A DNA stretch of 64,000 nucleotides, from contig JAJDUI010000009.1 in NCBI GenBank assembly GCA_022826745.1, positions 1-64,000 of the forward strand. Direction: 5' to 3'. The position numbers and the translations under genes were made by a program. Source of the stretch: Thermoanaerobaculia bacterium (GTDB taxonomy: Bacteria; Acidobacteriota; Thermoanaerobaculia; Multivoradales; Multivoraceae). The number at the start of each line of letters is the position of its first letter. Position 1 is the stretch's first letter. The notes under the pieces were generated by a model, which was not told where the DNA came from, did not search any database, and saw nothing but the letters and a program-made list of their open reading frames with translations. Positions 1 through 64,000 of the stretch are shown here, piece by piece.

Positions 1-207
1 GGCCATAGACCCCCAGAAACGCCGATCCGAACCGACGGATCCGCCAAACCCGACGGACCGATCCACTCGGCTCCAATACAGCTCCGCAACTACCCCGACA
101 ACGCCGAACCGGATCACGCGGTGAAAAATGCGGGCTAGAGCAGGCGAGGCGCGGGGTTACTGCGGCTATCATCCGGGTCTACCTTTGCCCCAGAGATCGC
201 GCAGCCC
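1..207. other. Left-edge sequence without a recognisable gene
   Basis: No reading frame with protein-like composition and no clear promoter is visible on either strand. The first gene begins at the ATG at 208, which lacks a good Shine-Dalgarno sequence. The promoter of the following three-gene cassette should lie here or to the left of the window. Confidence 0.5.
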
Positions 208-594
208 ATGACGCCACCACTACTGCCCCGCGTGTTCCTCAGCTTTGCCAGTGAGCACAAGCCACTCGTGGACCAGCTCCGCCGTCAGCTTGCAGCGTGT
301 GCCAGTGGTCCGGGTCTTCGGACGTGCGCCCTTGACGAACCCGTAACCGAGTGGAAGCTGCATGCCGAGCGACTCATTCGGCGGTCGGCCGCGACCGTCT
401 GTCTGGTGGGCGACTCAACCTGGCAGAGCGGGCCGGTAGACTGGGAGCTCCGCCGGAGCGCTCAGCTTGGCCGGCCGATCGTGGCGTTCTCCCTTGGGCC
501 GGACCCCGTGCGGCTCCCGCGTGCGCTTCTGGATCTGGGCGTGAAGCCGGCTCCGTTCCACGCCGACACGGTCGCGTCGAGGTTGCACGGATGA
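208..594 (+). CDS. Small TIR-domain protein (putative defence signalling enzyme)
   Basis: This 128-residue protein is little more than one TIR fold. The N-terminus carries the first strand and loop (RVFLSFASEHKP, about residues 8-19). A later stretch reads CLVGDSTWQSGPVDWELRRS, in which Glu80 of WEL is at the position of the catalytic glutamate of NAD-cleaving TIR domains. TIR proteins of this size act in Thoeris-like antiphage systems by making a nucleotide signal or depleting NAD. The stop codon overlaps the next start (ATGA at 591-594), so the two genes are almost certainly co-translated. The neighbours, a membrane protein and a second TIR-like protein, point to defence. Function is inferred; NAD hydrolysis cannot be judged from sequence alone. 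Confidence 0.75.
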   Translation: MTPPLLPRVFLSFASEHKPLVDQLRRQLAACASGPGLRTCALDEPVTEWKLHAERLIRRSAATVCLVGDSTWQSGPVDWELRRSAQLGRPIVAFSLGPDPVRLPRALLDLGVKPAPFHADTVASRLHG

Positions 595-1118
595 CGGACA
601 CTGACCCCATCGAAGACGAACTCTTCGCCGGACTCGCCCCGGGCGAGAACGACTCCCCGGTGCTCTTGGATCAGTACAAGCTCTTCGTCGGAACGTCCGA
701 AGCGCTCGTTCAACGTCGCCAAGGCGTGAACACGTTCTTTCTCTCAGCGAACTCGCTTCTCGTCGCGGGCGCGGGCTTGATTCTCCGTGGGGGCGCATCC
801 GGCCACATGGAGTCGGTGATTCTCGTACTCCTTAGTACCATCGGCCTCGGCCTCGCCTTTGTCTGGCGCCGGCTCATTCACTCGTTCAGGCAACTGAGCG
901 CCGGCAAGTTCGAGGTCATTCACGCGCTCGAGCGTCGCCTGCCTGCCAGGGTCTTCGCCGCCGAATGGAAGGCTCTGGGCGGCGGAGAAGATCCCAAGCT
1001 CTATCGCCCGTTCACGGGCACGGAGTCCATGACGCCGGTCGTGTTCGGTGTCTTGCATTCTGCCCTGCTCTCGGCCAGCGTCTGGCTCTGGGTCGCCCGG
1101 GTCGTTGGGGAGGGTTGA
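591..1118 (+). CDS. Small three-helix membrane protein, RipA-like
   Basis: The 175-residue product begins at the ATG that overlaps the preceding stop. It has a soluble N-terminus with the stretch LLDQYKLFVGTSEALVQRRQ (residues 25-44), hydrophobic segments at about 49-66, 75-92 and 149-170, and a charged stretch between the last two. The N-terminal motif matches my memory of the family named 'RipA family octameric membrane protein', whose members I recall near TIR genes; this is recollection, not a search. In this cassette it could be the membrane effector that answers a TIR-made signal. It could also simply anchor or scaffold the TIR proteins. Confidence 0.65.
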   Translation: MTDTDPIEDELFAGLAPGENDSPVLLDQYKLFVGTSEALVQRRQGVNTFFLSANSLLVAGAGLILRGGASGHMESVILVLLSTIGLGLAFVWRRLIHSFRQLSAGKFEVIHALERRLPARVFAAEWKALGGGEDPKLYRPFTGTESMTPVVFGVLHSALLSASVWLWVARVVGEG

Positions 1119-1124
1119 GGAATC

Positions 1125-1559
1125 GTGAGCACTCATCGGATCCACATCTTCATTAGCCACTCCTGGACCTACTCGCAACACTACGAGACTTTGCATTCGT
1201 GGATCTTCGGCACCAACTGGAGTACGGGGCAGGCCTCTCTGGCGTTCCGCGATTTCTCGGTGCCCAAGGATGATCCCATTCACGACGCACCGTCTGCTTG
1301 GTCGCTGCGAGAAGCGATCTACCGGAAGGTCGACCGTTGCCATGTCGTTGTCTGCCCGACGGGGATGTACGCGAGCTACAGCGAGTGGATTCAGAAGGAG
1401 CTTGAGGGCGCTCAGGCGAAGGGGAAGGCGGTCTTGGGCGTCGATCCTTGGGGACAAACGAGACGTTCGTCGGTCGTGGCGGACGCGGCGGACAGGACCG
1501 TCGGATGGAACAGCAAGAGCGTCGTCGGCGGCATCTGGGATTGCTATCTGGGGCGTTGA
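1125..1559 (+). CDS. ThsB-like TIR (DUF1863-type) protein
   Basis: The 144-residue protein starts at GTG 1125, six bases after the previous stop, with GAGG just upstream. It shows the ThsB/MTH538-type pattern: HIFISHSW (residues 7-14), a FRDFSVPKDDP segment (41-51), VDRCHVVVCPTGMYASYSEW (69-88) and the acidic WIQKELE helix, where Glu92 or Glu94 could be catalytic. In Thoeris, ThsB proteins sense phage and synthesise an ADP-ribose-derived second messenger. No ThsA (SLOG or macro effector) lies nearby; the membrane protein immediately upstream is the only effector candidate. It differs clearly from the TIR protein at 208, so this is not a simple gene duplication. It converges with the methylase gene ending at 1722. 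Confidence 0.75.
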   Translation: MSTHRIHIFISHSWTYSQHYETLHSWIFGTNWSTGQASLAFRDFSVPKDDPIHDAPSAWSLREAIYRKVDRCHVVVCPTGMYASYSEWIQKELEGAQAKGKAVLGVDPWGQTRRSSVVADAADRTVGWNSKSVVGGIWDCYLGR

Positions 1560-1721
1560 GTTCGCTTGGCCGGTGAAGCCGCGTTCCCCGGGGCTTGACT
1601 CCCTGCGGTCGTGGCCCGAGGGCACCAGCGAGCCGGACTGGGTACCCCCTCCGGGTTCGCGGGGTGTACGGCTATCGCGTAGGCATATGCGGCTTCGGTG
1701 TGCTGGGACGGTCGGGGGCGG

Positions 1722-4700
1722 CTATCTCCCGCGACCCTGCGACTGCTCCGCTGCCGCTCGTCGGGCGTTGAGTTCCAACAGCCGGACGAGGACCTCGTCG
1801 CGGATTTCATCGGGCCAGCGGTAGCGGTAGGGCTTCTTCCTGGCGCCCCAGGTTTCTTCGTCGATCTCGTAGTCGAGGAGAAAGTCGCAGTTGGTGGGGA
1901 TGTCAGTCCAGCCGTAGGCGTGGAGGACGGTGCGATCCATGGTGGCGTGAAGGTCGCGGAGCTTCTGGATGGCGGGACCGGTCTCGTAGGGGTCGTGGAA
2001 GCGGTTGCAGATCTTGGTAAGGCCTTCGTCACGCTCGATCATGAGGGCGGCTCGGTAGTCGTAGTAGGCCTTGCCGGCGGCTTCGAGATCGGGGCGGGTT
2101 TCCCAGTGGGTAGGGAAGGGGAAGGTCTCGAAGCAGTCGGAAGGTGCGTATCGTAGGTCGTCTTTCAGGGAGGAGCCGAAGAAGCGGGCCCAGAGTTCGT
2201 GGGGTCGGGATTGGAGGGCGCAGAAGGCGGCGTTCGTGGGCAACGGGAGAGCGATGAGTCCTTCAGAGAACACCGTGCCGGCGGGGAGGAAGGTGAAGGC
2301 GGCGTGCTGGCCGACACGGGAGATGGCGAGGACGCGGTCGAGGCCGGCGATAGCGGTTTGGAGTTCGCTTCGCTTTTCGCCGTAGTGCCACCAGTAGTCG
2401 CGGTACGCCTTTCGATTGTTGCGTTCGCGTTCCGGCCTCACCCGCTCCTCGACTATCGCCAGCAGTTCCGGCCAGTCCGCCGCCACCGGTCCGGAGTAGT
2501 CGTGCGGCACCGTCCCGCCGCGGCGCCACGCCTCGCGCTGAACATCGGAGGCGTCGCTCCACGACGAGGCCTCGTCTGGCGCGGCCTCCGCTCCGTGGTC
2601 ATTACGTCGCAGCGGGTAGTCCTTGAAGTTGATGACGTACCGATGGTGGCTGTGCGTTGGGCTCACGTTCAGTTCCGCGCCACCGATGTACGGGAAGATC
2701 GCCTCCTTGTTCTTCGGGTTCTCCGCGATCAGGCGCTCCATCTCGGCGAGGGGACTGGCGACGCCCTTCTTGTCCGTGTCGTCAAAGGTGAAACCCATGC
2801 CGAGGACATAGCTTCCGACGAAGCTCTTGCCGGCGTTCCCGGCGAGCTGTGCCGGGTCGTCGTTGCCGCCGCGGTGGAACAGAAAGGCTGTGATCTTTGG
2901 TACTTCGGTGCCGTCGAGGAGCCGCCGACCGTGCCAAGGGCCACGGTGCACATGGACGACGCTGACGATGACGGCGGCCTGGCGCGGCCATTTGACACGC
3001 CGCCTGGCGCGGAAGATCTCGCCGCCGCGACTGCAGATGTAGCGGAGGCCGGTCGAGCGGGTGTCACCCTGGGCGATCGTGTTCGTGGCGATCAAGCCGA
3101 AGGCGCCGGCTTCGCGGATCAAATTGAAGGCGCGGCGGAAAAAGTGGGCCACGAGGTCGGAGTTGCCGTGGCTCCCTTCGTGTATCTGCTTGAGCCAGTC
3201 GGGATAGCCGGGGACGTTGCCTTTCTTTGTCGTGTTCTTGCCGGCGAAGGGCGGGTTGCCGATGACGGCGTCGAAGCCCGGGTTGTCACGTTCGTCCGGC
3301 AGGAAGACCTCGGGGAACTCAATCTGCCAGTGGAACGGCGATAGGGGCGGTGCGGCGCTTCGGAGTTCTTCCAGCCAGCCGATGTAAGGGAGTGCGCGGG
3401 AAGGCGAAGGGCCGCCTTCGTCGGGATCGCCAAGTCTCGCTTCGTCGCTTCCGCTTGGCGCGCCGAACTGCAGGTCCGCGGCGAACTGCCGGCGGAGCGC
3501 TTCGCGCTCCTTCGCCTTCTTGCCCTTGAAGTAGGCGGCCAGGGCCAGATGGCCGTTCCACTTGACGTGGGCTAGCGCGTGGTCCGCTTCGTCCAGGCGG
3601 TCCCGCAGCTCCCGGTCGGGCGTCTCGTCGTCGGCCTCCTGGATCTCGCTCCGCAGCCGAAGCGCCTTGCGAATCGGTTCGGCGATCCAGGTCGTCTCGA
3701 TGCCGGTCTGGAAGCGCTTCTCGCCGCCCTTCCAGTGGAATGCCTCGATCTGTTCGATCGTCAGGCCGACCAGGGAGTCGCCGTGGCGAAGGGCGTGGTC
3801 GAGGAAGGTCAGGGGGTGGTCCTTGGCCAGGGTCGTGAGCCACAGGGAGAGCTTCGCCAGGTCGACGGCGACTTCGTTGCGGTCGACGCCGTAGAGGCAG
3901 TTGCGGGCGACGAGCCGGCGTGCGTGGATCGTCTCGTCCTCGTCGGGCGGGATGGGCGGCACGGCGTCGTGCGCGTGCCAGGAATCGACCAGCGCGTCGC
4001 CGAGTTGGCGGCAGGCTTCGACGAGGAAGGCGCCGGAGCCCATGGCCGGGTCGCAGACCTTCAGGTCGAGGATCCGTTCCGGGCGGGGTATGGACCCGTC
4101 AGCCTCCCGGCGCAGGCGACCCAGAGTCGGTTCGAGTGTGTCGCGGACGATCGGCTCGGTCAGTTCCCGCGGCGTGTAGTGGGTGCCGGATTTCCGCCGC
4201 TCCTCGCTGGGCTGCAGGATCAGGTCGCCCTCGCGCACGAGGTCGGGGGTCGCGTCTCGGTCGATCGTCTTGTCCAGGGCGGCGTGCAGTTCCTCGATCG
4301 TCGCCGCGTCGTGCAGCGCCTTCGCCGTCTTGCCCGTGAGTCGGCGGTCCGACCGGTCCTCCAGCCACTTGACGCGGTCGCGGGGCGCCTCCGCGAGCAG
4401 CGCGTCCAGGTTGACCGTCGCGGGCGCGCCGTGTTTCTTCGCCGCCTTGATCGCGGCGGAGCGGCCCTTTGCGAGTTCGAGACGGAAACCCATCATCGTC
4501 TCGTACACGGAGCCGATCTGTTCGACGTCCAGCGCGCGGTAGGAGAGGCGGTCCCCGTCGAGCACCAAGAGTTTCTCCAGCGCGCGGAAGAGGTGCCATC
4601 CGACACGAGGGGAGCTTCCACTCGCAGGTGGTTCTGGGCCACGCTCGGCAGGGGCCGGCCTTCGAGGAACGGGTAGCGGTCGGGATTGAAGAGCACGCCG

Positions 4701-5812
4701 TGGCGGGGCGGTAGGCGGAGGTTGGCTCCTTTGGCGCCGTGGTGGATCACGCGGAACAGGGCCACCAACTGGGCCCACGCGCCGTAGCGCTGGTCCATCG
4801 TGTCCGGGTGGAGCGTCGCGTCGGCGCGCAGCCGGTCGTAGAGGCCGGCCAGCGAGTAGTGATTGACGAAGGTGTCGTCTTCGGAGAGCAGGTCCCGCTC
4901 TTCGGCGTAGAGCAGGAAGACCAGACGGAGCACAACCGTGAGCAGTCCACGGTAGATACCACCCGGATCCTGGCGCAGATGGTCGTTCAGGAGGTCGCCC
5001 TTGGAGAGGTCGTGAGCGGCCTGGAAGCCACGCAGTAACTCGTAGAGCGCGTGCAGGACCTGCTCGGCCAGCTTCTCGCTGACCTCGTTCTGGTACTTCC
5101 GGCTCTCCGTCAACAGGGCCGTCAGTCGCTGCTGCTTGGGCAGGGAGAGCAGTCGCCGTTCGTTCAGGAGCAGGCGCAGGGCCGTGCAGATCGGGCGTCC
5201 CGCCATGAGCAGCATGTCGGCGACGGTGAAGTCGATCCAGCCCGAACTCTCGCCGTGCGGGGCCGATACGAGGCGGAGCGCGCGGCCGTTGAAGAGCAGG
5301 CCGGCGGGCACCCCCTTAGCTCGCAGCAGGCGTTCGAGACGGCTGTGGGGAGAGGCTTCCAGTTTGCCGCGGCCCGCAGCTACCCGCTCGAAGTCCTGGC
5401 CTGGTTCGAGACTCGACACGAGCAGTTGCCACGGCGATGCGTCGTGGTCCGAATCGAGTTCGCGGACCGCGAAATCCGGTTTGAGCGTCTCGCCGTAGTC
5501 CGGGAGGTGTAGGGCCAGTTCGTCTGATAGGGGAGCTCCGCTGCCTCCGGCGTAGCCCGCAGACGAGAAGCTCCAGCCCAGCACTGAGCGAGCAAACGAC
5601 TCAAAGTCGGGTAGCCAGGGCCGGGGGCCCTCCGCGGCTTCGAACACTCGCTCCGAAACCGCCTCTCCCAGCAAGCGCTGGCCCTCCCGGTCGCTGCGCT
5701 CGAGCACCGCTCCCGCGTTGTTCAGGGCCGGCGGCGAGACGACGAGACCCGTCGGTTTGACGAAACCGAGCCACTCGAGGTGGGCCCTCGTGCCCGTATC
5801 GAGCTTCGCCAT
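1722..5812 (-). pseudogene. drmMI: DrmMI-like adenine-specific DNA methylase, frameshifted
   Basis: The two parts together code for about 1,360 residues of an Eco57I/PglX-type N6-adenine methylase, as in class 1 DISARM. The upstream part starts at ATG 5812 (MAKLDTGTRAHLEWLGF). The downstream part holds SAM motif I (DPAMGSGAFLVEACR), motif IV (FDAVIGNPPF) and a target-recognition-like C-terminus. The frames join near 4591-4595: one reads VSDGT and the other resumes HLFRALEKLLVL, which a single missing base explains. No stop lies close to the junction in either frame, so the break looks recent or may be a sequencing error. It follows drmD by 61 bases on the same strand. If the break is real the protein ends prematurely, before the catalytic motifs. 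Confidence 0.8.
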
Positions 5813-5873
5813 GGCTATGGTCGGTTCGGCTGGACCGGTCTTGCAGTCCAGGGTTGCTCTTGGGGCCGGTTCA

Positions 5874-8800
5874 TCAGTTCGTCTCGGGCCAGAGATCGAT
5901 GATGCCCAGGGGCTCAACAGGCGGGGCAACCCGGACCTCGTAGAACTCGCGCACTCGTTGAGGCTCGTGGTCCAGGTCGTGGTCGAACTGGTCCAGGCGG
6001 GTGCGCCAGGAGCGCATGTCGGCTTGGAGCTGCCTTTCCTCTTCTCGGTTGAAGGCCAGCGAGAGCTGCGCTAGGTCGCGCTCCCGGTCTGCCAGCTCGG
6101 TTCGGACCCGTTCCCGCTGTTGTTTCAGAACTTCGCGCAGCTCCCGCGACTCCCGCTCGCCGCGCTCCCGGAGCCTCTTACTGGCTCTTTCAGCCAGTGC
6201 CGTCGCGCGTGGTTCGAGTTGGGGCCGGAGTTCGGAGATGTCCTTTTCGGCGGCTTCGAGGAGGCGTCGTTTGATGACCTCGCTGACGGGCCGGCTCCCG
6301 GACCTGGCTAGTGAGTCTTCGAGCAGGTCGAGTGTTCGTGTTTCCGCGTCGCGGGCGTAGGCGCGAAGCGGTCCGGAACGTCGGGACGGGTCGGTCCACC
6401 GAGCGGCCACGGTGACGACTTCCTCGTGGAGCCGCTCGGCGCCACTGCCGTAGAGCGAAAGGCGGCCTAGCAAGATGACGCGGGGAATGGAGTCCGCGGC
6501 TTGGGCGAGACAGGCCCGGGACAGGTCGTGGTGGAGGAACCCCTGGGAGCGGAAGCGGGCCAGGAGCCGGTGCGCCACCCGCTGTTCGAGGTGCAGGTGA
6601 ACCGTGTCGTTCGTCAGCACGCCGGCATCCTTGAAGACAACTGGCCGCGGCGGTTGCTCCTTGCGCCACTCGGCGACTTTCTGGTTGCGTCGCCGCGGTC
6701 GGCGCAGTGAATCGAGTGTTGTGGTCCAGCGCGAGTCTCCATTTGCGCGGCCGCCGAGGCTGGGGAAGGTCCAGACAGTCTTGCCGTTCTCGCTCATCGG
6801 CTGCAGCGGTGGTGCGCCCCTGAGTTCCAAAGAACAGGAGAGAGCGTCCTTGAAGGCCTCTACTTCGAATTGGACCCAGTCGCGCGATTGTTGAAGCAGC
6901 CTCTGGCAGCGTTCGATCTGGGCCTGGAGTTCATCGCGGCGTTGCCGGGAACTCTCGAGTTCCTCCTTGGCAACGCGCTTGTGCTCGGCTCTGAGATCCG
7001 CCGCCTCTATCTCTGCGGCGATCTGATCGACCGTGCCGTGCGGAATCCCGCCCCGGTTGAGTCGGCGCTCGATCTGGTCGTCAATGACCTTGGAGAGGCT
7101 GCCAAGTTCGTTCCTGATCGTCTCGGTCTTGTTGACCAGAACCTCGAGTACGTGGTCTTCGGCCCGTTGCGGCAGCACGAAGTAGTGGCATCGAACCTCG
7201 TGTGCCGGTTGGAGCTTGCGGTCGATACGGCCATTGCGCTGCTCGATACGTCCGGGGTTCCAGGGCAGATCCCAGTGGAAGAGGTCGGTGCAGTGGGCCT
7301 GGAAGTTCAGCCCTTCGCGGGCCGCGTCGGTGGCGAGGAGGATGCGAAGCGGATCGTCTTCGGGGTCGGTGTTGAAGCGCCGCTGGATCTCGCGGCGGGT
7401 GGCGCCGCGTGTAAGGCCGTCGATCGTGACGATGCGTTCCTCGGCGCGGTCGGTCCCGGCGACCGCCGTCTCGAGCATGGTGCGGAGGTAGCGCTTCGTG
7501 CCCACCCTGTTCTCGGTGAAGATCAGCAGCCGGCGGTTGTTCCACCCGGGCGGCACGCTGCCGCGAGGGACTGCCATTCCGAAGGGCGGCAGGCCAGGAC
7601 ATAGATGGTTGCGGACCCAGTCGACGAGGTGGTGCATCTTGGCGTCCGGCAGACCCCGGGCGCGATCGGCGATCCGCTCCATCCGGTCGAGGAGATCCAA
7701 CTCCCGCTGCCAGAGTCGCTCGTTGGTGGCTTGGGCGGTCGTTTCGGTGGAGTCGGTGGCTACAGCGGCTTCGATCGTTGCGGAGATGGCTGCGATCTGG
7801 CGTTCCTCCGCTTTCTCAGCTTCGCTTGCAGTCCACGCTGCCGCGTCGTGCTCGTCATCGTCGCCGGCTCCGGTTTCCGAAACGGAGGCGAACAGCTTGG
7901 CTTCCTCCTCGGCACCTGCCTGCGCCGCTGCCGCGGTCTGTTGCTCCAGCTCTCTCTGGCGTTGCCTGACGACCGTCTTGCGGTGGTTCTTCAGACTGAA
8001 CGCGAAGGCCTCGGTGGACGACAGCAGCCGTTGCTGGAGGCCGACGACGAGCAGCCCGGAGGTCGCCTGGACACTCTTCGTTGCCGACCGGAATCGCTCC
8101 CGACGAGCTTGGCGGTACTCGTTCAGCAGTCGGGATAGCTCGAGTTCCGGCGTGCCTTCGGGCAGGCCGTCGATCCTAATCGGGACGACGTTGCGCTCTG
8201 GAAATCCTCCCTGGATCTCGCGGATGTCCTCCTTCAGCCGGCGGATGAGCACGGCGTCGAGCGATTCCCTGCGCACTTTGACACCGCGTGTGAAGCGGTG
8301 CGGGTCCAGCAGTTCGAGCAGGGTGGAGAAGCTATTCGAGTGGCCGTTGTGCGGCGTTGCGGAGAGGAAGAGGCGGTGTTCGAAGCGGTTGCTCAGGTCA
8401 CGGATCGCCCGTGTGAACTTCGACTCGATGCCGTAGCGCCCGCCGCTTGAAGGCGCTGCATGGTGTGCTTCGTCGAGAATCAGCAGGCTGCCACGGAGCA
8501 CGGGGCCGAGCCAGGCCCGCATTGGATCGGCGTATGTCGCGTCCCGGAGCAGACTGTGCGAGACGAGGAACCTGCTGTGGGTCGTCCACGGGTTGACTCC
8601 GAATCCTCGCTCGCGCCGCATGCGGGTGAAGTAGGCGCGGTCAAGGATCTCGAACAGGAGGCCGAATCGCTCTTCCATCTCGGCCTGCCACTGCTCGAGG
8701 ACGGAACTTGGGGCGGAGACGACGATCGTCTTGACCTTCTTGCGGAGCAGGAGCTCGCGGGCGATCAGGCCAGCCTCGATGGTCTTGCCGAGACCGGTGT

Positions 8801-9233
8801 CATCCGCGATGAAGAGGTTGACGCGCGGCATGCGGAGTGCCTTGCGCAGCGGCTCCATCTGGTAGGCGTCGAGCTTGATACCGGCCCGGAAGGGCGCTTG
8901 GAAGAGGTCCGGGTTGGTGGCGGTGACGCAGTTCCAGCGGAGCGTGTGAAGGAAGGCTGCGAACCGGCGTGGTGTGTCAAAGCCCTTGGCGGCGAGGTCG
9001 GCCCAGCCCTGCTGCTTCAGGATGCGGCGGTCGATCTCGTAGTCCCAGAAAACCTCGATCTCCTCTCCCTGAGCGTCGTCTTCAGCGCAGGCGAGTCGGA
9101 TAACCGAGGAGTGACCCGGCTGGTCCCCGGGTTGGACTTCCTCGACCAGCCAGCGGCGACTGCGGACGTGGACGAGTTGCCCGACTTCAGGGTCGTGTTC
9201 GGGGAGCTCCAAAGAGGCAGTTGAGCTGGTCAC
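5874..9233 (-). CDS. drmD: DISARM-type SNF2 helicase DrmD
   Basis: About 1,119 residues. After a short N-terminal barrel-like region (PEVGQLVHVRSRRWLVEEV) come the SNF2 motifs: DDTGLGKTIEAG (motif I), ILDEAHHA (II), LSATPHNG (III), ATDAAREGLNFQ (V) and EQRNGRIDR (VI), followed by a long charged coiled-coil-rich C-terminus. This is the arrangement of DrmD in class 1 DISARM, which restricts phage together with DrmMI, DrmA, DrmB and DrmC. The methylase follows 61 bases downstream. The start is uncertain: GTG 9233 lies just ahead of the conserved region, while the frame is open to 9332 and would then overlap the divergent gene at 9262. Confidence 0.82.
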   Translation of the reverse strand: MTSSTASLELPEHDPEVGQLVHVRSRRWLVEEVQPGDQPGHSSVIRLACAEDDAQGEEIEVFWDYEIDRRILKQQGWADLAAKGFDTPRRFAAFLHTLRWNCVTATNPDLFQAPFRAGIKLDAYQMEPLRKALRMPRVNLFIADDTGLGKTIEAGLIARELLLRKKVKTIVVSAPSSVLEQWQAEMEERFGLLFEILDRAYFTRMRRERGFGVNPWTTHSRFLVSHSLLRDATYADPMRAWLGPVLRGSLLILDEAHHAAPSSGGRYGIESKFTRAIRDLSNRFEHRLFLSATPHNGHSNSFSTLLELLDPHRFTRGVKVRRESLDAVLIRRLKEDIREIQGGFPERNVVPIRIDGLPEGTPELELSRLLNEYRQARRERFRSATKSVQATSGLLVVGLQQRLLSSTEAFAFSLKNHRKTVVRQRQRELEQQTAAAAQAGAEEEAKLFASVSETGAGDDDEHDAAAWTASEAEKAEERQIAAISATIEAAVATDSTETTAQATNERLWQRELDLLDRMERIADRARGLPDAKMHHLVDWVRNHLCPGLPPFGMAVPRGSVPPGWNNRRLLIFTENRVGTKRYLRTMLETAVAGTDRAEERIVTIDGLTRGATRREIQRRFNTDPEDDPLRILLATDAAREGLNFQAHCTDLFHWDLPWNPGRIEQRNGRIDRKLQPAHEVRCHYFVLPQRAEDHVLEVLVNKTETIRNELGSLSKVIDDQIERRLNRGGIPHGTVDQIAAEIEAADLRAEHKRVAKEELESSRQRRDELQAQIERCQRLLQQSRDWVQFEVEAFKDALSCSLELRGAPPLQPMSENGKTVWTFPSLGGRANGDSRWTTTLDSLRRPRRRNQKVAEWRKEQPPRPVVFKDAGVLTNDTVHLHLEQRVAHRLLARFRSQGFLHHDLSRACLAQAADSIPRVILLGRLSLYGSGAERLHEEVVTVAARWTDPSRRSGPLRAYARDAETRTLDLLEDSLARSGSRPVSEVIKRRLLEAAEKDISELRPQLEPRATALAERASKRLRERGERESRELREVLKQQRERVRTELADRERDLAQLSLAFNREEERQLQADMRSWRTRLDQFDHDLDHEPQRVREFYEVRVAPPVEPLGIIDLWPETN

Positions 9234-9261
9234 CGGGCAAGCGTACAGGGAGGATCTGCGG

Positions 9262-10494
9262 ATGGTGGCCAAGTCTTCGGTGACCACTGCGCCTCGTTGG
9301 TCATCCCTTAGAGTACGCTGCCTGCCTTCCAATAGGAGCGGATACGTTCGAGTGAAGTCGTCTCGCCGTCGTCATATGACTCGCCCCATGCCTCGGGCAG
9401 GAGCCTCTAGTTGGGAGCGTCGGGACTTCGTGGCCCCGGGCGAAGGTAGAGGCGATGCCGATCTAGTCGATCCTTGGGCGGCCGAGGAGAGTTCCCTCGC
9501 GTCTGGAGCGCGGGTTGGTGTCGAGTCCAGCGTTGTGCGGTCCGGTCAAGGTGCGCCGTCAGTCGCTGTTCAGACTGCTCGGGGTTCGGAAGATGTCCTC
9601 CCGGTCGCGAGTAACGAGTCCACCGATGGGCCACCTGGCTTGTGGGATGGTCCCGACAGCGATCTGGAAGATGCTGGGCTCCTGGAGGACTTCGCCGGGG
9701 CTGAAACCGATGACGGCCCCGAACAACGTTCGGAGGAGCCGACGTACGGCTCTGCCGCTGAAGGTGTGCTGCACGTTGGAGAGTCGGCCTTTGACGACGC
9801 GGAAGAGCTCCCGGGACTGGAGGACTTAGTAGACCACTTCGATCCGGAGGCCAGTCGTTCTCCGTGGGACTCCGAAGTCGAGGAGGATCCCTGGGACTAT
9901 CGGTCTTCCGAGAAGGCGGCGAAGATCGCGAGGCTCCTGATGGTGAGGCGCGAGTCGGAGCGCGCGACGGCGTTTACGGCCCTCCAGGACCTGTTTACTG
10001 AGCACCCGCATCCTGCGACCTTCCGAGCGATCACTGGTCTCTGCCGTGCAGGGATTGACCTGGACATGCTGATGACGACGGTGACGCTCCGGGACCTCTG
10101 GCTCGACGAACCTTGCACGTGGCAACGGCGTGGCGGCGGTCTTCACCTGCCGTCTTGGGAGTTGGCGTTGCGTGTTGCTGAGGCCCGGGCCGATTGGCCC
10201 GTCGAAGAAATGCTCGACCCCGGATGGCTTCAGGACTGGCACTCGCTGGCTCTGGGAAGCCCCGGATATCCAAGCCTAGCTGCGTACGTGGAGGTTGTTC
10301 TGGAGCGGATTCCGAGAGATCCGCGATGGGCGGAGCTGAGTCGTCGGGCGAGCGCTTTCGACCAAGCCGTGACGACCGCCGACCTTAGCGGTAATCGGCG
10401 CCGGCTTGACTGCGCGGTGGACCGGGCCGACAAACGGTCGCGCTACTACTTCGAGGTTGAGGCAGGTACGACGGATTCAAGAAATGTCTGGTGA
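9262..10494 (+). CDS. Unrecognised acidic protein coupled to a SNF2 helicase
   Basis: 410 residues from the ATG at 9262, which has GGGAGG eight bases upstream; the ATG at 9376 is an alternative (372 residues) that would leave more room for a divergent promoter. I do not recognise the family. The first two-fifths is low-complexity and strongly acidic (many D/E, G, S). The remainder looks folded and largely helical, with EKAAKIARLLMVRRESERATA and a Trp-rich segment (LRDLWLDEPCTWQRR). The end overlaps the start of the helicase gene by 11 bases, implying translational coupling and a joint function. The position between two defence-type helicases suggests a partner or recruitment subunit; that is inference. 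Confidence 0.6.
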   Translation: MVAKSSVTTAPRWSSLRVRCLPSNRSGYVRVKSSRRRHMTRPMPRAGASSWERRDFVAPGEGRGDADLVDPWAAEESSLASGARVGVESSVVRSGQGAPSVAVQTARGSEDVLPVASNESTDGPPGLWDGPDSDLEDAGLLEDFAGAETDDGPEQRSEEPTYGSAAEGVLHVGESAFDDAEELPGLEDLVDHFDPEASRSPWDSEVEEDPWDYRSSEKAAKIARLLMVRRESERATAFTALQDLFTEHPHPATFRAITGLCRAGIDLDMLMTTVTLRDLWLDEPCTWQRRGGGLHLPSWELALRVAEARADWPVEEMLDPGWLQDWHSLALGSPGYPSLAAYVEVVLERIPRDPRWAELSRRASAFDQAVTTADLSGNRRRLDCAVDRADKRSRYYFEVEAGTTDSRNVW

Positions 10495-13327
10495 GCGCCT
10501 GATTCCCACCACAGGCTGCTGGGTCCGCCGGCGCGTGGAGGATCGCGACCTGGGCCGGGTCTTGGCGTATAGGAAACGTGGCGACTCCGTCGAGCTGGAA
10601 GTTGAATGGCCAGGTCGGCGCGTTCGGTGGGAACCACTTGAGGTCCTGCGAAGCGGCTTCCAGGCGAAGTGGGCCGTCCAGGACGTGCCCGTTTCGGCTA
10701 CACGGAAGACCCTCGGGATCGGACGGGTGGTTGGTCTCCGCAATCTGGCGGGTAGGGAACAGGTCCTGGTGCAATGGGACGACGACGGCCGGTCCCTATG
10801 GTTGCCCTACGAGAATCTGCGGCGGGTCAAGGACGCGGAGATGCGGTACACGCGGGCGGAGGTGGGCGCCGACGACCATGCGGATCGCTTCCGGCTCAAG
10901 TTCCTGGCCCATGCCTTGGAGAACTGGAACCAGCTCACCGGCTCGTTGGATCGGCTGGATGTGGACCCCTTGCCCCACCAACTCCACCTCGTGCATCGGA
11001 TTCTCTCGTCGGGGAACAACAACTGGCTCATTGCCGATGATGTGGGGCTAGGCAAAACGATCGAGGTTGGCTTGTTGCTCGCTGCGCTGAGTCGCCGCGG
11101 GCAGGCACGGCGGGTGCTGATCGTTACGCCGGCGGGCCTGACAAGACAGTGGCAGGACGAGCTGAAGTACAAGTTTGAGCAGGACTATCGCATCTTCGGA
11201 AGGGACTTCGAGGTCCACGCAGCGGAGCACTGGCGGTACTACGATCGCGTCATCGTCTCGCTGGACTTGGCGAAGCGAGATGAGCGGCTAGCACTGCTTC
11301 GGCAGGCTGGCGGGTGGGATGTGGTCGTGTTCGATGAAGGCCACAAACTTAGTCGCCGTGGGTCAGCGCGTACAGAGAGGTACCGCCTAGCAGAGACGCT
11401 TCGTCCGTTGGCGGACGGCTTCCTCGTTCTCAGCGGAACTCCTCACCAGGGGTACGCGGATCGCTTCATCTTTCTCTTGGAGCTGGTGCGCCCCGATCTT
11501 CGTGAGCGAATCCGTACGCTCGATCTGAATCCGGAAGTCGTAGGGGAGCTCATTCTGCGCAATCGGAAGTCGAGCGTGACGGATGCCGAGGGACGCTTCA
11601 TCTTCAAGGGGCAGAAGGTGCATCGTGTGGCGATTCAGCCTTCGCCGGAAACACGGGCGTTCAACCGAGCCCTGCGGGAGTATCTGCGACGGGGCTATCG
11701 GGTCGGCGAAGAGGGAGGCCAGCAGCGTGCCATCGGTTTCGTGATGACGGTGTACCGAAAACTGGCCTCGTCAAGCATTGCCGCGATCGACTGCGCTCTG
11801 CGCCGACGGCTGGAACGTCTCGGTCATCAGGAAGGTGCGCCGCCGGAGGGGCGGGACCTTGACCTGGCCTCCGTCGATATCGAGGATCTGATCGAGGGAG
11901 GAGACGATCAGGACGATTTGGCCGAAGCAGGTCGAGTTGCACGGGCGCCTGAGTTCTTCCAGTTCGAGCGCGGGATGATCGCTGACCTGTTGCAGTTGTG
12001 TGCACAGATTCGTCCCCAGGACGAGAAGCTCCGGGTGTTCCTGGAGGACGTGGTCGCCGGGATCGACGACAAGGAGAAGCTCCTGGTCTTCACTGAGTAC
12101 CGCATGACGCAACAGTATCTTCGGGAAGAGTTGGAGAAGCGCTTCCCTGACGCCGGAGGCGTGCTGCTCATTCACGGCGGGATGAGTCTCTCCGAGAAGC
12201 TAGCAGCGATCGGCGAGTTCAACGAGGGCGCTCCCCGCTTCCTCGTCTCCACCGAGGCAGGTGGAGAAGGCCTGAATCTGCATCGGTCTTGCCACATCAT
12301 GGTCAACTACGATCTGCCGTGGAGTCCGGCAAGACTTGTGCAACGCGTTGGTCGGCTGTACCGATACGGGCAAGATCGTCCAGTTGTCGTCTTCAATCTG
12401 CATGCGAAGGACAGCTTCGACAACGCTTTGATTGACCTCATGCTGAGCCGTGTGGACACAATCGTGCGCGACATGATGCCGGTCGGCGAGGAGTTCAGCG
12501 AGCGCTTGCACACGGAGATCGTCGGCGAGGTGCTGGAGCAGGTGGACATGGCCTCAGTGCTGAGGAGCTCGACCGAGTTCGTCGTCGAGCGCAGCAAGGA
12601 GCAGGTGGACGATGCGGTCGAGCGTGCTCGGCGGGCAAGAGGCCTCCAGGACGAGATTCTGGCGTTTGCTTCCAGCTTCGATCCGGAGGCCTTTCGCGGC
12701 GTCGTGAACCTGACCATGGAGCACGTTAGGGCGTTCGTCGACGGCATGTTGCCTCGGCTTGGTGTTGAGACGAGGAATCTGCGCCACGGCGGTCGCGTGG
12801 TGGAGTTGCGGCTTCCGGAGGCGTTTAGGGGAAGGTTCGCGGAGTTTGGACGACGGACCGTCGTCGACGTAACGACGGATCGTCGGCTGGCGCAGCGGTT
12901 CCAGGACGACGTCTTGCTTGATTTCGGAAGTGAGTTCTTCCGCTATCTCATCGAGGAGGGGAAATCGTTGGCGTTTGACGGAGTCTACGGTTCCGTCAGC
13001 GGCTGCGGCACAGAAGGGACTCTGGGGGCGATCAAGGTGCGATGGCAGAACGATCAAGGTGCCCCGGTCCTCGACGAACTCCTGGCTGCCTTCGTCAACG
13101 GGCGCACTGGAGACGTGGAAGCGGGGCCGGCGTTCGTCGCGAAGTGGCTTCTCGGCAAAGGAAGCGTGGCTCCGGTCCCGCCCGGCACTGTTGAGGGCCG
13201 GCGAGAGACCATTCGAAGGTTGAAGTCGGCTGGAGAAGTTCGGCTGCTGAACGAGAGCACGCGCTTCAAGCATCCGAACGGCTTGGTCTTGCTGGCGGCC
13301 GGTGACTTGTCGCGCGCGGACGAGTGA
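10484..13327 (+). CDS. SNF2/RapA-like helicase
   Basis: 947 residues. The start at ATG 10484 is inside the end of the preceding gene. The N-terminal ~130 residues repeat a small beta-barrel pattern (GCWVRRRVEDRDLGRVLAY; IGRVVGLRNLAGREQVLVQW), as in RapA-type ATPases. Motifs follow: IADDVGLGKTIEVG (about residues 180-193), VVVFDEGHKL (DEGH box), LVLSGTPHQG, LVFTEYR, VSTEAGGEGLNLH and VQRVGRLYRYGQ. The C-terminal ~350 residues are unassigned. Such ATPases translocate on duplex DNA or remodel nucleoprotein and occur in DISARM, Dpd and other island systems. Two diverging helicase operons suggest a compound defence locus. A short GC hairpin follows the stop. Confidence 0.8.
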   Translation: MSGERLIPTTGCWVRRRVEDRDLGRVLAYRKRGDSVELEVEWPGRRVRWEPLEVLRSGFQAKWAVQDVPVSATRKTLGIGRVVGLRNLAGREQVLVQWDDDGRSLWLPYENLRRVKDAEMRYTRAEVGADDHADRFRLKFLAHALENWNQLTGSLDRLDVDPLPHQLHLVHRILSSGNNNWLIADDVGLGKTIEVGLLLAALSRRGQARRVLIVTPAGLTRQWQDELKYKFEQDYRIFGRDFEVHAAEHWRYYDRVIVSLDLAKRDERLALLRQAGGWDVVVFDEGHKLSRRGSARTERYRLAETLRPLADGFLVLSGTPHQGYADRFIFLLELVRPDLRERIRTLDLNPEVVGELILRNRKSSVTDAEGRFIFKGQKVHRVAIQPSPETRAFNRALREYLRRGYRVGEEGGQQRAIGFVMTVYRKLASSSIAAIDCALRRRLERLGHQEGAPPEGRDLDLASVDIEDLIEGGDDQDDLAEAGRVARAPEFFQFERGMIADLLQLCAQIRPQDEKLRVFLEDVVAGIDDKEKLLVFTEYRMTQQYLREELEKRFPDAGGVLLIHGGMSLSEKLAAIGEFNEGAPRFLVSTEAGGEGLNLHRSCHIMVNYDLPWSPARLVQRVGRLYRYGQDRPVVVFNLHAKDSFDNALIDLMLSRVDTIVRDMMPVGEEFSERLHTEIVGEVLEQVDMASVLRSSTEFVVERSKEQVDDAVERARRARGLQDEILAFASSFDPEAFRGVVNLTMEHVRAFVDGMLPRLGVETRNLRHGGRVVELRLPEAFRGRFAEFGRRTVVDVTTDRRLAQRFQDDVLLDFGSEFFRYLIEEGKSLAFDGVYGSVSGCGTEGTLGAIKVRWQNDQGAPVLDELLAAFVNGRTGDVEAGPAFVAKWLLGKGSVAPVPPGTVEGRRETIRRLKSAGEVRLLNESTRFKHPNGLVLLAAGDLSRADE

Positions 13328-13363
13328 GTCTCGCGCTCGCCGCTTCACGGATTCAGGCCTGAT

Positions 13364-13381
13364 GCGGGCCAGAAGGCCCGC
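13364..13381 (+). terminator. GC hairpin after the SNF2 helicase gene
   Basis: GCGGGCC - AGAA - GGCCCGC forms a 7-bp stem with a 4-base loop, 36 bases after the helicase stop. There is no T tract, so intrinsic termination is plausible but unproven. Confidence 0.4.
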
Positions 13382-13471
13382 GCACCCAGAGAACCGCCGT
13401 TGCCGAGGCGTGAGTCTCTAGTGTGACCGGGCGGGGATCGCTACGGGCTTCGGGGGCCAATTGGTCGCTCT

Positions 13472-14524
13472 TCAGGCGTACATCACCGCGGCCGCCTGCT
13501 CCCTGAGCGCGGTCGGATTCCCCATCATCTGCCGGTCGTAGCCGGCGCGCTTGTAGAAGATGTGCATGTCGCACTCGTGGGTGAAGCCCATGCCGCCGAA
13601 GACCTGCGTGGTCATCGTCACGGCGGTGCTGGCGACTTCGGTGGCATGAGCCTTGAGCAGGGGGGCGAGGTGGTCGATCTCGTCCGATTCCCCGTCCCAG
13701 GCGTCGGCGGTGTGCCAGAGCAGGGACTGGACAGGATCGACTTCGGCCAGGACCTCGGCGCAGATGTGCTTCACCGCCTGGAAGGAGCCGATGATCCGCT
13801 CGAACTGCTTGCGCTCCTTGGCGTACTCGACGGAGATGTGCAGCCCCTTCTGGGCTGCGCCGAGGGCGTCGGCGGCAAGGGCGATCCGGGCGGCATGGAC
13901 GGCTCGCCGCGTGCTGTCGGCGCTGCCGCCGAGGCTCTCGGCCGCTCCCAGGTCGATTCCGGAGAACGTGACCTCGGCGACCCGACGCGTGTCGTCGACC
14001 GTCTCGAGCGGTTCGATGTCGATGCCGGGGATGGAAGCGTCAAGCAGGTGCAGGCTGCCCCCTGACTCGAGCAGGAAGGCGTCGGACCATGGGGCATCGG
14101 GCACGTAGAGGACGGCGCCGTCGATCCGTCCGTCGTCGATCGGCGCATCGAGGATCGGCGTGATCAGCGACCTGCCCTCGGCGATCCCTTCGAGCAGGGC
14201 GCTCCGCCGGTCTCCGGCGTCGGCCCCAGCGAGCAGCAGTGGCGCCAGCACGTAGGCCGAGTGGAAGTTGACGGGCGCCGCGGCTCGACCGAGTTCCTGC
14301 GCGGCGATCGCCGCCTCCTGCATCCCGAGTTCCGAACCGCCGAGGTCCATGTCGATCAGGAGCCCCGTGATCCCCTGGTCGCCGAGCTGGCCGTGGATTG
14401 CCTCGTCGCGGCCGGATTCCGAATCCATCGCGCGGCGGACGCGCTCGATGCCCACGTCCTGGGCCAGAAAGCGGGCGATCGAGTCTCGGAGCAGCTCCTG
14501 CGGCTGCGTCAGTCCAAAGTCCAT
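13472..14524 (-). CDS. Acyl-CoA dehydrogenase family protein (second subunit of a pair)
   Basis: 350 residues with the helical N-terminal domain (MDFGLTQPQELLRDSIARFL), the middle beta domain and the C-terminal helical domain, including KERKQFERIIGSFQAVKH and QVFGGMGFTHECDMHIFYKRA. These flavoproteins oxidise acyl-CoA thioesters to enoyl-CoA and pass electrons to ETF. The gene follows another acyl-CoA dehydrogenase by 28 bases on the same strand. Adjacent pairs of this kind form heterotetramers acting on bulky side chains (for example ChsE/FadE pairs in steroid degradation). The substrate cannot be assigned here and no other beta-oxidation gene is nearby. Confidence 0.88.
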   Translation of the reverse strand: MDFGLTQPQELLRDSIARFLAQDVGIERVRRAMDSESGRDEAIHGQLGDQGITGLLIDMDLGGSELGMQEAAIAAQELGRAAAPVNFHSAYVLAPLLLAGADAGDRRSALLEGIAEGRSLITPILDAPIDDGRIDGAVLYVPDAPWSDAFLLESGGSLHLLDASIPGIDIEPLETVDDTRRVAEVTFSGIDLGAAESLGGSADSTRRAVHAARIALAADALGAAQKGLHISVEYAKERKQFERIIGSFQAVKHICAEVLAEVDPVQSLLWHTADAWDGESDEIDHLAPLLKAHATEVASTAVTMTTQVFGGMGFTHECDMHIFYKRAGYDRQMMGNPTALREQAAAVMYA

Positions 14525-14552
14525 GTTCGAGGACTCCTTGTGGCTCCGGCCG

Positions 14553-15746
14553 TCAGGCCGCGGCCGGTTTCGGCTCCCGCGGCAGACCGAGTCCCCGCTC
14601 GCCGATGATGTTCTTCTGGATCTGGGCGGTGCCGCCGCCGATGATCAGGCCCAGGGCATACATGTAGTTGCGCTGCCAGTTGCCGTAGTCGCGGACGTGC
14701 TTCGAGCCGCGCTTGAGCACGCCGCGCTCGGCCATTGCGTCGATGGCGAGAGCGCAGATGTCGTAGTTCAACTGGCAGTTGTTCAGCTTGACGATCAGGC
14801 CGCCCGCGCCCGAGTCCCTCTTCTTCAGCCGATCGGTGAGCAGGCGTAACTGGTGGTACTTCATGGCCTGCACCCGACCCTCGAGCTTGAGCAGCCGGTC
14901 CCGGTAGACGGGCGAGTCGATCAGGCCGGTTTCGCGCAGGATGTCCACGCAACCGGCGACGTAGCTCTCGGTCGCGTTCGAGCGGCCGAGCATGTTGCGC
15001 TCGAAGCGCAGCGTGTAGGTGCCGACCTCCCAGCCCTGGCCCGGGCGGCCGATCACGTTGGTCGCCGGTACGCGCACGTCGGTGAAGAAGACCTCGTTGA
15101 AGGAGGCGTCGCCGGTCATCGTCATCAGCGGCCGCACGTCGATCCCGGGCGTATCCATCGGCAGCACGATGTAGCTGATCCCCGCGTGCTTCCCGGCGTC
15201 GGCTTCCGTGCGAATCAGAGCGAACATCATCTCCGCTTCGCGGGCGCCGCTGGTCCAGATTTTCTGGCCGTTGATCACGTACTCGTCGCCGTCCAGCACC
15301 GCGGACGTGCGCAGCGACGCCAGGTCGGAGCCGGAGCCCGGTTCGCTGTACCCCTGGCACCAGATCATCTCGCCGCGGATCGTCGGCCGGATCAAGTCCT
15401 GCTTCTGGTCTTCACGGCCGAAGTGCAGCAGCGTCGGGACGAACATGCTGATGCCCTGGTTCTCCATGCCGAGGGAAACCCCGGCGTCTTGGAACTCCTC
15501 TTCGATGACCAGGCTGGCGAGGGGGTCGGGCTCGTGGCCGGCGCCGCCATAGCGTTGCGGGATCTCGCGGCCTGCGTAGCCTCCATCGACGAGCCGTTTC
15601 TGCCACTCGACGACGCGCCTGCGCACCTCCGAGGCGTCGCCGCCGAAGCCGGGGCCGGCGGGAACGACGGCGTCCTCGTTCGCGGCGAAGAAAGAGCGGA
15701 CCTCCTCGCGGAGAGAGTCGTATTCGGAGCCGATCAATGTGTCCAT
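14553..15746 (-). CDS. Acyl-CoA dehydrogenase family protein (first subunit of a pair)
   Basis: 397 residues from ATG 15746 (MDTLIGSEYDSLREEVRSF). It has the family signature segments QGYSEPGSGSDLASLRTSA (flavin/substrate region), INGQKIWTSGA, and the C-terminal GTAQIQKNIIGERGLGLP, where the acidic residue usual in G-T-x-E-I-Q is replaced by Ala-Gln. The usual C-terminal catalytic glutamate position is therefore not obvious, which fits heteromeric enzymes in which one subunit carries catalysis. It is transcribed ahead of the second dehydrogenase as a two-gene operon. It is assigned to CoA-ester oxidation with electron transfer to ETF; the substrate is unknown. Confidence 0.88.
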   Translation of the reverse strand: MDTLIGSEYDSLREEVRSFFAANEDAVVPAGPGFGGDASEVRRRVVEWQKRLVDGGYAGREIPQRYGGAGHEPDPLASLVIEEEFQDAGVSLGMENQGISMFVPTLLHFGREDQKQDLIRPTIRGEMIWCQGYSEPGSGSDLASLRTSAVLDGDEYVINGQKIWTSGAREAEMMFALIRTEADAGKHAGISYIVLPMDTPGIDVRPLMTMTGDASFNEVFFTDVRVPATNVIGRPGQGWEVGTYTLRFERNMLGRSNATESYVAGCVDILRETGLIDSPVYRDRLLKLEGRVQAMKYHQLRLLTDRLKKRDSGAGGLIVKLNNCQLNYDICALAIDAMAERGVLKRGSKHVRDYGNWQRNYMYALGLIIGGGTAQIQKNIIGERGLGLPREPKPAAA

Positions 15747-15864
15747 GATGGGCGCGACTCTATCCTGTGCGGGGGCCCTCGTCAGCACGCCCGAGCGTTC
15801 AGAGTAAGCTGTCGGGTTCTACACTCCGGCGAACGACAACCTCGGGAAGGGCGGCGACGACAAG

Positions 15865-17043
15865 ATGGGCGACGACACCGTGGAGGCAGGGCTGGCGGAA
15901 GGGGCCGGGGACGACGGGGCGCCGAGGCACTCGAGCCGCGATGCCGTCCGCCTGGAGCGGTTGCGGCAGGCCGCGGCCTCGGCCGGCGCGGACGCCGTCG
16001 TGCTGACGCCGGGAGCCACGTTGACCTGGCTCCTGGGCCACCACTTCGACGGCCACGAGCGGCTCTTCCTGCTCATCGTGCCGACCGCCGACGCTCCGGT
16101 GGCCATCGTCCCCGCGCTGGAGGAGGCCAACTTCCGCGGCGTCGCGCCGGCGGTCGAGTCGGTGCACCTCTGGGACGACGCGGACGGTCCGGAGGAAGCC
16201 GCGGCCGCGGCCTTCAAGGGCCTCGGAAAGGCGTCGCGGGTGGCGGTCGAACCGCTCAGCCTGCGCTACATGGAGGTCCAGCACCTGTCCCGCGAGCTTC
16301 CGAAGGCGAAGCTCGAGAGCGCCGAGTCGATCGTGAGCGAACTGCGGCTCAAGAAAAGCGACGAGGAGGCGAAAGCGATCCAGCAGGCGTCGAAGATCGC
16401 CGAGGCGGCGCTCGAGTTCACGCTGCGGGACGTCAAGCCGGGACGCACCGAGCGCGAGATCGCGGCCAAGCTCTCGAGCGAGCTGCTTCGTCGCGGCGGG
16501 GGCGGCATCTCCTTCGGCCCGATCGTTCTCAGCGGTCCGAAGAGCGCTCTGCCCCACGGGGTGCCCGACGAGCGGGAGATGGAGGAAGGCGAGTTCCTGC
16601 TGATCGACTTCGGGACCTCGTTCGACGGCTACCACTGCGACATCACCCGCACGTTCGTCGTCAGCGGCTCCCCGACGGACCGCATGCGGGAGGTCTACGA
16701 GGCCGTGCTGCAGGCGAACATCCGCGGAGTGGCGGCGTCACGTCCCGGCGTCACCTACGAGTACGTCCACAAGAACTGTCAGGCGAACCTGCGTGCCGCG
16801 CGCTTCAAGGAGTTCATGACTCATCGCACCGGCCACGGCCTGGGCCTGGAGATCCACGAGCCGCCGTCCGTGATGGCGGGCAACACCGACGTCGTCGAGG
16901 AGGGGGCGGTGTTCACGATCGAGCCGGGCCTCTACCTGGACGGCTGGGGCGGCGTGCGGATCGAGGACAACGTCCGGGTGACCGAGCAGGGCTGCGAGCT
17001 TCTCACCTCGTCGCCGAGGGAGCTGCGAATCCTCGGCGCCTAG
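15865..17043 (+). CDS. M24 family metallopeptidase (Xaa-Pro aminopeptidase-like)
   Basis: 392 residues. It has an N-terminal creatinase-like domain (about 25-150) and a C-terminal pita-bread catalytic domain. The five metal ligands are visible: the two aspartates in LLIDFGTSFDGYHCDITRTF, the histidine in HRTGHGLGLEIHEPP, and the glutamates in FTIEPGLYL and VRIEDNV. Enzymes of this type remove N-terminal residues ahead of proline using two Mn or Co ions. There is no signal peptide, so it is cytoplasmic. The last four bases overlap the convergent receptor gene. Confidence 0.9.
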   Translation: MGDDTVEAGLAEGAGDDGAPRHSSRDAVRLERLRQAAASAGADAVVLTPGATLTWLLGHHFDGHERLFLLIVPTADAPVAIVPALEEANFRGVAPAVESVHLWDDADGPEEAAAAAFKGLGKASRVAVEPLSLRYMEVQHLSRELPKAKLESAESIVSELRLKKSDEEAKAIQQASKIAEAALEFTLRDVKPGRTEREIAAKLSSELLRRGGGGISFGPIVLSGPKSALPHGVPDEREMEEGEFLLIDFGTSFDGYHCDITRTFVVSGSPTDRMREVYEAVLQANIRGVAASRPGVTYEYVHKNCQANLRAARFKEFMTHRTGHGLGLEIHEPPSVMAGNTDVVEEGAVFTIEPGLYLDGWGGVRIEDNVRVTEQGCELLTSSPRELRILGA

Positions 17044-20000
17044 AAATGAACCCGCAGGCCGATCTGGCCGCGGCGGCTGTCTCCCAGGCCGCTGCGGATC
17101 GTGCCGTCGAAGTTGAAGAGCAGGGAGCCCTGGGAAGCGTCGAGGCGGTTGTCGGCGTTCGTCAGGTTGAAGATCTCGAAGACCGGTTCGAGGGTGACGC
17201 CGCGGCGGAGCGTGAAGGGGCGTGACAGGCGGATGTCCCAGGTGAGGAAGTCGTTGTCGCGCCGTAGCGTGTTGCGCTGAAGGACGCGGCCGTCGGCGCA
17301 GATGCGGTCGGACGGCTGGGCGGCTCTCTGGCCCGGGTCGGCGCAGGATTCCGACACGGGCGACGCCGACAGGTAGCGGAACACGTTGCTGAACTGGACC
17401 TCGCCGGGGAGGGCGAAGAGCAGGTAGCCGGCGACCTGGTGACGGCGGTCGCGGTCGGACCAGCCGAACTCAGGCCCCAGGCTCGTGGGGTCGGCGTAGC
17501 GGAAGGTGAAGGGATCACGCTCGTTGTCGTCGTCGGAGCGATCCCGGCTGAAGGTGTAGTTCACCTCGAAGGTGAGCAGTCCGTCGAAGGCGTCGCGGCC
17601 GCGCAGGGTCGCGGTGAACCCGTCGTAGCGCGAGCGTGCCGAACTCTCCGTGTTGTTCAGGGCGTTGATGCCGCCGCCGCCCGGATGGGTGCCGATGCCG
17701 AAGGGTGACCCGAAGGCCAGGTGGTTCCGGTCGACGAAGCGGAAGAGTTCATCCGTCCGGGCGTGCTGGTAGGCGAGTTCGGCGGTCAGGCCGCGGCCCA
17801 GCCGGCGCTCGTAACCCGCGCCGAAGGACCAGGTCTCGGGCAGTTCGAGGTCCCGGTCGACGACCGTGATGTCGGGCAGGAAGGGCAGCGTGTCCGAGCC
17901 GTCGATCTGCTCGTCGATCGACGGCACCGCGCCGAGCGCCGGCGAGGCGGCGCTGCTCCTGAACAGGACCTGCTGGAAGGCGCCGTTCGTCGTGCGTGGA
18001 CCGGCCAGGACCAGGCTGGGTATGCGGGAGACGTAGGAGCCTGCGTTCAGCCGCAGCACGTTGGAGCCGTCGCCCGAGGCGTCCCAGACCATGCCGAGAC
18101 GCGGCTGGAAGTTGTCGAGATCGTCGGGGATCGTGCCGTCCGAGGGAAACCGCGGGTCATCCAGGTAGGGCGCGAAGTATGTGTTCTCCGGTTCGATCAG
18201 CGGGTCCGGATTCCAGGTTCCTTCCCAGCGGAGACCGAGGTTCAGGACGACCCGGTCGCTCGCCTGCCAGGTGTCCTGGAGGAAGAGAGCGACCTCGTCG
18301 ACGTCGAAGGCCTGCCTGCCCAGGTCCTCCGGCGGGATGCCGGGCACGGTGGCGGCCTGCAGGTAGAGGAGGACGGGTCCGGTGATCTCGGCCCCCTGCG
18401 GGCAGGCGCCGGCGGCGCTGCTCGATCCGTCCGAGCAGGTGACGTAGCCGTTCCCTTGCTCGACGAAGTTGATGAAGCCATCCACCGAGTCGAAGATGTA
18501 GCGGCTGTTGCCGAAGCCCAGGAACTGCTGGGCGATGCCGGTCCGGTTCGCCTCGATGCCCGCCTTGACCAGGTGGTCGCCGAGCAGCGTGGAGACGTTG
18601 TCGACGAGCTGCTGGCGGTCGTCCGCCGCGTCGGCGCCGATCGGCAGGAAGAACGGCAGGCCGATGCGGAAGCCGTCGGCGAAGTCCATCGCGATGTCGG
18701 GGAAGGGCCTGCCCCCGAGAACCCGGTACGGCGGCTGGGGCGGCGGCTCGACTCCCGGCTGCAGCGGTCCGCCGTAGCGTCGCGGCCGGTGCTCGCGCGC
18801 CCATTGCAGGCGGAGCTCGTTCGAGGTCCGGTTGCTGAGGAGGGAGCGCAGGCTCAGGTTGACCGCGTGCGAGTAGTCCTGCTCGATGCCGTTCGCGGAC
18901 AGGCCCCAGGAGTCGACATCGAAGGTGCCGTTCTCCTGTTCGGACCATGTGTAGTTGTACTTGACCGACGCCTGGTGGCTTTCGCTGAGGTTGAGGTCCA
19001 GCTTGGCGATCAGGGCGCGGTTGTCGTCGGTGCGCTCGATGGGACCGAACTCGTCGTCGAACAGGCCGGGCCAGCGGTTCCGCAGGAAACGGTCGAGCCG
19101 CGCCAGGTTGGCGGGGCCGGCGACGCCGCGCACGAGTTGCTTGGTCTCCGAGGCGTCCTGCTCGTCGTAGGCGCCGAAGAAGAACACCCGCTCGCGCCGG
19201 ATCGGCCCGCCGAGCGTGAAGCCGTACTGCAGACGCGAGAAGTCGGGCTTCGCCGCTTCGCCGGAAGGATGCTCGGTCGAGATGCCGTCCCACTGCCGGA
19301 ACGTATGCATCGTGCCCTCGAGCTCGTTCGTGCCGGACTTCGTGATCACGTTGACGAAGCCGCCGGCCGAGCGCCCGAACTCGGCCGTCGCGCCCTGGTT
19401 GATGACCACCATCTCCTGGATCGCGTCCTGGTTGAAGGTGAAGGCCGGGCGCTGGCCGCCCCGTTGCTCGCCGAAGAAGGAGTTGTTGAAGTCGGCGCCG
19501 TCGACGATGAAGTTGTTGAAGATGCCGCGCTGGCCGCTGATGTTCAGCTCGTCGCCGTCCGGCCCCTGTGAGAGTGAGGCGCCCGGCGTGAGCAGGGTCA
19601 GGTCGAAGAAGTTGCGGCCGTTCGTGGGCAGGCCCTCGATCACTTCGTCGGCTAGCCGCTGGGAGGTCGTCACGTCTTCGGTCGCGGGCGTGCCGTAGGC
19701 GTCCGTCGACACCGTGATCTCCTCGGCGACGACCTCCTTCAGTTCGATGTCGAGGTTCAGACTCTCGCCGACGCGAAGCGTCAGGCCGTCGATCCGCTCC
19801 ATCAGTCCTTCGTCGTCCCTGGTCACGATCAGTTCGTAGGAACCAAGCGGCAGCAGCGTGCGGGCGAAGGTGCCCGTGGCCGTCGTCTGCACGGATGTCA
19901 CGAACCCCGTCTCGGCGTGCTGGATCAGCACCTGAGCACCGCCGACAGTGGCTCCATCGGGCCCGCGGACCGTGCCGCGGATGATGCCGGTCGTCGCCTC

Positions 20001-20093
20001 GGACTGGGCGGCGGCCGGTACGGTTCCGGCTGCCGCCACGCCGAGGCCTACGGCAGCCAGTAAGGACTGTATGCGTCGAAACCGAGGCCTCAT
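17040..20093 (-). CDS. Oar-like TonB-dependent outer-membrane receptor
   Basis: About 1,017 residues. A signal peptide (LLAAVGLGVAAAGTVPAAAQ) leads to a carboxypeptidase-regulatory-like domain (GIIRGTVRGPDGATVGGAQV), then a plug (TNGRNFFDLTLLTPGA; FGRSAGGFVNVITKSGTNE) and a large barrel that ends in an aromatic residue (IGLRVHF). This is the Oar/CarboxypepD_reg-TonB architecture common in Acidobacteriota. Such receptors take up oligomers or complexed nutrients with energy from TonB. The substrate is unknown. The ATG at 20093 is preferred; a GTG at 20111 in frame would add six residues. It is divergent from the LuxR gene, and its promoter must lie close to that gene's dyad promoter. Confidence 0.88.
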   Translation of the reverse strand: MRPRFRRIQSLLAAVGLGVAAAGTVPAAAQSEATTGIIRGTVRGPDGATVGGAQVLIQHAETGFVTSVQTTATGTFARTLLPLGSYELIVTRDDEGLMERIDGLTLRVGESLNLDIELKEVVAEEITVSTDAYGTPATEDVTTSQRLADEVIEGLPTNGRNFFDLTLLTPGASLSQGPDGDELNISGQRGIFNNFIVDGADFNNSFFGEQRGGQRPAFTFNQDAIQEMVVINQGATAEFGRSAGGFVNVITKSGTNELEGTMHTFRQWDGISTEHPSGEAAKPDFSRLQYGFTLGGPIRRERVFFFGAYDEQDASETKQLVRGVAGPANLARLDRFLRNRWPGLFDDEFGPIERTDDNRALIAKLDLNLSESHQASVKYNYTWSEQENGTFDVDSWGLSANGIEQDYSHAVNLSLRSLLSNRTSNELRLQWAREHRPRRYGGPLQPGVEPPPQPPYRVLGGRPFPDIAMDFADGFRIGLPFFLPIGADAADDRQQLVDNVSTLLGDHLVKAGIEANRTGIAQQFLGFGNSRYIFDSVDGFINFVEQGNGYVTCSDGSSSAAGACPQGAEITGPVLLYLQAATVPGIPPEDLGRQAFDVDEVALFLQDTWQASDRVVLNLGLRWEGTWNPDPLIEPENTYFAPYLDDPRFPSDGTIPDDLDNFQPRLGMVWDASGDGSNVLRLNAGSYVSRIPSLVLAGPRTTNGAFQQVLFRSSAASPALGAVPSIDEQIDGSDTLPFLPDITVVDRDLELPETWSFGAGYERRLGRGLTAELAYQHARTDELFRFVDRNHLAFGSPFGIGTHPGGGGINALNNTESSARSRYDGFTATLRGRDAFDGLLTFEVNYTFSRDRSDDDNERDPFTFRYADPTSLGPEFGWSDRDRRHQVAGYLLFALPGEVQFSNVFRYLSASPVSESCADPGQRAAQPSDRICADGRVLQRNTLRRDNDFLTWDIRLSRPFTLRRGVTLEPVFEIFNLTNADNRLDASQGSLLFNFDGTIRSGLGDSRRGQIGLRVHF

Positions 20094-20140
20094 GGCGCCA
20101 ATCGTAGCCACTTCCCCGGCCGAGTGCCGTGCGGATTCGT

Positions 20141-20186
20141 CCCCTCAGTTTTGAGGGCGTCGGGCCTGCGGACATCACGGTACAAT
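20141..20186 (+). promoter_or_regulatory. Dyad promoter 1, ahead of LuxR regulator 1
   Basis: The dyad CCCTCA-GTTT-TGAGGG lies at 20142-20157 and a -10-like TACAAT at 20181-20186. The -35 region is poor, so an activator is probably needed. The dyad centre falls about 43 bases before the predicted start. This is one of four copies in the window; the shared block continues as GCGTCGGGCC after the dyad. Confidence 0.65.
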
Positions 20187-20250
20187 CACGCAACATCTGA
20201 CCAACGTGACGAAAGCGAGTTCAAGCCGTGACGAACGGTGACGAAGAGGG

Positions 20251-21414
20251 ATGGCGAATCCCCTCGGAGTAGCCGCTCAACTGAAGTCATGCGTAGCCAC
20301 CCTGCAGGAGGCTGCGTTCGACGAGGACCGCTGGGCGGCCGCTTCCCGATCCATCGACGACGCCTGCGGGCTCCTTAGCAGCCATCTTGTTGTGCTGGCC
20401 GGGCGGCACTCTGTCCCGGAGTTCCGCTTCAGCCGAGCCCTGATTCGCGGTGAAGCCGTAGCGGAGGTCGAACGGATCTACGTCGAGGAGTACGCGTTTC
20501 GGGATGAGCGCGTGCCCAGGGTACGAGACCTGCCGAACGCGCGCCTAGTCCACAACCGCGAGATATACACCGCCCAGGAGCGCAGAACCTCGGCTGTCTA
20601 CAGCAGCTTCCTGCCTCGGGTCGGTTCCAACAACCAGTTGAACGTGCGCCTCGACGGACTGCACGACACCGACATCGTATGGGTCGTGACCAAGCCGGCC
20701 GACCGTGACTGGACCTCGGAGCAAGCGGCCTTCCTGGAGCGTCTCCTTCCGCACGTGGCTCACTTCGTCCGTGTCCGTCAGGCGTTGGCGGCGGCGGATG
20801 CCCGGGATTCCTCGCTCGCGGGGTTGATTGAGAGGGCAGGCCTGGGGGTGCTCTTCCTGGACCGGCAAGGCCGCGTGCTGGAAGTGAATCCTCGCGGCCG
20901 CGCCCTGCTCTCGTTCGGCCACTGTCTAGCGGAGAGTGACGGGCGGTTGCGGGCCTCATGGCGTGGCGACGACGCCCGGCTGGGCCGGTTGCTCTCCGCT
21001 TGCTGCGAAGACGGCGTCGGCGGCACGATGACCCTCCGGTCCGCCGGCAACGGCGCCGGGGCCGGCCCGCTGGTGCTCCATGCCTGTCCCGTTCCGCCCG
21101 ATCTGACCAGTTTCGACACCCGTGGCATCGCCGCGCAGGTGCTCCTGACCGAGCCGGAAGCCGGCCCCACGGTCGACCCCCGTCTCGTGGCGGAGGCCTA
21201 CGACCTGACGCGTACCGAAAGTCAGGTGGCGGCTCTACTGGCGGAGGGCCGCACGGTCGGCGAGATTGTCGCGTCCACCGGCCGCAAGGAGAGCACGGTC
21301 CGCTGGCACGTGCGGAACCTCCACTCGAAGCTCGGCGTGCACCGCCAGGCGGACCTCGTGCGCCTCGTACTGGCGACGGCCGTCGGTGCGACTCAGTTCA
21401 ACGGCGAGGAATGA
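20251..21414 (+). CDS. LuxR-type regulator 1 with a sensor domain
   Basis: 387 residues. The first ~180 residues form a GAF/autoinducer-type sensory region that I cannot name precisely. It is followed by a PAS-like segment (GLGVLFLDRQGRVLEVNPRG, about 195-215) and a C-terminal LuxR/GerE HTH (LTRTESQVAALLAEG ... STVRWHVRNLHSKLGV). No receiver domain and no LuxI homologue is nearby. A dyad promoter lies about 60 bases downstream of the divergent receptor's start, ahead of this gene, so it probably regulates itself. The paralogue downstream starts 10 bases after the stop, giving a two-gene operon. The ligand is unknown. Confidence 0.85.
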   Translation: MANPLGVAAQLKSCVATLQEAAFDEDRWAAASRSIDDACGLLSSHLVVLAGRHSVPEFRFSRALIRGEAVAEVERIYVEEYAFRDERVPRVRDLPNARLVHNREIYTAQERRTSAVYSSFLPRVGSNNQLNVRLDGLHDTDIVWVVTKPADRDWTSEQAAFLERLLPHVAHFVRVRQALAAADARDSSLAGLIERAGLGVLFLDRQGRVLEVNPRGRALLSFGHCLAESDGRLRASWRGDDARLGRLLSACCEDGVGGTMTLRSAGNGAGAGPLVLHACPVPPDLTSFDTRGIAAQVLLTEPEAGPTVDPRLVAEAYDLTRTESQVAALLAEGRTVGEIVASTGRKESTVRWHVRNLHSKLGVHRQADLVRLVLATAVGATQFNGEE

Positions 21415-21424
21415 AGCCGGCTCC

Positions 21425-22549
21425 ATGGACAAGATCGTTGGCCTCCTGCAAGAAGCGGTTTTCGACGAAAGTCGCTGGACGAATCTGGCCTCCTCGATCG
21501 ACAGTGCCTGCGGGTTGACCGGGACCCAGCTGGTCGTGGCTCCCGATGCGAACGGCTCGGTCCCGGACTTCCACTTCGGTCGAGCGCTGATACGCGGCGA
21601 GCCGCGAGAAGATCTGGAACTCGAGTACATCGAACGGTACAGGCACCGGGACGAGCGTTTACCTCGGATGCGGGCGATGAGCCTGGGAAGGCTGTACCAC
21701 AACACGGACCTGCTTACGGAGAGCGAGCAGAAGACGTCACCCGTGTATGCCGGCTTCATCCCGCGCTTCTGCAGCAACGATCAGTTGAACGTGCGTGTTC
21801 GCGGCCACAGGGGCACGAACATCTTCTGGTGCCTCAGCCGACCGATGGACGGCGGCGGCTGGTCGTTCGAGAACGTGGAGCGAATCGGACGGCTGGTGCC
21901 GCATGTCGCGCACTTCGTTCGCGTGCGGCAGGCGTTGGCTGCCGCCGACGCGCGCGGCGATGCCCTGGCGGCTCTGCTGGACCGTACAGGTTTGGGTGTC
22001 CTTCATCTCGACCGCGGCGGCCGGGTGCTGGAAGCGAACGAGCTTGCGCGCCGCGTGTTGGCTGAGGGCGACTGCCTCACGCAGAGGGACGGCCACCTGC
22101 GAGCCTCCGCGCGCCACGAGGACGCGGAACTGGGGCGGCTGCTGACGGCCTGTTGCGAGCGGAACATTGGCGGGTCGATGGCGCTATGGCGTCTCGGCGA
22201 TACACATGCCGATCCCCTGGTTCTGCACGCATGCCCGGTCCCCATCGACCGCGGCAGCTTCGGGGCCGGCGGCGTTGCCGTTCAGGTGCTGCTGACCGAA
22301 CCGGGCTCCGGCCGCCGGGTCGATCCCGGACCCATCGCAGCGGCCCATGGCCTGACGCGAACCGAGGCCAAGGTCGCGGCTCTGCTGGCGGAGGGCCGGA
22401 CGGTCAGTCAGATCGTCGCGTCCACGGGCCGCAAGGAGAGCACCGTGCGCTGGCACGTGAGGAACCTCCACTCAAAGCTCGGCGTGCATCGCCAGACCGA
22501 CCTCGTCCGACTTGTGCTGGCGTCGGCCGTCACGGCGCCGACCGAGTAG
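21425..22549 (+). CDS. LuxR-type regulator 2, tandem paralogue
   Basis: 374 residues from ATG 21425 (MDKIVGLLQEAVFDESRW). It aligns with regulator 1 along its whole length. Both share the QLNVR motif, the LVPHVAHFVRVRQALAAADAR-type linker, a PAS-like segment (GLGVLHLDRGGRVLEANELA) and an almost identical HTH (STGRKESTVRWHVRNLHSKL). The near-identical recognition helix implies both bind the same site, while the sensor halves have drifted, which suggests different inputs or heterodimers. It has no promoter of its own and is read with regulator 1. Confidence 0.85.
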   Translation: MDKIVGLLQEAVFDESRWTNLASSIDSACGLTGTQLVVAPDANGSVPDFHFGRALIRGEPREDLELEYIERYRHRDERLPRMRAMSLGRLYHNTDLLTESEQKTSPVYAGFIPRFCSNDQLNVRVRGHRGTNIFWCLSRPMDGGGWSFENVERIGRLVPHVAHFVRVRQALAAADARGDALAALLDRTGLGVLHLDRGGRVLEANELARRVLAEGDCLTQRDGHLRASARHEDAELGRLLTACCERNIGGSMALWRLGDTHADPLVLHACPVPIDRGSFGAGGVAVQVLLTEPGSGRRVDPGPIAAAHGLTRTEAKVAALLAEGRTVSQIVASTGRKESTVRWHVRNLHSKLGVHRQTDLVRLVLASAVTAPTE

Positions 22550-22607
22550 TGGGCCGGGCTGAACGCCCGCACGCGCCCGGAATCGACAGAGTCCCGGTCG
22601 TGACGGC

Positions 22608-22653
22608 CCCCTCAGTTTTGGTGGCGACGGGCCGCGCGTTCCGGCACTACGGT
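22608..22653 (+). promoter_or_regulatory. Dyad promoter 2, ahead of the HTH-only gene
   Basis: The left arm CCCTCA is intact at 22609-22614 and the right arm is changed to TGGTGG. The downstream block GCGACGGGCC is kept and a -10-like TACGGT sits at 22648-22653. The leader that follows is about 160 bases long. It contains a strong AGGAGG and a possible 14-codon reading frame starting at GTG 22689 and stopping at 22733. Confidence 0.5.
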
Positions 22654-22818
22654 AGGGCCTTGCCCCGAACGGTAGGAGGGAAGGAACCGTGAACTGCCCC
22701 ATCTCGTCGAGTCGCCGGCCGCCGGCCGCCTGAGTCGTGGCCGAGGAGGCCTTGAAGAACGCCAAGTTGTCAATGCCGGTCGCCTCGTTCTTGAGGGCGG
22801 GGCCGGAACGTCGCGACG

Positions 22819-23067
22819 ATGAGAAATCGCGACGGCGTTGATCTGCGAACCCTGGCGAGAAAGTACGGTCTGACGCCCGCTGAACGCAGGGTGGCGGCGC
22901 AATTGGCGCTAGGCCTCACTGTCAGGGAAATCGCAGCGTCCACCGGCCGCCGCGAGAGCACGGTGCGTTGGCATGTCCGAAACCTGCACTCGAAGCTCGG
23001 CGTCCACCGGCAGGCGGACGTGGTGCGGCTGGTGTTGTCAGCGACGAACGCAGGGAAACTGGAGTAG
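22819..23067 (+). CDS. Stand-alone LuxR-type HTH protein
   Basis: 82 residues, consisting almost only of the C-terminal domain of regulators 1 and 2. It begins at the point matching 'VDPRLVAEAYDLT' of regulator 1 and runs through STGRRESTVRWHVRNLHSKL. The sensor and PAS parts are absent. No good Shine-Dalgarno precedes the ATG. It could be a GerE-like small regulator that competes with or works without ligand at the dyad sites, or the relic of a third duplicate. A degraded dyad promoter lies 170-210 bases upstream, which favours it being expressed. Confidence 0.65.
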   Translation: MRNRDGVDLRTLARKYGLTPAERRVAAQLALGLTVREIAASTGRRESTVRWHVRNLHSKLGVHRQADVVRLVLSATNAGKLE

Positions 23068-23295
23068 ACGACCTCAGGGCGCCAACGAGCGCCTAAGGGC
23101 CAGCCGCAAGCCGTCTCGGCCGTTGCTTGTTCCGGTCCTTCCGCCGTTGTTCAACGATCTGGATTTGTTTGAGGTCGGCAAGCGACAATGATAGATTGGT
23201 CATCGTTCGTCGGAGACCCCGCCGGGCCGGTCTTCGCGGTCTCCGACACATCTTGACTCGCGTTGACGCGGCCGCGTTGGGTGGCGGAGGACGTA

Positions 23296-24753
23296 ATGGT
23301 TGTGAAAGAGACCGGCATGGATTCCAGGGAACGCATGGGCGAGGAGATCGCTGCGCTCGCGGCCCGCATCGAGGCCGCGACGTACGAGCTGCTCGTGCTG
23401 ATCCGCGAGTTCGATGAGAAGGAAGGCTGGAACTGCGGCTTCCTCAATTGCGCCCGTTGGCTCTCCTGGCGTATCGGTCTGGCCCCCGGTGCCGCCCGTG
23501 AGCGGGTGAGGGTGGCCAGAGCCCTGGGTGAGTTGCCGCTGATCAGCGAGGCGATGAGGCGGGGCGAACTCTCCTACTCCAAGGTAAGGGCCCTGACCCG
23601 CGTGGCCCGGCCCGACACGGAGAAGGAGTTGCTGGATCTCGGCAAGGCGGGAACGGCGGTCCATGTCGAGCGTGTCGTCAGGGCGTGGCGGAGGATCGAC
23701 CGCACGGTCGAGGCGCGCGAGGACGAGTTGCGTGACGCGTCGAGCTGCGTGACGACCCACATCGACGAGAACGGCATGTTCGTCATCCGGGGGCGTCTGG
23801 CGCCGGAGGCGGGCGAGGTGCTGAGGAAGGCGCTCGATGCCGCTGGCGAGAAGCTCTACGGCGAGCAGGCCGAGCGGCCGGAGGACCGGCCTCCGGCCGG
23901 GAAGGTCCGTGCCGAGGCTCTGGCCCTGGTGGCGGAGAGCGCGCTGAAGGGAGGTCTCGATCCCGGATCGAGCGGCGATCGCTATCAGGTCGTCGTTCAT
24001 GTCAGTGAAGAGGAGCTTGGAGGCCGGCAGTGCGAAGCGAGCGAGTGCCGCTGCTGCGTTCCCGCGGGAACGCAGCAGGCGGTCGAGGTCGGTGGCAGTG
24101 CCGCTCCGGGAAGGAACGGGGACGTTCCCGCGGGAACGCCAGCCGCTTCAGCGGACGGCGGTGCCTGGATCGGCGATTGCCACGTTCGCGTTTCCGCGGA
24201 AACGGCCCGTCGCATCGCCTGCGACGCGGGAAGGGTCGTCATGCGGGAGCGTTCGGGGCAGGTTCTGAGCGTTGGCCGCAAGACCCGGACCATCCCGCCG
24301 CCCATCCGTCGCGCTCTCGAGTTCAGAGACCAGGGCTGTCGCTTCCCCGGGTGCACGTCGCGACACTGCGACGCCCATCACATCGAGCACTGGGCCGACG
24401 GCGGCGAAACGAAGCTCTCGAACCTCGTTCTCCTCTGCCGGCGGCACCACCGCCTGCTCCACGAGGGCGGCTTCAGCGTGCGGATGACCGAAGACGGCGC
24501 CGTGCAGTTCTTTGATCGACGGGGCCGGCCGATCGAGAAGAGCCCGGCGCCGCCTCCCGTCGGCAATGACGCTGCCCGAGAGTTGATCGAAGATCTGGAA
24601 GACGCAGGCATCCTGATCACCGGAAGGGAATCGATCCCCGCCTGGGACGGCCGACCGATGGACCTTCGCTACGTCATGGAATCCCTGTGGCGGCCGCCTC
24701 CGCATCTGGAGGCTGTGGTTGCCCGGGAGAGGGAAGCCGCGCGGGTCGCGTAG
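23296..24753 (+). CDS. DUF222/13E12-type protein with C-terminal HNH nuclease
   Basis: 485 residues from ATG 23296, which has GGAGG five bases upstream. The DUF222 region (about 15-235) includes WLSWRIGLAPGAARERVRVA. The C-terminal HNH motif reads CRFPGCTSRHCDAHHIEHW, then LSNLVLLCRRHHRLLHEGG, with zinc cysteines and the H-N-H residues present. The linker (about 250-305) holds two VPAGT units encoded by near-identical palindromes, and a third related palindrome encodes VSAET at the edge of the conserved domain. Proteins of this type are abundant, often multicopy, and of unknown role; nuclease activity is predicted. A strong hairpin overlaps the stop codon. Confidence 0.85.
   Translation: MVVKETGMDSRERMGEEIAALAARIEAATYELLVLIREFDEKEGWNCGFLNCARWLSWRIGLAPGAARERVRVARALGELPLISEAMRRGELSYSKVRALTRVARPDTEKELLDLGKAGTAVHVERVVRAWRRIDRTVEAREDELRDASSCVTTHIDENGMFVIRGRLAPEAGEVLRKALDAAGEKLYGEQAERPEDRPPAGKVRAEALALVAESALKGGLDPGSSGDRYQVVVHVSEEELGGRQCEASECRCCVPAGTQQAVEVGGSAAPGRNGDVPAGTPAASADGGAWIGDCHVRVSAETARRIACDAGRVVMRERSGQVLSVGRKTRTIPPPIRRALEFRDQGCRFPGCTSRHCDAHHIEHWADGGETKLSNLVLLCRRHHRLLHEGGFSVRMTEDGAVQFFDRRGRPIEKSPAPPPVGNDAARELIEDLEDAGILITGRESIPAWDGRPMDLRYVMESLWRPPPHLEAVVAREREAARVA
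24056..24204 (+). repeat. Three palindromes inside the HNH gene
   Basis: GCGTTCCCGCGGGAACGC at 24056-24073 is an 18-bp perfect palindrome. CGTTCCCGCGGGAACG at 24123-24138 repeats it. CGTTTCCGCGGAAACG at 24189-24204 is a diverged perfect palindrome. All are read in the same frame (VPAGT, VPAGT, VSAET). Confidence 0.85.
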
Positions 24754-24792
24754 GCGAGCCTGAATCGAGGCCCGGGAATCCGGGCTCGCCTA
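24751..24792 (+). terminator. Long hairpin at the end of the HNH gene
   Basis: TAGGCGAGCC (24751-24760, including the stop codon) pairs perfectly with GGCTCGCCTA (24783-24792). An inner CCCGG/CCGGG pair shortens the loop. There is no T tract. It probably terminates or protects the transcript ahead of the next dyad promoter. Confidence 0.55.
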
Positions 24793-24889
24793 AACCGGGA
24801 AGCTCTCGCGACGCCCGTCGTGAGGCGGGTGCTCCCTGCATGTCCGCGCGGCGCAGACGCTGCGGACTCCCACAGAAACTGCGTGGTTT

Positions 24890-24934
24890 CCCCTCAGTTC
24901 TGAGGGCGACAAGCCTCCTGCCCGTGGCTAGCGT
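24890..24934 (+). promoter_or_regulatory. Dyad promoter 3, ahead of the secreted fibronectin-like gene
   Basis: The dyad CCCTCA-GTTC-TGAGGG is perfect at 24891-24906, followed by CGACAAGCC and a -10-like TAGCGT at 24929-24934. Block and spacing match promoter 4 at 29759 closely. The predicted leader is about 90 bases. Confidence 0.65.
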
Positions 24935-25033
24935 GACTCAGCGATTGGGCTTCATAGCCCGAGACGAGCAGTGTTTCGGTTGATGCCGAAAGGAGGGGAT
25001 GCCAGTGAAGTCACGCGACCGGGAGGATGGCAG

Positions 25034-27589
25034 ATGATGAGTTCGAGTGGAGTCTGGATGGTCGACCTGAGTGATCGCACTGCGCGTTCTCGCGTGCGGA
25101 AGCCGCTGCGCACGGGGCTACCTGGAGCAGTGGCGATTGCGGCGGGGGCAATGGTGTTCTCGTCGGCGGCCGCAGCGCAGGCGCCGCCGGAGCCGCCCGC
25201 TTCGTGCGCAAGCGTGTCGGTCGAGTCGCTCGACATATGGGATGACCGCATAGAGATCGTGACAATGCCGGACTCCGTGGAGTTCGGTTGGAACGCGCCT
25301 GAAGACGGGCTCGACTATTGGGGGCCCTTGGCCGAGTCGAACAACTCATGGGTTCTCTGCTTGCCGACGGTGCCCGGATTGACCAGCTCCTACGTGGCGC
25401 TCGACAGGTGGCATGTTTGGCCGCTGACGACTGTCTTCGACGGGCTGGTGCCGTTCGCGGGGCTGGACCACGAAGTGTCGACTGAAGCCATGGTGATCAG
25501 AGGGTTGGCTCCGGGTATCGACTACTGGGTCAGGTACGTCTACATTCGCATCGTCTTTGACGAAGAGGGGACAGCCGTAGGCGAGCCGGCCTTAACGAAC
25601 TGGATTCACTTCCGGCTCGAAGGGCCGTTGCAGTTGCCGGCTCCCGTGAACGTGCACGGGGCGGGCCTATGGGGGCCGCGGCGGTTGGCGTCGAACGAGA
25701 TCGCGGTGTACTGGTCGGCGTTCGCCGGTGGCGGAGTCGTCGAGTCCTTCCAGGTTCGTTCGAAGGAAGCCACGAGTGCCAACTGGAGCGACTGGTCGGA
25801 GGTTCCGGGCGGGCCGGAAGCCAGATGGCACACGTTGGATGGTCTGACTCCCGGAACTCGGTACACCTTTGAAGTGAGGGGGATCAACTCGGCGGGCGCA
25901 GGTGCGCCAACCCGCGTCGTGGGAGTGCCTCGACCGGACTCGCGCACATTCGATGCGCCATGCCCTCTGGATGACCGGCTCGGCGAGCCCTCGGCAGTTC
26001 ACAACGAGAAGGTCTGGATGGCGAGGCAGGAGGAAGAGTCCTTTCGTGCGACCTCCTCCGGGACGGCCGCACTCTTCGGCTGGTTCGTCGACGGCGAACC
26101 GACTCCGGAGTCGGTCGAGTACAACGTGTGTCGACCGGTCTTCCCTGGCTCGAGCCGGTACCGTGTCGAGAGTGCGATGCGGAGTCCTGAGGATCTGGGT
26201 TTTGTCGGACGACTCCGTGCCGACGAAGGCTACGCCGTCGCGCTGGACGGGCTTGCGCAGGAGGACCAGTACTGGATTCAGGCGGTCCATCAGCCATCGT
26301 CGGATGAAGGAGGCGAAGTCGAGGTCACGACCTGGATCCGCGTCGACGAAGCGTATTGGCGCTTCGAGGTGAACCGGGCGCGCACTCTCCCCTACTGGGA
26401 CCACCGGCTTCCGGCGTTCGAGCGGCGGATGGGTTACGAGTCCTTTCCGGGCATCCTGGAGACGTTCGGTGGTAACGTTCCCTTGCGCGCGCCGGCCGCA
26501 CCGAGCACCGTGAGGGCCTCGGAACAGTCATCGGACAGCGCGGTTCTTCGATGGGAGCCCTCCACGGCTGGCGGCAGGGTAGAGGAGTGGCAATACCGGA
26601 CTGCCAGGGAGTCAGGCGGCGGATGGACCCGATGGCGAGCCATGCCCGGCGAGGCGGATCGCCTCACCCATGTCGTGGATGGCTTGACTCCCGGAGAGCG
26701 CTACACGTTCGAAGTCCGTGGTGCGAACAGCGAGACCGCTGGAGCGTCGACGACCGACTCCCTCCAACTCTCGACGGAACCCCCTTCCGGTTGTAGCGAA
26801 GCCGCTGGGTCTACGGCCGAAGTCAGCGCCGTCTGCCTGGGCGGCGGTCGCTTCCGCTTCGAGGCAACGTGGGAGTCCCAGCATGACGGCCGCCGAGGCG
26901 CGGCGCAGATGCGCCGGTTGACGGAAAGCACGGGCGTGGCCACCTTCTTCGACACGGACAACGTCGAACTCGTGTTCAAGGTCCTCGACGGCAGGGAGGC
27001 GAACGGCAACCACTGGGTCTTCTACGGCGGGATGACGGACCTCGGATACACGCTGACCGTGACCGATACGCAGACCGGCGAAGTCAAGAGCTACCGGAAC
27101 GAACCGGGCAGCACATGCGGCGGCGGCGACACGACCGCGTTCGGCGCGGCCAGCGCCTCGTCGGCGACGGCGGGCGGCTTCGGGTCGATCGGGCTCTTCT
27201 CAGCCCGGACGGCGACGCCGTGGGCCAGATCGGTACAAGCGGCTCTCGGCTGTCCCGGAGATGCACTGTGCCTGGCCGGCGGACGGTTCGACGCAACCGT
27301 GGAGTACACGAATCCGGCCACTGGACTCGTCGGAAGCGGCCGTCCGATGCTCGGAACCGACAACACAGGCTACATGACCTTCTTCTCGCCCGACAACGTC
27401 GAACTGGCGATCAAGGTGCTGGACGGGCGGGCCTTCAACGACTCCTACTGGGTGTTCGCGACTGGACTCACGGATGTGGACTACACGGTCACGGTCAAGG
27501 ACATGCTCGGTGGGGACGTGAAGACCTACGACAGTCAGGACGCGGATTCCTTCTGCACGTTGCAAGACCTAGAGGCGTTCCCGCAGTGA
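25034..27589 (+). CDS. Secreted fibronectin-III-like protein with two C-terminal Cys modules
   Basis: About 851 residues from ATG 25034, with GGGAGG seven bases upstream. A long signal sequence (GAVAIAAGAMVFSSAAAAQA) precedes a repeating plan: an unnamed beta-type unit (about 55-195, 'FGWNAPEDG'), an FN3 domain (about 200-300, ending LTPGTRYTFEVRG), a second such unit (about 320-460, 'FGWFVDGEP'), and a second FN3 (about 485-582, LTPGERYTFEVRG). Two copies of a Cys-bounded module follow (about 587-704 and 736-851), each with FF(D/S)xDNVEL..KVLDGR and a 'YT.TV.D' strand. I associate that module with secreted acidobacterial proteins. Surface adhesion or matrix function is likely; no catalytic residues are seen. 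It is driven by a dyad promoter. Confidence 0.82.
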   Translation: MMSSSGVWMVDLSDRTARSRVRKPLRTGLPGAVAIAAGAMVFSSAAAAQAPPEPPASCASVSVESLDIWDDRIEIVTMPDSVEFGWNAPEDGLDYWGPLAESNNSWVLCLPTVPGLTSSYVALDRWHVWPLTTVFDGLVPFAGLDHEVSTEAMVIRGLAPGIDYWVRYVYIRIVFDEEGTAVGEPALTNWIHFRLEGPLQLPAPVNVHGAGLWGPRRLASNEIAVYWSAFAGGGVVESFQVRSKEATSANWSDWSEVPGGPEARWHTLDGLTPGTRYTFEVRGINSAGAGAPTRVVGVPRPDSRTFDAPCPLDDRLGEPSAVHNEKVWMARQEEESFRATSSGTAALFGWFVDGEPTPESVEYNVCRPVFPGSSRYRVESAMRSPEDLGFVGRLRADEGYAVALDGLAQEDQYWIQAVHQPSSDEGGEVEVTTWIRVDEAYWRFEVNRARTLPYWDHRLPAFERRMGYESFPGILETFGGNVPLRAPAAPSTVRASEQSSDSAVLRWEPSTAGGRVEEWQYRTARESGGGWTRWRAMPGEADRLTHVVDGLTPGERYTFEVRGANSETAGASTTDSLQLSTEPPSGCSEAAGSTAEVSAVCLGGGRFRFEATWESQHDGRRGAAQMRRLTESTGVATFFDTDNVELVFKVLDGREANGNHWVFYGGMTDLGYTLTVTDTQTGEVKSYRNEPGSTCGGGDTTAFGAASASSATAGGFGSIGLFSARTATPWARSVQAALGCPGDALCLAGGRFDATVEYTNPATGLVGSGRPMLGTDNTGYMTFFSPDNVELAIKVLDGRAFNDSYWVFATGLTDVDYTVTVKDMLGGDVKTYDSQDADSFCTLQDLEAFPQ

Positions 27590-27762
27590 AGATGAATCAC
27601 CAGCGGCCCTGCGCTCTGACTGAGCCTCGACGAGCCCGGTTCGCCTCTTCCCTGCTCGCCCTTCAACCTCTACCACGCTCGTCCTCGGGTAGCTCTTGGC
27701 AAGATTGGCGAATGGTCGGAGATGTTCCATCCGCCAAGCGCAGCAACGGGATGGGATAGCCC

Positions 27763-28398
27763 ATGAGTCAAGAGAGTACGAAGTCGCTACAGGATGCACT
27801 GGACTTCCTTGTCCAGTGCATCCTGCCGATGCTGCGCGGTGTCTTCACAGGACGGTGTGTCCTTCTCGTACTGCTCCTCGTCGTCGGTGCCTGGCTCGGC
27901 GAACGCTTCCTTCGATGGCGCGGATGGATTGTCGTTCGCAGTACCGTGCGAGGGGAAGCGCTACAGACGGAACGCCGTTCAGACGGTAGGCGCACGCTTC
28001 TCCGCGATCTGACGGTAGAGGCGGGTGGCTATGCGATTACGGTGCCGAGGGGTTTCGTCACTGACTACAGTTCGATTCCTTGGTTTGGCAGATGGCTCGT
28101 CCGCTGGTCGAAGGTGGACGTCGCTGGCGTAGTCCACGACTACTTGTACTGGTGTGCCAGGGGAACCGTCCCCGCCCTAGCTTCCGATTGGATCTGGAAG
28201 GAAATCGCGGGTTCGGGCGATCGCTACGCCAATGTGCTGCAGCGCTGGCTTGCGTGGATGGCGCTGGCTTTGGGTGGGCGCGTCACCTATCGGAAGGCAG
28301 GTAGGAAACTGCGCAGGCCCGACAACAGGAAGCCTGCGTGGATCCGGAACCGTTGTCCAGTAGGAGGCAAGGTAGAACGAAGTGGAGTGCCCCTCTAG
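27763..28398 (+). CDS. Membrane-anchored DUF1353 protein
   Basis: 211 residues. A hydrophobic helix (VLLVLLLVVGAWLGERFLRW, about 30-50) is followed by a DUF1353 domain with the conserved core ITVPRGFVTDYSSIP and VDVAGVVHDYLYW. DUF1353 proteins are mostly small and encoded by phages and prophages; their role is unknown. A fused transmembrane anchor is unusual. Codons 10-21 contain a perfect 15-bp inverted repeat. The TAG stop lies within the CTAG target duplication of the adjacent insertion element, so the element inserted exactly at the end of the gene without breaking it. No phage structural gene is nearby. Confidence 0.75.
   Translation: MSQESTKSLQDALDFLVQCILPMLRGVFTGRCVLLVLLLVVGAWLGERFLRWRGWIVVRSTVRGEALQTERRSDGRRTLLRDLTVEAGGYAITVPRGFVTDYSSIPWFGRWLVRWSKVDVAGVVHDYLYWCARGTVPALASDWIWKEIAGSGDRYANVLQRWLAWMALALGGRVTYRKAGRKLRRPDNRKPAWIRNRCPVGGKVERSGVPL
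27790..27825 (+). repeat. Perfect 15-bp inverted repeat inside the DUF1353 gene
   Basis: CAGGATGCACTGGAC (27790-27804), loop TTCCTT, GTCCAGTGCATCCTG (27811-27825). The hairpin starts 27 bases after the first base of the start codon and could block early translation or transcription. Confidence 0.9.
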
Positions 28399-29705
28399 GA
28401 GCTTGCTGAAGAAGTGGTGTTGCCGGCCTTGGACCGCGTGTGCACGGGAGCTCCGAGCTAACTCGGGGCCGGTGAAGTGGTGGGTATTGCGCGTGCGACG
28501 GACGGGTTGAGGTATGGAGCACGGTTTGAGGCACGGTCAGCGCCCCGATTCGACCCCGGAGAGGTGGCGTCGACGCGCTGCTGCGTCATGCCGCAGCCTC
28601 AAGGTGAGCTATTCGGAGGATATTGAATGAGCCAGCGTTCCAGAGCATCACCCAGTTCCTCTTCCGACAGTCTCTGAACATCGGCCGGCCAAGCAGTCCG
28701 TACTGCTTCATCCAGCCGATCGAACCCTCCACGGCAGGTCTCTTGCGCACGCTTGCCGTGTAACCGGGATGACGGATCGTCCGGCCGTCGACCCGGCTGC
28801 GGCGCCCCTTCCGGCTCTGAATCACGTGCGGCGTCGCGTGCAACGCTCGAGCGCCCTCGACGAACGAGATACTGTCGTACAGCTTGTCGCCGCCCACGGT
28901 GACACGGTGGTTTCCCGGCAGGCTCTCCAGGAGATGCAAGGCGCCTTCGGTTTCCGCCGCGCCCTCCCCGATCGCCACTTCGGCGCCAATCAGACCGTTC
29001 CGGTTCTCCGTCAGCACGTTGCCCTGGTACGACAGACGGGCCTCCTTGCCACGCCCCTTGCGCATCAGCCGGCACTCCGGGTCCGTCCTCGATTCGTGAG
29101 TGTCGTTCTTGCGCTCCTTGCCGCGGAACGACGGGCCGCCCTCGTCGTCATCGCTGCCTTTCGGCCGGAAGCCCTTGTGAGACGCCCAAGCCTCGATCAG
29201 AGTCCCATCCACTGTGAAGTGAGCCCGAGACAGCAGGCGCTGTCTCCCCGCACGCTCGAGGACCGCCTCGAAGGAGGACCGGGCAACCGCCTCGTCGAGC
29301 ACCCGGTCCCGATTCTTGGTGAACGTCGTCGCGTCCCACACCCGCTCGTCCAGGTCTAGCCCCACGAACCAGCGGGAACAACATGTCGAACTCCAGACGC
29401 TCCATCAACTGCCGCTCGCTGCGTACGCTGTAGAGGGCCTGCAGCAGCAGCGCGCGAAGCAGATGCTCCGGCGGCACCGACGGACGGCCGCGCTTCGAGT
29501 ACAACTCCTCGAAACGAGGCGACAGCGACGCCAGAGCCTCGTCCACGATCGACCGGCTGCGCCGAAGCGGGTGACGCTGGGGAACCCGCTCCTCCAACGA
29601 CACGTAGCTGAGGAGCCTCGTCGCCGATTGACCCCTGCCGCGCATGGAACTGACCTCCTGAGACAGATCCTATGACGCCGCAACTCCCCTTTTTCAGCAG
29701 GCCTC
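28399..29705 (-). mobile_element. IS5-type insertion sequence with CTAG target duplication
   Basis: The 1,307-bp element is bounded by imperfect inverted repeats: GAGCTTGCTGAAGAAGTGG at the left end and, read inward from the right end, GAGGCCTGCTGAAAAAGGGG. It is flanked by CTAG at 28395-28398 and 29706-29709, the target length and type seen in IS5-family elements. It carries one transposase gene, which is frameshifted. About 190 bases between the transposase stop and the left end hold no gene. Confidence 0.85.
28586..29645 (-). pseudogene. IS5-family transposase, frameshifted
   Basis: It starts at ATG 29645 with AGGAGG upstream. The N-terminal DUF772-type part runs SYVSLEERVPQRHPLR ... RSERQLMERLEFDMLF, then leaves frame. 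The other frame continues WFVGLDLDERVWD, through FTVDGTLIEAWASHKGF (first catalytic Asp) and a DKLYD segment, to the DDE-type C-terminus ending NILRIAHLEAAA. One extra base in the run GGG at 29373-29375 (CCC on the coding strand) accounts for the shift. It is either an inactivating insertion or a programmed frameshift; the short C run makes simple inactivation likelier. Joined, it would be about 350 residues, normal for the family. Confidence 0.85.
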
Positions 29706-29758
29706 CTAGGTGCTCGCGGAACGAATGCGTCTCGGAGCTTTCCAGGAATCTCACGTTT

Positions 29759-29803
29759 CCCCTCAGTTGTGAGGGCGACAAGCCTTCTCAGCGGATCTAC
29801 GAT
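29759..29803 (+). promoter_or_regulatory. Dyad promoter 4, ahead of the small Cys-rich secreted protein
   Basis: The dyad CCCTCA-GTTG-TGAGGG is perfect at 29760-29775, followed by CGACAAGCC and a -10-like TACGAT at 29798-29803. The predicted start near 29810 puts the dyad centre about 42 bases upstream. It lies 50 bases outside the insertion sequence. Confidence 0.65.
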
Positions 29804-29842
29804 CTTGCTCAGAACCTAGAACCCAACTCTAAGGAGGACGCC

Positions 29843-30295
29843 ATGCGAGTCACCTATTGTCTGATGCTTGCCGCCGGAATCTCGCTAGTGGTCGCGCCGA
29901 TCGCTGCGGACGATTTCTTGCCCGTGGCGGCTACGTCGATGGGATCCTGTTCCGCTCTCGGGCCCGCTACGAGTTTCTCGGCCGGTACCGAGTTGGACTT
30001 TCTGACTGAAGAGTCGTGGTACTGCACCGTGTACTGGTATTGCGGCGGCAATACGAAGTCCGGCACTGCTTCTGGTTCAAGTACGAGCAAGGACAATGCT
30101 TGTCATCGTGCGAGAGCCAGCGCTTCGAACCAAACTTGCCCGAGGGGAGGCACCCCTCACATGTACGATTGCGAATGCACCAAGTCCGACGCGGCGGAGG
30201 TCTTCGAAGCGGTCGAAGCTCCGATTCCGGGTCGGACGCGCTCCGTGGTGCGGCCCGGTCAGGGTGGTGGCCGTCCTGACCGGGCTGAGCGATAG
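29843..30295 (+). CDS. Small secreted cysteine-rich protein
   Basis: 150 residues from ATG 29843, with AAGGAGG five bases upstream, one of the best ribosome sites in the window. A signal peptide (YCLMLAAGISLVVAPIAA) ends near residue 22. The mature part is Ser/Thr/Gly-rich and contains seven cysteines in GSCSAL, WYCTVYWYCGG, NACHR, TCPRG and YDCECTK, so disulfide bonds are expected outside the cytoplasm. I do not recognise the family. The C-terminal ~15 residues (rich in R, G and P) are encoded by a hairpin sequence and may be an untranslated-like tail. It is driven by dyad promoter 4, as the larger secreted protein is by promoter 3. A secreted signal, toxin or matrix component are all possible. 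Confidence 0.7.
   Translation: MRVTYCLMLAAGISLVVAPIAADDFLPVAATSMGSCSALGPATSFSAGTELDFLTEESWYCTVYWYCGGNTKSGTASGSSTSKDNACHRARASASNQTCPRGGTPHMYDCECTKSDAAEVFEAVEAPIPGRTRSVVRPGQGGGRPDRAER
30253..30285 (+). repeat. 11-bp inverted repeat at the 3' end of the Cys-rich gene
   Basis: GCCCGGTCAGG (30253-30263) pairs perfectly with CCTGACCGGGC (30275-30285) across an 11-base loop. It ends eight bases before the stop codon and has no T tract. It may act as the transcript's terminator although it lies in the coding frame. Confidence 0.55.
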
Positions 30296-31129
30296 CGCTT
30301 GACTCGCCTAGACTGGCCGTATCGTTCCGCCTGCGCTGGGCCAGGTCGTGCACCGTGTCTTCGAGAAGTAGTGGCGTTTGGCAGGCGCCGTCGCTCGCGA
30401 AGTCCCTGCAAACGGCTACAGACGACCCAAGCGCCGGGGGCGAGGAAGCCTGGCTGGTCGGCCACGAGGAGACGGAAGGGAGTTTCTCGTGGGGTTGTAG
30501 GAGATCCGGTCCACGGGGCGGCAGCGCCGCACCTTTTTGGCGCTGCACGAGCGGCGAGGCACCGGGAGAAGTGAGTTTTTCTGAGAGGCGCTGTCGCTGG
30601 AAGCGGACCATGAAGGACCTCAAGGGTTGCGGTTTTCACGGCTGCGCTAATGAGCGGCAGGGTGACCAGAAACTTCGCGCCTTGGTCTGTCCGTTCATCG
30701 AAGACGGAAGGTGGAAGACGACCGTGTGGCGCGGGCGCCTTGGGATCGAGAGCAACGGAGGCACGTTTCCGTTGCATCGTAGACATAGTGGCGACTGAGC
30801 CCATGCGTCGCATTTGTCTCGGCGGTTCCAACGAGCATCCTGATCGGGGCGGCGCGTGAGATCTCGGCTTGCTCATGCGCACGGCGTTCCGGGGCGCGGA
30901 TTGAAGGACTCCGCAGGGGCTACTAGCTGTCCATGCACCCACCCGAGCGCGACGGGGACCAGGAGGTCACCGGTGTCGGACGGGGACCTGCGTCAACGCC
31001 GCCCCAATCTCGGCGGGAGTCTCTCCCCTAGCTGTGGCGATGGTCCTGATGCAACCTTGGCGGTAGTCAGAATGGCGTTGCCATCGTCAGCTACGGTAGG
31101 CGGCTACGGATCACTTCTTTCACGGTCGG
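30296..31129. other. 834-base stretch without a convincing gene
   Basis: Open frames exist on both strands, for example 30355-30798 forward, but their composition (rich in Arg, Ser, Gly and Trp without hydrophobic periodicity) and weak ribosome sites do not support coding. Base composition is lower in GC than the flanking sulfatase region. It may be decayed coding DNA at the right border of the regulatory island. Confidence 0.5.
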
Positions 31130-32572
31130 CTAGAGGGGCAAATGCTCCCGCAACCGCCGCACCACGTCCGGCTGCCTGGCCGCCAGGTTCTCCGTCTCCA
31201 TCGGATCGGCCTCGAGATCCCACAGCACGTCCTCGCCCTCGAAGTCGGTGACCAGCTTGTAGCGGCCGTCGTAGGCGAGCCGCCAGTCGCGGAGGCCGGA
31301 GAGAACGACCTCGCGGTGACTGTCGGTCCGCCCCTCCAGGAGCGGGCGGAGGGATTGGCTGTCCATGTCGGCCGGGGTGGCGAGGCCCGCGTAGTCGAGG
31401 AAGGTGGCGGAGAGGTCGAGCACGGTCGTCGGCAGGTTGCACTCGTACCCCGCGCGGATGCCGGGACCGGCTGCCAGCAGGGGGACGCCGGCGGAAGCCT
31501 GGTAGGGGAGTGACTTCCCCCAGAGCGCGTGATCGCCGAGCATCTCGCCGTGGTCGCTTGAGTAGACGATGATCGTGTTGTCGAGCTGGCCGGTCTCTTC
31601 GAGCATCTCGATGTAGTGGCCGAGCCAGGTGTCGATGTTCTCGATCATCGCGGCGTAGTTCTGGCGCAGCGCCACGTGCTCGGCGGGAGTCAGGGCGCCT
31701 TCGTAGGCGAAGGGTTGGCCAAGACCGTCCCTGCCGCGCACCCGGCCTTCCATCTCGGCCGTGATGTCGACCGGCGGGTGGGGCCCGACGAAGTTGATGG
31801 CGAGGTGCCAGGGCTGGTCCCGCGGCGCGGCGTCGATCAGGTCGAGTCCGTTGCGTGCGATCCAGTTGTCGCAGTAGGCCTCGGGGCCGAGAGGCGAGGT
31901 GATGACGTCGGCCCACCAGGTGTCGGGGAAGCCGGAACGCCGTCGCAGGAGGTCCTCGGCGCAGGCCTTGCCCAGGGGCGGTTCGAGGGAGTCGAGATAG
32001 GCGTAGTACGGGTCCTTCGGGCCTTCCGGATCCTCCAGGTAGGACTGCATGCCGTCGCCCTTGCCGCAGTTGTTGATCTGCGCCGAGAAGCCCCACTCCT
32101 CGGCGAAGTTCGTTCCGTCCATGCCCCAGTTGCCGCTGTTCTTCGACATGTCGAGCTTGCCGACCGCCATCGTGTGGTAGCCGGAGTCGCGGAGTCGTCC
32201 GTAGAAGGTCGTCTGGTCGAGCGGGTAGTCGAAGCGGTTGCTGCTCACGCCGCAACGGTCGTACTCCCGGCCGGAGGCCAGGCAGGCCCGGGATGGGGCG
32301 CAGACCGGCGACGGCACGAGGGCACGGGTGAAGTTGACACCGTCGCGGGCCAGGCGGTCGATGTTCGGTGTCCGCAGTGCGGCGAGACCGCCGCTGCCTG
32401 GGCCGAGCCAGTCGGGCCGGTGCTGGTCGGGGAAGAAGAACAGCAGGTTGGGGCGGTCGTCGGCTTCGGCCCGGGGCTGGGTTTCGCCGCAACCGGAGAA
32501 CCCGGCAAAGGCCCCGCCCGCAATCAGGCGGGAGGACTGCTGGAGGAAGTCGCGGCGGGTACGGCGGGTCAT
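31130..32572 (-). CDS. Sulfatase, exported, formylglycine type
   Basis: 480 residues. The N-terminus carries a twin-arginine motif (RRDFLQQ) and a possible lipobox (FSGC, Cys28). The sulfatase signature CAPSR (Cys91) is followed by ACLASGR; Cys91 would be oxidised to formylglycine. Metal ligands are in FFFPDQHR near the N-terminus and SSDHGEMLGDH. The family hydrolyses sulfate esters of sugars, choline or other alcohols. It is divergent from the TonB receptor at 32730, with 157 bases between. That neighbour and the DUF3604 lipoprotein suggest coordinated use of an imported sulfated compound. The substrate cannot be deduced. Confidence 0.9.
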   Translation of the reverse strand: MTRRTRRDFLQQSSRLIAGGAFAGFSGCGETQPRAEADDRPNLLFFFPDQHRPDWLGPGSGGLAALRTPNIDRLARDGVNFTRALVPSPVCAPSRACLASGREYDRCGVSSNRFDYPLDQTTFYGRLRDSGYHTMAVGKLDMSKNSGNWGMDGTNFAEEWGFSAQINNCGKGDGMQSYLEDPEGPKDPYYAYLDSLEPPLGKACAEDLLRRRSGFPDTWWADVITSPLGPEAYCDNWIARNGLDLIDAAPRDQPWHLAINFVGPHPPVDITAEMEGRVRGRDGLGQPFAYEGALTPAEHVALRQNYAAMIENIDTWLGHYIEMLEETGQLDNTIIVYSSDHGEMLGDHALWGKSLPYQASAGVPLLAAGPGIRAGYECNLPTTVLDLSATFLDYAGLATPADMDSQSLRPLLEGRTDSHREVVLSGLRDWRLAYDGRYKLVTDFEGEDVLWDLEADPMETENLAARQPDVVRRLREHLPL

Positions 32573-32612
32573 TGGTCCTCCTGCTGATCGGATCCGTTTG
32601 ATTGAACGGCGT

Positions 32613-32642
32613 TTGTAAGTACGAACGACGTTGGGCTAGATT
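32613..32642 (+). promoter_or_regulatory. Candidate promoter of the TonB receptor
   Basis: TTGTAA at 32613-32618 and TAGATT at 32637-32642 are separated by 18 bases in an AT-richer stretch between the divergent sulfatase and receptor genes. The start would be near 32649, about 80 bases before the ATG. Confidence 0.4.
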
Positions 32643-32729
32643 AGCGGACATCCTGAGTACAAGGGATCGGCCCGGCCGTCCCGGAGTGTCCGCGCCGGCC
32701 GGTCGAACCCGCGATTTGGAGGAAGAGGC

Positions 32730-35408
32730 ATGAATCGACGTTCTGTTTGGCTCGGAGGGCTTGTCGTCCTGATTTGCGTGGTTCCGCTGCTCGCGGACGG
32801 TCCGCAGACCGGCACGATCGACGGCCGGGTCCTGGACGCCCAGGGTGCGCCGCTGCCTGGCGTCACCGTCACCCTGACGGGCCCGCAGAACACGCGGACG
32901 GTCATCACCGACTCCGACGGCGTCTACCGCTTCGCGCTGCTGCTGGCTGGCCGCTACACGGTGAATGCGGAACTCGAAGGGCTGGGCACCGCGGAACTGG
33001 CGACCGACCTCGATCCTGGACAGCGGCGGGGCGTCGACCTGACGCTCGTGTCGGCGACCGCGGAGGAGATCACGGTCACCGGCGAGGCGCCGCTGATCAG
33101 CAAGTACGAGACGGCGCTTGCGGCGACGATTCCCGAAGAGATCACGGAGAACGTCGCCTTCGGCACGCGCACCTACAACGCGGCCGTGCGGCAGTTGCCG
33201 TCCGTCGTCAACCGGAGTGACTTGGACAGCCGGCCGTCGGTGAACGGCGGTATCTCGACCGAGGTCGGCGTCTACATCGAGGGCGTGGACACCTCGATGC
33301 ACCGCCGCGGCGGCGAGATGCGCATGCTCATCCCCAGCACCGCGCTGACCGAGACGAAGCTCGAGGCGACCGGTTTCGGCGCCGAGTACGGCCGGGCGAC
33401 GTCCGGCATCATCAACTCGACCGTCAAGACGGGGACGAACGAATTTCACGGCGAGGCGCTCTATGTCGGCCAGAACCCGAAGTGGCGGGCGCCGGACGTC
33501 CTGGAGCTCGAGCGTCCCGATGACCAGATCAACAGCTACGAGACGAGCGTCGGCGGTCCGCTCGCCCGCAACCGGGCGTGGTTCTTCGTGTCCTATGGCC
33601 GGATCTCGGACAACCGGATCGATCGCTTGCGGGACGGCACCGTTGTCAATCTCAGCCGTCAGGCGGATCCCCTGGTCGGGAAGGTGAACTTCCAGCCCGC
33701 GGACAACCAGCAGATCGCCTTCACCGGGATCGATGCTCCGTCGGACGCGATCGGCCTTTCCGGCAACCCGGGCGACCAGTACGCGATCATGAACTTCCCG
33801 CTCAACGGGCGGGTGCAGACGTTGAACTGGAGCCTCGGTCTGGGCAGCTCGAACTTCCTCGAGTTCAAGCTCGCGAACCGTGAGGAGTTCGTCGGCCGGC
33901 ACGCGGCCGAGCAGCACCCGATCGATCCGAACGCGTCGCCGGACGACCCGTGGGGGAACAACTTCCGCTATCGGGATCTGGCGACGGGCCTCAGGCACAA
34001 CGGCCCGGCCGTGCGCCTGGCCGAGGGCTTCAACGACTTCCCGCGAGACCAGGCGAACGTGTCCCTGACCAGCTTCAGGGGCCGGCACGAGTGGAAGTTC
34101 GGCGTCGACGCCCAGGCGATCGAGTTCGCCAACCTGACCTCGATCATCACCGAGTTCCGGGGCCGCAACTTCGACCCCGACCTGCCCGGCGGCTACGTGA
34201 CCCCGGTCAACAAGCGGGTGTTCGACCCGTCGAACGTGATCAGGGAAACCAGCGACTTCCTGGCCGTCTTCGCCCAGGATCGCTTCGAGGTCGGCGACAA
34301 CTGGGTCTGGACCCTGGGCGTCCGCGGCGATCAGCAGACGATCGACAACGACATCGGCGAGCGGGTCAACGAGTACACCGAGTGGGTACCCCGGGTCAGC
34401 GGCGTCTACGACGTGAAGGCCGACGGCAGCATCCTGCTCCGCGGCACCCTGGGGCGCTACTACCACGCGATCGGCATGGGCATCGTGCTCCAGGAGTTCT
34501 CGCGCCAGAACAACGGCGAGAACATCTACGATCAGTTCGGGTGGAACCGCGAGACGCTGCGTTACGACCGGTTCCAGCGCCGGGTGGAGCCGACGTTCGA
34601 CCAGGCGATCCAGGACATCGACCCGTACTACAAGGACGAGATCTCCTTCGGCGCCGACTTCCAGGTGTCCCCGAAGTGGGTCGTCAAGTCGCGGCTGATT
34701 GCGAGCGAGGCGGACAACATCTTCCACGCCACGCTCCAGTTCGACGATGCCGGCCGGGTGGTTCGCGATCTCCGCAACTGGTCGGACGCGCGTCGCGAGT
34801 ACCGGGGGCTGCAGATCGAGGCGAACCGGCTGTTCCGCGACAATTGGACACTGCGAACGAACTACACCCTGAGTTCAACCAAGGGGAACATCAACTCGCT
34901 CAACGACAACTTCAACCTCAACGAGGCGTTGGGAGGCATCGAGGTGAGCACCGGGCTGACCGACGCGACCTCGAGCCCCTACTGGTTCGGACGGCTGCTC
35001 GAGGACCGGGAGCACCTGGCGAACGTGATCGGGATGAAGCGCTTCGTCTTCGGCAGGCATGATCTGGTGCTGGGGGGGTTCCTCCACTACGCAGCAGGGG
35101 CGCCGTGGGGAAGCCATGTGTCGACCCAGGTACGGCATCCGGTATCGGGACAGACGATCACGACGTCGACGTACCGCGAGCCGTCGGACGCGCACCGGCT
35201 CCCGGACACCTGGACCGTCGATCTGTCCCTGATGTACTCGGTCGCGACGGCGGGCAACGTGCGCGCAAAGATCGGCTTCGACCTCGCGAACGCGACGGAC
35301 AACCAGGAACCGATCGCGATGAACAGGCAGACCGGGCGGCCGAACGCTCTGGTGTCCTGGTATCAGCGGCCGCGTGAGTTCCGGCTGAAGGTGGGCTTCA
35401 GCTTCTGA
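32730..35408 (+). CDS. TonB-dependent receptor with carboxypeptidase-regulatory domain
   Basis: 892 residues. The start has GGAGG nearby. A signal peptide (GGLVVLICVVPLLADG) leads into a CarboxypepD_reg domain (GTIDGRVLDAQGAPLPGVTV), a linker ending EITVTGEAPLI, a plug (FGAEYGRATSGIINSTVKTG) and a C-terminal barrel ending FRLKVGFSF. It is shorter than the Oar-like receptor at 17040 and not closely related to it. It probably imports an oligomer or sulfated organic compound across the outer membrane. The DUF3604 gene follows 41 bases downstream, probably in the same transcript. Confidence 0.9.
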   Translation: MNRRSVWLGGLVVLICVVPLLADGPQTGTIDGRVLDAQGAPLPGVTVTLTGPQNTRTVITDSDGVYRFALLLAGRYTVNAELEGLGTAELATDLDPGQRRGVDLTLVSATAEEITVTGEAPLISKYETALAATIPEEITENVAFGTRTYNAAVRQLPSVVNRSDLDSRPSVNGGISTEVGVYIEGVDTSMHRRGGEMRMLIPSTALTETKLEATGFGAEYGRATSGIINSTVKTGTNEFHGEALYVGQNPKWRAPDVLELERPDDQINSYETSVGGPLARNRAWFFVSYGRISDNRIDRLRDGTVVNLSRQADPLVGKVNFQPADNQQIAFTGIDAPSDAIGLSGNPGDQYAIMNFPLNGRVQTLNWSLGLGSSNFLEFKLANREEFVGRHAAEQHPIDPNASPDDPWGNNFRYRDLATGLRHNGPAVRLAEGFNDFPRDQANVSLTSFRGRHEWKFGVDAQAIEFANLTSIITEFRGRNFDPDLPGGYVTPVNKRVFDPSNVIRETSDFLAVFAQDRFEVGDNWVWTLGVRGDQQTIDNDIGERVNEYTEWVPRVSGVYDVKADGSILLRGTLGRYYHAIGMGIVLQEFSRQNNGENIYDQFGWNRETLRYDRFQRRVEPTFDQAIQDIDPYYKDEISFGADFQVSPKWVVKSRLIASEADNIFHATLQFDDAGRVVRDLRNWSDARREYRGLQIEANRLFRDNWTLRTNYTLSSTKGNINSLNDNFNLNEALGGIEVSTGLTDATSSPYWFGRLLEDREHLANVIGMKRFVFGRHDLVLGGFLHYAAGAPWGSHVSTQVRHPVSGQTITTSTYREPSDAHRLPDTWTVDLSLMYSVATAGNVRAKIGFDLANATDNQEPIAMNRQTGRPNALVSWYQRPREFRLKVGFSF

Positions 35409-35449
35409 TCCGTCGCGGGAGGCACGGCCAGGGTCGGGCGCCGCTCTTC

Positions 35450-38002
35450 ATGGGCGGCGCCCTCGCCTTCGCCCTTGCCGTTTCCGGTTGCGACACGGGC
35501 GGCCCGGGCGCAGCCTACGACGGTGATATGGGCGCCGCGATCGAGCAACTCAAGGCGGACGTTGCTGCGCAGCCGACGGACGAGTCGACGATCGCCGCGC
35601 GGGCGGCGGTGGCGGCCGACTGGGCGGACGCGCTGGCCCTGGCCGGTCACGAGATGGGCCTGGAGGGGCCGCGGGTGCGTCTCAACTCGACGTTGCCCCC
35701 GACCGGCGAGGCCGCCGTCAGCGCGGGCGCCATGATCGACCGGCTGGTGCGCGAGTTCACGCTGCGGGAAGAGGAAGGCGCGCTCGGTTCGCTGACAACG
35801 GACACGCCGGGACCGTTCGAGGCCCGTCGGTACGCGACGGTTCGTCAGACCTGGACCGCCGGTACGCGGCCGGTCGAGACCGGCGGCGGGTTCTGGGTCG
35901 CTCGCCACTTCAACGTGAACTACGGCGCCTTTCAGACCTCCGACCCGGCCGGCGCCGGCTACGTCAGTCTTGAGACGAGTGACGGCGACGCCGTCTTCGA
36001 GGCCGAGGTCTACATGGCCTCGGGGCCGCACGGCGGCTTCCGCGCTCCGGAACCGGCGCTCGCTTACCGGCTGACGGAAGGGCGGCTCGACGCCGGCGAG
36101 TCAGTGACGATCACCTACGGCGACACGTCCGGCGGCGGCCCGGGAATCCTGATGACGCAGACGACGGGCGCCAGGATCCCGTTTCCGCTCTACGTCGACC
36201 TCGACGGCTCCGGAGAGTGGCGGCCGCAGCCGATTCTGCCGTTCGCGGTGATCGGCACGACGGTAGCCGGAGTCCACGGCTTCGCTCCGAGCGTGGTGCG
36301 GACCGGCGAGACCTTCGAGTTCTCGGTGCGCGCGGAGGACCGCTTCTACAACCGGGCGACCGGCGACATTCCGGGCTTCGATGTCCTGCTGAACGGAGAG
36401 CATCGCGCCTCGACCGAGCCGGGGACGGAGGCGATCACGGTCGTCGAACTGGCTCTCGACGAGCCCGGCGTCTACTGGGCGGCGATTCGCTCCCGGGGCG
36501 AGGGGCCGTCGATTGCCGGCGATGCGAATCCGATCCTGGTCGCGGACGACCCCGAGTACGGCATCTACTGGGGCGATACCCACGGCCATTCGGGCTACGC
36601 CGAGGGCATCGGCACCCTGGACTTCTTCATGCGGTTCGCGCGCGACGACGCGCGACTCGACTTCGTCACGCACTCTGAGCACGACATCTGGCTGGACGCG
36701 GGCGAGTGGGAACTGATGCGCGAGAAGAGCGCCGAGTACGACGAGCCGGGGCGGTTCACTCCCTACCTCGGTTGGGAATGGACACGGCACACGCGCCAGG
36801 GCGGCGGCCACCACAACGTCCTCTACCGCACCGTCGGCGACCAGGACGTGATCTCGGTGCTCGAGTTTCCGACGTTGTCCGAGCTCTACCGCGAACTCGA
36901 CACCCGCTACGACCGCCGCGACGTCGTCGTCATCCCGCACGCCCACAACCCGGGCGACTTCCGGCAGTCGCATCCGGGCCTGGAGCCGCTGGTCGAGATG
37001 ATGTCGATGCACGGGACCTTCGAGTGGTTCATGCAGGAGTACCTGTCGCGCGGGCACCAGGTCGGCGTCGTCGCTGCGTCCGACGACCACCTCTCCCATC
37101 CCGGCTACTCGGCGCCGAACCGAACCTCGCTGGCGCAGAGCGGGGGATTGGGGGCTGTGTTCGCGCCGGAGAGGTCGCGCGACGCGATCTTCGACGGGAT
37201 GAAGGCGCGACGCACCTACGCCACGACGGGCGACCGGATCATCCTCGACTTCCAGGTGAACGACACGATGATGGGCTCGCGGGCGCCGTTCTCGGACGTG
37301 CGGGAGATCGCGGGACGGGTGATCGGCACGGCTCCGATCGGCTCGATCGCCTTGATCAAGAACGAAGAGGAACTCTGGAGCGAGGACTACTCGCTCGACA
37401 CCGCCGGCGGCGCGCCGGCGGAGTTGCTGCTCACGTTCTACTCCGAGGAAACGCCCGTCCACATGGGCGACGCCCCGCGCGGCTGGCGGCACTGGCGGGG
37501 CCGGCTGACGGTCGCGGGCGCCATGCTGCGGTCCGTCGAGGGGACGGACTTCGTCAATCCGACGACCCAGCACGTGGAGCAGAACGGCAACGGCGCCGTC
37601 TTCCGCACGAATACCCGCGGCGAGACGAGTTCGCTACGACTGTCAGTGGCGGACGTGCAGCCCGGAGCGGCGATCGTCCTCGAACTGGAGGAGGCGGCCG
37701 AAACCGGCTCGGCACCGCCGTTCTACCGGCCGCGGGCGGTCATCCCGGGTGCCCGCGTGCGCCTGCCGCTGTCGGATCTCCAGGGCGGCCGGCTCGAGAA
37801 GCTGCTGCCGATCGAGGACTATCACCGCGACTCCGTGACGCTGCGGCGCGTCCGCCCGGACGGGCCGCGGGACATCGAGTTCAGCTACACGGACAGCGAT
37901 ACGCCGCGCCAGGGCGACTACTACTTCGTCCGCGTGCGCCAGTTGAACGACGCGATGGCCTGGTCGAGCCCGGTCTGGGTCGGTGGGTATCCCTCCCGGT
38001 AG
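35450..38002 (+). CDS. DUF3604 lipoprotein, predicted metal-dependent hydrolase
   Basis: 850 residues. A lipobox (ALAVSGC, Cys about 15) predicts membrane attachment. The DUF3604 core begins at about residue 370 with YWGDTHGHSGYAEG and continues with VTHSEHDIW, HHNVLYR, VVIPHAHNPG and AASDDHLSHPGY, a PHP-like set of His/Asp metal ligands. A beta-rich region follows to the end. The family is little studied; members occur near sulfatases and TonB receptors. Here it is directly downstream of a receptor, so hydrolysis of the imported substrate at the membrane is a reasonable inference. The ATG at 35450 gives a very short n-region, and a slightly different start is possible. Confidence 0.85.
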   Translation: MGGALAFALAVSGCDTGGPGAAYDGDMGAAIEQLKADVAAQPTDESTIAARAAVAADWADALALAGHEMGLEGPRVRLNSTLPPTGEAAVSAGAMIDRLVREFTLREEEGALGSLTTDTPGPFEARRYATVRQTWTAGTRPVETGGGFWVARHFNVNYGAFQTSDPAGAGYVSLETSDGDAVFEAEVYMASGPHGGFRAPEPALAYRLTEGRLDAGESVTITYGDTSGGGPGILMTQTTGARIPFPLYVDLDGSGEWRPQPILPFAVIGTTVAGVHGFAPSVVRTGETFEFSVRAEDRFYNRATGDIPGFDVLLNGEHRASTEPGTEAITVVELALDEPGVYWAAIRSRGEGPSIAGDANPILVADDPEYGIYWGDTHGHSGYAEGIGTLDFFMRFARDDARLDFVTHSEHDIWLDAGEWELMREKSAEYDEPGRFTPYLGWEWTRHTRQGGGHHNVLYRTVGDQDVISVLEFPTLSELYRELDTRYDRRDVVVIPHAHNPGDFRQSHPGLEPLVEMMSMHGTFEWFMQEYLSRGHQVGVVAASDDHLSHPGYSAPNRTSLAQSGGLGAVFAPERSRDAIFDGMKARRTYATTGDRIILDFQVNDTMMGSRAPFSDVREIAGRVIGTAPIGSIALIKNEEELWSEDYSLDTAGGAPAELLLTFYSEETPVHMGDAPRGWRHWRGRLTVAGAMLRSVEGTDFVNPTTQHVEQNGNGAVFRTNTRGETSSLRLSVADVQPGAAIVLELEEAAETGSAPPFYRPRAVIPGARVRLPLSDLQGGRLEKLLPIEDYHRDSVTLRRVRPDGPRDIEFSYTDSDTPRQGDYYFVRVRQLNDAMAWSSPVWVGGYPSR

Positions 38003-38020
38003 CTGAGTCCCGGCCAGCTG

Positions 38021-38455
38021 CTACACGGGTTCCGCGATGAACACCGGGATGGTCCGTGACGTCTTGTTCCGGTACTCCTCGTACGGCGGGAACGCCTCAA
38101 CGGCCAGCGCCCAGGCGCGGGCCCGTTCGTCGGCATCCTCGACCTCCCGTACCCGCATCGCCTGGACCTCCGTCGCGTCCCGGAGCTCGACATCCGGGTC
38201 CGTTCGCAGGTTGTAGACCCACTCGGGGTCCTTCGGCGCGCCCCCCTTCGAGGCCACGAGAACGTAGCTGTTGCCGTCCTTGACGCGCATCAGCGGCGTC
38301 TTGCGGATCGAGCCTGTCTTGTTTCCCGTATGGGTGACGATGATGCAGGGCAGGCCGGTGTCCAGCAGTCCGACGCCTTCGGTGCCGCCGCTGCCTTCGT
38401 AGAGCTCCACCTGGTCGCGGACCCACTTGATCGGGCTTGGGATGTACTCGGCCAT
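38021..38455 (-). CDS. Deazaflavin-type nitroreductase family protein (Ddn-like)
   Basis: 144 residues with the small split-barrel fold of the Ddn/DUF385 family: LPCIIVTHTGNKTGSIRKTPLMRV, then VLVASKGGAPKDPEWVYNLRTDP, and a C-terminal PPYEEYRNKTSRTIPVF. Members bind F420 or fatty acids, and some reduce quinones or nitro compounds. Binding of F420 here is an inference from the family. It converges with the DUF3604 gene, 18 bases apart. Confidence 0.85.
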   Translation of the reverse strand: MAEYIPSPIKWVRDQVELYEGSGGTEGVGLLDTGLPCIIVTHTGNKTGSIRKTPLMRVKDGNSYVLVASKGGAPKDPEWVYNLRTDPDVELRDATEVQAMRVREVEDADERARAWALAVEAFPPYEEYRNKTSRTIPVFIAEPV

Positions 38456-38537
38456 TTGATGTCCTCGTGTTCGGTTGCTGCGAGGCGGCGAATCTACCCG
38501 ACGGTCGGTCGATCCACGGGCGGAGTAGATTTCCCGT

Positions 38538-39518
38538 ATGGCGGGGTGGCCGATGGCGGTGACGATGGGGGATGCTTCGGGCGTTGGGCCGGAGATTGCG
38601 GTGCGCCGGTTTGCCGAGGGGCTGCTGGGGAGAGATGCCGTGGTGTATGGCGATGCGGCGGTGCTGGTGCGGGCGGCCGCGGCGCTGGGCCTGGACGTGG
38701 CGGTTCATTCGATCGATGGGCCGGAGGAGGTGGTGGAGGGTTCGATGAACGTCTGCGATCAGGGGCTGATGAACGCGGAGCGGGTTGCGCCGGGAGTGTT
38801 GAGTGCGGAGGCGGGGGCGGCGGCGCTGGCCTATGTCGACTGTGCGACACGGGACGCGTTGGCAGGCAAGGTGGCGGGCGTTGTGACGCTGCCGATGAAC
38901 AAGGAGGCGACACGCATGTCGCGGCCGGACTTCCAGGGGCACACGGAGTTCATTGCCGGGCTGTGCGGGGTCGAGGACTTCGCGATGATGTTGACCGTGC
39001 CGGAACTCGCGGTGACTCACGTCAGTGCTCACGTCAGCTTGCGCGAGGCGATCGATCGGGTGGAACCGGTGCGTATCCGCAAGGTGATCTGCCTGACCCA
39101 CGAGGCTCTGTCGCGGTTCATCGAGCGGCCGCGAATCGCCGTCTGCGGGTTGAATCCGCATGCGGGAGAGCACGGCCTGTTCGGAACCGAGGACGAGGAG
39201 ATCATCCGGCCGACGATCGAGCGCGCGGCTGCGGACGGTCTGGACGTGTCCGGCCCGCATCCGGCGGACACGATCTTCCGCCAGGCGATTCACCTCGACC
39301 GCTACGACGCGGTCGTCTGCATGTACCACGACCAGGGTCATGCGCCGATGAAGCTCTACGGTTTCGAGCGCGGAGTCAACGTGACGATCGGCTTGCCGAT
39401 CGTCCGCACGTCGGTGGACCACGGAACGGCCTTCGACATCGCCTGGCAGGGGAAGGCGTTCACGGACTCCCTCGGCCACGCGCTGGACTACGCCTGGAAG
39501 CTGGCGGGACGGCGCTAG
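38538..39518 (+). CDS. pdxA: PdxA-type 4-hydroxythreonine-4-phosphate dehydrogenase
   Basis: 326 residues matching the whole PdxA family: MGDASGVGPEIAVR at the N-terminus, TLPMNKEATR, GHTEFIAGLCG (metal His), HVSLREAI, VCGLNPHAGEHGLFG, MYHDQGHAPMK (metal His) and RTSVDHGTAFDIAW. PdxA oxidises 4-phosphohydroxy-L-threonine in pyridoxal phosphate synthesis. PdxA2-type enzymes act instead on phosphorylated four-carbon sugar acids. No pdxJ or kinase lies near to decide between the two, so the symbol is family-level. Confidence 0.85.
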   Translation: MAGWPMAVTMGDASGVGPEIAVRRFAEGLLGRDAVVYGDAAVLVRAAAALGLDVAVHSIDGPEEVVEGSMNVCDQGLMNAERVAPGVLSAEAGAAALAYVDCATRDALAGKVAGVVTLPMNKEATRMSRPDFQGHTEFIAGLCGVEDFAMMLTVPELAVTHVSAHVSLREAIDRVEPVRIRKVICLTHEALSRFIERPRIAVCGLNPHAGEHGLFGTEDEEIIRPTIERAAADGLDVSGPHPADTIFRQAIHLDRYDAVVCMYHDQGHAPMKLYGFERGVNVTIGLPIVRTSVDHGTAFDIAWQGKAFTDSLGHALDYAWKLAGRR

Positions 39519-39530
39519 GACACTGGAGCG

Positions 39531-40001
39531 CTACATCGATCGAACGGCGAGCAGCTCTTCCAGGCCGCGCAGGTCGGCGGCGTTCCTGGTGTAGAGGGGC
39601 AGGTCGTTGGCCAGCGCGACGGCGGCGATCAGGAAGTCGGCCAGGCGCCGGCGGCCGACGGGTCCCTGGCGCAGGAGTGCGGAGTAGATCCGACCGTAGG
39701 CGCGCGCCGCGGCGTTGTCGAACGGCAGGGGGTCCCAGGTGCCGGCGGCCCACTGCAGGCGGTCCTGCCGGCGGGCCCGTTCCTCGTCGTCCTGGCCGGC
39801 CGCCAGGGGCCCGACCGTGAGTTCGGCCATCGTGATGGCCGAAACCGCGGACAGGTCCGGCAGTTCCAACGGGTCGATCAGGTCGTAGTCGATGATGACG
39901 GACGTATCCAGGAGGCCATGGCTGTCGCCGGCGAGCGTCTGGCTCGCCTGCAGCCCGGCTTCGTGCGCCGTCTGGTGGAGAGGCTGTACCGCGGAACTCA
40001 T
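39531..40001 (-). CDS. vapC: PIN-domain toxin, VapC-like
   Basis: 156 residues. After an extra ~27-residue N-terminus comes a PIN domain with the acidic residues Asp32 (GLLDTSVIID), Glu60 (ITMAELTVG), Asp122 (RRLADFLIAAVA) and Asp143 (TRNAADLRGL). VapC toxins are Mg-dependent RNases that usually cleave tRNA or rRNA. The start overlaps the antitoxin stop by four bases (ATGA), the usual layout of these pairs. It converges with pdxA, 12 bases apart. Confidence 0.85.
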   Translation of the reverse strand: MSSAVQPLHQTAHEAGLQASQTLAGDSHGLLDTSVIIDYDLIDPLELPDLSAVSAITMAELTVGPLAAGQDDEERARRQDRLQWAAGTWDPLPFDNAAARAYGRIYSALLRQGPVGRRRLADFLIAAVALANDLPLYTRNAADLRGLEELLAVRSM

Positions 40002-40303
40002 GTCCGGCGACTTCCGCCGTGCTGATTATCCAGCCAGGGATCGATGACCGCGTCGATGTCGGCCCGGAACCGGCCCGCGTCGATTCTGGGAGCGGTTCGC
40101 ACCGCCTCCGTGAGCATGGCACGGGATACGTAGCGGCGGGCGGCTATGGGCCGCAGTTCGGCCACCGGAGTTCCGTTTCGGGTGATCGTCATCGTCTGGC
40201 CTTCCTGAACGGCCCGGAGCACCTTGGCCGAGTCGTTGCGGAGCTGTCTTTGGGTGATCGTTCGCACGCGGCGGATCGTAGCAACTGTAGCGTTTTGTAG
40301 CAA
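39998..40303 (-). CDS. Phd/YefM-type antitoxin
   Basis: 101 residues with the N-terminal Phd/YefM fold: ITQRQLRNDSAKVLRAVQEG, TMTITRNGTPVAELRP. The C-terminus (about 60-101) would bind and neutralise the PIN toxin encoded immediately downstream. Such antitoxins repress their own operon; a candidate TGTAG-repeat operator lies just upstream, in the gap shared with the divergent sulfatase gene. Confidence 0.85.
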   Translation of the reverse strand: MLQNATVATIRRVRTITQRQLRNDSAKVLRAVQEGQTMTITRNGTPVAELRPIAARRYVSRAMLTEAVRTAPRIDAGRFRADIDAVIDPWLDNQHGGSRRT

Positions 40304-40333
40304 AATGGTCCTTTCTGTAGAGTCCAGCTACAG
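40284..40333. promoter_or_regulatory. TGTAG-repeat operator between antitoxin and sulfatase
   Basis: CTGTAG (40315-40320) and CTACAG (40328-40333) form an inverted repeat with a 7-base centre. Two further TGTAGC/TGTAG copies lie at about 40286 and 40296 on the same strand. The position suits autoregulation by the antitoxin and might also affect the sulfatase gene. Confidence 0.45.
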
Positions 40334-40364
40334 ACATAGACGTAGAAACCGACGGAGGTCTCGA

Positions 40365-41885
40365 ATGAGCGGACGAGTACAGGTTCCGGTTGCGGTGGTG
40401 CTATTCATGGCGGTGCTGGCGATTGCCTGTTCTCCCGGCGGGAACGGCGGTGAGCAGGAGGCCTCCGCGGACGCTTCGCCGCCGAACATCGTTGTCATCC
40501 TGGCCGACGACCTCGGCTACGCGGACGTCTCGATCTACGGCGACCGGATCCAGACGCCGAACATCGACCGGATCGGCCGGGAGGGGGCCGTCTTCACCCA
40601 GGGCTACGTGACGACGCCGGTCTGCTCGCCGGCTCGCGCCGCGCTGCTGACCGGCCGTTACCAGCAGCGGTACGGCTTCGAGTACAACGCCCGGCAGGCG
40701 CCGGAAGTGCCGGACGTCGGGCTCATCGCCGGAGAGCTGACGATCGCCGATCACCTGAAGGCGGCCGGCTACGCGACCGGCATCGTCGGCAAGTGGCACC
40801 TGGGCTTCAAGGATGAGCACTACCCGATGAACCGCGGTTTCGACGAGTTCTACGGGCATCTCGCCGGCGCCACCCGGTTCATCAACCGGCGGACGGAAGG
40901 CGCCGTGTCGATGTCGGCCGACGACGAGTTCAGGAGCCGGCCGCCGGAAGACCCGCGCGCCGACCTGGTGGTCAGGGGGACGGAGCCGCCCGCGCCGCCG
41001 GAACGCCGGGCGGGCAACCTGATCCTGCGCGGGCCGGAGAAGACCGTGATCGACGAGCCGGCCTACATCACGGACGTCTTTGGCGACGAGTCGGTCGACT
41101 TCATCCGACGGCACGCCGATGAGCCGTTCTTCCTCTACTCGGCGTTCAACGCGCCGCACTCGCCGTTCCAGGTCACGGAGGAGTACTACAACCGCTTCCC
41201 GGACGAGGAGCACGAACTGCGGCGGATCTACTTCGGGATGATCGCCGCCCTCGACGACGCGGTCGGCCGCATCCTGGACGCCCTCGACGAAGCGGGGATC
41301 GCCGACAACACGCTGGTCGTCTTCCTCTCGGACAACGGCTGCGCCGGCTACTTCCCCGGGCTGTGCTCGTGCGAGCCGCTCTCCGGCGGCAAGCTGACCT
41401 ACTACGAGGGCGGCGTCCGCGTGCCGTACCTGCTGCGCTGGCCGGCGGCGGTCGCGGCGGGGACCACGGTCGACGCTCCGGTGTCGACGCTCGACATCCT
41501 GCCGACCGCCCTGGCTGCCGCCGGAACCGCGGCGCCCGCGGGTCTCGAACTCGATGGACGCGACCTGATGCCGCTTCTCGACGGGTCGTCCGAAGCGATG
41601 GGCCACGACCGCCTCGTGTGGCGGAACTACCCGACGGTCGCCGTGCGCAGCGGCGACATGAAGCTGATCAAGCCGAACCAGGATGAGCCCGGCGGCTTCC
41701 TCTACGATCTGTCCACCGACGTTCGGGAGCAGACCGACCTCGCCGCCGAGCGACCGGAGGAGGTCGCCAACCTGGAAGCAGTCATCGAGGAGTGGCGTTC
41801 CATCACGGTGGAACCGGCCTGGACCCGGCGCCGGCCGGTCGTCTACTCGATCTGCAACATCGAACCGATCGGCTTCGAGAACTAG
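40365..41885 (+). CDS. Sulfatase lipoprotein, formylglycine type
   Basis: 506 residues from ATG 40365, with GGAGG six bases upstream. A lipobox (LAIAC, Cys22) predicts lipidation. Conserved parts include NIVVILADDLGYADVSIYG (metal aspartates), the signature CSPAR with Cys87 and AALLTGR after it, GKWHLG, and LSDNGC. The overall pattern is arylsulfatase A/N-acetylgalactosamine-sulfatase-like and differs from the sulfatase at 31130. It is likely periplasmic or surface-exposed and desulfates a glycan or aryl sulfate. No sulfatase-maturing enzyme is in the window. Confidence 0.9.
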   Translation: MSGRVQVPVAVVLFMAVLAIACSPGGNGGEQEASADASPPNIVVILADDLGYADVSIYGDRIQTPNIDRIGREGAVFTQGYVTTPVCSPARAALLTGRYQQRYGFEYNARQAPEVPDVGLIAGELTIADHLKAAGYATGIVGKWHLGFKDEHYPMNRGFDEFYGHLAGATRFINRRTEGAVSMSADDEFRSRPPEDPRADLVVRGTEPPAPPERRAGNLILRGPEKTVIDEPAYITDVFGDESVDFIRRHADEPFFLYSAFNAPHSPFQVTEEYYNRFPDEEHELRRIYFGMIAALDDAVGRILDALDEAGIADNTLVVFLSDNGCAGYFPGLCSCEPLSGGKLTYYEGGVRVPYLLRWPAAVAAGTTVDAPVSTLDILPTALAAAGTAAPAGLELDGRDLMPLLDGSSEAMGHDRLVWRNYPTVAVRSGDMKLIKPNQDEPGGFLYDLSTDVREQTDLAAERPEEVANLEAVIEEWRSITVEPAWTRRRPVVYSICNIEPIGFEN

Positions 41886-42092
41886 CGGCCGCAGGCCGTC
41901 TAGTCGCCGTCCGGCCACTGAACGGCTGGAGGCTGTTCAGTCCCCGTCTGGCCGCTATAGTCTCTCGGAACCCGGAACGGTCGCCACGGTTCTTCGTTAT
42001 AGGAGCGAGTCCAGTTCATCGAAGTGGTCGGCGAAACGTCGACCAAGGGCAGGTACGCTTGTGCCGCCAACCAGCGAAGAGGAGGCGAGGGA

Positions 42093-43637
42093 ATGACGAT
42101 TTCTGGCGACACGGTGTTCGGTCGCTTGTGCAGAGTTGGCACAGCGCCGGTGGTGCTCGCGATGGCGCTGACGCTCGGCGCGGGGGAACGCGCCGCGGGT
42201 CAGGACGCCGCGGAGAAGCAAGGCGAGCCAACGAGTACCACCGTGGACGTGGATCCGGACTGGGAGATCGTCGAGGACTACCTTGAGCGCCAGAAGGCCT
42301 GGACGGAGCAGGTTCGGCGGAAGGTGCTCGCCGGGGTTCCGGACGATCTGCTGTCTTCGGGCGTCGGCGAGAAGGCCAGCAGCCCGCAAACGCGAATCGT
42401 GGTGATACCCGCGTCGGGAGACGGTTTGCCGTCCCAGGCCGAGATGGTGGAAGCGCTGCGAGAGGCGACCGAGGCCCGGAACAGCGACGGCAGCCTGGAC
42501 GGACAGCTCCTGGATGAGGGTCAACGCGCCCTCGTGGACGATCTCCTGCGGGCGGCGGCCGGTGGACAGGGTGACGTGAAGGTCGTGAGTGTTCGGTCCA
42601 CGGACGGGGAGTCGTCTCCTGGCGCCGGGGAGACTGCGGCCGATGGGCGGGATCGCCAGGGGCAGGCATCGCTTGAGGGTGCCGCACCCGGCCACTCGGA
42701 ACCGCAGGACATCGGGCGTGCCGCCGCTGCGGCCGTGGCCATTCTGGAGCTGGGCGGGTCTCACGAGAAAACGGTCGAGGCGGCCGAGTTCCTCGTCAAC
42801 CATGCGGCGTCGGCGTCGGAAGGTGGAGAGTACGCCTCCCTCGGAACCAGAGCCCTTCTCGAGTTCGCGCCCGACTATCAGGGGTGGCCGTTCTTGCTGC
42901 CGCGACTGCATACGGTGTCGCGTTTCGGCCAGGACAGAGCAGCCGCCGCCTCGGCGGTCTTCGAGGTGCTCGCCTCGGAGGCCGAGGATCCCGTGCTGCG
43001 TGCCGCGGGACGCTACTACGGCGCGGCCGGACGGATGCAGGCGGCCAACGCCGGCGGTTTGCCGGAGGAGGAGCGCGCCGCCGAGCGCCAGGCCGCTCTC
43101 GACGCGGCTTCGGGCTTGAGCGCCGGAGTGGAGGAAGAGCTTCTCCTCGGCGGTGGCCTGACCCTCGCGGAGGCCGAAACGGACCTCATCCGCAGCATCC
43201 GCCACGGGACCGTGGGCAGCAAGGTCCCGGACCTCGTCGGCAGCCGGCCGGACGGTGTCGAAGAGCGCCTCTCGGACTACCGGGGCCGCGTGGTCCTTCT
43301 CGATTTCTGGGCCACCTGGTGCGTGCCGTGCGTGGCTGCGTTGCCGCAGAAACGCCAACTCGTTACCGACCTCCCCGCCGACCGGTTCGCTCTGCTGTCG
43401 ATCAGTGTCGATGCGGAGCTCGAAACCGTGACCGGGTTCCTGGAAGACGAGCCCATGCCGTGGTCAAACTGGCATATCGGAATGAGCAGCGACGTCACCC
43501 GGACCCTGAACGTCAACTCGTACCCCACCTACATTCTTCTCGACGAGCAGGGCGAGATACTGGCGAGAAGCCAGCATCTTCCAGAGGACTTCGTGGCGCT
43601 GATCGAAGCAACGGTCGGAGGCGCTCCGGAGGCTTGA
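42093..43637 (+). CDS. Exported TlpA-like thioredoxin with a long N-terminal region
   Basis: 514 residues from ATG 42093, with a purine-rich GGAGG/GAGG stretch upstream. A signal-like segment (VVLAMALTLGAGERAAG) precedes a ~330-residue region that is charged and helical and that I cannot name. The C-terminal ~140 residues are a TlpA/ResA thioredoxin domain: VVLLDFWATWCVPC (redox Cys pair at about 410 and 413), LLSISVDAELETV and NVNSYPTYILLDEQG with the cis-proline. It probably reduces disulfides in the envelope. The region between the upstream sulfatase and this gene has a possible TATAGT -10 at 41956. Confidence 0.8.
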   Translation: MTISGDTVFGRLCRVGTAPVVLAMALTLGAGERAAGQDAAEKQGEPTSTTVDVDPDWEIVEDYLERQKAWTEQVRRKVLAGVPDDLLSSGVGEKASSPQTRIVVIPASGDGLPSQAEMVEALREATEARNSDGSLDGQLLDEGQRALVDDLLRAAAGGQGDVKVVSVRSTDGESSPGAGETAADGRDRQGQASLEGAAPGHSEPQDIGRAAAAAVAILELGGSHEKTVEAAEFLVNHAASASEGGEYASLGTRALLEFAPDYQGWPFLLPRLHTVSRFGQDRAAAASAVFEVLASEAEDPVLRAAGRYYGAAGRMQAANAGGLPEEERAAERQAALDAASGLSAGVEEELLLGGGLTLAEAETDLIRSIRHGTVGSKVPDLVGSRPDGVEERLSDYRGRVVLLDFWATWCVPCVAALPQKRQLVTDLPADRFALLSISVDAELETVTGFLEDEPMPWSNWHIGMSSDVTRTLNVNSYPTYILLDEQGEILARSQHLPEDFVALIEATVGGAPEA

Positions 43638-43751
43638 GCAGGCAGCGGATCGCCGCCTGGTCGGTTCGGAACTACCTCGCACTCCCCCCGCGGGGACGGG
43701 TCCAGTTGCTCGGTCCGCTCGGGCGTACCCGGGTTATTGTGGAGGTCCATC

Positions 43752-45086
43752 ATGGCTAGCCGCAGTTCCTCACGCACTCTGATCCTGTCTCTGGCCGTCC
43801 TGCTTGCGGCGCCGGCGGCAAACGCCGCCCAGAGCCTCTCCGACGCCATCGCCGAGGACTACAGAACCGAGCTGAAGGCGCTCTTCGAGCACTTCCACCG
43901 CAACCCGGAGCTCTCCTTCCTCGAACACAAGACGGCGGCCCGGCTCGCCGACGAACTTCGCAAGTCCGGCGTCGAGGTGACGGAGGGGATCGGCCGCACC
44001 GGGATCGTCGGCATGATGGCGAACGGCGAGGGACCGCTGGTTCTCGTGCGGGCCGACATGGACGGCCTGCCGGTGGAGGAGAAGTCCGAGCTGCCGTACT
44101 CCTCGACGGTCAGGCAGGTCGACCTCTCGGGCGAGGAGGTGCCGGTCATGCACGCCTGCGGCCACGACATGCACATCACGACGATGGTCGGCGTGGCGCG
44201 GCGGCTCGCCGCGATGCGCGACCGGTGGTCGGGCACGGTCATGTTCGTCGGCCAGCCGGCGGAAGAGCGGATCATGGGCGCCCGGGAGATGATCGAGGAC
44301 GGCCTGTACGAGCGCTTCGGCGTGCCGGACTACGCGCTGGCGCTCCACGTGTCGGCGGGCAGGCCGGCCGGGAAGATCGAGGTGCCGCCGGGCCTGCTCG
44401 CGTCTTCCTCGGACAGCGTCGACATCACGGTGTTCGGCGTCGGCGCGCACGGGGCGTCGCCGCACCGGGGCAAGGATCCGATCTACATCGCGGCGCAGCT
44501 CGTCGTCGCGCTCCAGGGCATCGTGAGCCGCGAACTCAACCCGCTCGACCCCGGCGTCGTGACGGTCGGCGCGATCCACGGCGGCTTCAAGCACAACGTG
44601 ATCCCGGACCGGGTGGAACTGCAGCTCACGGTGCGGGCGAACAGGGAGGAGACGCGGGAGCAGTTGCTCTCGGCCATCGAGCGGATCGCGGAGGGCGTGG
44701 GCAGGGCGGCTGGACTGCCGGCGTCGCTGCTGCCGAAGGTGGTGCGCACGAAGGAATCGACGCCCGTCACGATGAACGACCCGGAGCTTGCGGCCCGGGT
44801 GCGGACCGCGATTGCCGCCGGCATGGGTGAGGAGGTGCTCCACAGCGAGCCGCCCTCGGGCATGGGCGCCGAGGACTTCGCCTACTTCCTCCGCACGGAG
44901 CACAAGGTGCCCGGCACCTACTTCAACGTCGGCGGCACGGACCCTGCCGACCTGGAAGCGGAGGCCGCCGGCGGACCGCAGGTTGCCGGCCACCATTCGC
45001 CCTTCTTCCGGATCGAGCCCGAACCCTCGATTCGGGCCGGAGTCGAGGCGATGACGCTGGCCGTCCTCGACCTGCTGCAGCCGTAG
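43752..45086 (+). CDS. M20 family amidohydrolase (IAA-amino-acid hydrolase type), exported
   Basis: 444 residues from ATG 43752, with GGAGG six bases upstream. The signal peptide is ILSLAVLLAAPAANA. Zinc-site motifs are VRADMDGLPVEE, HACGHDMHITTMVG and GQPAEERIMGAREM, with a C-terminal metal-binding GMGAEDFAYF. The family hydrolyses N-acyl amino acids, and some members cut peptides or aminoacylated hormones. Export suggests an envelope or extracellular substrate. The endonuclease III gene follows after two bases. Confidence 0.88.
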   Translation: MASRSSSRTLILSLAVLLAAPAANAAQSLSDAIAEDYRTELKALFEHFHRNPELSFLEHKTAARLADELRKSGVEVTEGIGRTGIVGMMANGEGPLVLVRADMDGLPVEEKSELPYSSTVRQVDLSGEEVPVMHACGHDMHITTMVGVARRLAAMRDRWSGTVMFVGQPAEERIMGAREMIEDGLYERFGVPDYALALHVSAGRPAGKIEVPPGLLASSSDSVDITVFGVGAHGASPHRGKDPIYIAAQLVVALQGIVSRELNPLDPGVVTVGAIHGGFKHNVIPDRVELQLTVRANREETREQLLSAIERIAEGVGRAAGLPASLLPKVVRTKESTPVTMNDPELAARVRTAIAAGMGEEVLHSEPPSGMGAEDFAYFLRTEHKVPGTYFNVGGTDPADLEAEAAGGPQVAGHHSPFFRIEPEPSIRAGVEAMTLAVLDLLQP

Positions 45087-45088
45087 CA

Positions 45089-45757
45089 GTGCCCGGACCG
45101 GAAGGCCCCTTCGAACCGATTCCCGAGTCGGCGCTTCGGGAGGTGCTGGCCGAACTCGAACGTCTCTACCCGGACGCCGACTGCGAGCTGCGCCACGAGA
45201 ACGCGTTGCAGCTACTGATCGCGACGATCCTCTCGGCCCAGTCGACCGACGTGCGCGTGAACCAGGTCACCGAGACGCTGTTCGAGCGCTATCGCAGCGC
45301 GGAGGAGTTCGCGGCCGCCGACACGGCGGTCTTCGAGCAGGAGATCCGCAGCACCGGTTTCTTCCGCCAGAAGACGAAGAGCGTGCTCGGCGCCGCGCGG
45401 AAGATCACGGAGGAGTTCGGCGGCGACGTGCCGGACACGATGGAGGACCTGATCACCCTTCCGGGCGTGGCGCGGAAGACGGCGAACGTGGTGCTCGGCA
45501 CCTGGTTCAGGAAGCCGGTCGGCGTGGTCGTCGACACCCACATCGGACGTCTGGCGCGGCGCCTGGGCATCAGTCCCGAGAAGGACGCGGTCAAGGTCGA
45601 GCGGGATCTGATGCGCCGGCTGCCCCAGGACAAGTGGATCTTCATGGGTCACGCGATCATCTGGCACGGCCGCCGCGTCTGCGCCGCGCGCCGGCCCGAT
45701 TGCGCGAACTGCACGCTGGCCGAGTGGTGCCCGCGCAACGGCCTGGCGGACTGCTAG
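45089..45757 (+). CDS. nth: Endonuclease III
   Basis: 222 residues from GTG 45089. It has the helix-hairpin-helix and catalytic lysine (LPGVARKTANVVLG, Lys130), the catalytic aspartate (VVVDTHIGR, Asp149) and the four iron-sulfur cysteines 198, 205, 208 and 214 in the classic C-x6-C-x2-C-x5-C spacing. It is a DNA glycosylase/AP lyase that removes oxidised pyrimidines in base-excision repair. Length is usual for the family. It is packed between a hydrolase and an amidohydrolase gene, probably by operon chance. Confidence 0.95.
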   Translation: MPGPEGPFEPIPESALREVLAELERLYPDADCELRHENALQLLIATILSAQSTDVRVNQVTETLFERYRSAEEFAAADTAVFEQEIRSTGFFRQKTKSVLGAARKITEEFGGDVPDTMEDLITLPGVARKTANVVLGTWFRKPVGVVVDTHIGRLARRLGISPEKDAVKVERDLMRRLPQDKWIFMGHAIIWHGRRVCAARRPDCANCTLAEWCPRNGLADC

Positions 45758-45773
45758 GCTGCCGCGGTTCGCC

Positions 45774-48554
45774 ATGGAGTTGATCGCCACGATCGGACGG
45801 GCGCTTCGCCTGGCAGCCGCAGGCGTGCTGGCCGCGCTGCCGCTCCTTGCTGGTCCTCCCCCGGAGCCGCCTCCCTTCTACGCCATCGAGGGCGTGCGGG
45901 TCGAGGTCGGCGACGGCACGGTCCTGGAGCGCGCGACGGTCGTCATCGAGAACGGCACGATCACTGCCGTTGCCGAGGACCCGGCGATCCCGCCGCACGC
46001 CTGGGTCATCGACGGCGAGGGGCTCACGGTGTACCCGGGCCTGATCGACGCGATGGGCAGGCTGCCGCAGCCGCGGCGGCCTCCCGGGGGGGCGGGGGCC
46101 GGAGCGCCGGGGCCGGGCGGCCAGCGGCGGCGGCCGGATCCCGACCGGGCCCTGCCGCGCGGTCCGGAAGACCGTCCGCAGACGACGCCCTGGAAGCGGG
46201 CCGCCGACGACCTGGCGCTGGACGCGGAGGCGGTCGAGACCTGGCGCAAGGCGGGTTTCGCGTCAATTGCGGCAAGGCCGGGCGATGGGCTGTTCCCGGG
46301 CCGGCTGTCGCTGGTTCGGCTGGGCGTTCCCGGTCGCGATCCGGAACACCAGGTGGTGGCCCCCGAACTGGCCCAGGTCGCTTCACTGAGCAGTGGCGGC
46401 GGCTTCGGTTCCTACCCCGGGTCGCTGATGGGCAGGGTCGCCTACTTCCGGCAACTGCTGCTGGACGCGGCTCACTACGCCGCCGCGGTCGCCGCCTACG
46501 AGGCCGATCCCGCGGGCTGGCGGCGGCCCGACTTCGATCGAACCCTGGCGCCGCTGGCGGCCGTCGCCTCGGGCGAGGAGCGGATCCTGCTGCCGGGTTC
46601 GAGCGCGGTCGAGATCGACCGGGCGCTCCGCCTCGCCGAGGAGTTCGGTCTCGACTTCACGCTCTACGGCGGCCAGGAGGGTTACCGGCGGGCCGCCGAA
46701 CTCGCGGATGCCGGAGTGGCGGTGCTGGTCGACGTCGACTGGCCGGAGCCGCTGCCCGAGCGCGACCGGGATCCGGACGCCGACCGGCCGCTTCGCGAGA
46801 TCCTCCACGAGCGGCTGGCGCCGACGACGCCGGCCGAGCTGGCCGCGGCGGGTGTCCGCTTCGCGCTCAGTTCCGGCGGCGCGGAGGACGCCGCCGACTT
46901 CCTGGCCGGCGTGCGCCTGGCGATCGAAGGCGGCCTGGAACCGGCCCGGGCGTTGGCGGCGCTGACCCGGGACGCGGCGGCGGTTCACGGCCTGGATGAC
47001 CGGATCGGCACGGTAGCCGCGGGAATGGCGGCGGACCTCGTGCTGGCCGACGGCTACCCTTGGCAGGAGTCGACGCGGGTGGAGGGCGTGTTCATCGACG
47101 GCGTCCGGTACGCGGTCTCCGACGGTGAAGAGGCCGAAGGCGACGGTGAGGACGGCGAACGCGGTGAGCGCGGCCCCGGCGGCCGTCGCGGCGGGTCGAC
47201 CGATGCGCCCGCGCCGATGCGGCTGGCCGAGGTCGCGGAGAAGTACGCGGAAGTTGCCGGAGACGGGATGGTGCCGATGACCGGTCCCTACCGCGAGGAC
47301 GACGTGCTGGCGATCGTCGGCGGCACCGTGCTGACGATGTCCGGCGAGACGATCGAGAACGGCACGGTGGTCGTGCGGGACGGCCGGATCGCCGAGGTCG
47401 GCAGCGGCGTCAGCCCGCCCCGGGGCGCGCACGTGATCGATGCCGAAGGTCGTTACGTCACGCCGGGCATCTTCGACGCTCACTCGCACATCTCAACGGC
47501 GGGTGGCGTCAACGAGGGCAGTCTGGCGGTGACCTCGATGGCGCGGATCGAGGACGTGGTCGATCCGACCGACATCGCGATCTACCGGGCGCTCGCCGGC
47601 GGCGTCACGACGGTCAACGTGCTCCACGGCAGCGCGAATCCGATCGGCGGCCAGAACCAGTTGCTGAAGCTTCGCTGGGGCGAGAACGCGGACGGTCTGC
47701 GCTTCGAGGGCGTGCCTTCGGGCATCAAGTTCGCGCTCGGCGAGAACCCGAAGCGGTCACGGTCTTTCGGCCCGGGGCCGCGCCGCTACCCGGCGACCCG
47801 GATGGGCGTTCTCGACGTCATCCGGGAGGCGTTCACGCGGGCTGCGGAGTACCGGGACGCGTGGACGCGCCACCGCGAGGCGGAAGCCGCCGGTCGCCGC
47901 AGCCGCCCGCCCGCGCGGGATCTGGAGCTCGAGCCGCTGGTCGAGATTCTGGAGGGCGAGCGGCTGGTGCACGCCCACAGCTACCGGGCCGACGAGATTC
48001 TCCAGTTGCTGCGGCTGGCGGAGGAGCTCGGATTCCGGATCGCCACGCTGCAGCACGTGCTGGAGGGCTACCGCGTGGCGGACGAGATTGCGGCCCACGG
48101 CGCCGGCGCCTCCACCTTCTCCGACTGGTGGGCCTACAAGGTCGAGGCCTACGAGGCGATTCCGCACAACCCGGCCCTGATGGTGGATCGCGGCGTCCTG
48201 GTCTCGGTCAACTCGGACGACGAGGAGGAGATGCGCCACCTGAACCACGAGGCGGCCAAGGCGGTCAGGTGGGGCGGCCTCTCCGACGATGAGGCCCTGG
48301 CCCTGGTCACGATCAACCCCGCCCGCCAGTTCGGGATCGAGGATCGCATCGGTTCGATCGAGGTCGGCAAGGACGCCGATCTCGTGATCTACGACCGGCA
48401 TCCGCTGAGTTCCTACGCCGTCGTCGAGACGACGCTGGTGGACGGCAAGGTCTACTTCGACCGCGAACTGGACCGGCGCCGGCGAGAGCAGTTGGCTGCG
48501 CTGGAGCAGTCGTTGACCGAGCCCGCGGGCGAGGACGGCGGAGACGAGCCGTGA
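45774..48554 (+). CDS. Double amidohydrolase, one half degenerate
   Basis: 926 residues with a signal peptide (LRLAAAGVLAALPLLAGP). The N-terminal half (about 30-440) has the amidohydrolase frame GLTVYPGLIDAMGRLP ... GTVAAGMAADLVLADG but no H-x-H metal motif after PGLID. The C-terminal half (about 505-905) is complete: YVTPGIFDAHSHISTAGG (H-x-H), VHAHSYRADE, TLQHVLEGYRVADE, SVNSDDEEEMRHL and GSIEVGKDADLVIYD, like imidazolonepropionase-type enzymes. A Gly/Arg-rich linker lies near 450-475. It is probably an exported metal-dependent hydrolase; the substrate is unknown. The next gene overlaps its stop by four bases. Confidence 0.85.
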   Translation: MELIATIGRALRLAAAGVLAALPLLAGPPPEPPPFYAIEGVRVEVGDGTVLERATVVIENGTITAVAEDPAIPPHAWVIDGEGLTVYPGLIDAMGRLPQPRRPPGGAGAGAPGPGGQRRRPDPDRALPRGPEDRPQTTPWKRAADDLALDAEAVETWRKAGFASIAARPGDGLFPGRLSLVRLGVPGRDPEHQVVAPELAQVASLSSGGGFGSYPGSLMGRVAYFRQLLLDAAHYAAAVAAYEADPAGWRRPDFDRTLAPLAAVASGEERILLPGSSAVEIDRALRLAEEFGLDFTLYGGQEGYRRAAELADAGVAVLVDVDWPEPLPERDRDPDADRPLREILHERLAPTTPAELAAAGVRFALSSGGAEDAADFLAGVRLAIEGGLEPARALAALTRDAAAVHGLDDRIGTVAAGMAADLVLADGYPWQESTRVEGVFIDGVRYAVSDGEEAEGDGEDGERGERGPGGRRGGSTDAPAPMRLAEVAEKYAEVAGDGMVPMTGPYREDDVLAIVGGTVLTMSGETIENGTVVVRDGRIAEVGSGVSPPRGAHVIDAEGRYVTPGIFDAHSHISTAGGVNEGSLAVTSMARIEDVVDPTDIAIYRALAGGVTTVNVLHGSANPIGGQNQLLKLRWGENADGLRFEGVPSGIKFALGENPKRSRSFGPGPRRYPATRMGVLDVIREAFTRAAEYRDAWTRHREAEAAGRRSRPPARDLELEPLVEILEGERLVHAHSYRADEILQLLRLAEELGFRIATLQHVLEGYRVADEIAAHGAGASTFSDWWAYKVEAYEAIPHNPALMVDRGVLVSVNSDDEEEMRHLNHEAAKAVRWGGLSDDEALALVTINPARQFGIEDRIGSIEVGKDADLVIYDRHPLSSYAVVETTLVDGKVYFDRELDRRRREQLAALEQSLTEPAGEDGGDEP

Positions 48555-49843
48555 CCGCCGTGTACGGCAGGATCGCGGCGGGACTGCTGGCCCTGGCGGC
48601 GTTCGCCGCGCCGGCGGCGGCCCAAACGCTGGCGATCGAGGGCGGTACGGTGCATCCTGTGTCGGGCGCTGCCTACACCGGCACGGTCGTCGTGCGGGAC
48701 GGCGTGATCGAGGCGGCCGGTCCGGATGTCGCCGCGCCGCAGGGCGTCGAAGTGATCGACGCCCGCGGCCTCCACGTCTATCCCGGTCTGTTCAATGCCT
48801 GGACGGTCCTCGGGCTGGTCGAGATCGACTCGGTTCCCGCCACGCTGGACCAGGCGGAGCTGGGCGACACGCCGCATCTCCTCGCGATCGAGGGGGTGCA
48901 TCCCGCGAGCGAGATCATTCCGGTGACCAGGGAGAACGGTACGACGCACGCGTTGACGGCGCCCAGCGGCGGACCCTGGACCGGCCAGGCGTCGGTGATC
49001 CTCCTCGACGGCTGGACGGTGGAGGAGATGGAAGTCGAAAAGAGCGTCGGCGTGGTGCTCGAATGGCCGAGCCTCGAGACCCGCGAGTTCGACTTCTCGA
49101 CCTTCAGCGTCCGCGAGAAGAAGTTCTCCGAGGCGAAGCGGGACTACGACCGGACGGTGGACGAGCTCGACGACTGGATCGAGGCGGCCCGCCAGTACGA
49201 CCACTCACGATCGAACGCCGGTTCCGCGGCGGCGGTGGAGCAGGACCACGCCCTCGAGGCGGTCGCGCGGGTGGCTCGGGGCGAACTGCCGCTCCTGGTC
49301 GTCGCCGATCGGGCCCGGGCCATCCGTGACGCCGTGGCGTTCGCGGAAGAGCACGGTCTGCGGCTCGTGCTGGGTTCAGGACGCGACGCGGCGAAGGAGG
49401 CGGACCTGCTCGCCGAGAAGAAGGTGCCGGTCATCCTGAACTCGGTTCAGGCGCTGCCGGCCGAGGAGGACGACCCGTACGATGGCCCCTTCGCCGCGCC
49501 GGGCGAACTCCATCGCGCCGGCGTTCCGATCGCGTTCGGCACGTTCGACGCGTCGAACGCTAGGGCCCTGCCGTACGAGGCCGCCACCGCGGTCGCCTTC
49601 GGTCTCGAACGGGAGGCCGCGCTGCGGGCGCTGACGCTGGGCGCGGCGGAGATCCTGGGGCTCGACGATCGCCTGGGCTCCATCGACGCAGGGAAGTGGG
49701 CGAACCTGATCGTCACCGACGGCGACCCGCTGGAGGTGCGTACCGCGGTGCGGCACGTGATCGTCCGCGGCCGCGACGTGGACCTGTCGAACCGGCACAG
49801 CCGGTCGTACGAGTTGTACCGTAGCCGGCCGGCGCCCCCGTAG
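48551..49843 (+). CDS. Amidohydrolase-like protein lacking the metal motif
   Basis: 430 residues from GTG 48551, overlapping the previous stop. A signal peptide (GLLALAAFAAPAAA) precedes the amidohydrolase fold. The place of H-x-H reads GLHVYPGLFNAWTVLGLVEID, so the first metal ligands are missing, whereas the C-terminal GSIDAGKWANLIVTDGDPLEV is typical. It resembles the degenerate N-terminal half of the upstream protein more than its active half. It is likely inactive or a structural partner of that enzyme; translation coupling supports an equimolar complex. Confidence 0.8.
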   Translation: MTAVYGRIAAGLLALAAFAAPAAAQTLAIEGGTVHPVSGAAYTGTVVVRDGVIEAAGPDVAAPQGVEVIDARGLHVYPGLFNAWTVLGLVEIDSVPATLDQAELGDTPHLLAIEGVHPASEIIPVTRENGTTHALTAPSGGPWTGQASVILLDGWTVEEMEVEKSVGVVLEWPSLETREFDFSTFSVREKKFSEAKRDYDRTVDELDDWIEAARQYDHSRSNAGSAAAVEQDHALEAVARVARGELPLLVVADRARAIRDAVAFAEEHGLRLVLGSGRDAAKEADLLAEKKVPVILNSVQALPAEEDDPYDGPFAAPGELHRAGVPIAFGTFDASNARALPYEAATAVAFGLEREAALRALTLGAAEILGLDDRLGSIDAGKWANLIVTDGDPLEVRTAVRHVIVRGRDVDLSNRHSRSYELYRSRPAPP

Positions 49844-49867
49844 CGCGTCAAGTGGAGCCGGCCTGGC

Positions 49868-49888
49868 GGCCGCCTCCAGCGGGCGGCC
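49868..49888. terminator. Hairpin between convergent genes
   Basis: GGCCGCC (49868-49874) pairs with GGCGGCC (49882-49888) across a 7-base loop, in the 45-base gap between the convergent stops at 49843 and 49889. It is a plausible bidirectional terminator without clear T tracts. Confidence 0.4.
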
Positions 49889-50431
49889 CTACGGTTCCTG
49901 ATTCGACTCGGCCTGCTGCTCCTGCGCCTGGAGCATCTCGACGACTCGCTGGGTCAGGTCGACCCGGGCGCTGGCGTGGAGCACGCCGCCGATGCTGGCG
50001 TTGAGGATCAGGTCGTAGCCGTTCTCGTCGATCAACTGCTGCACGATCGGGCGAAGGCGCTCGTTGATCTGTTGCAGCGCCTCTTCCTGGCGCTTCGCGG
50101 CGCGGCGTTCGGCGTCGTTGGCGAGGCGCTGAGACTCGCGCTGCAGGTCCTCGATCTGGTGCTGGATGCCGCGCAGTTCGTCCGGCCCCTTGCCGACGGC
50201 GCTCTGGCGCAGCGCCTCGACGCGGCCGGCGTTGGCTTCCAGGGCGGTCCGCGTCTCGGTCTCGATCTGCTGGAGGAACTCCGCGAGCGCTCTCCCTTCA
50301 CGCGCTTCAGCGACGACCAGTTCGACGTTGATCGAGGCGACGCGGGTTGCCTCCTGGGCGTGGAGCGCGGGCGAAATGGTGGCCGCCAGGAGGGCGGCAA
50401 GCGAACAGACGATGAGGCGGCGACTGGTCAT
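49889..50431 (-). CDS. OmpH/Skp family periplasmic chaperone
   Basis: 180 residues. A signal peptide (IVCSLAALLAATISPALHA) is followed by VASINVELVVAEAREGRALA, the first Skp strand. A long charged coiled coil with many Gln, Glu and Arg follows (about 60-135), then DENGYDLILNASIGGVLHAS. Skp-type trimers hold unfolded outer-membrane proteins in the periplasm. It overlaps the DUF1820 gene by four bases. The surroundings (DUF1820, S1) are not the usual bamA-lpxD context. Confidence 0.85.
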   Translation of the reverse strand: MTSRRLIVCSLAALLAATISPALHAQEATRVASINVELVVAEAREGRALAEFLQQIETETRTALEANAGRVEALRQSAVGKGPDELRGIQHQIEDLQRESQRLANDAERRAAKRQEEALQQINERLRPIVQQLIDENGYDLILNASIGGVLHASARVDLTQRVVEMLQAQEQQAESNQEP

Positions 50432-50769
50432 TTGGTCTCTCCACCGGGGGTGTAGATCGGCATCGGGAACGGCGTCACCTTCCGGCTCTCCGGCCGCTCG
50501 ACATCCCGTATTCGGGCGGTCCCCTGCTTGGTGACCTGGTCGATGCGGAGGACGGAGTGCATGGGCAGGTAGGTCCGTCGGACGCCCTTGAATTCGCGCT
50601 GGAGGCGTTCTTCCGAGGGGTCGACGACGACCTGGGTCTTCTCACCGAACACGAGTTCGCCGATCTCGACGAAGCCGAGCAGGCCGCCCTGGGAGACCGA
50701 GCAGGCGTAGACCTCGTAGATCTCGCCTTGACTCAGGAAGGTCACCCGGTAGATCAGGTCGTCGGACAC
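50428..50769 (-). CDS. DUF1820 protein
   Basis: 113 residues matching DUF1820 along its length: IYRVTFLSQGEIYEVYACSV, GFVEIGELVFGEKTQVVVDP and RRTYLPMHSVLRIDQV. The function of the family is unknown; it is small, soluble and widespread. It is transcribed between an S1-domain protein and an OmpH chaperone with near-zero spacing. Confidence 0.85.
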   Translation of the reverse strand: MSDDLIYRVTFLSQGEIYEVYACSVSQGGLLGFVEIGELVFGEKTQVVVDPSEERLQREFKGVRRTYLPMHSVLRIDQVTKQGTARIRDVERPESRKVTPFPMPIYTPGGETK

Positions 50770-50772
50770 GGG

Positions 50773-52245
50773 CTACTTGGGTTGCTGGAGTTTGGCGAAA
50801 GCGGCCGCCATCACGTTCAGGCCGCTCGACTCCTTCTGGCGCTGCCGGTACTTCTTGTAATCGGTCTTGGTGCCGCCGAGTTGCGATCCGGGTGGCGCCA
50901 GACCCAGGCGGCGGCGCTTCCGGTCGATGCTCTCGATCATTACCTTGATCTCGCGACCGGGGTGATACGCGCGCCGGGCCAGGTTTCCGTCGGCCCCCTT
51001 CACCGCCGACATCGGCAGGAGCCCGGTGAGTCCGGGTTCGAGCTGGACGAAGATGCCGAAGCGGGACACCTGCTCCACCTTGCCTTCGACCTCGGCGCCC
51101 TCGACGTACTGCTTGCCGAGGTCCTTCCAGGGGTCGCTAGCGGGCACCTCGCGCAGCGAGAGGGCGATCCGTCGCCGTCTCGGGGCGACTTCGACCACCC
51201 AGCCCTCGATCTCCTCCCCGACCGCGAACTCCGGCGCGCTCATCGACTTGCCGATGGGAAGCTGGGAAGTGTGGACAAGGCCGTCGAGGCCGGGCGCCAG
51301 TTCCACGAAGAGGCCGAACTCGCTTTGCCGGACCACCTTGCCCTTGAACTGTTCGCCGGCGGTGAAGCTCTTCGCCGTCTCCTTCCAGGGGTCGGCTTCC
51401 AGCGCCTTCATGGACAGCGAGATGCGCGAGCTGCGTTTGCCGTTCTTCTTCTCGATCTTGGTGACCACGGCTTCCACGCGCTGTCCGACCTTCAACAGGT
51501 CGGCGGGCTCTCCCGACCGGGTTCGGGAGATCTGGGTCCGGTGGACCAGGCCTCCGATTCCGCCGCCGAGATCGACGAAGGCGCCGAAGTCGGTCACCGA
51601 GGTCACCTTGCCGCTGACGGGCTCGCGGGATTCCTGTTTGGCGCGAATCTCGTCGAGCGCGCGCTTGCGCTCGTTGCGAATCGCCGGTCGCCGGGTCAGC
51701 ACGATCCGCCGCCCCGCCTCCTTGATCTCGAGGACGTGGAAGGTGTACGTGTTGTTCACGTACTGCGCCGGCGGCTTCGGCCGGTTGCCGAGTTCCATCA
51801 GCGATCGCGGACAGAACGTCGTGACGCCTTCCGAGACGATGTGGAATCCGCCCTTGTTCCAGCCGATGACCTTGCCCTCGACCGGGTTCTTCGCTTCGAG
51901 GGCGGCGGCAAAGGGAACAGCCGAGGGCGCGAGTGGAGGTGCCTCTTCGACGGTTGGGGGCACCTCGACTTCGGCTTCAGACTCCGGCTGCTCTCCCGCC
52001 TCGGCCTCGGCCTCAGTGGTCGGCGGTTCTTCCGCTTCGGCGGCGGCCGCGGTTTCCACGTCGGGCTCGGCCTGCACCTCTGTCGCGGCTGCTTCGATCA
52101 AGTGTGTTTCAGGTTCGACGGGAGGCGTCTCCTCGGGAGCCGTCTCTTCCGGCGTTGCCGTTTCGGTTTCCGCCGGCGTGGCTTCCACGGCAGCCTCATC
52201 CTCCGACGGCGGCTGAGCGAGCGCGTGATCGTTCGTCTCAGTCAT
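50773..52245 (-). CDS. S1-domain RNA-binding protein (ribosomal S1-like)
   Basis: 490 residues. The first ~125 residues are Glu/Ala/Thr-rich and acidic. Four S1 domains follow: about 135-205 (EGKVIGWNKGGFHIV), 215-290 (SGKVTSVTDFGAFVDLGGG), 300-375 (KGKVVRQSEFGLFVELAPG) and 390-465 (EGKVEQVSRFGIFVQLEPG). This is fewer than the six of E. coli S1, and the acidic leader is unusual. It probably binds single-stranded mRNA during translation initiation or another RNA process. It is the first gene of a leftward run with DUF1820 and OmpH. Confidence 0.85.
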   Translation of the reverse strand: MTETNDHALAQPPSEDEAAVEATPAETETATPEETAPEETPPVEPETHLIEAAATEVQAEPDVETAAAAEAEEPPTTEAEAEAGEQPESEAEVEVPPTVEEAPPLAPSAVPFAAALEAKNPVEGKVIGWNKGGFHIVSEGVTTFCPRSLMELGNRPKPPAQYVNNTYTFHVLEIKEAGRRIVLTRRPAIRNERKRALDEIRAKQESREPVSGKVTSVTDFGAFVDLGGGIGGLVHRTQISRTRSGEPADLLKVGQRVEAVVTKIEKKNGKRSSRISLSMKALEADPWKETAKSFTAGEQFKGKVVRQSEFGLFVELAPGLDGLVHTSQLPIGKSMSAPEFAVGEEIEGWVVEVAPRRRRIALSLREVPASDPWKDLGKQYVEGAEVEGKVEQVSRFGIFVQLEPGLTGLLPMSAVKGADGNLARRAYHPGREIKVMIESIDRKRRRLGLAPPGSQLGGTKTDYKKYRQRQKESSGLNVMAAAFAKLQQPK

Positions 52246-52331
52246 GGTGAGGAGGAGGAGAAGGGGCCGCGGCTTCGGGGCGCGGCGGCGGCGTTTGGCC
52301 GGACGGCGATTGTAGCACCGCGACCAAAGAG

Positions 52332-52357
52332 AAGGGCCCTGCCGAAGCAGGGCCCTT
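52332..52357 (-). terminator. Strong UUCG-loop hairpin after the Hsp20 gene
   Basis: AAGGGCCCTGC pairs perfectly with GCAGGGCCCTT; read on the minus strand the loop is TTCG, an extra-stable tetraloop. It follows the hsp20 stop by 24 bases and precedes the S1 gene. The downstream bases (CTCTTTGG) are only weakly T-rich. Confidence 0.7.
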
Positions 52358-52381
52358 GAGCTGTCGGTCCGGGAGACCGGG

Positions 52382-52849
52382 TCAGGCGATGTCGATCTTC
52401 CTCGCCTTGGCCTCCTCGGCCTTCGGGATGGTGATGTTCAGCACCCCGTTCTCGAACTCGGCGCCGACTGCCGCGACGTCAACGTCGCTGGGCAGGTTGA
52501 AGCGCCGTACGAAGCGACCGTAGACGCGCTCGACCCGGTCGGCGGTCGCGCCCTCGTGGCTGGCCTGACGCTCGCCCGAGAGGGTCAGCGTGTGGTCCTC
52601 GATCGTGAGGTCGATGTCGGACTTCGTCAGACCGGGGAGATCGACGGCGAGGGTGTAGGCCTCGTCGGTCTGCGTGAGGTCCGCGGCCGGCCACCAGGTC
52701 ATGGCGGCGGACTCGGCCCCGTCGTGGCCGGCCACGCGGCTCAGGACGGGCGAGAAGAAGTCGTCGAGCATCGCCTTGCCGAAGAGCGGCTCGAAGGCCC
52801 CGATCAGGGGACGGTGGAACGGAGTGTGTCGAATCAGGCTACGGGTCAT
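52382..52849 (-). CDS. Hsp20 family small heat-shock protein
   Basis: 155 residues from ATG 52849, with AAGGAGG eight bases upstream. The alpha-crystallin domain spans about 50-150: WWPAADLTQTDEAYTLAVDL, PGLTKSDIDLTIEDHTLTL, SGERQ, YGRFVRRFNLP and the C-terminal FENGVLNITIPK. An oligomeric ATP-independent holdase that keeps heat- or stress-unfolded proteins soluble. It stands alone and ends in a strong terminator. Confidence 0.93.
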   Translation of the reverse strand: MTRSLIRHTPFHRPLIGAFEPLFGKAMLDDFFSPVLSRVAGHDGAESAAMTWWPAADLTQTDEAYTLAVDLPGLTKSDIDLTIEDHTLTLSGERQASHEGATADRVERVYGRFVRRFNLPSDVDVAAVGAEFENGVLNITIPKAEEAKARKIDIA

Positions 52850-52976
52850 TGTGTTGTCCTCCTTGAGGTTGGTTCGTTCGATCCAGGCGTCGGCGCTGGT
52901 TTCTGCTGCCGACGACTCAGGAGTATGAGTCAAGGAGAAGCAGATGTCAACTATCTGATTGTAACTCCGTCAAGTC

Positions 52977-53753
52977 TTAGTTCGGCAGCGTAGCGCCGGT
53001 GACGGCGCCCAGGGTGGGGCCGATCTCGGCGTGGAGGACGAGGTCGGCGATGCTGTCGAGGTCGGTGGCCTCCCGGTTCAGGATGACGAGCCTGGCGCCG
53101 GCCTGCTTCGCCAGCGCCGGGAAGCCGGCCGCGGGATAGACGACGAGCGAGCTCCCGATGGCGAGGAAGAGGTCGGCGGTCAGCGTTGCTTCGTGGGCGC
53201 GGCGCATCGCCTCTTCCGGCATCGCCTGGCCGAAGGAGATCGTGGCCGTCTTGATGATGCCGCCGCAGGCGTCGCCGGCCAGGTTCTGCCGCGTGCAGAC
53301 GGGCAGTTCCTCCCGCTCCCTGAAGGCGGCGACGATGGGCCCCAGCTCGTAGCGCTTCCGGCACTCGAGGCACGCCGCGTAGGTGGCGTTGCCGTGCAGC
53401 TCGATCACCTCGTCGTCAGGGATTCCCGACTCCTGGTGCAGGCCGTCCACGTTCTGCGTGATCACGGCGAGGAGCTTTCCCATGCGCCGGAGCTCGGCCA
53501 GGGCCAGGTGACCGCGGTTCGGCTTCGCCTGGCCGATCGTGCGGTCGCTGCCGATCTTGCGCCGCCAGGACTCGCGCCGCGCGTCTTCCGAGGCCATGAA
53601 CTCGCTGAAGTCGATCGGCCGGTACTTGGTCCAGATTCCGCCCGGGCTCCGGAAGTCCGGGATGCCGGATTCCGTGCTGATCCCCGCGCCCGTGAAGGCG
53701 ACGATCCGGGTTGCTTCGTCGATCAGGCGTTCGAGATCCTGCGTTTGGCTCAT
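52977..53753 (-). CDS. cobB: Sir2-family NAD-dependent protein deacylase
   Basis: 258 residues. The NAD site is TGAGISTESGIPDFR (21-35), the catalytic part TQNVDGLHQ and His120 (ELHG), and the zinc cysteines are 128, 131, 153 and 163. IGSSLVVYPAAGF completes the Rossmann pattern. Bacterial CobB-type sirtuins remove acetyl and related groups from lysines using NAD, for example activating acetyl-CoA synthetase. It diverges from the MoxR gene across a short region with a perfect operator-like palindrome. Confidence 0.92.
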   Translation of the reverse strand: MSQTQDLERLIDEATRIVAFTGAGISTESGIPDFRSPGGIWTKYRPIDFSEFMASEDARRESWRRKIGSDRTIGQAKPNRGHLALAELRRMGKLLAVITQNVDGLHQESGIPDDEVIELHGNATYAACLECRKRYELGPIVAAFREREELPVCTRQNLAGDACGGIIKTATISFGQAMPEEAMRRAHEATLTADLFLAIGSSLVVYPAAGFPALAKQAGARLVILNREATDLDSIADLVLHAEIGPTLGAVTGATLPN

Positions 53754-53805
53754 GCGTGTCTCCAGGTTGCTTCGGGCGGCCCAACGAGTCTACGAGCCGT
53801 TCTCT

Positions 53806-53829
53806 ACCGACCGGTCGGTCTGTTACACT
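53806..53829 (+). promoter_or_regulatory. Palindromic operator in front of the MoxR/CoxE operon
   Basis: ACCGACCGGTCGGT at 53806-53819 is a perfect 14-bp palindrome, four bases before a -10-like TACACT (53824-53829). It therefore sits between -35 and -10, as repressor operators often do. The sequence is of the kind bound by TetR-family repressors; no such gene is in the window. Confidence 0.5.
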
Positions 53830-53903
53830 GCCCCCTGACCTTGGGAACTGTGCCTGCAATGAAGCTGGACAAAGCCGGCAGAGCCGGAGGATAGAGGATC
53901 AGT

Positions 53904-54734
53904 ATGTCTTTCCACGCCTTTTCCGGGACCGACACCTACCTTGCATCGCCCGAACTGAGGGACTCGGTCAATGTCGCCTCGGCTCTCGAGAAGCCGCTCC
54001 TGGTGCGGGGCGAACCCGGCACCGGCAAGACGGTGCTCGCCGAGGCGATCGCCGAGAACCTCGTCATGCCGCTCCTGACCTGGAACATCAAGTCGACGAG
54101 CAAGGCCCAGGAGGGCCTCTACGTGTACGACACGGTGCAGCGGCTGAACGATGCCCGTTTCGGCGACAAGGACATCACCGACATCTCCCAGTACATCAAG
54201 TACGGCCCCCTCGGCCAGTCCTTCCTCACCGATCAGCGGGTGGTCCTGCTGATCGACGAGATCGACAAGGCGGACATGGAGTTCCCGAACGACCTGCTGC
54301 ACGAACTGGACCGGATGAGCTTCTTTGTCCACGAGACGGGCAAGCAGCACTCCGCGCAGTTCCGCCCGATCGTCGTCATCACCTCGAACAACGAGAAGGA
54401 ACTGCCGGACGCCTTCCTGCGCCGCTGCGTGTTCCACTACATCGCCTTCCCGGACAAGGTGGAGATGGAGGACATCATCCGTGTCCACCATCCGGACGTC
54501 GAGGCCGAACTCCTGCGGCAGGTCCTGCTGCGGTTCTACTGGCTCCGCGACCTGCCCGAGCTGCGCAAGAAGCCGTCGACCAGCGAGTTGATCGACTGGA
54601 TCGCCGCGCTGCGCCGCGGTGGTGTGAGCACGGAGTCGATCGAAAGTGAGCTGCCCTTCCTGGGTGTGCTGATGAAGCGGGAGAACGATCTGGAGGCCGT
54701 GATGGCCGCCCACCGCCGGGGCCGCGTAAACTGA
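53904..54734 (+). CDS. MoxR-type AAA ATPase
   Basis: 276 residues. Walker A is GEPGTGKTVLAEA (about 36-48), Walker B VVLLIDEIDKAD (about 113-124), with sensor-1 region PIVVITSNNEKELPDAFLRR (arginine finger area). The C-terminal lid is short. MoxR ATPases work as chaperones with a von Willebrand A partner to assemble or activate metal enzymes, such as CoxD/CoxE in CO-dehydrogenase maturation. The VWA protein follows 36 bases downstream. Confidence 0.9.
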   Translation: MSFHAFSGTDTYLASPELRDSVNVASALEKPLLVRGEPGTGKTVLAEAIAENLVMPLLTWNIKSTSKAQEGLYVYDTVQRLNDARFGDKDITDISQYIKYGPLGQSFLTDQRVVLLIDEIDKADMEFPNDLLHELDRMSFFVHETGKQHSAQFRPIVVITSNNEKELPDAFLRRCVFHYIAFPDKVEMEDIIRVHHPDVEAELLRQVLLRFYWLRDLPELRKKPSTSELIDWIAALRRGGVSTESIESELPFLGVLMKRENDLEAVMAAHRRGRVN

Positions 54735-54770
54735 TCCCCGTCCACGAGGCTTGACCAGAGGCCCGAACCG

Positions 54771-55964
54771 ATGTTCGTCGACTTCTTCTACCACCTGAGG
54801 GGCTATGGCCTGAAGGTGACGATCACGGAGTGGCTGTCCCTGATGAAGGCGCTGGCGATCGGCCACAGCCGGGCGGACCTGCACGTCTTCTACAACCTGG
54901 CCCGTTGCCTGATGGTCAAGCGGGAGGCGGACTTCGACAACTACGACCGCGCCTTCGCCTCGTTCTTCATGGGCGTCGAGAACCACTTCGACATCAGCGA
55001 CGAGCTGCTGGAGTGGCTGTCCAAGCCGGAACTGCCGCGCGAACTGACCGACGAGGAGAGGGCGAAGCTTGAGGCGCTCGACCTGGACGAACTGCGCGAG
55101 CGCTTCAAGGAACTGCTCGACGAGCAGAAGGAACGTCACGACGGCGGCAACCGCTGGATCGGGACGGGCGGCATGTCGCCCTTCGGCCACGGCGGCGAGC
55201 ACCCGACGGGGGTTCGGATCGGCGGCGCCGGCGGCGGCCGTTCGGCGGTTCAGGTGGCGACCGACCGCCGCTTCCGCAACCTGCGCTCGGACCGTATCCT
55301 GGATACCCGGCAGATCGGGTTGGCGCTGCGCCGGCTGCGCAAGCTGGACAAGGACGAGGGGCCCGAGGAACTCGACATCGACGAGACGATCGACAGCAGC
55401 GCCCGCAACGCGGGTGAGATCGACCTCGTGTTCCGGCCGCCCAAGCGCAACCGGATCAAGCTGCTGCTGCTGATCGACGTCGGCGGTTCGATGGACCCGC
55501 ACACCCTGCTCTGCGAGCGGCTGTTCTCCGCCGCGCACAAGGCGAACCACTTCAAGAAGTTCGAGTTCAAGTTCTTCCACAACTGCGTGTACGAGAACCT
55601 GTACACCGACATCAGCCGCTGGAAGGGCGAACCGACCTCCCGGATCCTGAAGCGCCTGGACCACACGTGGTCGGTGTGCCTGGTCGGGGACGCCTGGATG
55701 AGTCCGTACGAGCTGACCCACACCGGCGGCGCGATCGACTACTACCACACGAACCAGGTCACCGGCCTCGACTGGCTCCGCAAGTTCCGCGACCGCTGCC
55801 CGAACTCGATCTGGCTCAACCCGGAACCCCGGCGGATCTGGAACGCGCCGACCATTCACCTGATCCGGCAGGTGTATCCGATGTTCGAGTTGACGATCGA
55901 CGGTCTGACCGAGGGCATCGACGTGCTCCGGGGCATCCGGCCGAATCGCGCTCTGGCCGCCTGA
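54771..55964 (+). CDS. CoxE-like von Willebrand A protein
   Basis: 397 residues. The N-terminal ~120 residues are helical, then a Gly-rich linker (about 125-165), and the VWA domain from about 225. The metal-adhesion site, normally D-x-S-x-S, reads LLIDVGGSMDPH, so the first serine is replaced by glycine. It partners the MoxR ATPase encoded upstream. No CO dehydrogenase or other obvious client gene is adjacent, so the client is unknown. Confidence 0.88.
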   Translation: MFVDFFYHLRGYGLKVTITEWLSLMKALAIGHSRADLHVFYNLARCLMVKREADFDNYDRAFASFFMGVENHFDISDELLEWLSKPELPRELTDEERAKLEALDLDELRERFKELLDEQKERHDGGNRWIGTGGMSPFGHGGEHPTGVRIGGAGGGRSAVQVATDRRFRNLRSDRILDTRQIGLALRRLRKLDKDEGPEELDIDETIDSSARNAGEIDLVFRPPKRNRIKLLLLIDVGGSMDPHTLLCERLFSAAHKANHFKKFEFKFFHNCVYENLYTDISRWKGEPTSRILKRLDHTWSVCLVGDAWMSPYELTHTGGAIDYYHTNQVTGLDWLRKFRDRCPNSIWLNPEPRRIWNAPTIHLIRQVYPMFELTIDGLTEGIDVLRGIRPNRALAA

Positions 55965-56038
55965 GCCGGGCGTCGCCTCGCGCGCGCGGCGCCGCGATGC
56001 CGGAATGACCGGCGGATCCGAGGGGTTACACTGTCCCA

Positions 56039-56965
56039 ATGGACGACAAGCCCACGGGCGGGGATCGGCCTGAGGAGACGTTGCCGGAGGAGAACGAGCC
56101 GGACGTTGGCGGTCCACGCTTCGATCTGCCCCTGGACCTGAGCCAGGAGGGGGGCGGCCCTTCCGAAGAGGAGCCTGCCGAACGTTCGGGCACGTTGGCG
56201 GTCATCGTCATCGCGGGCGTGATCGCGATCGGCGCGGCCGTCGTCCTCTGGTGGTGGTACACGAGCCGCGGGGCGGGCTCGGACGGCGAGGGCGCTGCGG
56301 AGGCTCCTGCCGCCGTCGAGGCGGCTGCCTCCGAACCGGCGGCGGATGCCGAACCGCCCGCCGCGTCGACGGAGCCGGAACCCGATCCTCCACCGGACCT
56401 GGCCGGGAGCGACTCCCTGGTTCGCGAGATCGTCGGCGCTCTGTCCCGGCACGCGGAGTGGGTCGCCTGGCTCGCTCCCGAGGAACTGGCGATCAGCTTC
56501 GTCCGCTCGGTGGGCGCCGTGGCCTACGACGAGCCTCCCCAGAACGGCCTGGAGCCGCTGCGGCCGGAGGACGGCTTCAGCGTCGTCCGGCGCGGGCAGC
56601 GCTTCTATCCGGCGGAGACGAGCTACCGCCGCTACGACCTGGCCGCGGAGGTGTTCGATTCCATCGACGTCGCCGGCGCGGCTGGCGCCTACGAGCGGCT
56701 CGAGCCGCTGTTCGAGAGAGCGCACGACGAACTCGGGTATCCGGGCGAGTTCGGCGACACGCTCGAACTTGCAGTGACCAAGCTGCTGGCGACGCCGATT
56801 CCGGACGGGCCGCCCGAGCTTCGTCTGCGGGTGATCAGCTTCGAGTACGTCGATCCCGTGCTCGAGGGTCTGAACCCGGCTCAGAAGCTGTTGTTGCGCC
56901 TTGGGCCGGAGAACGGCGAGCGGGTACGGGCGAAGGTCAGGGAGCTCTACGGGGCGCTCGAGTAG
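56039..56965 (+). CDS. DUF3014 membrane-anchored protein
   Basis: 308 residues. An acidic N-terminus (1-55) is followed by one transmembrane helix (LAVIVIAGVIAIGAAVVLWWW, about 58-78), an Ala/Glu/Pro-rich spacer and the DUF3014 domain (about 120-305): SLVREIVGALSRHAEWVAWL, RRGQRFYPAETSYRRYD and PELRLRVISFEYVDPVLEGL. The function of the family is unknown; topology predicts a periplasmic domain. A TACACT -10-like hexamer lies just before the start. It converges with the xylulokinase gene, five bases apart. Confidence 0.85.
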   Translation: MDDKPTGGDRPEETLPEENEPDVGGPRFDLPLDLSQEGGGPSEEEPAERSGTLAVIVIAGVIAIGAAVVLWWWYTSRGAGSDGEGAAEAPAAVEAAASEPAADAEPPAASTEPEPDPPPDLAGSDSLVREIVGALSRHAEWVAWLAPEELAISFVRSVGAVAYDEPPQNGLEPLRPEDGFSVVRRGQRFYPAETSYRRYDLAAEVFDSIDVAGAAGAYERLEPLFERAHDELGYPGEFGDTLELAVTKLLATPIPDGPPELRLRVISFEYVDPVLEGLNPAQKLLLRLGPENGERVRAKVRELYGALE

Positions 56966-56970
56966 CGGGC

Positions 56971-58548
56971 TCAGCCGGCGGCTAGGCGCTGAGCTTCGGC
57001 ATACCGGGGCAGCATCGCGTCATAGATCGCCGCCGCTTCCGGCCGTGGTTCGACGGAAGGACCAGGTTCGCCGATCGGCGGCAGGGGGCAAATCCGGCGG
57101 CCGGTGGCGCGCAGGGCGGCGCCGAGGGCGGCGCCGTCCGATACCTCGAGGCTCTCGACGCGGCAGCCGAGAACGTCGGCGGCGATCTGCAGGAGTTCAC
57201 GGTTCCGCGAGCCGCCGCCGGTGGCGACGATTCTCGTCGGCCGGGTCGCCATCCACTCGGAGTTGAGGCGCATCGACAGGAACTGGCCTTCGACCACTGC
57301 CCGGCAGTTCCGGGCGGCATGTTCGGGCCCGTCGGTCAGTCCGCCCAGCCGCACGACGCGGGGCGACGCCACGCGCGGCACGATCTCGGGCTCGAACCAG
57401 GGCAGCATCATGAGCCCATCGTTGCCCGGCGGCGTCGCCCGCAGCGCGGCGTCGAAGGCCGGCCAGTCGAGTCCGTACCGGTCCCGCACCGCCTCGCGTG
57501 CGAGCGAGCCGTTGCGGAAGCAGATCAGGCTCATCGGGTGACCGCTCGGAGCGATGAACACGTGGCCGTTGGCGTCCGGGTCGACGGCGACCTCTTTCAG
57601 AAGCCCGAAGTACGTGTCGCTCGTGCCCAGACTGAGGACCGCTTCGCCCGGTTCGCGGACGCCGACGCCGACGAGGGAGCAGGGGTTGTCGCCCGAGCCG
57701 GCGACGACCTGGGCCGAGGCCGGCAGGCCATAGCGCGAGACGAAGTACGGGGCGATTTTGCCGACGATCGTCCACGGCGGACAGGGCGGGGCGAGCCTGC
57801 GGTCGAGACCTTCGGCCGTCGCAGTCATCGCGGCCCCGGACCATTCAAGCCGCCGGATGTCGAGCAGGTTCATGCCCGAACCATCGCCGTGGTCGATCGG
57901 GGCGACCCTGCCGGTCAGTACCGACGTGACGAAGGAGCTGACCAGGCAGACGTGGGCCGTGTCGGCCCATGCTTCCGGGTCGGTCCGGGCGAAGCGGCGG
58001 ACCTGGGGGCCGGTGAAGCGCTCGAAGGTGTCGCTGCCGGTCAGTTCGGCGGTTGCGGCGGCGCCGCCGAGTGCGTGCCGGATCTCTGCGCATTCCTGCG
58101 TGGTTGAGGAGTCGGTCCAGATGGGCGCTTCGGCACGTGAGAGCAGCGGCTCGACTTGCTGAGCGAGGCTCCGGTCCGGCGTCAGGGCAGCGAGCGCCCG
58201 CTTGGCGCCGGCGGCGAGATAGACCGAGCCGTGCTGCTGCCCGGACACGGATACGCCGCGAACCGCCTGGCATGCCTCCGGGCCCAGCCGGTGAAGCGCC
58301 AGGTCGAGGGCGTCGAGCCACATGCACGGCGGCACCCGGCCGATCGCCGGATCATCGCCTGGAAGCTGGCCGTTGACGGTGCCGTACGCCGGCAACTCCG
58401 AGTCGTAGCGCACCCCGGCCCGGGCGACGATGCCCCTGGCCCGATCGTCGCTGTCGCCGTCGCCGCCCGCTGGCGTGACCTCGACCAGAAGCGCCGTCAG
58501 ACTCTGCGTACCGACATCGATCCCGAGGTAGAAGGCGCCGCCGCTCAC
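56971..58548 (-). CDS. xylB: Xylulokinase (FGGY family)
   Basis: 525 residues from GTG 58548, which overlaps the xylA stop (GTGA). FGGY features are FYLGIDVGTQSLTALLVEV at the N-terminus, VSGQQHGSVYL, the catalytic-Asp region PIDHGDGSGMNLLDI, VAGSGDNPCSLVGVG and the ATP-site ATGGGSRNRELLQIAADVLG. It phosphorylates D-xylulose to xylulose 5-phosphate for the pentose phosphate pathway. The pairing with xylA settles the substrate better than sequence alone. Confidence 0.92.
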   Translation of the reverse strand: MSGGAFYLGIDVGTQSLTALLVEVTPAGGDGDSDDRARGIVARAGVRYDSELPAYGTVNGQLPGDDPAIGRVPPCMWLDALDLALHRLGPEACQAVRGVSVSGQQHGSVYLAAGAKRALAALTPDRSLAQQVEPLLSRAEAPIWTDSSTTQECAEIRHALGGAAATAELTGSDTFERFTGPQVRRFARTDPEAWADTAHVCLVSSFVTSVLTGRVAPIDHGDGSGMNLLDIRRLEWSGAAMTATAEGLDRRLAPPCPPWTIVGKIAPYFVSRYGLPASAQVVAGSGDNPCSLVGVGVREPGEAVLSLGTSDTYFGLLKEVAVDPDANGHVFIAPSGHPMSLICFRNGSLAREAVRDRYGLDWPAFDAALRATPPGNDGLMMLPWFEPEIVPRVASPRVVRLGGLTDGPEHAARNCRAVVEGQFLSMRLNSEWMATRPTRIVATGGGSRNRELLQIAADVLGCRVESLEVSDGAALGAALRATGRRICPLPPIGEPGPSVEPRPEAAAIYDAMLPRYAEAQRLAAG

Positions 58549-59888
58549 TCGATGCGGGTGCTGTACAGGTAGTCGTTCAGGATGCTCTCGAGTTCTTCCT
58601 GGCGGCCGCTCGTCTTGGGCGGCTCGCCGAGGCTGCCGGCCCACTGTTCCAGTTCCTCGAGAGTCGTGTCGCCCGCGAGCGCCTTGCGTCCCAGGCCGCG
58701 GCGGTAGCCGGCGTAGCGTTGCCGGATCCGCTTGCCGGCGAGGCCGAGCACCCCGTCCTTCCGGATGCGCTCGACGATCAGCAGCGCCCTGGCGAAGATG
58801 TCCATCGAGGCGACGTGGGCGTAGAACAGGTCGACCGTGTCGAACGATCCCCGCCGCACCTTGGCGTCGAAGTTCAGGCCGCCCCAGCGCAGGCCGCCCT
58901 GGCCGCGGATGATGAGCAGTGCCAGGACGCACTCGCGCAGGCTCATGGCGAAGTTGTCCGTGTCCCAGCCGACACCCTCGAGGCCGCGGTTGATGTCGAC
59001 GCTGCCGAGCATGCGGGCGCCCGCGGCCGTCGCCAGCTCGTGCTCGAACGAATGGGTGGCCAGGGTCGCGTGGTTCGCCTCGACGTTCAGCAGGAAGTCG
59101 TCCATCAGGTCGAACTCGCGCAGGAAGTTCAGGCAGTGACCGCAGTCGAAGTCGTACTGGTGGACCGACGGCTCCTTCGCCTTGGGTTCGAGGAAGAACT
59201 TGCCCTTGAAGCCCTGGCGGCGTGCGTAGTCGACGGCGAGCCGCAGGAAGGCGGCCATCTGCTCGCGCTCGCGGCGCATGTCGGTGTTCATCAGCGACGT
59301 GTAGCCCTCGCGGCCGCCCCAGAACACGTAGCCGGTGCCTCCGAGCGCGATCGTCGCGTCGATCGCGCGACGCACCTGGGCGGCGGCGTGGGCGAAGACG
59401 CGGGGGTCGGGGTTGGTCGCCGCGCCGTGCGTGTAGCGCGGGTGGCCGAACAGGTTGGCGGTGCCCCAGAGCAGCTTGACGCCGGTCTCCCGCTGCCGAA
59501 TCCTGGCGAGTTGGACGATCTCCTCGAGGTACTCGTTGCTCTCGGCGATCGACCGGCCTTCCGGGGCGATGTCCCGGTCGTGGAAGCAGTAGTAGCGCAC
59601 CCCGAGCTTGGTGAAGAACTCGAACGCCGCGTTCAGCGTGCGGACGGCGACTTCGATCTCCGTCGGCGCGTGGTTCCAGGGCCGGTCGTACACGGGATCC
59701 GGCCCGAAGGGGTCCTGGCCGCCGCCCTTGAACGTGTGCCACCAGGCGACGGCGAACTTCAGGTGCCGCTCCATCGTCCGGTTGCCGACCTTCCGGTCGC
59801 GGTCGTAGTACTTGAACGCCAGCGGCTCGCGGCTGTCCGGCCCGTGGAAGGGGATCGGCTTGGTCACCTCGGGGAAGAAGGGCGTCAT
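58545..59888 (-). CDS. xylA: Xylose isomerase
   Basis: 447 residues, class II length. It has KYYDRDRKVGNRTMERHLKF, YYCFHDRDIAPEG (catalytic His), LWGTANLFGHPRYTHGAATNPD, YVFWGGREGYTSLMNTD, FFLEPKAKEPSVHQYDFD, NVEANHATLATHSFEHEL and LGSVDINRGLEGVGWDTD, which together supply the two-metal ligands. It converts D-xylose to D-xylulose. It is followed immediately by xylB and preceded by an epimerase-like gene, forming a sugar-use operon read leftward. Confidence 0.95.
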   Translation of the reverse strand: MTPFFPEVTKPIPFHGPDSREPLAFKYYDRDRKVGNRTMERHLKFAVAWWHTFKGGGQDPFGPDPVYDRPWNHAPTEIEVAVRTLNAAFEFFTKLGVRYYCFHDRDIAPEGRSIAESNEYLEEIVQLARIRQRETGVKLLWGTANLFGHPRYTHGAATNPDPRVFAHAAAQVRRAIDATIALGGTGYVFWGGREGYTSLMNTDMRREREQMAAFLRLAVDYARRQGFKGKFFLEPKAKEPSVHQYDFDCGHCLNFLREFDLMDDFLLNVEANHATLATHSFEHELATAAGARMLGSVDINRGLEGVGWDTDNFAMSLRECVLALLIIRGQGGLRWGGLNFDAKVRRGSFDTVDLFYAHVASMDIFARALLIVERIRKDGVLGLAGKRIRQRYAGYRRGLGRKALAGDTTLEELEQWAGSLGEPPKTSGRQEELESILNDYLYSTRIE

Positions 59889-59912
59889 CTCTGGGCTCGC
59901 TCCGGGCGTGGG

Positions 59913-60908
59913 TCAGTTGTCTTCGAAGGCGGCGTCGAAGGCGATCTCGGAGGGGGCGAAGTCGATCGCCCTGACGAACTCGGCCGCTTCGGCGGCGCCG
60001 TGCTCGCGGTCCATGCCGGAGTCTTCCCACTCGACCGAGAGCGGACCGTCGTAGCCGATGTCGTTCAGCGCCCGGATGATCTCCTCGAAGTCGACCGAGC
60101 CGCGGCCGGGCGACCGGAAGTCCCAGAACCGGCGATGGTCGCCGAAGCCGGTGTGCCCGCCGAACACTCCGCACGGCTTCGGCTGGTCCGACCACCACGC
60201 GTCCTTGATGTGGACGTGGAAGATACGGTCGCTGAAGCGGCGGATGAAATCGACGTAGTCGACTCCCTGGTAGCCGAGGTGGCTCGGGTCGTAGTTGAAG
60301 CCGAACGCGGGGTGGCCGCCCAGGGCCTCGATGGCGCGCTCCGCGCTCACCGAGTCGAAGGCGATCTCGGTCGGGTGGACCTCCAGGCCGAAGCGCACGC
60401 CGAGTTCCCGGTAGGCGTCGAGGATCGGCGTCCAGCGGGCCGCGAAGTCGGCGAAGCCGTCGTCGATCATCGAAGGCGGCACCGGCGGGAAGGAGTAGAG
60501 CAGGTGCCAGATCGGGCTTCCGGTGAAGCCGTTGACGACCGAGAGACCCAGGGCCTTCGCGGCTTCCCCGGTACGGATCATCTCGTCGGCGGCGCGCTTG
60601 CGGACGTCTTCCGGATCGCCGTCGCCCCAGACGTGGGGAGGCAGGATGGCCTCGTGGCGGGCGTCGATCCGGTCGCAGACCGCCTGGCCGACCAGATGGT
60701 TGCTGATCGCGTGGAGCTCGAGATCGTTCGAGGCGAGCAACTCACGTCGGGAAGACGCGTAGCCTCCATCGCAGCGATCGACCTCCACATGGTCGCCCCA
60801 GCAGGCGAGTTCCACGCCGTCATAGCCGAGGTCCCGGGCCAGGGGGCAGAGATCGGCCAGAGGCAGGTCGGCCCACTGGCCGGTGAACAACGTTACGGGT
60901 CGGGCCAC
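59913..60908 (-). CDS. Sugar phosphate isomerase/epimerase (AP-endonuclease-2 fold)
   Basis: 331 residues with a TIM-barrel pattern and metal ligands in [34 protein letters not shown] and [13 protein letters not shown]. The family isomerises or epimerises sugars and related acids; some act on keto-sugars made by Gfo/Idh/MocA dehydrogenases. The oxidoreductase gene lies 10 bases upstream and xylA 24 bases downstream, so the three probably act on one sugar. Confidence 0.88.
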
Positions 60909-60918
60909 GGTGCGTCTC

Positions 60919-62094
60919 CTACGGTTTACTGCCGCCTCGGGCCGGCATGCTGAGCCACTTCTGGTCGCTCTCGCTGCTGGCGACGACGGTCTCGATGAAC
61001 TGCATTCCGCGCAGGCCGTCGTAGACGGTGGGGAAGTCGAGCATCGTGGCGTCGGGCTCGGCGGCGCGACGCCGGCAGTCCAGCGTCTGCGCGAAGTTCC
61101 GGTACAGGTTGGCGAAGGCCTCGAGGAAGCCCTCGGGATGGCCGGCGGGCAGTCGGGTGTGGGCCGCCGCGTCGTCGGAAAGCCCCTGGCCGGAGGTGCG
61201 CAGGACCTCCCGCGGCCGGTCGAGCCACTTCAGGATCAGCGTGTTCGGCTCTTCCTGGCGCCACTCCAGGCCGCCTGACTCGCCGTAGACCCGGATCGCC
61301 AGGGCGTTCTCCTCGTCGATCGAGATCTGGGACGCGTAGAGAACACCGCGCGCGCCGTTGTCGAAGCGCAGCAGGACGTTGCCGTCGTCTTCGAGGGGCC
61401 TGCCGTCGACGAAGGTGGTCAGGTCGGCGCACAGTGCGTCGATCCGCAGCCCGGTGATCGCCTCGGCCAGGTTCTCGGCGTGGGTGCCGATGTCGCCGAT
61501 GCAGCAACTGATGCCGGCGCGTTCCGGGTCCGTGCGCCAGTTCGCCTGCTTCTGGCCTTCCGACTCGAGCCTGGTGGCGAGCCAGCCCTGCGGATACTCG
61601 ACGACGATCTTCCGGATCTCGCCGAGTTGCCCGCTGCGGACCCGGTGCCGGGCTTCCTTGACCATCGGATAGCCGGTGTAGTTGTGGGTCAGGCCGAAGA
61701 CCAGGCCGGTCCGCTCGACGAGCTCGACCAGGGCCTCGGCCTCGGCCGCCGACCTCGTCATCGGCTTGTCGCTCATCACGTGGAAGCCGGCCTCGAGCGC
61801 CGCCTTCGCGACCGGGAAGTGCATGTGGTTGGGGGTGACGATGGAAACGAAGTCCATCCGTTCGTCCGGGCCCAGGGCGGCCTCGCCCTGCATCATCTCC
61901 TGGTAGGTGCCGTAGCACCGCTCGGGCGGCAGGAAGAGTTCGGCGCCAGACGCGCGCGAACGCTCAGGGTCCGAACTGAAGGCGCCGCAGGCGAGTTCGA
62001 TCAGCCCGTCGAGGCCCGCCGCCATGCGGTGGACGGCGCCGATGAAGGCGCCCTGACCGCCGCCGACCATGCCCATGCGGATCTTCCGTTCCAT
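60919..62094 (-). CDS. Gfo/Idh/MocA family oxidoreductase
   Basis: 391 residues. The Rossmann motif [13 protein letters not shown] is N-terminal, followed by [20 protein letters not shown] and [11 protein letters not shown], where DKP replaces the usual EKP with the catalytic lysine kept. The C-terminal domain includes [19 protein letters not shown]. Members oxidise sugars or inositols with NAD(P). Clustering with an epimerase-like protein and the xylose pair suggests oxidation of a plant or algal sugar derivative. Confidence 0.9.
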
Positions 62095-62152
62095 CGCGCG
62101 CTCCCTGTTCGTGCGATCCGGGAGCGTACCGCAAAGGAAGGCGCGTTTGGCG

Positions 62153-63598
62153 TTACTCGGCCGACGGCAGCTGGGCTCCTTCTTCGATCGCGTACAGCTC
62201 CGAGCGGGTCGCCACGTAGAGGACGCCGTCCTTGGCGAAGGGTGTCGTGTAGACCGCCCCCTCCATGAACACCTCGTTGATCAGGTTCTCCTCGCGACCG
62301 GTAGCCAGGATCGCGACCTCGCCGTCCTCGTCGCCGATGTAGATCTTGCCGTCGACGACGAAGGTCGAACCCCAGATCGCGGCGTAGGTGTGGTGCATCC
62401 ACTGGAGTTCGCCGGTTTCCTCATCGAAGCAGTAGACGTGGCCCGAGAGGTCGGCGATGTAGACCAGGCCGTCGTGGACGGCCGCGGTCGACATCGTGCG
62501 CTGAAAGTCCTCGCCGCCGACGTGCCAGATCTGGCCCGTCTCCGTGATGTCGCCGCTGCCGGAGGCGTCGATCTTGTAGAAGTGGCCGGGACCCTCGCCG
62601 TGCTCCGGGTCCTGGCCGACGCCGATGTAGACGACGTCGTGGTGGAAGACCGGGGTGGAGATGATGTTGTTGCGGGTACCCTTGCCGCCGAGTTCCCACA
62701 CGGACTCCTTCGGATTCGCGTCGAAGGTCCAGATCAGTTCACCCGTGTCCGGCGCGAAGGAGTAGACGACGCCCTCGCCGCCCGGGATGACGATCTGTTC
62801 GCGGCCGCCGGCCACACCGTAGGCGGGGTTGGACCACGTCCCGTGGAGGATGTTCTCCATCGGGTGGGCGCTTTCCCAGACCAGCTCGCCGGTGTGCTTG
62901 TTCAGCGCCACGAAGCTCGGTCCGAGCGGAGACGGGATGTTGATGTGCCCCTCGTCGACACCCTGGCCGGTGGTTGCGACGACGACGTCGCCGACCACGA
63001 TCGGCGAACCGGCCGCCAGGTTGTGGGGGAAGACGTCGAGTTCGGCGATCGTGTCGTAGATCCAGAGGATGTCGGCGTCCTGTTCGTGGCTGTACTGCTC
63101 GTCCTGCATTCCGTCGTTGCCGTCCGCGAAGCCGTCGACATCGACCGCCACGAACTCCGCGCGGTTGGAGACGTAGTAGGCGACGCCGTCCTCGATGTAG
63201 GGGGTCGAGCAGATGCCCTGGAGCGGCCAGTCGTTGACCCGTCCGGCGGGCAGCTTGTCATGCGTGGCCTGCCAGAGGAGCTCGCCGTCGCTCTCGCGGA
63301 AGGCGATCAGGATGCCCTTGTCACCGACGATGCCGGGACGCCGTTCGCCCTCGTTGTTCGTGCCTACGAAGACCTTTCCGTCGTAGATGATGGGCCCGGC
63401 ATAGGTCTGGGAGCCGAGCTTCTGCTTCCACTTGATGTTCTTGCCGGACAGGATGTCCCAGTCCGTCGGGACCCCGGTTTCGGTCGACACCATGTTGCGC
63501 GAAGGGGTCAGGCCGAACATGGCCGGCGGATCGTCCGCCAGCGCCGCAGCGGCTCCAGTCGAGATCAGGAACGCTGCTACAACGGTCCCCTTTGTCAT
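62153..63598 (-). CDS. Exported PQQ-like beta-propeller protein
   Basis: 481 residues. A signal peptide ([17 protein letters not shown]) precedes repeated propeller blades with the pattern '[14 protein letters not shown]', '[13 protein letters not shown]', '[24 protein letters not shown]', '[20 protein letters not shown]'. It resembles the PQQ/BamB propeller without the catalytic residues of full PQQ dehydrogenases. It may bind a cofactor or carbohydrate in the periplasm. It is the first complete gene of the leftward sugar operon, 58 bases ahead of the oxidoreductase. Confidence 0.85.
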
Positions 63599-63674
63599 GC
63601 TCTGCTCCTCGGTTTCAGTGGATGCGTCTTGCCCTCTCTCGCTATAGCCAGCCCGTCGGCTGTACTTCAGGTTC

Positions 63675-64000
63675 TCAGTTGCTGGTGATCAGGACGTTGT
63701 CGTAGGAGACGACGGACGGCGAGTAGCCCAGAAGGCCCGGCGAGCCGTTCCGGATCGGGTAGGGATCCTCGGCCGTGAGGGTCCACTCGGCCGGTTCTGC
63801 CTCCTCGCGGGGCCAGACCTTGCCGCGGATCGTGGCGGTGTCTCCGTCCGATTCCACCTGCAGCTTCATCGTGTACCAGCGGTCCATCTCGAACTCGTAG
63901 TCGACCTTGCTCTCGACTCTCAGTTCGGCGGACCACGAACGGATCTGGAGGCGTTGGTGGATGCCCAGCAAGTCGAGGATGTAGCCGCTGTTGATCAGGC
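63675..64000 (-). CDS. C-terminal part of an unidentified protein (5' end outside the window)
   Basis: The frame is open to the right edge, so the start is missing; about 108 C-terminal residues are visible. They look like a beta-sandwich: WSAELRVESKVDYEFEMD, RWYTMKLQVE, then SPGLLGYSPSVVSYDNVLIT. This resembles the lectin-like domain at the end of some secreted sugar-active or PQQ-propeller proteins. It lies 76 bases upstream of the propeller gene and may belong to the same operon. Confidence 0.65.
   Translation of the reverse strand, partial: LINSGYILDLLGIHQRLQIRSWSAELRVESKVDYEFEMDRWYTMKLQVESDGDTATIRGKVWPREEAEPAEWTLTAEDPYPIRNGSPGLLGYSPSVVSYDNVLITSN

Follow-up and report, generated by a model that had tools for sequence, protein, structure and literature searches.

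In the window (the whole 64,000-nt stretch of DNA from a Thermoanaerobaculia bacterium that was analysed), two tandem genes for LuxR-type regulators are followed by a small gene that encodes a GerE-type HTH domain without anything else. This arrangement raises the question of whether the three proteins act on one DNA target, and of what a copy lacking the sensor would add to such a circuit. A preliminary description of the locus had placed the two regulators and the sensor-less copy correctly (Table 1), and all three proteins exceed the Pfam cut-off for GerE (PF00196; 38.0, 38.7 and 40.8 bits versus a cut-off of 23.5). The gene for regulator 2 starts 10 nt past that for regulator 1, a gap that makes it probable that both form one operon. 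As had been described, the two regulators align end to end (60% identity) with divergent sensors and a nearly identical HTH: identity was 54% for the sensors and 76% for the C-termini, and the core of the recognition helix was almost the same in both. The small protein aligns to regulator 1 from residue 307, past the PAS-like domain, so the small gene does start at the sensor/HTH boundary, as claimed. Its best match among solved structures was GerE (1fse, E 4e-4).

Table 1. Genes and dyads of the locus, with their positions in the window
Feature	Position	Strand	Remarks
Dyad CCCTCAGTTTTGAGGG	20142..20157	+	Upstream of regulator 1; -10-like TACAAT at 20181-20186
Regulator 1	20251..21414	+	387 aa; predicted LuxR-autoinducer-domain/GAF-like fold at ~1-180, PAS-like at ~190-300, GerE HTH at residues 319-372
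Regulator 2	21425..22549	+	374 aa; architecture as regulator 1
Dyad CCCTCAGTTTTGGTGG	22609..22624	+	Upstream of small gene; -10-like TACGGT at 22648-22653
Small HTH-only protein	22819..23067	+	82 aa; GerE domain alone; purifying selection
DUF222/HNH endonuclease gene	23296..24753	+	Island passenger; no dyad ahead of gene
Dyad CCCTCAGTTCTGAGGG	24891..24906	+	Upstream of FN3 gene; -10-like TAGCGT at 24929-24934
FN3 protein gene	25034..27589	+	Candidate target; putatively exported; start codon inferred
Dyad CCCTCAGTTGTGAGGG	29760..29775	+	Before 150-aa orphan gene; -10-like TACGAT at 29798-29803
Orphan protein gene	29843..30295	+	Candidate target; 150 aa; signal-peptide-like N-terminus

The comparison with relatives covered 21 genomes of the genus. 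The relatives are MAGs with the labels Thermoanaerobaculia, Holophagales or Acidobacteria, and their bin names may point to sponge samples. An island with an intact small gene was found in six sister genomes (G013, G003, G004, G014, G006 and G017), that of G006 being a contig fragment and that of G017 being split over two contigs; G010 carries an island with one regulator from which the small gene is absent. The number of regulators per island ranges from one to at least five, and units composed of the small gene, its dyad and an FN3 gene are duplicated in G017. In the five genomes inspected in which the island is absent (G018, G009, G005, G007 and G002), the TonB receptor gene of the left flank is in every case joined to the genes of the right flank. 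Regulator 2 of G003 (L060:11345-12469) is a mosaic that combines the sensor of one lineage with the HTH of another: its DNA is ~80-91% identical to that of a G004 regulator across most of the sensor and shows, from ~nt 800-850, 87-97% identity to regulator 2 of the window over most of the HTH part. At least one exchange of sensors on a shared HTH has thus taken place. A phage origin of the island was considered and rejected, no relatives having been found in viral contigs. A distant paralogue elsewhere in G003 (G003:C11:240006-241122) seems to be split in two adjacent frames, and is perhaps a broken regulator gene.

Searching the 4.39 Mb genome for the dyad motif with at most one mismatch returned four matches, all on the + strand and within 10 kb at the island; a reversed-pattern control of the motif gave no matches in the same genome. 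By our own arithmetic, the chance of four random matches all falling in one 10-kb stretch is about 1e-8. At each of the four sites a TAnnnT sequence begins 38-39 nt from the dyad's first base, a fixed spacing that would place the dyad centre near position -42, and no -35 box is evident at these promoters. Class II LuxR boxes are centred near -42. The dyads therefore appear to occupy the class II position, replacing the -35 box, as far as this position can be read from the -10-like TAnnnT. The palindromy of 13 sites was 0.71, compared with at most 0.50 among 2000 shuffles. In the sister genomes, too, dyads stand before regulators and small genes and ahead of genes whose products are putatively exported; their letters vary by clade (CCCTCAGTTnTGAGGG, CTCCCAGTTTGGAG, CCTCCCGATATTGGGGG, CCCCCAATCTTGGGGG), while their place and form are constant. 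The dyads upstream of regulators are weaker variants in G013, G003 and G017, and G010 has no clear one there. The right half-site of the dyad before the small gene is weakened in the window, and likewise in G013 and G003. A dyad look-alike at 22783, kept in G003 and absent in G013, was rejected as a site. The TonB-receptor gene at 17040-20111 was also discarded as a target: the orientation and spacing of the dyad point to regulator 1, and the receptor is present in genomes lacking the island.

A sequence-only promoter model was built from 16 island sites and searched in the 21 genomes; one G017 site, misplaced in the promoter alignment, was left out of it. All 27 matches with E<0.05 fell in island contigs, and none was found at this threshold outside island contigs or in genomes without the island. 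Most of these matches are training sites or near-copies of them, and their confinement is not a product of construction. The informative part of the search is thus this confinement, plus two sites outside the training set, one before a regulator in G017 and the other, in G004, before the gene of a 188-aa protein that is putatively exported. A weak match (E 0.05; L055:6814-6849, in G017) lies before an ORF with a signal-anchor-like N-terminus and may mark a further target. The helix STVRWHVRNLHSKLGVHRQADLVRLVL is nearly invariant across all island regulators and small proteins, while the recognition helix differs in the two distant paralogues from other loci that were compared. Thus, the proposal that all three proteins would have one DNA target is supported by the comparison, as is the suggestion that the dyads before regulator 1 and the small gene, which are real, would serve feedback.

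In the AF2 model of regulator 1 (mean pLDDT 79.5, pTM 0.51), the best structural match of the N-domain was CepR2 (Z 15.4, rmsd 2.6 over 162 residues), followed by CviR (Z 14.9), LasR (14.4) and phytochrome GAF domains (~11); the domain is therefore predicted to have a LuxR autoinducer-domain-like fold. However, the isolated N-domains gave no match to Autoind_bind (PF03472) up to E 10, nor did any protein of the whole genome, the E. coli control being positive, and an N-domain profile matched the sequences of solved structures by chance only. Comparison by eye with the ligand residues of TraR (W57, Y61, D70, P71, W85 and G113) paired Y77 with Y61 and D85 with D70, with E86 replacing P71; no counterpart of W57 could be read in the regulator sequence. 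The proteins thus have a predicted fold in common with AHL receptors but, lacking an Autoind_bind match, cannot be classed with them, and to judge from their sequence they are not canonical AHL-LuxRs. The reported absence of LuxI nearby holds at the locus but means little for regulators of this kind; a genome-wide search for LuxI (PF00765) was empty, its positive control being likewise silent. The sequence gives no support to the quorum-sensing frame (LuxR/LuxI) in which the locus had been set.

Two of the dyads, at 24891 and 29760, were absent from the preliminary description, and the genes behind them stand out as candidate outputs. The FN3 protein, which contains two fn3 domains and two C-terminal domains of a family with 45 matches, and the 150-aa orphan protein both start with a signal-peptide-like stretch, as does every inspected non-regulator ORF behind a strong dyad. 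Both are putatively exported and appear to be controlled by the dyad. In G014, a gene behind a dyad (L057:14585-16246) resembles the hCaCC (calcium-activated chloride channel) model over residues 203-386, possibly a VWA-type region. A transposase gene (28586-29660; DDE_Tnp_1/DUF772-like), apparently split in two frames, sits between a DUF1353 gene and the dyad of the orphan gene.

The gene anatomy and its conservation, the confinement of the dyads, the insertion site and the mosaic regulator were observed directly, and the locus is best read as an accessory island with a regulatory system complete in itself. In the window's genome, one palindromic element, apparently common to all the regulators, is confined to the island and stands also before its genes for exported proteins, so that the island has the look of an autonomous switch governing proteins that are secreted or at the surface. 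We consider it fairly probable that the regulators and the HTH-only protein bind this one dyad and activate the regulators, the small gene and the genes for exported proteins, with the small protein as an amplifier. Specifically, the full-length regulators, once their sensors are engaged, and the small protein, through the same recognition helix, would bind the island-specific CCCTCAGTTnTGAGGG-type dyad near -42 and activate transcription of the operon that encodes the regulators, of the small gene and of the target genes. Having no sensor, the small protein would most likely activate independently of any signal, making the response stronger and longer by positive feed-forward and autoregulation. 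The sensors would be interchangeable, arrays growing, shrinking and recombining at the sensor/HTH boundary while the HTHs and dyads stay matched. From sequence alone we infer dyad binding, the direction of regulation, the role of the small protein and the export of the targets. The preliminary description had thus anticipated the single target, the feedback dyads and a conserved small gene; the output genes and the accessory island with variable sensors were missing from it. A wider reading, offered tentatively, is that of a modular signalling island in which sensors are swapped onto a common HTH and a private promoter, the sensor-less HTH protein serving as a shared hub or latch. If true, the lineage could replace the signal to which its surface proteins respond and leave the regulon wired as before, and animal-associated bacteria possibly use such islands to control proteins for host contact.

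Rather than amplifying the response, the small protein might compete with the full-length regulators. The sensors would induce it by way of the dyad before its gene; it would then occupy the dyads without activating, or form inactive heterodimers, and so exert negative feedback. The common recognition helix and the dyad before its own gene agree with this, and the weakening of that dyad in three genomes is what would be expected of a late, high-threshold response; furthermore, the small proteins have substitutions in common that set them apart from the full-length HTHs (ADVVRLVL vs ADLVRLVL). The sequence proves neither activation nor repression in the island. However, the known stand-alone GerE domains, GerE and ClbR, are activators or dual regulators that need no ligand, and ClbR is an activator encoded inside the gene island under its control (PMC7364221). 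The truncated LuxR inhibitor TrlR, which is also encoded next to full-length relatives, keeps the ligand domain and has no HTH (PMC4338825), whereas the small gene shows the reverse truncation, with the HTH kept and the sensor absent. By analogy, the precedents of GerE, ClbR and the LuxR C-terminal fragment favour an activator role, and we regard the competitor as unlikely, if still worth weighing.

Two further alternatives question the small gene and the dyads themselves. The small gene resembles the end of a full-length gene and has a weak Shine-Dalgarno sequence; it might be what is left, without function, of a duplicated regulator that decayed up to its 3' end. Yet each of the seven genomes with this gene has it intact, so that the frequent breakage in relatives that was to count against its proposed function is not seen; its dN/dS is 0.08-0.20, the small-protein HTHs form one clade of single origin (support 96/88), it has its own conserved dyad promoter, and remnants of a sensor were not found upstream. 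A gene that is intact, under purifying selection and of one clade is not debris, and a relic is hardly credible. In its make-up the protein resembles the stand-alone GerE-type regulators, being HTH-only and encoded by a gene conserved in seven genomes. The dyads, in turn, might serve recombination or be mobile repeats by which the cassettes of the island are shuffled, instead of binding regulators. They are found in the intergenic spaces of a variable island, and in G017 whole units are duplicated. This reading is improbable: the dyads keep a constant orientation and spacing to the -10 before gene starts, orthologous promoters are more alike across genomes than are different promoters within one genome, and the sites sit where a LuxR-type box is expected.

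In the window, the weak ribosome-binding site, a leader of ~160 nt and an upstream ORF of 14 aa make translation of the small gene uncertain. This ORF (22689-22733; 14 codons, GTG start, MNCPISSSRRPPAA) has a strong Shine-Dalgarno sequence and is a possible leader peptide; in G003 and G013 it is conserved better than the part of the leader that follows it. In G004, G014 and G017, an in-frame ATG lies ~8-9 nt past the -10 (MAPPAGRAGDDPAARDN...), and the transcripts may therefore be leaderless; these small genes probably start at that ATG, which would give an N-terminally extended protein of ~97 aa.

The components of the island are known singly (LuxR-type sensors, stand-alone GerE domains, class II dyads). 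The regulators have a length similar to that of the BagY/FevT-type regulators (NF041232), which belong to antibiotic clusters of actinomycetes, and the match covers residues 80-371 of regulator 1 (E 6e-8), but at 31.9 bits as against a cut-off of 700. They recall LuxR solos in an N-domain predicted to fold most like a LuxR autoinducer domain, and in the C-terminal GerE HTH, but differ in their size (~380 versus ~240 aa), the extra PAS-like domain and the lack of an Autoind_bind match. Tandem LuxR solos have been described (PMC4338825). The small protein has a single GerE HTH without a sensor, as GerE and ClbR do; in the island, however, this stand-alone domain coexists with full-length paralogues, with which it shares one recognition helix and apparently one dyad. 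Arrays of tandem LuxR and HTH-only genes in Acidobacteriota were not found in the open-access literature searched, and the searchable papers yielded no description of a variable array of sensors together with a conserved HTH-only member of like recognition helix and a promoter element confined to one accessory island that carries genes for putatively exported proteins.

At one DNA element, several paralogous sensors and a copy lacking the sensor compete or cooperate here, a small natural system that comes with about seven related genomes of differing copy number and with empty sites as controls. It opens to direct test how paralogous activators remain on one target as their sensors drift apart, and what such a circuit gains from a copy free of a sensor. 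In this uncultured lineage, the FN3 and orphan proteins, both putatively exported, are candidates for a part in contacts with a host or at the surface, and FN3-domain genes have been reported to be enriched in sponge-associated MAGs (PMC8163846). The C-terminal domain of the FN3 protein (26798-27586) belongs to no Pfam family and has 45 matches in the genome, mostly in long open frames elsewhere; this unnamed family is worth describing.
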